From: Candidatus Kaiserbacteria bacterium
GTDB taxonomy: Bacteria; Patescibacteriota; Minisyncoccia; Phycocordibacterales; UBA2100
Length of the DNA stretch: 14,399 nucleotides
Direction of reading: 5' to 3'
Assembly (NCBI GenBank): GCA_003545515.1
Contig: DPYD01000070.1
Location: 892 to 15,290 of the forward strand
Both the position numbers and the translations under genes were made by a program. Below, piece after piece: positions 1 to 14,399 of the stretch. The stretch's first letter is position 1; each line of letters opens with the position of its first letter. The notes beneath the pieces were generated by a model that was not told the DNA's origin, ran no database searches, and was given only the letters and a program-made list of their open reading frames with translations.

Positions 1-245
1 CTGTGACCCTTCAAGTAATCGCGAAAATCGGTGCGATTGCGTTTCGCGAACGCGAGCGCCGTTTTCTCGAGATGTTCGGGAAGAACGGAAAGAAACACTT
101 TCACGTTCTTGAGGTCTGGAGAAATCTCTGCGCGCGTGACTGTTATAAGTGAGCTCCCGGATTGCGGAGTGTTTGATGAACGCGCGAAAAAATCGGCTGC
201 CATGTGCGCGATAGTTTCAGCGGCCTTGATTTGACGATGAGACAT
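1..245 (-). CDS. rbfA: Ribosome-binding factor A, 3' end cut by window edge
   Basis: RbfA binds the 30S subunit late in assembly and helps mature the 16S rRNA 5' end. I translated the minus strand from an ATG at 245. The 81 visible residues run MSHRQIKAAETIAHMAADFF, then ITVTRAEISPDLKNVKVFLS, the typical RbfA strand-helix core with the conserved 'SPDLKNVKVFLSV' stretch, then a basic helix. The gene leaves the window at base 1, so the C-terminal part is missing. It lies 16 bp downstream of infB on the same strand, matching the classical infB-rbfA order, and is probably cotranscribed with it. No Shine-Dalgarno sequence precedes the ATG. The family call rests on this motif plus the neighbour. 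Confidence 0.9.
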   Translation of the reverse strand, partial: MSHRQIKAAETIAHMAADFFARSSNTPQSGSSLITVTRAEISPDLKNVKVFLSVLPEHLEKTALAFAKRNRTDFRDYLKGH

Positions 246-261
246 TATGTACATCACGTAA

Positions 262-1770
262 CTACACGGTAGATGTAGTAAAACATTCTAGAATATCCCC
301 CTGCGCTATTTCAAACACCGATTCTACCTGCGCGCCGAATTCGCTTCCTGCATCGACTCGCTCCACGTTCTGTTTGTGAGATTGAAGGTTCTTGAGTTTT
401 CCTATACCTATCGTGGTTTTGCGCCGCTGAATACGTACCGAGGCATTCCGCACGATATATCCTTCGGAGACGGAACCTCCGATTACGCGGGTATTCTTTT
501 GACTTGAGAATTGTTTTAGGATTCGCGCGCGCCCGACGATTTCCTCCACCTCTCGTTTGGGGCGAGTTTCTCGCAGGATCTCCTCGATGCGTTCGGTGAG
601 TTTGTATATTATGTCGAATGTTTCAATGGTAACGCCGCACTGACGAGCGCGTTCCTCAGCGGTTCTCTCCACGCCCACATTGAATCCGATGACGTTGACG
701 CGCGTTGGGCTTGCGGAGGCCGTTTTTACGTCATTCTCCGAAATATTGCCGACTCCCGATTGCACGATGCGCACAGATGAATGTTCATCGCCCATTCGTG
801 CGATTTCATGTTCAATAGCTTCAAGGGAGCCGGTCGTGTCTGCACGGATAACAATAGATAAAGCGAAGTGTCCGCCGGGCTCGGCATTCTCGGCGCTTGA
901 TGTTTGTCGGGAAGCAATGCCGGACTGTATGGCGATCGCATCCGGTCGGGCTTTTTCCGCCTCTCGTTTGTTCTTGTAGCTTGAAAATTCAGAACCGACC
1001 TCTGGGAGTTCATCGAATCCGGTGAGTCGTATTGGTGTCGAGAAATTTGCTTCGCGGATCGTAGACCCCGTATGGTCTTCCATTATGCGCACGGGGGAGA
1101 TGGCACTACCTGCGCGAACCGCCATGCCTTGCTTGAGGACCCCGTTCGTGATTATTAGGGTTGCCGCGATTCCGCGTCTTGTATCGCGATGCGCCTCTAC
1201 TACATATCCGGAGGCGGGAGGAATTGGGTCGCCCTTCAACTCGCGTAATTCTGCAACAAGAAGAATAAGGTCGAGGAGTTCGTCAACGCCGGCCCCTGTT
1301 TTTGCGGATATGGCGGTCCAGGGCACATCGCCCCCAAGCTTCTCAAGGAAGACTCCATGCTCCATGAGAGAGGATTGTGTGCGCTCGATGTTCGCGTTGG
1401 GTTTATCTATCTTATTTAATGCGACGACAAATGGTATGTCTACGCTTTTGATGCTTGCAAGCGCTTCCAAAGTTTGCGCTTTGACACCGTCGTCCGCGGC
1501 GACAACGAGAATTGCGATATCCGCAATAGTAGCACCGCGTGCACGGATAGCTCCAAACGCCGCATGACCCGGTGTGTCGATGAATGTGAGTCGTTTACCC
1601 TTGTGCGTTACTTCGTATGCGGCGACATGCTGGGTGATACCGCCTGCTTCTTTTTCGACGGTATTCGTTTTACGTATGAAATCGAGAAGCGTTGATTTTC
1701 CGTGGTCAACGTGTCCGAGGACGGCAACAATAGGAGGACGCTCTGTCAATTGTGGGATTCTTGCGATCAT
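262..1770 (-). CDS. infB: Translation initiation factor IF-2, short form
   Basis: IF2 is the GTPase that brings initiator tRNA to the 30S subunit and promotes 50S joining. The 502-residue product shows G1 GHVDHGKS (residues 19-26), switch I GGITQHVAAY (43-52), G3 DTPGHAAF (65-72), G4 NKID (119-122) and G5 SAKTG. These are followed by the beta-barrel domain and the IF2-specific C-terminal domains (FNVGVERTAEERA, then TIETFDIIYKLTERIEE). The long N-terminal region of E. coli IF2 is absent: the G domain begins almost at residue 1. I chose the ATG at 1770. An in-frame start at 1875 would add 35 hydrophobic residues unlike any IF2 and would read through the probable promoter. P-loop position 26 is Ser where Thr is usual. 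rbfA follows after 16 bp. Confidence 0.95.
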   Translation of the reverse strand: MIARIPQLTERPPIVAVLGHVDHGKSTLLDFIRKTNTVEKEAGGITQHVAAYEVTHKGKRLTFIDTPGHAAFGAIRARGATIADIAILVVAADDGVKAQTLEALASIKSVDIPFVVALNKIDKPNANIERTQSSLMEHGVFLEKLGGDVPWTAISAKTGAGVDELLDLILLVAELRELKGDPIPPASGYVVEAHRDTRRGIAATLIITNGVLKQGMAVRAGSAISPVRIMEDHTGSTIREANFSTPIRLTGFDELPEVGSEFSSYKNKREAEKARPDAIAIQSGIASRQTSSAENAEPGGHFALSIVIRADTTGSLEAIEHEIARMGDEHSSVRIVQSGVGNISENDVKTASASPTRVNVIGFNVGVERTAEERARQCGVTIETFDIIYKLTERIEEILRETRPKREVEEIVGRARILKQFSSQKNTRVIGGSVSEGYIVRNASVRIQRRKTTIGIGKLKNLQSHKQNVERVDAGSEFGAQVESVFEIAQGDILECFTTSTV

Positions 1771-1807
1771 AGAGTGATTGGAAGGCCATAGAGGCAGTGA
1801 TGGAAGG
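1768..1807 (-). repeat. Tandem near-repeat in the infB leader, including the start codon
   Basis: Read on the plus strand, two units are adjacent: CATAGAGTGATTGGAAGG (1768-1785) and CATAGAGGCAGTGATGGAAGG (1787-1807). They match apart from a three-base and a one-base indel. On the coding strand each unit ends in CTATG, so the infB start ATG (1770) is duplicated about 20 nt upstream as an out-of-frame ATG (1789). The upstream ATG would open a different reading frame. Confidence 0.6.
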
Positions 1808-1835
1808 AGTATAGTCCAGAAACTCAAAAGCACAA
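1808..1835 (-). promoter_or_regulatory. Candidate infB-rbfA promoter
   Basis: On the minus strand a TATACT -10 hexamer lies at 1813-1808. A weak -35, TTGTGC, lies at 1835-1830, with a 16-bp spacer. It would give a leader of about 30 nt before the ATG at 1770, so infB is not leaderless by this reading. The -35 overlaps the left arm of the adjacent imperfect palindrome. Confidence 0.45.
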
Positions 1836-1961
1836 AACACAGGAACCAAAACACAAATAAAGGCGAAAAGCACAAACACCCGAAAGTATCAAAGGGTTTG
1901 TACTCTGTGTTTTTCGCATTTTTGCGTTTTATTTGCGCTTTGTATATGTCTATGTTTTGTG
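1831..1961. repeat. Long imperfect inverted repeat between infB and the cysteine desulfurase gene
   Basis: Four exact complementary segments occur in nested order: CACAAAACA 1831-1839 with 1953-1961; CAAATAAA 1854-1861 with 1928-1935; GCGAAAA 1863-1869 with 1911-1917; CAAAC 1873-1877 with 1896-1900. The stretch is A/C-rich on the left and T/G-rich on the right. It lies between divergent genes, so it is not a terminator for either. It may be a decayed palindromic (MITE-like) element or low-complexity sequence. Confidence 0.45.
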
Positions 1962-1980
1962 ATTTCTGAATCGGTGCTTG

Positions 1981-2022
1981 GAATTTGAGATTTGTTTAGA
2001 ATTTAGGAATTAGAATTTAGAG
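1981..2022. repeat. Degenerate GAATTTAG repeats
   Basis: A short AT-rich run contains four variants of the same word: GAATTTGAG, GAATTTAG, GAATTAG and GAATTTAG. It lies immediately upstream of the desulfurase promoter. It is probably a simple degenerate tandem repeat; no function can be assigned. Confidence 0.4.
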
Positions 2023-2032
2023 TTTCTTCATG

Positions 2033-2038
2033 TACACT
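2033..2038 (+). promoter_or_regulatory. Candidate -10 box for the cysteine desulfurase gene
   Basis: TACACT ends 7 nt before the ATG at 2046, so transcription would start at or next to the start codon. The hexamer 17 bp upstream, TTAGAA, is a poor -35 match. There is no Shine-Dalgarno sequence. Confidence 0.4.
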
Positions 2039-2045
2039 CTTCTGA

Positions 2046-3242
2046 ATGGGAATGTTCCGTAAGCGACGTATATACCTCGATTACGCCTCGGCTCCGCCGG
2101 TTTTACCGGAGGCACTCCGCGCTATGCGCGAGGCCGAGCATCTCATCGGAAATCCTGGCGCTATCCACGAAGAGGGTGTTGCGATGAGAGCCAAACTTGA
2201 AGACGCGCGAGCGCGGATAGCTGCGCTCCTCGGAATAAAGGCGCGCGAGATCGTTTTCACTTCCGGCCTTACCGAAAGCAACAATCTGGCCATTTTGGGT
2301 TTTGCGCGGAAATTGCTCTTGTCGGGCGGAAATCTCGATGATACTCATTGGATTGTGAGTGCAATCGAACACGATTCGGTGTTGGAATGTTTTGCGGAAA
2401 TCGAACGTCTTGGAGGAAGTGTCTCTCATGCAAATCCCGACATGTACGGCAGTATAAAGCCGCAGGAGATTGTGCGTTTGCTACGGAAAGAAACAGTTCT
2501 TGTTTCCGTTGGATGGGCGAATAATGAGATAGGGACAATCCAACCGCTCACGAAGATTGCTCACATACTGCGCGCGTATGAGAAAGAGCAGGGTACGATA
2601 GTGGCGCTCCATGCTGACGCGGGTCAGGCGCCGCTCTATCTTCCGACAATCGTTAATAGTCTCGGAGTCGACCTGCTCTCGTTTGGCGCGAACAAATTGT
2701 ACGGCCCACATGGTATCGGCGCGTTGTATATCGGGAGCCGCATGCTTGCCGGAGGGATAGCGCCTATTATCATGGGCGGCGCGCAAGAAAAGGGGATACG
2801 GGCTGGAACGGAAAGTGTCACGCTTGCCGCCGGTTTTGCGGCGGCGTTCGAGGTAGTTGCGCGCGAGCGCGATGCGGAGGCGAAGCGCCTCTCTGAACTG
2901 CGCGACACTCTCGTCCGAGAACTTTCTGCTGGCATTCCCGACCTTGTAATAAATGGAGATTTAAAACACGCTCTTCCGCACATGCTCAACATTTCCATTC
3001 CGAACATCTCGAGTGAATATATAGTGCTTGCGTTAGACAGAGAAGGTATTGCCATATCGACGAAAAGCGCATGCCGCGAAGGGGAGCAGGCCTCGCATGT
3101 AGTGGCTGAATTAGGAGGAGAATCTTGGCGCGCGAAGAACACTCTGCGCTTTTCGCTCGGCAAAGAAACGGCGCAAAGCGATGTAGAACGCACCGCGCAG
3201 GCCTTGCGGCAGACAGTAGTAGATTTTCAAACGCGCTCTTAA
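2046..3242 (+). CDS. Cysteine desulfurase (NifS/IscS family)
   Basis: This PLP enzyme converts cysteine to alanine and passes sulfur, as a persulfide, to acceptors for tRNA thiolation or Fe-S assembly. The 398-residue product is full length for the family. Visible landmarks: FTSGLTESNNLAI (71-83), EHDSVLE (108-114), NNEIGTIQP (159-167), HADAGQA (189-195), the PLP lysine K217 in ANKLYGPHGIGALY, QEKGIRAGTES (247-257), and the catalytic cysteine C343 in KSACREGEQASHVV. Two departures stand out: the opening motif is YLDYASAPP rather than the usual YLDNAATTP, and the His normally preceding the PLP lysine is N216. No scaffold (IscU/SufU) or thiouridylase (mnmA) gene is adjacent, so the sulfur acceptor cannot be read from context. 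An ATG two codons later (2052) is an alternative start. Confidence 0.93.
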   Translation: MGMFRKRRIYLDYASAPPVLPEALRAMREAEHLIGNPGAIHEEGVAMRAKLEDARARIAALLGIKAREIVFTSGLTESNNLAILGFARKLLLSGGNLDDTHWIVSAIEHDSVLECFAEIERLGGSVSHANPDMYGSIKPQEIVRLLRKETVLVSVGWANNEIGTIQPLTKIAHILRAYEKEQGTIVALHADAGQAPLYLPTIVNSLGVDLLSFGANKLYGPHGIGALYIGSRMLAGGIAPIIMGGAQEKGIRAGTESVTLAAGFAAAFEVVARERDAEAKRLSELRDTLVRELSAGIPDLVINGDLKHALPHMLNISIPNISSEYIVLALDREGIAISTKSACREGEQASHVVAELGGESWRAKNTLRFSLGKETAQSDVERTAQALRQTVVDFQTRS

Positions 3243-4099
3243 TTACCGTCTTCCTGATAGTGTGCGCCGGCGCAGACAGGTTCTGTAGCGATTTCCTCAT
3301 TCTGAACGAAGCGAATCCGCACGCCGAGCGTCTGCTCGTACGCATTCGAAAGTGTAGCCCGCGCCTCGAATGCATCTTCTCCGGCCTGCAATGTTCGAAC
3401 GTATTGAAGCGTTATTTCTGAAATAGAAGCCCGCGGTTCTTGTGGCGCGACAGACTCATCCAGTCGGGGCAAAGCAGGGTAGGCCTGCAGGTCTTTTGCG
3501 GACGGGAGAAAATCCCAGTACCAAATTCCCTGTACGGTTTTTACGCCGTGTCGCATTTCAATTTCGTGCCCGAGCCTCTCTTGGATTTGCGAGCGCAAAA
3601 TCTCATGTCGCTCTATCGACACATCACCATAGCTGGGCGGTGCGTCGATCGGTGGAGGTATCACTAAAGGGTCCCGCTCGAACTGCTCACGGAATGAACG
3701 GATAGTGTCGGCGGACGGTTCGCTCGGCGCGTGCCCTTGCTCTTGAGCGCGTAAGAAAGATTCTAGGACGTGATTATGCATCTCGCACATCACTCCTACT
3801 TCTTCATCCGAGGGTAAGAGTTCCGCAGGATTTCCCTCATAGAAGCGCTCGTCGGGGTCGCCGCGCGTGGGAGGAGCAAGCCATTGTTCTCTTTCACCCA
3901 TCACATACCACCCCACGTGTTCTGCCGTATCGGTCACAACGCCTCTGTGTAATGCTTCAATGCCATCGCGCCACGATGCGTCCGGCGGTATCTCGGCACT
4001 ATACGAAGGTTCCGCGTGTGCAAGAAATGACGCGAGAGCCGCTGCCGATAAGGGTTTAAGAATTTCTCCAATCTTCCTTTCGTTTGGACCCCTCTCCAT
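3239..4099 (-). CDS. Probable secreted protein with a JAMM-like metal motif
   Basis: I do not recognise the family firmly. From the ATG at 4099 the product has 286 residues; an ATG at 4117 would add six. Below, numbering follows the 292-residue form. The N-terminus has a basic segment, a hydrophobic stretch (PLSAAALASFLAHA, 22-35) and a plausible signal-peptidase site after SYSA (41), suggesting export. The middle contains CEMHNHVLES (H114, H116) and, further on, PPSYGDVS (S162, D165), with acidic residues upstream (E75 in VMGERE). HxH followed by PSxxD resembles the JAB/MPN (JAMM) metallopeptidase signature, but the spacing is enlarged by about 35 helical residues. The rest is rich in Glu, Arg and Pro. 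Its stop codon overlaps that of the desulfurase gene. The JAMM reading is tentative. Confidence 0.75.
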   Translation of the reverse strand: MERGPNERKIGEILKPLSAAALASFLAHAEPSYSAEIPPDASWRDGIEALHRGVVTDTAEHVGWYVMGEREQWLAPPTRGDPDERFYEGNPAELLPSDEEVGVMCEMHNHVLESFLRAQEQGHAPSEPSADTIRSFREQFERDPLVIPPPIDAPPSYGDVSIERHEILRSQIQERLGHEIEMRHGVKTVQGIWYWDFLPSAKDLQAYPALPRLDESVAPQEPRASISEITLQYVRTLQAGEDAFEARATLSNAYEQTLGVRIRFVQNEEIATEPVCAGAHYQEDGN

Positions 4100-4107
4100 G
4101 CAGTTTG

Positions 4108-4113
4108 AGAATA
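4108..4113 (-). promoter_or_regulatory. Candidate -10 box for the secreted-protein gene
   Basis: On the minus strand TATTCT ends 8 nt before the ATG at 4099, overlapping a second hexamer TATGCT (4118-4113). A GGAGG (4123-4119) is only 1 nt from the alternative ATG at 4117 and about 20 nt from 4099, so it fits neither start as a ribosome binding site. This decided my preference for 4099. Confidence 0.3.
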
Positions 4114-4168
4114 GCATACCTCCGGTTTTTGCGTGAGACTGATAAGAGTGGTATATTGCATTCCATGA

Positions 4169-4288
4169 ATCCCGTTAGAAGTAGCGGACGATGGTATACA
4201 CAAGAATCTTATACAGGTCGCAATTATGAGCCATAATCGAGCAGGGTAAGAAGTACACTGTACTTCCGCGCCCTACTTCTAACGGGAT
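4169..4288. repeat. Structured intergenic element with a 16-bp perfect inverted repeat
   Basis: ATCCCGTTAGAAGTAG (4169-4184) is perfectly complementary to CTACTTCTAACGGGAT (4273-4288), separated by 88 nt. The right arm covers the first two bases of the protease-like gene's ATG. Inside are three smaller inverted repeats: GTATA 4194-4198 with 4210-4214, ATTATG 4223-4228 with 4232-4237, and a 17-nt palindrome at 4250-4266. The word AGAAGTA occurs twice on each strand across the element. As RNA it could form a multi-branched fold; as DNA it could be a small palindromic mobile element. Confidence 0.7.
4250..4266. promoter_or_regulatory. Operator-like 17-bp palindrome
   Basis: GAAGTACACTGTACTTC is perfectly palindromic around a central C (8+1+8). 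It contains TACACT (4254-4259), a -10-like hexamer on the plus strand about 27 nt before the downstream ATG. A one-base centre is too tight for an RNA hairpin loop without unpairing, but typical of a dimeric repressor site. An operator overlapping the promoter of the protease-like gene is therefore plausible. The regulator is unknown. Confidence 0.4.
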
Positions 4289-5120
4289 GAACATTGAGCA
4301 ACTCACTAAATCGCAACTCGTCCTTCTGGCACTTCTCTTGTCGTTCGTCACCTCTATAGCGACGGGCATTGTCACTGTAAGTCTCATGGATCAGGCGCCA
4401 CCGGTCATCGCGCAGACTGTAAACCGCGTCGTTGAACGCACCATTGAAACGGTCGCTCCCGCAAGCCAAGCGGCTGCCTCGGCTACGGTGCGCGAGCGCA
4501 CTGTTATTGTGCGAGAATCAGAGCTTATTTCGCAGGCGGTCACGAAAGTTTCTCCGAGTATCGTACGTATTTATAGCAATTCTTCCGAAAAGGCGACATT
4601 TTTAGGACTCGGCATCGTCATGAGTGCAGACGGCGTCATTGTAAGTGACTCTTCAGTATTCGGCGCATCGTCGACAACGGCAATCGCGCTTCTTGATGGC
4701 ACGCGTTTGAACGCCTCTCTAACGAGTCGGGATGCGGCGACGGGTCTTGCGTTCCTTCAAGCGACATCGACGGATGAAGCGCAGGTCACATGGAAACCTG
4801 CGGTTGTCACGGGTAGTAATCCTATCCTAGGCCAGACAGTTATAGCTCTTTCGGGACGAACGGTCGTACGTATAGAGGACGGCATAGTTACCGCGCTTAT
4901 TCCGGGGGAAGGGGAATCTCCGGCGAGTTACGCCGTTGACACAAACATTTCTCCTGATTCCGTTATGGCGGGTTCTCCCTTGATAAATACCAATGGTGAG
5001 ATCGTCGGTGTAAGTACAAGCATCTCGCGCGCGTCATCCCCGAAGGGGTTTCTTGCGTCATCGGCGCTCATACAGCAGGCCGCTGGCGATACTCAAGAGT
5101 CTCCAAAAACTTCAGAATAG
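4287..5120 (+). CDS. Membrane-anchored HtrA/trypsin-like protein lacking the catalytic triad
   Basis: The 277-residue product has a short N-terminus, one membrane segment (about 11-33), an Ala/Thr/Glu-rich linker (about 36-75), and a trypsin-like (HtrA-type) domain from about 80 to 265, predicted outside the membrane. No PDZ domain follows. Compared with HtrA landmarks, the His motif (usually TNNHV) reads SDSSV, giving S123; the Asp motif (usually TDLAVLK) reads TGLAFLQ, giving G153; the Ser motif (usually GNSGGPL) reads VMAGSPL, giving A228. All three catalytic residues are therefore substituted while the scaffold is kept (SPSIVRI, GLGIVMSADGVIVS, GQTVIALSG, LINTNGEIVGV). I infer a pseudoprotease with a binding or scaffolding role. 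Alignment by eye leaves some uncertainty about the exact columns. It is transcribed divergently from the secreted-protein gene. Confidence 0.85.
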   Translation: MNIEQLTKSQLVLLALLLSFVTSIATGIVTVSLMDQAPPVIAQTVNRVVERTIETVAPASQAAASATVRERTVIVRESELISQAVTKVSPSIVRIYSNSSEKATFLGLGIVMSADGVIVSDSSVFGASSTTAIALLDGTRLNASLTSRDAATGLAFLQATSTDEAQVTWKPAVVTGSNPILGQTVIALSGRTVVRIEDGIVTALIPGEGESPASYAVDTNISPDSVMAGSPLINTNGEIVGVSTSISRASSPKGFLASSALIQQAAGDTQESPKTSE

Positions 5121-5213
5121 AAGACAAAGGAGAGCGGCGGAGAAAATGCCAATCTCGCGTCCCGCGCTTTTATCGGTTATACTGCATGTGGTATAGATAA
5201 CAGATATAGGTAA

Positions 5214-5219
5214 TATATT
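5214..5219 (+). promoter_or_regulatory. Candidate -10 box for the Clp unfoldase gene
   Basis: TATATT ends 6 nt before the ATG at 5226. The same hexamer with nearly the same following bases precedes the gene at 8109. Another -10-like TATACT lies further upstream at 5178-5183 and would give a leader of about 35 nt. No CIRCE-type heat-shock inverted repeat is present in 5121-5225. Confidence 0.4.
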
Positions 5220-5225
5220 TCGTAT

Positions 5226-7922
5226 ATGGCCCCCTTTCATAATTACACTACGAAAGCGAAAGAGGCGATACACCGCGCGCATCAACTCGCGGTCGAACGC
5301 GGGCACAATCAAGTATCCACCGCGCATCTCCTCGCGGCGCTCCTCATGCAGGAGGAGTCCATGGTTCTGCCGATGCTTGAACAGCTGGAAATAGACATTG
5401 CCCACTTCACAGATTCTGTCTTAGAACTCATCGAGGGTGGTTCGGGAAATACCGCCGTGTCTCCGTCGTTCCAGCTCTATTTAACGCCGGAACTCGTGCG
5501 TGTCTTTGAAGCGGCACCCCGAATAAGCGCATCATTCAATGACCAGTTCGTCTCGCCGGAACATCTGCTCCTGGGTCTTATCGAACATCCCGGCCCGGCC
5601 TCTGATGTTCTGACGCGTTTTCGCATTGACAGAGCCGCACTCGCGCGCGTCCTTTCCGACATAAAAGAAGGGAAGATACGCGATGTAGATGAGCCGAAAA
5701 AGCCACGGGCATTGAGTCGCTTTGCGCGCTCGCTTACAGATCGTGCACGAGAAAACAAGCTTGACCCCGTTATCGGGCGCGATACGGAAATAATACGTGT
5801 TGTGCAAATACTCTCGCGTCGCACAAAGAACAACCCAATTTTGATAGGTGAGGCGGGCGTGGGAAAGACGGCTGTTGCCGAAGGGTTGGCTCAGCGCATC
5901 GCTTCTGGAGATGTGTCGGAATCCTTGCGTGGAAAAGAGCTTGTCCAGCTTGATCTTGGACTTCTCATAGCAGGCACCAAATATCGCGGAGAATTCGAAG
6001 AGCGTCTGAAAGCCGTTATGCGGGAAGTGGAACGTTCGGAAGGGAAGATAATCCTTTTCATAGACGAACTTCATACGCTCGTGGGTGCTGGCGCCGCGGA
6101 AGGATCCATGGATGCATCCAACATGCTTAAGCCCGCCCTCGCACGCGGGGAAATCCGCGTCATAGGAGCCACGACCCTTAAGGAATTTCAGCGACATATT
6201 GAACACGATCCCGCGCTTACGCGTCGGTTCCAGCCCGTCTACGTCAATGAGCCGTCCATTGAGGATGCCATAGCAATATTGCGCGGTCTGAAAGAGCGCT
6301 ACGAGCTGTACCATGGTGTCCAGATCACAGATGATGCAATTGTTGCCGCCGTCCAGCTTTCCACCCGCTACATCACGGAAAGATTTCTTCCCGACAAAGC
6401 CATAGACTTGATAGATGAAGCGTCGTCCGCTCTGCGTCTTTCCCTTGAGAACAAACCGCCGATTCTCGAAGAGGCGCATCGGAAGATAACGCGGCTTGAG
6501 ATAGAGCGCGAAGCGCTGAAGAAAGAGGCGGAAGGGGCTGAAGGAAAGGCGCGGACCCGCGTGCGTTCCATAGAGAAAGAAGTAGCCGATTTGCGAGATT
6601 CCACGCGAGAGCTAGAACTCAAATGGAAGAATGAGAAAGAGACACTCTCGGAGATGAAGCGCGGTAAAAGTGAACTTGATAAAGCGCGCGTTGATGCCGA
6701 CGCCGCAGAAAGCGTGGCTGATCTTACAAAGGCCGCAGAGATACGCTACGTTAAGATACCGACTCTTGAGAAAGAGGTAGATGCCGCGACAAAACGTTTG
6801 AAGAAGCTTCAGGCAACGCGGCGGATACTGCGGGAAGAAATAACCGCAGAGGATATCGCCGAAGTTGTCTGTCGTTGGACAGGTGTCCCTGTAGCCCGCA
6901 TGCTCGAAGAAGAGGCGGAGAAACTCTCACGTATGGAGGCGGAATTAAAGAAGCGCGTAGTCGGGCAAGATGAGGCGGTCCAGAAAGTATCTGACGCTAT
7001 CAAAAGAAGTCGTGCGGGTATAGCAGATCCAAATCGTCCTGTCGGAAGCTTTCTCTTTTTGGGTCCTACCGGCGTTGGGAAGACAGAATTGACGCGCGCG
7101 CTTTCGGGATTTCTTTTTGATACCGAGAAATCGCTCATTCGTGTTGATATGTCGGAGTATATGGAGAAACACTCGATTTCAAAGATGATAGGTTCACCCC
7201 CGGGCTACGTGGGGTACGATGAGGGCGGAGGATTGACAGAGCTTGTACGTCACCGACCATACTCCGTTATCCTGTTTGACGAGATAGAAAAGGCGCACCC
7301 AGAAATTTTCAACATTCTCCTACAGGTCTTGGATAACGGGCGGCTCACAGATGCCAAAGGACGCACTGTTAATTTCAAGAACACCGTTATCATTATGACC
7401 TCCAATATTGGCGCCGAACACATAGACAAAATGTCGGGCCTTGGTTTTGGAAGTGGAGTTTCGCGGACCGAGATAGAGCGTTATGAGCACGTGAAGGAAA
7501 AAGTCATGAGCTCGCTCAAGGAGTTTTTCCGTCCGGAGTTTTTGAACCGACTCGATGAAATAGTGCTCTTCAACATCCTCGCTCCTGACGCGATCGGGAG
7601 CATAGTTCGTATGCAGGTTGAGCTCGTCGCTAAACGTCTGGAAGATAAAAACATCAAACTTTTGCTTTCCGAGGGTGCGCTAGGGCATCTCGCTAAAGAG
7701 GGCTACAACCCTCAATATGGCGCTCGTCCTCTTAAGCGCCTCATTCAGACAAAAATAATGACGCCGGTTGCGAACATGATGGTAACAAGAGGGGTCATGG
7801 AGGGTGGTTCTGTTTCAGTTGATTTAAAAGATGGTGAATTTACGTTCGACGTACGCAAAGGCCCCGAAAGGGTTCGTGGAGCACGGTCTCGAGCTCGAAC
7901 AAAGACGGTCACTGCGGTGTAG
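5226..7922 (+). CDS. clpB: ClpB/ClpC-type AAA+ unfoldase
   Basis: This hexameric ATPase threads aggregated or tagged proteins through its pore. In the 898 residues I see an N-domain with two Clp repeats (5-40 and about 80-145). AAA-1 has Walker A GEAGVGKT (208-215), Walker B ILFIDE (276-281) and pore loop KYRG near 252. A long coiled-coil middle domain spans about 410-530. AAA-2 has Walker A GPTGVGKT (613-620), Walker B VILFDE (681-686) and pore loop GYVG (660-663), followed by a D2 C-domain ([10 protein letters not shown], 831-840). The middle domain has ClpB length (ClpC's is about half). However, the segment after TSNIGA carries GLGF (738-741) in an insertion that ClpC has for docking ClpP and E. 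coli ClpB lacks. The C-terminal tail is basic. Whether it is a disaggregase, a protease partner, or both is open. Confidence 0.93.
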
Positions 7923-7948
7923 ATCCTCGCTCATTTTCTCGATTTAGG

Positions 7949-7954
7949 TATAAT
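7949..7954 (+). promoter_or_regulatory. tRNA-Tyr -10 box
   Basis: Consensus TATAAT ends 10 nt before the mature tRNA-Tyr 5' end, so initiation would fall a few bases upstream of the tRNA. No convincing -35 is visible at 16-18 bp spacing. Confidence 0.6.
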
Positions 7955-7964
7955 CAATCTCGTT

Positions 7965-8047
7965 GCGCCGGTGGTAGAGCAGTCAATTACGACGCGCTGT
8001 AGACGCGTTGCCTTCGGGCTACGGGGGTGCAAATCCCTCCCGGCGCA
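7965..8047 (+). tRNA. tRNA-Tyr (GTA), with unusual G37, A18 and G55
   Basis: The fold is class II. The acceptor GCGCCGG pairs perfectly with 8040-8046, followed by discriminator A8047. The D-stem is GTA/TAC, the anticodon stem ACGCG/CGCGT has loop CTGTAGA (anticodon GTA at 7999-8001), a GCC-TTCG-GGC variable arm follows, and the T-stem is GGGGG/CCCTC. CCA is not encoded. Three bases are odd. Position 37 is G (8002), where bacterial tRNA-Tyr normally has an A that is isopentenylated. Position 55 in the T-loop is G (8029; loop TGCAAAT) instead of the near-universal U. Position 18 in the D-loop is A (7981) instead of G, so the usual G18-U55 tertiary pair is changed at both ends. Position 19 (G) and 56 (C) are normal. 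Confidence 0.9.
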
Positions 8048-8097
8048 CAAAGATGATATGATTGCAGTTGGTCGAAAGGCGTTTATTTAATCACTAG

Positions 8098-8103
8098 TAT
8101 ATT
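8098..8103 (+). promoter_or_regulatory. Candidate -10 box for the EF-Tu-domain-2-like gene
   Basis: TATATT ends 5 nt before the ATG at 8109. The context resembles the Clp gene's start (TATATTT followed by TATGG). No Shine-Dalgarno sequence is present. This box may also serve the pilin gene 20 bp downstream. Confidence 0.4.
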
Positions 8104-8108
8104 TGCAT

Positions 8109-8357
8109 ATGGAGAAACCAATCGGCACTGTCACGCACTGGTATGACAAGATCAGTGTTGCCGTCGTAAGGTTGACTGGAAAGCTCTCTAAGGGCGACAA
8201 GGTCAAGATAAAGAAAGGAGACGAGGAATTTGAGGATACCGTCTCTTCTCTCCAGATCGATCACAAAGATGTCTCATCTGCGAAGAAGGGAGACGACGCT
8301 GCAATCAAATTCTCGGAGCGTGCAAAGGAAGGTGCGTCCGTATTTTTGGAGAAGTAA
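8109..8357 (+). CDS. Small EF-Tu domain-2-like beta-barrel protein
   Basis: The 82-residue product (MEKPIGTVTHWYDKISVAVV at the start) has the alternating pattern of the translation-factor domain 2 barrel: a GTVTHWYDKISVAVVRL strand pair, the turn KLSKGDKVKI, then SSLQIDHKDVSSAKKGDDAAIKF, ending ASVFLEK. This matches proteins annotated as 'translation elongation factor-like', found as stand-alone genes in archaea and CPR bacteria, whose role is unsettled. It is Lys-rich (16 of 82) and has no GTPase domain. I chose the ATG at 8109 over a TTG at 8103 because the latter falls on the last base of the -10-like box. It probably forms a two-gene unit with the pilin gene. A molecular role cannot be inferred here. 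Confidence 0.8.
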   Translation: MEKPIGTVTHWYDKISVAVVRLTGKLSKGDKVKIKKGDEEFEDTVSSLQIDHKDVSSAKKGDDAAIKFSERAKEGASVFLEK

Positions 8358-8377
8358 CTTCTTAACCCATATCAAGC

Positions 8378-8815
8378 ATGTCTCATAGAAAGACCGAAAC
8401 CGTCTTAGTGTCTTTTTTAGTTGTATTTTTAACTGCTATTCCTCTTTTTGCATTTGCGGCATTGCCATATAAAATCGTTCCCTGTGATGGCTTAAATTGC
8501 ACCATCTGCGACATAGCGACTCTTGCGCAAAATGTTCTCAATACCGGCATTTATATCGCCATATTCCTCTCCGCGGTACTCTTTGCATGGGCGGGATGGA
8601 AGTATGTGACGGCGGGAGGCAATCCAGGAAAAGCGACTCAAGCTCGTGAGGTTTTCACAAACGTGCTTATTGGACTCGTCATTATACTCGCGGGCTGGCT
8701 CGTCGTGGATACTCTCATGAAGACGCTTGTGAAGGACAGCGACGGATTTGGTCCGTGGAATAAGATATGTACGTATCAAACTGACTCGGCCGGACGTATT
8801 CGTGGAGGCATTTGA
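8378..8815 (+). CDS. VirB2/TrbC-like pilin
   Basis: The 145-residue product has a Sec-type signal peptide (residues 1-28: basic MSHRKTE, long hydrophobic core, likely cleavage after AFA). A short Cys-containing segment follows (C36, C41, C44), then two hydrophobic helices: about 54-76 (GIYIAIFLSAVLFAWAGWKY) and about 93-115 (VLIGLVIILAGWLVVDTLMK). They are joined by a short polar loop with the motif VTAGGNPGKATQAREV. Two helices with a G-N-P-rich loop after a signal peptide is the VirB2/TrbC type IV secretion pilin plan, commonly encoded singly in CPR genomes. No other secretion gene is in the window, so surface-pilus assembly is inferred only from the family. The spacing of 20 bp suggests cotranscription with the upstream gene. 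The stop is TGA. Confidence 0.75.
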   Translation: MSHRKTETVLVSFLVVFLTAIPLFAFAALPYKIVPCDGLNCTICDIATLAQNVLNTGIYIAIFLSAVLFAWAGWKYVTAGGNPGKATQAREVFTNVLIGLVIILAGWLVVDTLMKTLVKDSDGFGPWNKICTYQTDSAGRIRGGI

Positions 8816-8834
8816 ACGAGGTAAGCCCTGAGAA

Positions 8835-8863
8835 TTGACCGACAGGTATCAATAGGGTATTGT
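8835..8863 (+). promoter_or_regulatory. rpmG promoter (leaderless geometry)
   Basis: TTGACC (8835-8840), a 17-bp spacer and TATTGT (8858-8863) form a good sigma-70-type promoter. The -10 ends 8 nt before the rpmG ATG at 8872, so transcription should begin within a base or two of the start codon. Confidence 0.65.
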
Positions 8864-8871
8864 GCTCCTTT

Positions 8872-9030
8872 ATGTCCCAAGACCAACTCATAAAATTGGC
8901 GTGTCAAAAGTGCTCGCGCACCAATTATTGGTCGCGCAAGAACAAGAAGCTCGTCGAGCGCAAAATAGAGCTCAAAAAATACTGCAAATGGTGCAGGGCA
9001 CATACTCTACATAAAGAAACAAAGAAGTAG
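8872..9030 (+). CDS. rpmG: Large-subunit ribosomal protein bL33
   Basis: The 52-residue product carries the L33 pattern: KLACQKCSRTNYWSRKNKK, a basic strand, then KYCKWCRAHTLHKETKK. Two Cys-x-x-Cys pairs (C11/C14 and C38/C41) form a zinc ribbon, so this is the zinc-binding type. L33 sits near the E site of the 50S subunit. The ATG at 8872 is set by the L33 N-terminus and by the promoter directly upstream. There is no Shine-Dalgarno sequence. Bases 8982-8997 near its 3' end can pair along 16 positions (one G-U) with 9032-9047 just after the stop. A degenerate second copy follows at once. Confidence 0.92.
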   Translation: MSQDQLIKLACQKCSRTNYWSRKNKKLVERKIELKKYCKWCRAHTLHKETKK

Positions 9031-9049
9031 TCCTGCACTATTTGCAGGA

Positions 9050-9219
9050 GGAGGGGGTCGGGGAACAAGAAGGTTCTCCGTGGAGGAAAGAGTGGGAAAA
9101 CCGTGGGCGCCCAGATTTTGTAGCGTGGAGCGCTAACAAAATCCAAGTACTCTTGGAGTGTTTCCCAGAACTGCTGGTGGTGCAGGGCACACACTGTTCA
9201 TAAGGAATCTAAAAAGTAG
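9050..9219 (+). pseudogene. Decayed second copy of rpmG
   Basis: The 3' end (9177-9219) encodes WCRAHTVHKESKK plus a TAG stop, against WCRAHTLHKETKK plus TAG in rpmG. About 35 of 42 bases match, and the protein changes are conservative. A 14-bp exact direct repeat (TGGTGCAGGGCACA) lies at 8989-9002 and 9178-9191. Further upstream, GGTCGGGGAACAAGAAG (9056-9072) resembles the rpmG segment around 8929-8948. Between these, extra sequence (about 9095-9170) includes a strong hairpin, 9114-9125 with 9131-9143, holding one bulged A. No start codon or first CxxC pair remains, and an in-frame TAG lies at 9121. I read it as a tandem duplicate broken by an inserted palindrome. The mild protein-level divergence suggests it was once functional. 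Confidence 0.6.
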
Positions 9220-9306
9220 CTTCAAGCTTCCAGCTTGGGAGTTTCGAGAAAAATCTTTTGAGGTTTGTCTATTTCGCTATAAGCTAGAAGCTGGCAGCTA
9301 AAAGCT
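9218..9306. repeat. Imperfect 19-bp inverted repeat of AGCTT-type sequence
   Basis: AGCTTCAAGCTTCCAGCTT (9218-9236) pairs with 9288-9306 at 16 of 19 positions, with 51 nt between. The word GCTTCCAGC recurs at 13137-13145 and 13151-13159. It is probably a dispersed intergenic repeat of this genome. The -10-like hexamer of tRNA-Trp lies just inside the right arm. Confidence 0.5.
9278..9283 (+). promoter_or_regulatory. Candidate tRNA-Trp -10 box
   Basis: TATAAG lies 30 nt before the mature tRNA 5' end. The -35 region (around TTTTGA at 9256-9261) is weak. Confidence 0.35.
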
Positions 9307-9313
9307 GTGCAGA

Positions 9314-9385
9314 GGGCCCATAAGCTCAATGGTAAACTGCCGGTCTCCAAAACCGGACTTCTAGGTTCGAATCCTAGTGGGCCCG
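9314..9385 (+). tRNA. tRNA-Trp (CCA)
   Basis: The acceptor GGGCCCA pairs perfectly with 9378-9384, followed by discriminator G9385. The anticodon stem CCGGT/ACCGG holds loop CTCCAAA with anticodon CCA at 9347-9349. The T-arm is CTAGG-TTCGAAT-CCTAG. The D-stem has one C12-A23 mismatch, and CCA is not encoded. A36-A37-A38 is present, the recognition signature for the isopentenyltransferase MiaA. The miaA stop codon on the other strand begins only two bases beyond the tRNA 3' end. Confidence 0.95.
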
Positions 9386-9386
9386 C

Positions 9387-10316
9387 CTACGACCTTATCC
9401 ATCGTTTGACGTGTTTTAAGATATTAGATTTTCTGTTTGGGTTAAACCATGTAATTTCCTTGTTGCGCCTCCAGTAAGTCATTTGCCGCTTCGCGTAGCG
9501 GCGTATCTCTCGAAAGATTTCTTCTTCGAATTCCCGCCGAGACACCTTCCCTTGCAAGAGGCGGGCAAGTGAGCGGTATTCAAGTCCAAGTGCTTCCATG
9601 CGCTTGTACGACAGTCCTCGTGTATGCAAACGCTTCGCCTCCGCAACCATCCCTCGGCTAATTCGTGCGAATAAGCGAATAGTTATCTGACGCTCAAGCA
9701 TCTTCATCTTAGGAGAAACTCCGATCCAGAGTACCTTATAACGATTTACGAAATCGTTAATGTTCCCATAACGACTTCGTAAATCGTTATTTCTGGAGAC
9801 CGCGCCGAACATTTCGGCGATTTCAACCGCACGAATGAGGCGGCGTTTGTTGTGCGGATCTATCGTTTTCGCGCGGCGCGAGTCGCGCTTTTTGAGGAGA
9901 GCAAAAAGCTCGGCGGCACTCTTTTTCTCAAGTTGCGCGCGCAATTTCGGATTTGCAGGGACATTCGGGAGAGTCACTCGCCCCATGAGTGTGTCGATAT
10001 AAAATCCCGTGCCTCCCGCTATTATCGGCAAGAGTCCTCTACGAAGTGTCGTAGCAATAACTTTTCGGCCACGCACTAAAAAATCGTGCGCGGTGAACGT
10101 CTTTTTCGGAGAGACGACGTCTAAAAGATGATGTCGAATACCGCGCATTTCGCGTTTTGTTATTTTGCCGGTTCCAATATCAAGACCTCGGTACACTTGG
10201 CGGCTGTCAGCCGATATCACCTCGCCACCGAATTTCCGCGCAAGCTCGACCGCCAAAGCGCTTTTGCCGGACGATGTCGGGCCGACGATAACTAGCACTT
10301 TTTGTTTCTTTGGCAT
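9387..10316 (-). CDS. miaA: tRNA dimethylallyltransferase
   Basis: MiaA transfers a dimethylallyl group to N6 of A37 in tRNAs that read UNN codons. The 309-residue product shows P-loop GPTSSGKS (12-19), the signature SADSRQVYRGLDIGTGK (35-51) with the catalytic-region Asp37, GGTGFY (101-106), the DPHNKRRLIRAVEI helix (153-166), and the C-terminal YAKRQMTYWRR segment. I chose the ATG at 10316. A start at 10391 would run antisense through tRNA-Leu. Residues about 176-194 read as two similar 9-10-residue units (NNDLRSRYGN, then INDFVNRYK) encoded by a pair of DNA palindromes; this looks like an in-frame insertion in a variable region before the conserved hydrophobic strand VLWIGV. The flanking tRNA-Trp and tRNA-Leu genes both carry its A36-A37-A38 target. 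Confidence 0.95.
   Translation of the reverse strand: MPKKQKVLVIVGPTSSGKSALAVELARKFGGEVISADSRQVYRGLDIGTGKITKREMRGIRHHLLDVVSPKKTFTAHDFLVRGRKVIATTLRRGLLPIIAGGTGFYIDTLMGRVTLPNVPANPKLRAQLEKKSAAELFALLKKRDSRRAKTIDPHNKRRLIRAVEIAEMFGAVSRNNDLRSRYGNINDFVNRYKVLWIGVSPKMKMLERQITIRLFARISRGMVAEAKRLHTRGLSYKRMEALGLEYRSLARLLQGKVSRREFEEEIFREIRRYAKRQMTYWRRNKEITWFNPNRKSNILKHVKRWIRS
9738..9790. repeat. Pair of palindromic elements inside miaA
   Basis: Element 1 has perfect 9-bp arms, TAACGATTT 9739-9747 with 9751-9759, around ACG. Element 2 has 10-bp arms with one mismatch, 9768-9777 with 9781-9790, around CGT. The two elements are about 80% identical and offset by 30 bp, so the reading frame is kept. They encode the repeated peptide units at MiaA residues about 176-194. 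Confidence 0.75.
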
Positions 10317-10324
10317 AGCTGGCG

Positions 10325-10331
10325 TATTATA
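10325..10331. promoter_or_regulatory. Shared symmetric -10 for miaA and tRNA-Leu
   Basis: TATTATA (10325-10331) reads as TATTAT on the plus strand, with TTGTTT 17 bp upstream at 10302-10307 as a -35, toward tRNA-Leu at 10340. It reads as consensus TATAAT (10331-10326) on the minus strand, ending 9 nt before the miaA ATG. One AT-rich box thus appears to serve both directions. The minus-strand -35 (TTCCGC) is weak and would lie within tRNA-Leu. Confidence 0.55.
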
Positions 10332-10339
10332 AGCATTCT

Positions 10340-10422
10340 GCTGGAGTGGCGGAATGGTATACGCGAACGACTCAAAATCGTTTGAGCGCAAGCTCGTGTG
10401 GGTTCAAGTCCCACCTCCAGCA
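10340..10422 (+). tRNA. tRNA-Leu (CAA)
   Basis: The fold is class II. The acceptor GCTGGAG pairs perfectly with 10415-10421, followed by discriminator A10422. The D-arm GCG/CGC has a normal GG in its loop. The anticodon stem AACGA/TCGTT has loop CTCAAAA (anticodon CAA, 10373-10375), the variable arm is GAGC-GCAA-GCTC, and the T-arm GTGGG-TTCAAGT-CCCAC is normal. CCA is not encoded. A36-A37-A38 marks it as a MiaA substrate. It is divergent from miaA, 23 bp away. Confidence 0.96.
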
Positions 10423-10443
10423 CTGCTTCCCCTGCCTCTATAC

Positions 10444-10472
10444 TTCAAACTCCGTACATCATACGTTATACT
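10444..10472 (+). promoter_or_regulatory. parB promoter (leaderless geometry)
   Basis: TTCAAA (10444-10449), a 17-bp spacer and TATACT (10467-10472) lie just upstream. The -10 ends 6 nt before the ATG at 10479, so the mRNA should start at or very near the start codon. No Shine-Dalgarno sequence is present. Confidence 0.6.
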
Positions 10473-10478
10473 TGTCTC

Positions 10479-11477
10479 ATGTCCGGTTACTATGGCGATT
10501 CCATTTTTTGGGTTGAGGTGGACCGAATAAAACCAAATCCTTTTCAACCGCGTAAGAATTTCGACGAAACTTCTCTCGCGTCTCTCGCGGAGTCCATTCG
10601 TCAGTACGGTGTTCTTCAGCCGCTTACGGTCACACGCAAGGAAATAGAACGTCCAGGTGAAGGAATACTGGTTGAGTATGAGCTTATTGCAGGAGAAAGG
10701 CGTCTGCGTGCCGCAAAACTCGCCGGGGTTGCCTCGGTTCCGGTCGTTATAAGGAGTGGCGAGGATGATGATAGGATGAAACTGGAAATTGCCATTATCG
10801 AAAACCTCCAGCGTGAAGACCTGAATCCGATAGATCGCGCGAAAGCATTCAACCGTCTCTATAAAGAATTCGGTCTCAAACATACGGAGATAGGAAAGCG
10901 TGTGGGAAAAAGTCGCGAGTATGTCTCAAATACACTGCGCATCCTTTCACTTCCTGAAGACATGCAGAATGCGCTTGCAGAAGGAAATATTAGCGAGGGT
11001 CATACTCGCCCTCTCCTCATGCTTATGGATCGCACCGAGGAGCAGAAAACGCTTTTTCAGGAGATACTTACGCGCAAACTCACGGTGAGAGATTCAGAAC
11101 AAGTTGCTCGCCGCATTGCGACGGAGCGCGCGCGTAAGCCCGATCTCACGCCTGAATTGCTTCTCTTGGAGCGCGAACTGACGGACACATTGGGGACGCG
11201 CGTGCGCATAGAAAAGAAAGATCAGGGAGGGAAGGTTCTGATAGATTTTTTCTCGGTGGACGATCTTGCGCATATTCGCTCCCTTCTCTCTCGTGAACAG
11301 AAACCAAAGAAGGTTGGGCCAGAAGAGATTGAGGATGAAACTCTTCTCGAGATTCCCGCAGAGCCGGCGTCGGCGCCAGAAGAAGCAGGGGTTCCGGATA
11401 CGGAAATTAAATCGTCGGCCGAGAAAGAAAAAACGTCCGAAGACGATCTATACTCCGTACGCAATTTCAGTGTTTAG
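10479..11477 (+). CDS. parB: Chromosome-partitioning protein ParB (Spo0J/Noc family)
   Basis: ParB is a CTP-dependent DNA clamp that loads at parS and spreads, working with ParA and SMC to segregate origins. In the 332 residues I see the N-terminal VDRIKPNPFQPRKNFDE (about 15-30), the box GERRLRAAK (72-80), the second CTP-site motif ENLQREDLNPIDRA (108-121), a helix-turn-helix (KHTEIGKRVGKSREYVSNTL, 134-153), and a dimerisation-type C-terminal region rich in Glu and Lys. I placed the start at 10479, where the ParB domain begins just after the promoter. The open frame extends upstream to 10398, but that overlaps tRNA-Leu. No parA is adjacent, and I found no copy of the common parS consensus in the window. 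Confidence 0.93.
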   Translation: MSGYYGDSIFWVEVDRIKPNPFQPRKNFDETSLASLAESIRQYGVLQPLTVTRKEIERPGEGILVEYELIAGERRLRAAKLAGVASVPVVIRSGEDDDRMKLEIAIIENLQREDLNPIDRAKAFNRLYKEFGLKHTEIGKRVGKSREYVSNTLRILSLPEDMQNALAEGNISEGHTRPLLMLMDRTEEQKTLFQEILTRKLTVRDSEQVARRIATERARKPDLTPELLLLERELTDTLGTRVRIEKKDQGGKVLIDFFSVDDLAHIRSLLSREQKPKKVGPEEIEDETLLEIPAEPASAPEEAGVPDTEIKSSAEKEKTSEDDLYSVRNFSV

Positions 11478-11482
11478 GGAGG

Positions 11483-11506
11483 ATGCTCGTATGCTCGTAT
11501 GCTTGT
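11483..11506. repeat. Three tandem 8-bp units
   Basis: ATGCTCGT, ATGCTCGT and ATGCTTGT follow each other directly, six bases after the parB stop and before the convergent rel gene ends at 11539. This gap holds no clear terminator hairpin. Confidence 0.6.
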
Positions 11507-11538
11507 TGCAGGCCCCGAACGGTACGCGGCCAGAATCT

Positions 11539-13122
11539 CTAGCTCTTCTTTCGCTCCTGTGCGGAGAGCGCGACGCGAATGTGTTTTTTCGCCATGTTGG
11601 TCTTTGCCATATCGTGCCATTTGCGCGAAGGGCGTCCCGCGGGTTTCGTGATAATTTCCACCATGTCGCCGTTGTGGAGCGGCGTATCGATCGCGACTAA
11701 TTTGCCATTCACGCGCGCCCCAGACATTTTGTTTCCCAGATCGGAGTGCACCGCGTAGGCGAAATCAATCGGGATCGCGTCTGTGGGAAGATCGATGACA
11801 TCTCCTTTCGGCGTGAATACGAAAACACGATGGCTGAAAAAGTCGGTCTTCAATGTGTTGATATACTCCTTCGACTCTTTTGATGTCGTAGCGAGCGCGA
11901 GCTCCTTTATCCATCCTGGTACGTCACCTGCCTCGGTTGGGGTGTCGGAACATATCACTCCCTTTGCATCTGTACTCGCCAGCTCCTTTGCCGTAGCTCC
12001 TCTTCCAAGGAGTGGAAAGAATTGGCGCACCCACTCCAGGCCCCCGCGTTTGCCTTCTTTGGTGCTCCTTTGTGTTTCTTCTTTATACGTAAGATGCGAA
12101 GCGATACCGTATAGCGCATCGCGATGCATATCTTCGGTTCGCAACTGCATCTCCAAAGCACCACCATCTCCGGTGTAAACGGTAGTGTGAATACTCTGAT
12201 AGCCATTCGGTTTTGGAAACGCGATGTAATCTTTAATCTTTCCCGGAACGGGCCGCCAATGAGAATGAATAATGCCCAGACCGGTGTAACAGTCGGAAAG
12301 TGAGGGAAAAATTACGCGGAGTGCAAGAATGTCGTATATCTTTGTGATGTCCCAATCCTTGCGTTCCAATTTGCGAAAAAGACTGTAAATACCCTTGACA
12401 CGCGTTTCCGTTCGGAAATTGCGTAATTCGGCTTCAGCAAATTCGCGCTTCAGAACTTTCTCGACTTTTTCAAGTCGACTCTCATTCTCGCGCTTACGTT
12501 CTTTAAGCAGAGCCCGCGTCTTTTCGTGTTCCTTGGGATACGCATGAGGGAACGCGGCATCCTCTAACTCCTGCTTGGCTACAGACATGCCGAGCCGATC
12601 CGCTATAGGAGCATATATTTCCAATGTCTCCAGCGCTATCCTCTGGCGCTTATCTTCGCGTGGCACATACTCAAGCGTACGAGCGTTGTGTAGGCGATCC
12701 ATCAGTTTGATAATGAGAACTCGAATGTCACGCGCTGTTGCGGCGAAGAGTTTACGTAAAGATTCGGTGTGGCGCTCGAGTCCTCGATAGCGTAAAGCGC
12801 CCAATTTTGTGACACCCTCTACAAGCAAGAACACCTCGCCGCCGAACTGTTCTTCTATGTCTTTCGGTCTTACACCCGCATCCTCGATGGTGTCATGGAG
12901 AAGCCCTGCCGCAATAGCTTTAGAATCCATGCCTGCATCAGCAAGAAGATAGCCGACTTCCGCCGGATGGGTGAAGTAGGAGGCGCCGGAATAGCGCTTC
13001 TGCTCTTTGTGCGCTTCTCGCGAGAACTCATAGGATCTCGTTATCAAATCAACATCTTTCGCATCCTTGCTGGACATCGCGTCTAGGATGTCTTTGAGGG
13101 AGCGCGGTTCAAGGGAGGTCAT
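11539..13122 (-). CDS. Rel/SpoT-type (p)ppGpp synthetase/hydrolase, lacking C-terminal regulatory domains
   Basis: This enzyme makes and degrades the starvation alarmone (p)ppGpp. In the 527 residues I see the HD hydrolase domain (H52 in FTHPAEVG, HD at 76-77, ED at 80-81, D142/N146 in MDRLHNART). The synthetase domain has RVKGIYSLFRKLERK (241-255), DYIAFPKPNGYQSIHTTV (298-315) and E324 in EMQLRT. A TGS domain runs from about 431 to 495 (FVFTPKGDVIDLP to NGDMVEI). Both active sites look intact. The chain ends about 30 residues after TGS, so the helical, zinc-finger/RIS and ACT domains of typical 700-750-residue Rel proteins are missing. A linker insertion of perhaps 30 residues (about 350-425) lies before TGS. 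TATGCT ends 6 nt upstream of the ATG, with no Shine-Dalgarno sequence. Confidence 0.92.
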   Translation of the reverse strand: MTSLEPRSLKDILDAMSSKDAKDVDLITRSYEFSREAHKEQKRYSGASYFTHPAEVGYLLADAGMDSKAIAAGLLHDTIEDAGVRPKDIEEQFGGEVFLLVEGVTKLGALRYRGLERHTESLRKLFAATARDIRVLIIKLMDRLHNARTLEYVPREDKRQRIALETLEIYAPIADRLGMSVAKQELEDAAFPHAYPKEHEKTRALLKERKRENESRLEKVEKVLKREFAEAELRNFRTETRVKGIYSLFRKLERKDWDITKIYDILALRVIFPSLSDCYTGLGIIHSHWRPVPGKIKDYIAFPKPNGYQSIHTTVYTGDGGALEMQLRTEDMHRDALYGIASHLTYKEETQRSTKEGKRGGLEWVRQFFPLLGRGATAKELASTDAKGVICSDTPTEAGDVPGWIKELALATTSKESKEYINTLKTDFFSHRVFVFTPKGDVIDLPTDAIPIDFAYAVHSDLGNKMSGARVNGKLVAIDTPLHNGDMVEIITKPAGRPSRKWHDMAKTNMAKKHIRVALSAQERKKS

Positions 13123-13128
13123 GCCCCC

Positions 13129-13134
13129 AGCATA
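13129..13134 (-). promoter_or_regulatory. Candidate -10 box for the rel gene
   Basis: On the minus strand TATGCT ends 6 nt before the ATG at 13122, the same geometry as parB. The -35 region falls in the GCTTCCAGCG repeat and is weak. Confidence 0.4.
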
Positions 13135-13136
13135 CA

Positions 13137-13160
13137 GCTTCCAGCGCTCGGCTTCCAGCG
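13137..13160. repeat. Two copies of GCTTCCAGCG between topA and rel
   Basis: GCTTCCAGCG occurs at 13137-13146 and 13151-13160. The second copy directly abuts the topA stop codon. The shared GCTTCCAGC also occurs at 9226-9234, suggesting a dispersed intergenic repeat family. Confidence 0.5.
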
Positions 13161-14399
13161 TTAGGATGATTTCTTTCGGAACCCGCGTTTCTTTTTTGGT
13201 TCTGCGAGTATTTGGAGCGCTCTCTCCAACGTTACGGCATATACATCGTCTGTTTTAAGCGAACGGAAGTCTCTATCGTGGACGATGTAAGGCCCGAAGC
13301 GTCCAATATTGGCGGATATTACTTTACCGCTTTCCGGGTGCTCGCCCAACTCTCTGGGAAGGGAAAGGTACTTCAATGCATCCGTGATCGTAACGCTTGA
13401 CGGCTCCTTTTCTTTCGGGACACTTGCACGCCGCGGTTTATCTTTTGTTCCCTTTGCATATTCGCCCTCCTGCACGTACGGACCAAAACGTCCGTCGAGA
13501 ACATATATGGGCTTGCCGCTTTCAGGGTGCTCTCCGATTGAAGGAGGCGGTTCGTTTGAAATGACGCCCCCGTCCTCTTTACGTGCACCGAGGCATTCCG
13601 GGAATTTTTCGCAGCTCATAAATCGTCCTGTACGAGAGAGCTTGTATACCATGGGACTTTCGCAAAGAGGGCATGCGAATTCTTCGGGCGTCGGCCCCAT
13701 GTTCGTCAGTTTTTCAATTTTTGCTTTACTTTTTACAGTTTTTGAAAATGGTACATAAAAGCTCTTTAGCGTTTTCTTATACTCACGTTTTCCGTCGGCT
13801 ATCTCATCGAGCTCATTCTCCATCTCGGATGTGAATGTATCACTTATGTATTCTCCGAAATGCTCCTCCAGGAATGTGGAAACAACATCTCCGGTGTGGG
13901 TTGGAATAAGCGTGCGCCCTTCTTTTTCCACATAACCGCGGTCTCCAAGAGTCTTGATGATGGCCGCATATGTCGACGGTCGTCCGATACCGCGTTTCTC
14001 CAACTCCTTGACGAGTCCCGCCTCGGAGTAGCGCGATGGCGGCTGGGTTTCTTTGCCTTCGGAACGCGCCTCGACGATGGTCAACGCGTCTCCTGTAGCG
14101 ACTTTTGGTAATGTCACGTCTTCGCCGCGCGCCGCCGGGTCGGCCTTGAGCCATCCTTCAAATACCACACGCGAGCCCGTCGCCGCAAAGTTTGGTATCG
14201 TTTCGCCGGAAATATTAGCGATTATCTTGGCGCGCATGATGCGCGCATCCGTCATTTGACTTGCTAGGGCGCGCGCACGAATGAGAGAATACAATTTTTT
14301 CTGCTCTTCGTTCCCCCCGGCGCTTTTCTTACGCGCATCCGTTGGCCGTACAGCTTCGTGCGCCTCTTGCGCCGTTTTTGCTTTCGTTCGGTATGTGCG
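13161..14399 (-). CDS. topA: DNA topoisomerase I, C-terminal part (5' end beyond window)
   Basis: Type IA topoisomerase relaxes negative supercoils. The frame is open to the window edge, giving 412 residues without the N-terminus. Visible in order: AKTAQEAHEAVRPTDARKK near the start (the conserved QEAHEAIRPT), LYSLIRARALASQMTDA, EKRGIGRPSTYAAIIKTL, a tetracysteine zinc finger (C243, C246, C263, C269 from the edge), and two C-terminal repeats each opening with GEHPESGK (289 and 352) and containing GRFGPY. The tail is basic. The catalytic tyrosine and Toprim domain must lie beyond 14399. A TTG at 14294 could be mistaken for a start, but the conserved residues before it show it is internal. The gene lies 38 bp upstream of rel's start region on the same strand. 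Confidence 0.95.
   Translation of the reverse strand, partial: RTYRTKAKTAQEAHEAVRPTDARKKSAGGNEEQKKLYSLIRARALASQMTDARIMRAKIIANISGETIPNFAATGSRVVFEGWLKADPAARGEDVTLPKVATGDALTIVEARSEGKETQPPSRYSEAGLVKELEKRGIGRPSTYAAIIKTLGDRGYVEKEGRTLIPTHTGDVVSTFLEEHFGEYISDTFTSEMENELDEIADGKREYKKTLKSFYVPFSKTVKSKAKIEKLTNMGPTPEEFACPLCESPMVYKLSRTGRFMSCEKFPECLGARKEDGGVISNEPPPSIGEHPESGKPIYVLDGRFGPYVQEGEYAKGTKDKPRRASVPKEKEPSSVTITDALKYLSLPRELGEHPESGKVISANIGRFGPYIVHDRDFRSLKTDDVYAVTLERALQILAEPKKKRGFRKKSS

Follow-up and report, generated by a model that had tools for sequence, protein, structure and literature searches.

Extended −10 promoters beside start codons and loss of the 16S anti-Shine-Dalgarno sequence point to leaderless initiation in an order of Patescibacteria

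Leaderless genes are widespread in bacteria and account for up to 46.1% in Deinococcus radiodurans (PMC3160421). In Deinococcus, −10 motifs lie 6–7 bp from the open reading frames of nearly one third of genes (PMC12340547). The passages cited from these two papers do not cover Patescibacteria. Scarcity of Shine-Dalgarno (SD) genes combined with a 16S rRNA lacking CCUCC has been described in single or few genomes of Candidatus Wolfebacteria, Campbellbacteria, Absconditabacteria and Peregrinibacteria (PMC10783764). Most CPR have also lost era (PMC10582724).

Here we analyzed a 14,399-nt stretch of a Candidatus Kaiserbacteria genome (the window), which matches part of contig 10 of that genome at every base; twelve starts are readable in it and topA runs off the end. 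The starts and their upstream elements are as follows, Nx denoting the spacer between the −10 hexamer and the start codon.

245, − strand: start of rbfA, no adjacent −10
262..1770, − strand: infB (IF2), no adjacent −10; TATACT about 35–40 nt upstream (about 1805–1815)
2033–2038, + strand: −10 TACACT of the cysteine desulfurase gene (Pfam PF00266), N7 to ATG 2046
4113–4108, − strand: −10 TATTCT, N8 to ATG 4099, of a gene whose protein has no Pfam match ("secreted protein" in the first-pass annotation)
4287..5120, + strand: trypsin-like gene (PF13365), a counter-example with no adjacent −10
5214–5219, + strand: −10 TATATT of the Clp ATPase gene (Pfam AAA_2, Clp_N), N6 to ATG 5226
8098–8103, + strand: −10 TATATT of an EF-Tu domain-2-like gene (PF03144 below cut-off), N5 to ATG 8109
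8378..8815, + strand: T4SS-pilin-like gene (PF18895), a counter-example with neither −10 nor SD, 20 nt past the EF-Tu-like gene
8835–8840, + strand: −35 TTGACC of rpmG, 17 bp from its −10
8858–8863, + strand: −10 TATTGT of rpmG (bL33, PF00471), N8 to ATG 8872
10331–10326, − strand: −10 TATAAT of miaA, N9 to ATG 10316
10467–10472, + strand: −10 TATACT of parB, N6 to ATG 10479
13134–13129, − strand: −10 TATGCT of rel (PF04607), N6 to ATG 13122

The first-pass annotation had listed these same eight −10 hexamers, and each was recovered at its position and spacer. TANNNT with a spacer of N5–9 is therefore found at 8 of 12 readable starts, for which the binomial P(≥8 of 12) is 1.6e-6 when the source-genome background of 25.8/285 starts per shifted N5–9 window is used. 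The annotation's claim that the window has no SD at normal spacing also holds (0/12 readable starts); among SD-like words sought within 40 nt, the only ones are GGAGG, at a distance of 19 nt from ATG 4099, and GGAG, at 26 nt from ATG 8378. Its claim of a −35 at 17 bp for both rpmG and parB stands for rpmG, where TTGACC is at exactly that spacing, but the parB candidate TTCAAA (17 bp) matches at 4/6 bases only. The distance of TATACT from the infB start probably reflects a short leader. Both in the window and in G046, a genus-mate with 58% GC (locus L266), this TATACT sits 6 nt before an out-of-frame ATC/ATT well 5' of the ATG, and the short leader is possibly conserved between the two. Separately, a perfect 16-nt inverted repeat, ATCCCGTTAGAAGTAG (4169–4184 / 4273–4288), ends at the trypsin-like gene's ATG. 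The 14-nt core of this repeat, CCCGTTAGAAGTAG, recurs in three further source-genome loci (L028, L037, L253) and also in L049/L112, and the element is a small dispersed repeat.

The source genome (717 kb, 79% complete) was sampled as stretches from 40/84 contigs totalling 357,664 bases. Genes were called with a home-made hexamer-based caller that is blind to upstream sequence, and a start was excluded if a contig end lay within 60 nt or the upstream sequence contained N; the EM motif search and the cross-genome comparison also excluded non-ATG starts and genes <240 nt. A TANNNT peak at −8 to −16, on which the first-pass annotation had staked its proposal, is present genome-wide and is modal at N6. 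At this spacing TANNNT precedes 44/285 source-genome starts against a background of 5.2 per position in shifted windows, and at N5–9 it precedes 93/285 against 25.8. The corresponding counts in G046 are 51/276 against 2.0 and 108 against 9.6. The EM search, seeded or unseeded, returns TGnTATAAT in both genomes with a modal spacer of N6 and most spacers at N6–9; the N6 weight is 0.37 in the source genome and 0.41 in G046, and the share of ATG starts carrying the motif (gamma) is 0.44 and 0.51, respectively. Counting strict hexamers only, the excess at ATG starts is 25% and 38%. The source genome thus bears the mark of TA-led genes, a TA-like signal about 10 bp before the start, genome-wide and above chance.

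Could such a signal arise by chance in AT-rich intergenic DNA, or from the calling of starts? The high AT content of several genomes and the crudeness of the caller would favor this, yet the controls argue consistently against it. In the first 196 kb, TANNNT at N5–9 is found at 58/156 starts against 16.6 +/- 3.5, with a maximum of 27, in 200 dinucleotide shuffles. In-frame internal ATGs, one taken at random per gene, show no N6 peak (3/271 in the source genome, 1/237 in G046). Together with the shifted windows, and with a signal that reaches its greatest strength at 58% GC, in G046, and comes from a caller blind to upstream sequence, these results make chance or artefact hardly credible. Because the caller is home-made, start errors rather dilute the −10 signal. 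About half of the called starts have no recognizable adjacent −10 (4/12 in the window). Position −1 shows a strong preference for T or C even at starts without an adjacent −10, T being found in 77/148 of these in the source genome and 60/137 in G046.

The element has the grammar of a promoter. T1, A2 and T6 of the hexamer are invariant, and its single modal spacer equals the usual distance from −10 to +1. The TG of an extended −10 stands ahead of the hexamer in 33/88 cases in the source genome and 35/103 in G046, with about 6 expected. At 16–18 bp, −35-like hexamers are found in 27/103 cases in G046 against 5 at control spacers; the source genome gives a marginal 17/88 against 12. Conservation was followed most widely for parB, using 30 loci from the genus, the source parB included, of 44 orthologues found among 49 genomes searched. 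TANNNT at N5–9 is kept in 29/30 of these orthologues against 2.1 in shifted windows, and in the remaining one TATACT stands 6 nt ahead of another ATG, located upstream in the same frame. The hexamer columns carry 1.0–2.0 bits across the 30 orthologues, five of the six reaching at least 1.8, and most of the 25 columns 5' of the hexamer carry ≤0.5 bits, the TG region excepted. What is conserved at parB is TGnTATAMT, not general AU-richness. For miaA, TATAAT at N9 is kept in three relatives (L289, L290, L299) and absent from several others; rpmG has TATAGT at about N9–N11 in 2/4 relatives, and no adjacent −10 was seen for Clp in G046. Conservation of the −10 as a promoter is thus found for parB, the gene sampled widely, and in part for miaA.

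These observations also bear on an alternative in which the TA-rich hexamers are an AU-rich translational enhancer or standby site within a leadered mRNA, for example bound by S1, as with the A-rich leaders of Bacteroidota. AU-rich leaders are a known non-SD device in the literature, and an S1-like protein was found in all 26 genomes surveyed for translation factors, every match falling below the full-length rpsA cut-off. An enhancer would, however, hardly be expected to display −10 grammar, with invariant T1, A2 and T6, an extended TG, a modal spacer and, in G046, −35-like hexamers at 16–18 bp, nor to keep TGnTATAMT alone at parB. We regard it as improbable. A promoter placed so that transcription would start at or beside the ATG, as the first-pass annotation proposed, is borne out by the spacing, the genome-wide enrichment, the extended −10 and the parB conservation.

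SD words show no comparable enrichment. In the source genome, AGGAG, GGAGG or GAGGT is found at 10 of 285 starts against a background of 9.0, and in G046 at 15 against 11.4. A small SD-like residue persists in G046, with SD5 in 13 "first" genes against a background of 5.0 and AGGAG or GGAGG 3–9 nt upstream of 11/277 starts. The same analysis applied to G226, a positive control with a canonical tail, gives SD5 at 19/105 against 2.2. A few genes with a perfect SD occur in anti-SD-less genomes (L263, L200, L203, L204, L205, L206; L241 and L256 in the source genome), among them hisIE-like and F420-ligase-like genes, and are perhaps recent acquisitions. Same-strand neighbors overlap by exactly 4 nt in 16/207 pairs of the source genome and 17/208 of G046; these downstream genes seldom carry a −10, which suggests reinitiation. 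The first-pass annotation had called leaderless initiation the default; this fits about half of the ATG starts, mainly of genes with their own promoter, but close-set genes often lack both signals.

The first-pass annotation had proposed inspecting the 3' end of the 16S rRNA for an anti-SD sequence, and the outcome goes beyond its expectation, as the anti-SD is gone from the genus and from the sampled order. The 16S of the source genome lies outside the assembly, and its tail was taken from the genus, where all 24 tails examined read TGGAWTCATTC. The same pattern appears in 45 records labelled Candidatus Kaiserbacteria, Taylorbacteria, Adlerbacteria, Nomurabacteria or Paceibacterota. The order was sampled with 148 genomes, and a relaxed pattern detects the 3' end of a 16S in 97 of them. 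Neither CCTC nor CTCC, and hence no CCTCC, is present in the 60 order tails examined in full (30/41 family tails and 30/97 order tails), and none of the 97 native-looking order tails is canonical. A canonical tail was found in 1/148 order genomes, on contig C6 of G197; contig C2 of the same genome carries a variant tail, and the C6 copy is likely contaminant or foreign. The pattern used for canonical tails works, since it was found in 86/192 genomes across the phylum. In the class outside the order both tail states occur along with intermediates: 12 of 22 tails have CACCTCC, 2 have CTCC left and 8 have lost it, although the class-level pattern disfavors canonical tails and these 22 are therefore not a census. 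Neither CCUCC in the 16S nor an excess of AGGAGG-like words before starts, the two marks of canonical SD initiation, is thus found here.

In three same-genus 16S genes (L005, L007, L010) the sequence gives way to something unrelated near the 3' end, resembling a 16S intron. We considered a new structure in the variant tail and rejected it. A short hairpin can form just after 79/108 variant tails (42.5 in shuffled sequence) but also after 40/42 canonical tails (16.1), and being common to both it is probably an ordinary precursor hairpin. In the canonical genomes of the set examined (L040–L069, L116–L145 and L146–L175, variant and canonical), the post-tail hairpin pairs the anti-SD with AAGGAG or AGGGAG.

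A further alternative is a mixed system, in which some genes are leaderless and the rest use an SD-like motif matching the altered 16S tail. G046 gives some encouragement: 5-mers complementary to the tail occur in −20..−4 at 31/277 starts against 13.6 in shifted windows, and GAAT is among the words enriched at starts without a −10. This excess is weak and unlocalized, however. GAAT has no sharp position, can arise inside −10 hexamers and emerged from a scan of 256 words, unlike AGGAG in the canonical G226, which peaks sharply. The source genome, with the tail taken from the genus, shows no signal (36/285 against 33.4), leaving an alternative SD matched to the new tail unsupported there. We judge a mixed system unlikely, a shade more so than the enhancer.

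ATG starts of genes ≥240 nt were also compared across genomes. Seven genomes of the order (the source genome, G046, G007, G071, G174, G187 and G155) have an adjacent −10 excess of 16–38%, and their SD5 excess lies between −2 and 2%. Four relatives with canonical tails (G392, G226, G241, G358) have a −10 excess of 6–27% with the N6 peak present, and an SD5 excess of 3–15%. Within the same class, G435 (CACCTCC tail) shows neither a −10 nor an SD excess, and G413 (tail lost) shows a 12% −10 excess with no N6 peak. Since the N6 peak is also found in relatives with canonical tails, leaderless use does not depend on having lost the anti-SD: it is common to the order and its SD-using relatives, while the absence of SD tracks the absence of the anti-SD. 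For G007 and G174, 75 and 80 starts, respectively, were called after capping of the training ORFs. Some small genomes contain genes of about 12–13 kb (L268–L273 in G007, L220–L226 in G392), big enough to derail caller training.

Translation factors were surveyed in 26 genomes chosen beforehand: 16 order members, for 14 of which the genome's own variant tail had been observed, and 10 relatives with canonical tails. bS21 exceeds the cut-off in 0/16 order genomes against 8/10 canonical-tail relatives, with weak sub-threshold matches in 7/16 order genomes. The Bacteroidota-type arrangement, an anti-SD that is present but sequestered together with a conserved bS21, is accordingly not what is found, the anti-SD being absent and bS21 over the cut-off in none of the 16. 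Other candidates were discarded. IF3 is present in 25/26 genomes (15/16 order, 10/10 canonical), being absent from G007, which speaks against IF3 loss, and the S1-like proteins do not separate the two groups. Era as a driver of the tail change fares no better: a full-length match was found only in G341 of the 26, itself canonical-tailed, and Era does not separate the groups because it is missing from most canonical relatives too. Four other genomes exceed the Era cut-off with two matches in one long frame, which we take to be EngA/Der-like.

The motif, its spacing, the parB conservation, the SD absence and the tail replacement across the sampled order are established at the level of sequence. 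On this basis we consider it highly probable that leaderless initiation from extended −10 promoters dominates promoter-proximal genes and that the order has abandoned SD pairing. The final T of the sigma70-type extended −10 (TGnTATAAT) lies modally 6 and mostly 6–9 nt from the start codon, and in the proposed mechanism RNA polymerase would accordingly start at, or a few nt from, the A of the ATG and produce a leaderless mRNA; we infer that the exact 5' ends fall at the ATG. This would be the main mode for promoter-proximal genes of the Candidatus Kaiserbacteria-like genus. Genes that closely follow another and lack their own promoter would probably have their translation coupled to that of the preceding gene. 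SD:anti-SD pairing has evidently been dropped, since the 3' end of the 16S carries TGGAWTCATTC in place of TGGATCACCTCC, a tail that cannot pair with AGGAGG. With the anti-SD lost from the rRNA, protein synthesis must begin by another route, and the 5'-terminal AUG may be recognized through fMet-tRNA and IF2, on 30S or 70S; the 70S or modified 30S pathway that the first-pass annotation took the pattern to imply may be that route. We lean slightly toward a broader reading, in which the whole order (about 90 family labels sampled) dropped SD:anti-SD pairing in one ancestral step. The tail would have become a conserved A/U-rich TGGAWTNATTC, bS21 would have decayed and start selection would have come to rely on −10-adjacent leaderless promoters together with translational coupling, so that leaderless initiation would be the default on a specialized ribosome.

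In bacteria, leaderless initiation normally serves as a secondary pathway on ribosomes that have retained the anti-SD. If the present reading is true, a large lineage without an anti-SD and with promoters abutting its starts is a natural experiment on start choice without pairing, and would inform the roles of the 16S tail and bS21. In practice, gene finders that expect an SD may mis-call starts here, and TANNNT at N6–9 could be used to set them. In the open literature that we searched, no study of leaderless genes in Patescibacteria came up, and none that connects leaderless genes with CCUCC loss or documents such a loss across an order. Earlier work had described leaderless genes and a small number of CPR genomes lacking CUCC; the pairing of the two and the order-wide anti-SD loss are apparently new.

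Compared with described systems, the starts studied here resemble the TA-led genes of Deinococcus-Thermus and Actinobacteria, with TANNNT about 6–7 bp before the open reading frame, interpreted there too as a promoter giving leaderless mRNA, and a similar share of genes (PMC3160421, PMC12340547). D. radiodurans, however, keeps an SD (GGAG) motif beside its −10 motif (PMC12340547), whereas here SD words do not rise above background and the 16S has lost its anti-SD. The SD-poor genomes and the implication of bS21 around the 16S tail recall the SD-blind ribosomes of Bacteroidota such as Flavobacterium johnsoniae, but there the anti-SD is kept and sequestered by bS21, bS18 and bS6, whereas here the rRNA no longer contains it, and bS21 is either absent or too divergent to reach the cut-off (PMC8710568, PMC9976891). 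Organisms in which SD genes are scarce and the 16S lacks CCUCC (PMC10783764, PMC6107228) share both features with the present order. The passages cited from PMC10783764 cover just one or two CPR genomes in each phylum, drawing no link to promoters in CPR; the present order adds to this an order-wide census, a conserved replacement tail and its pairing with −10-adjacent starts.
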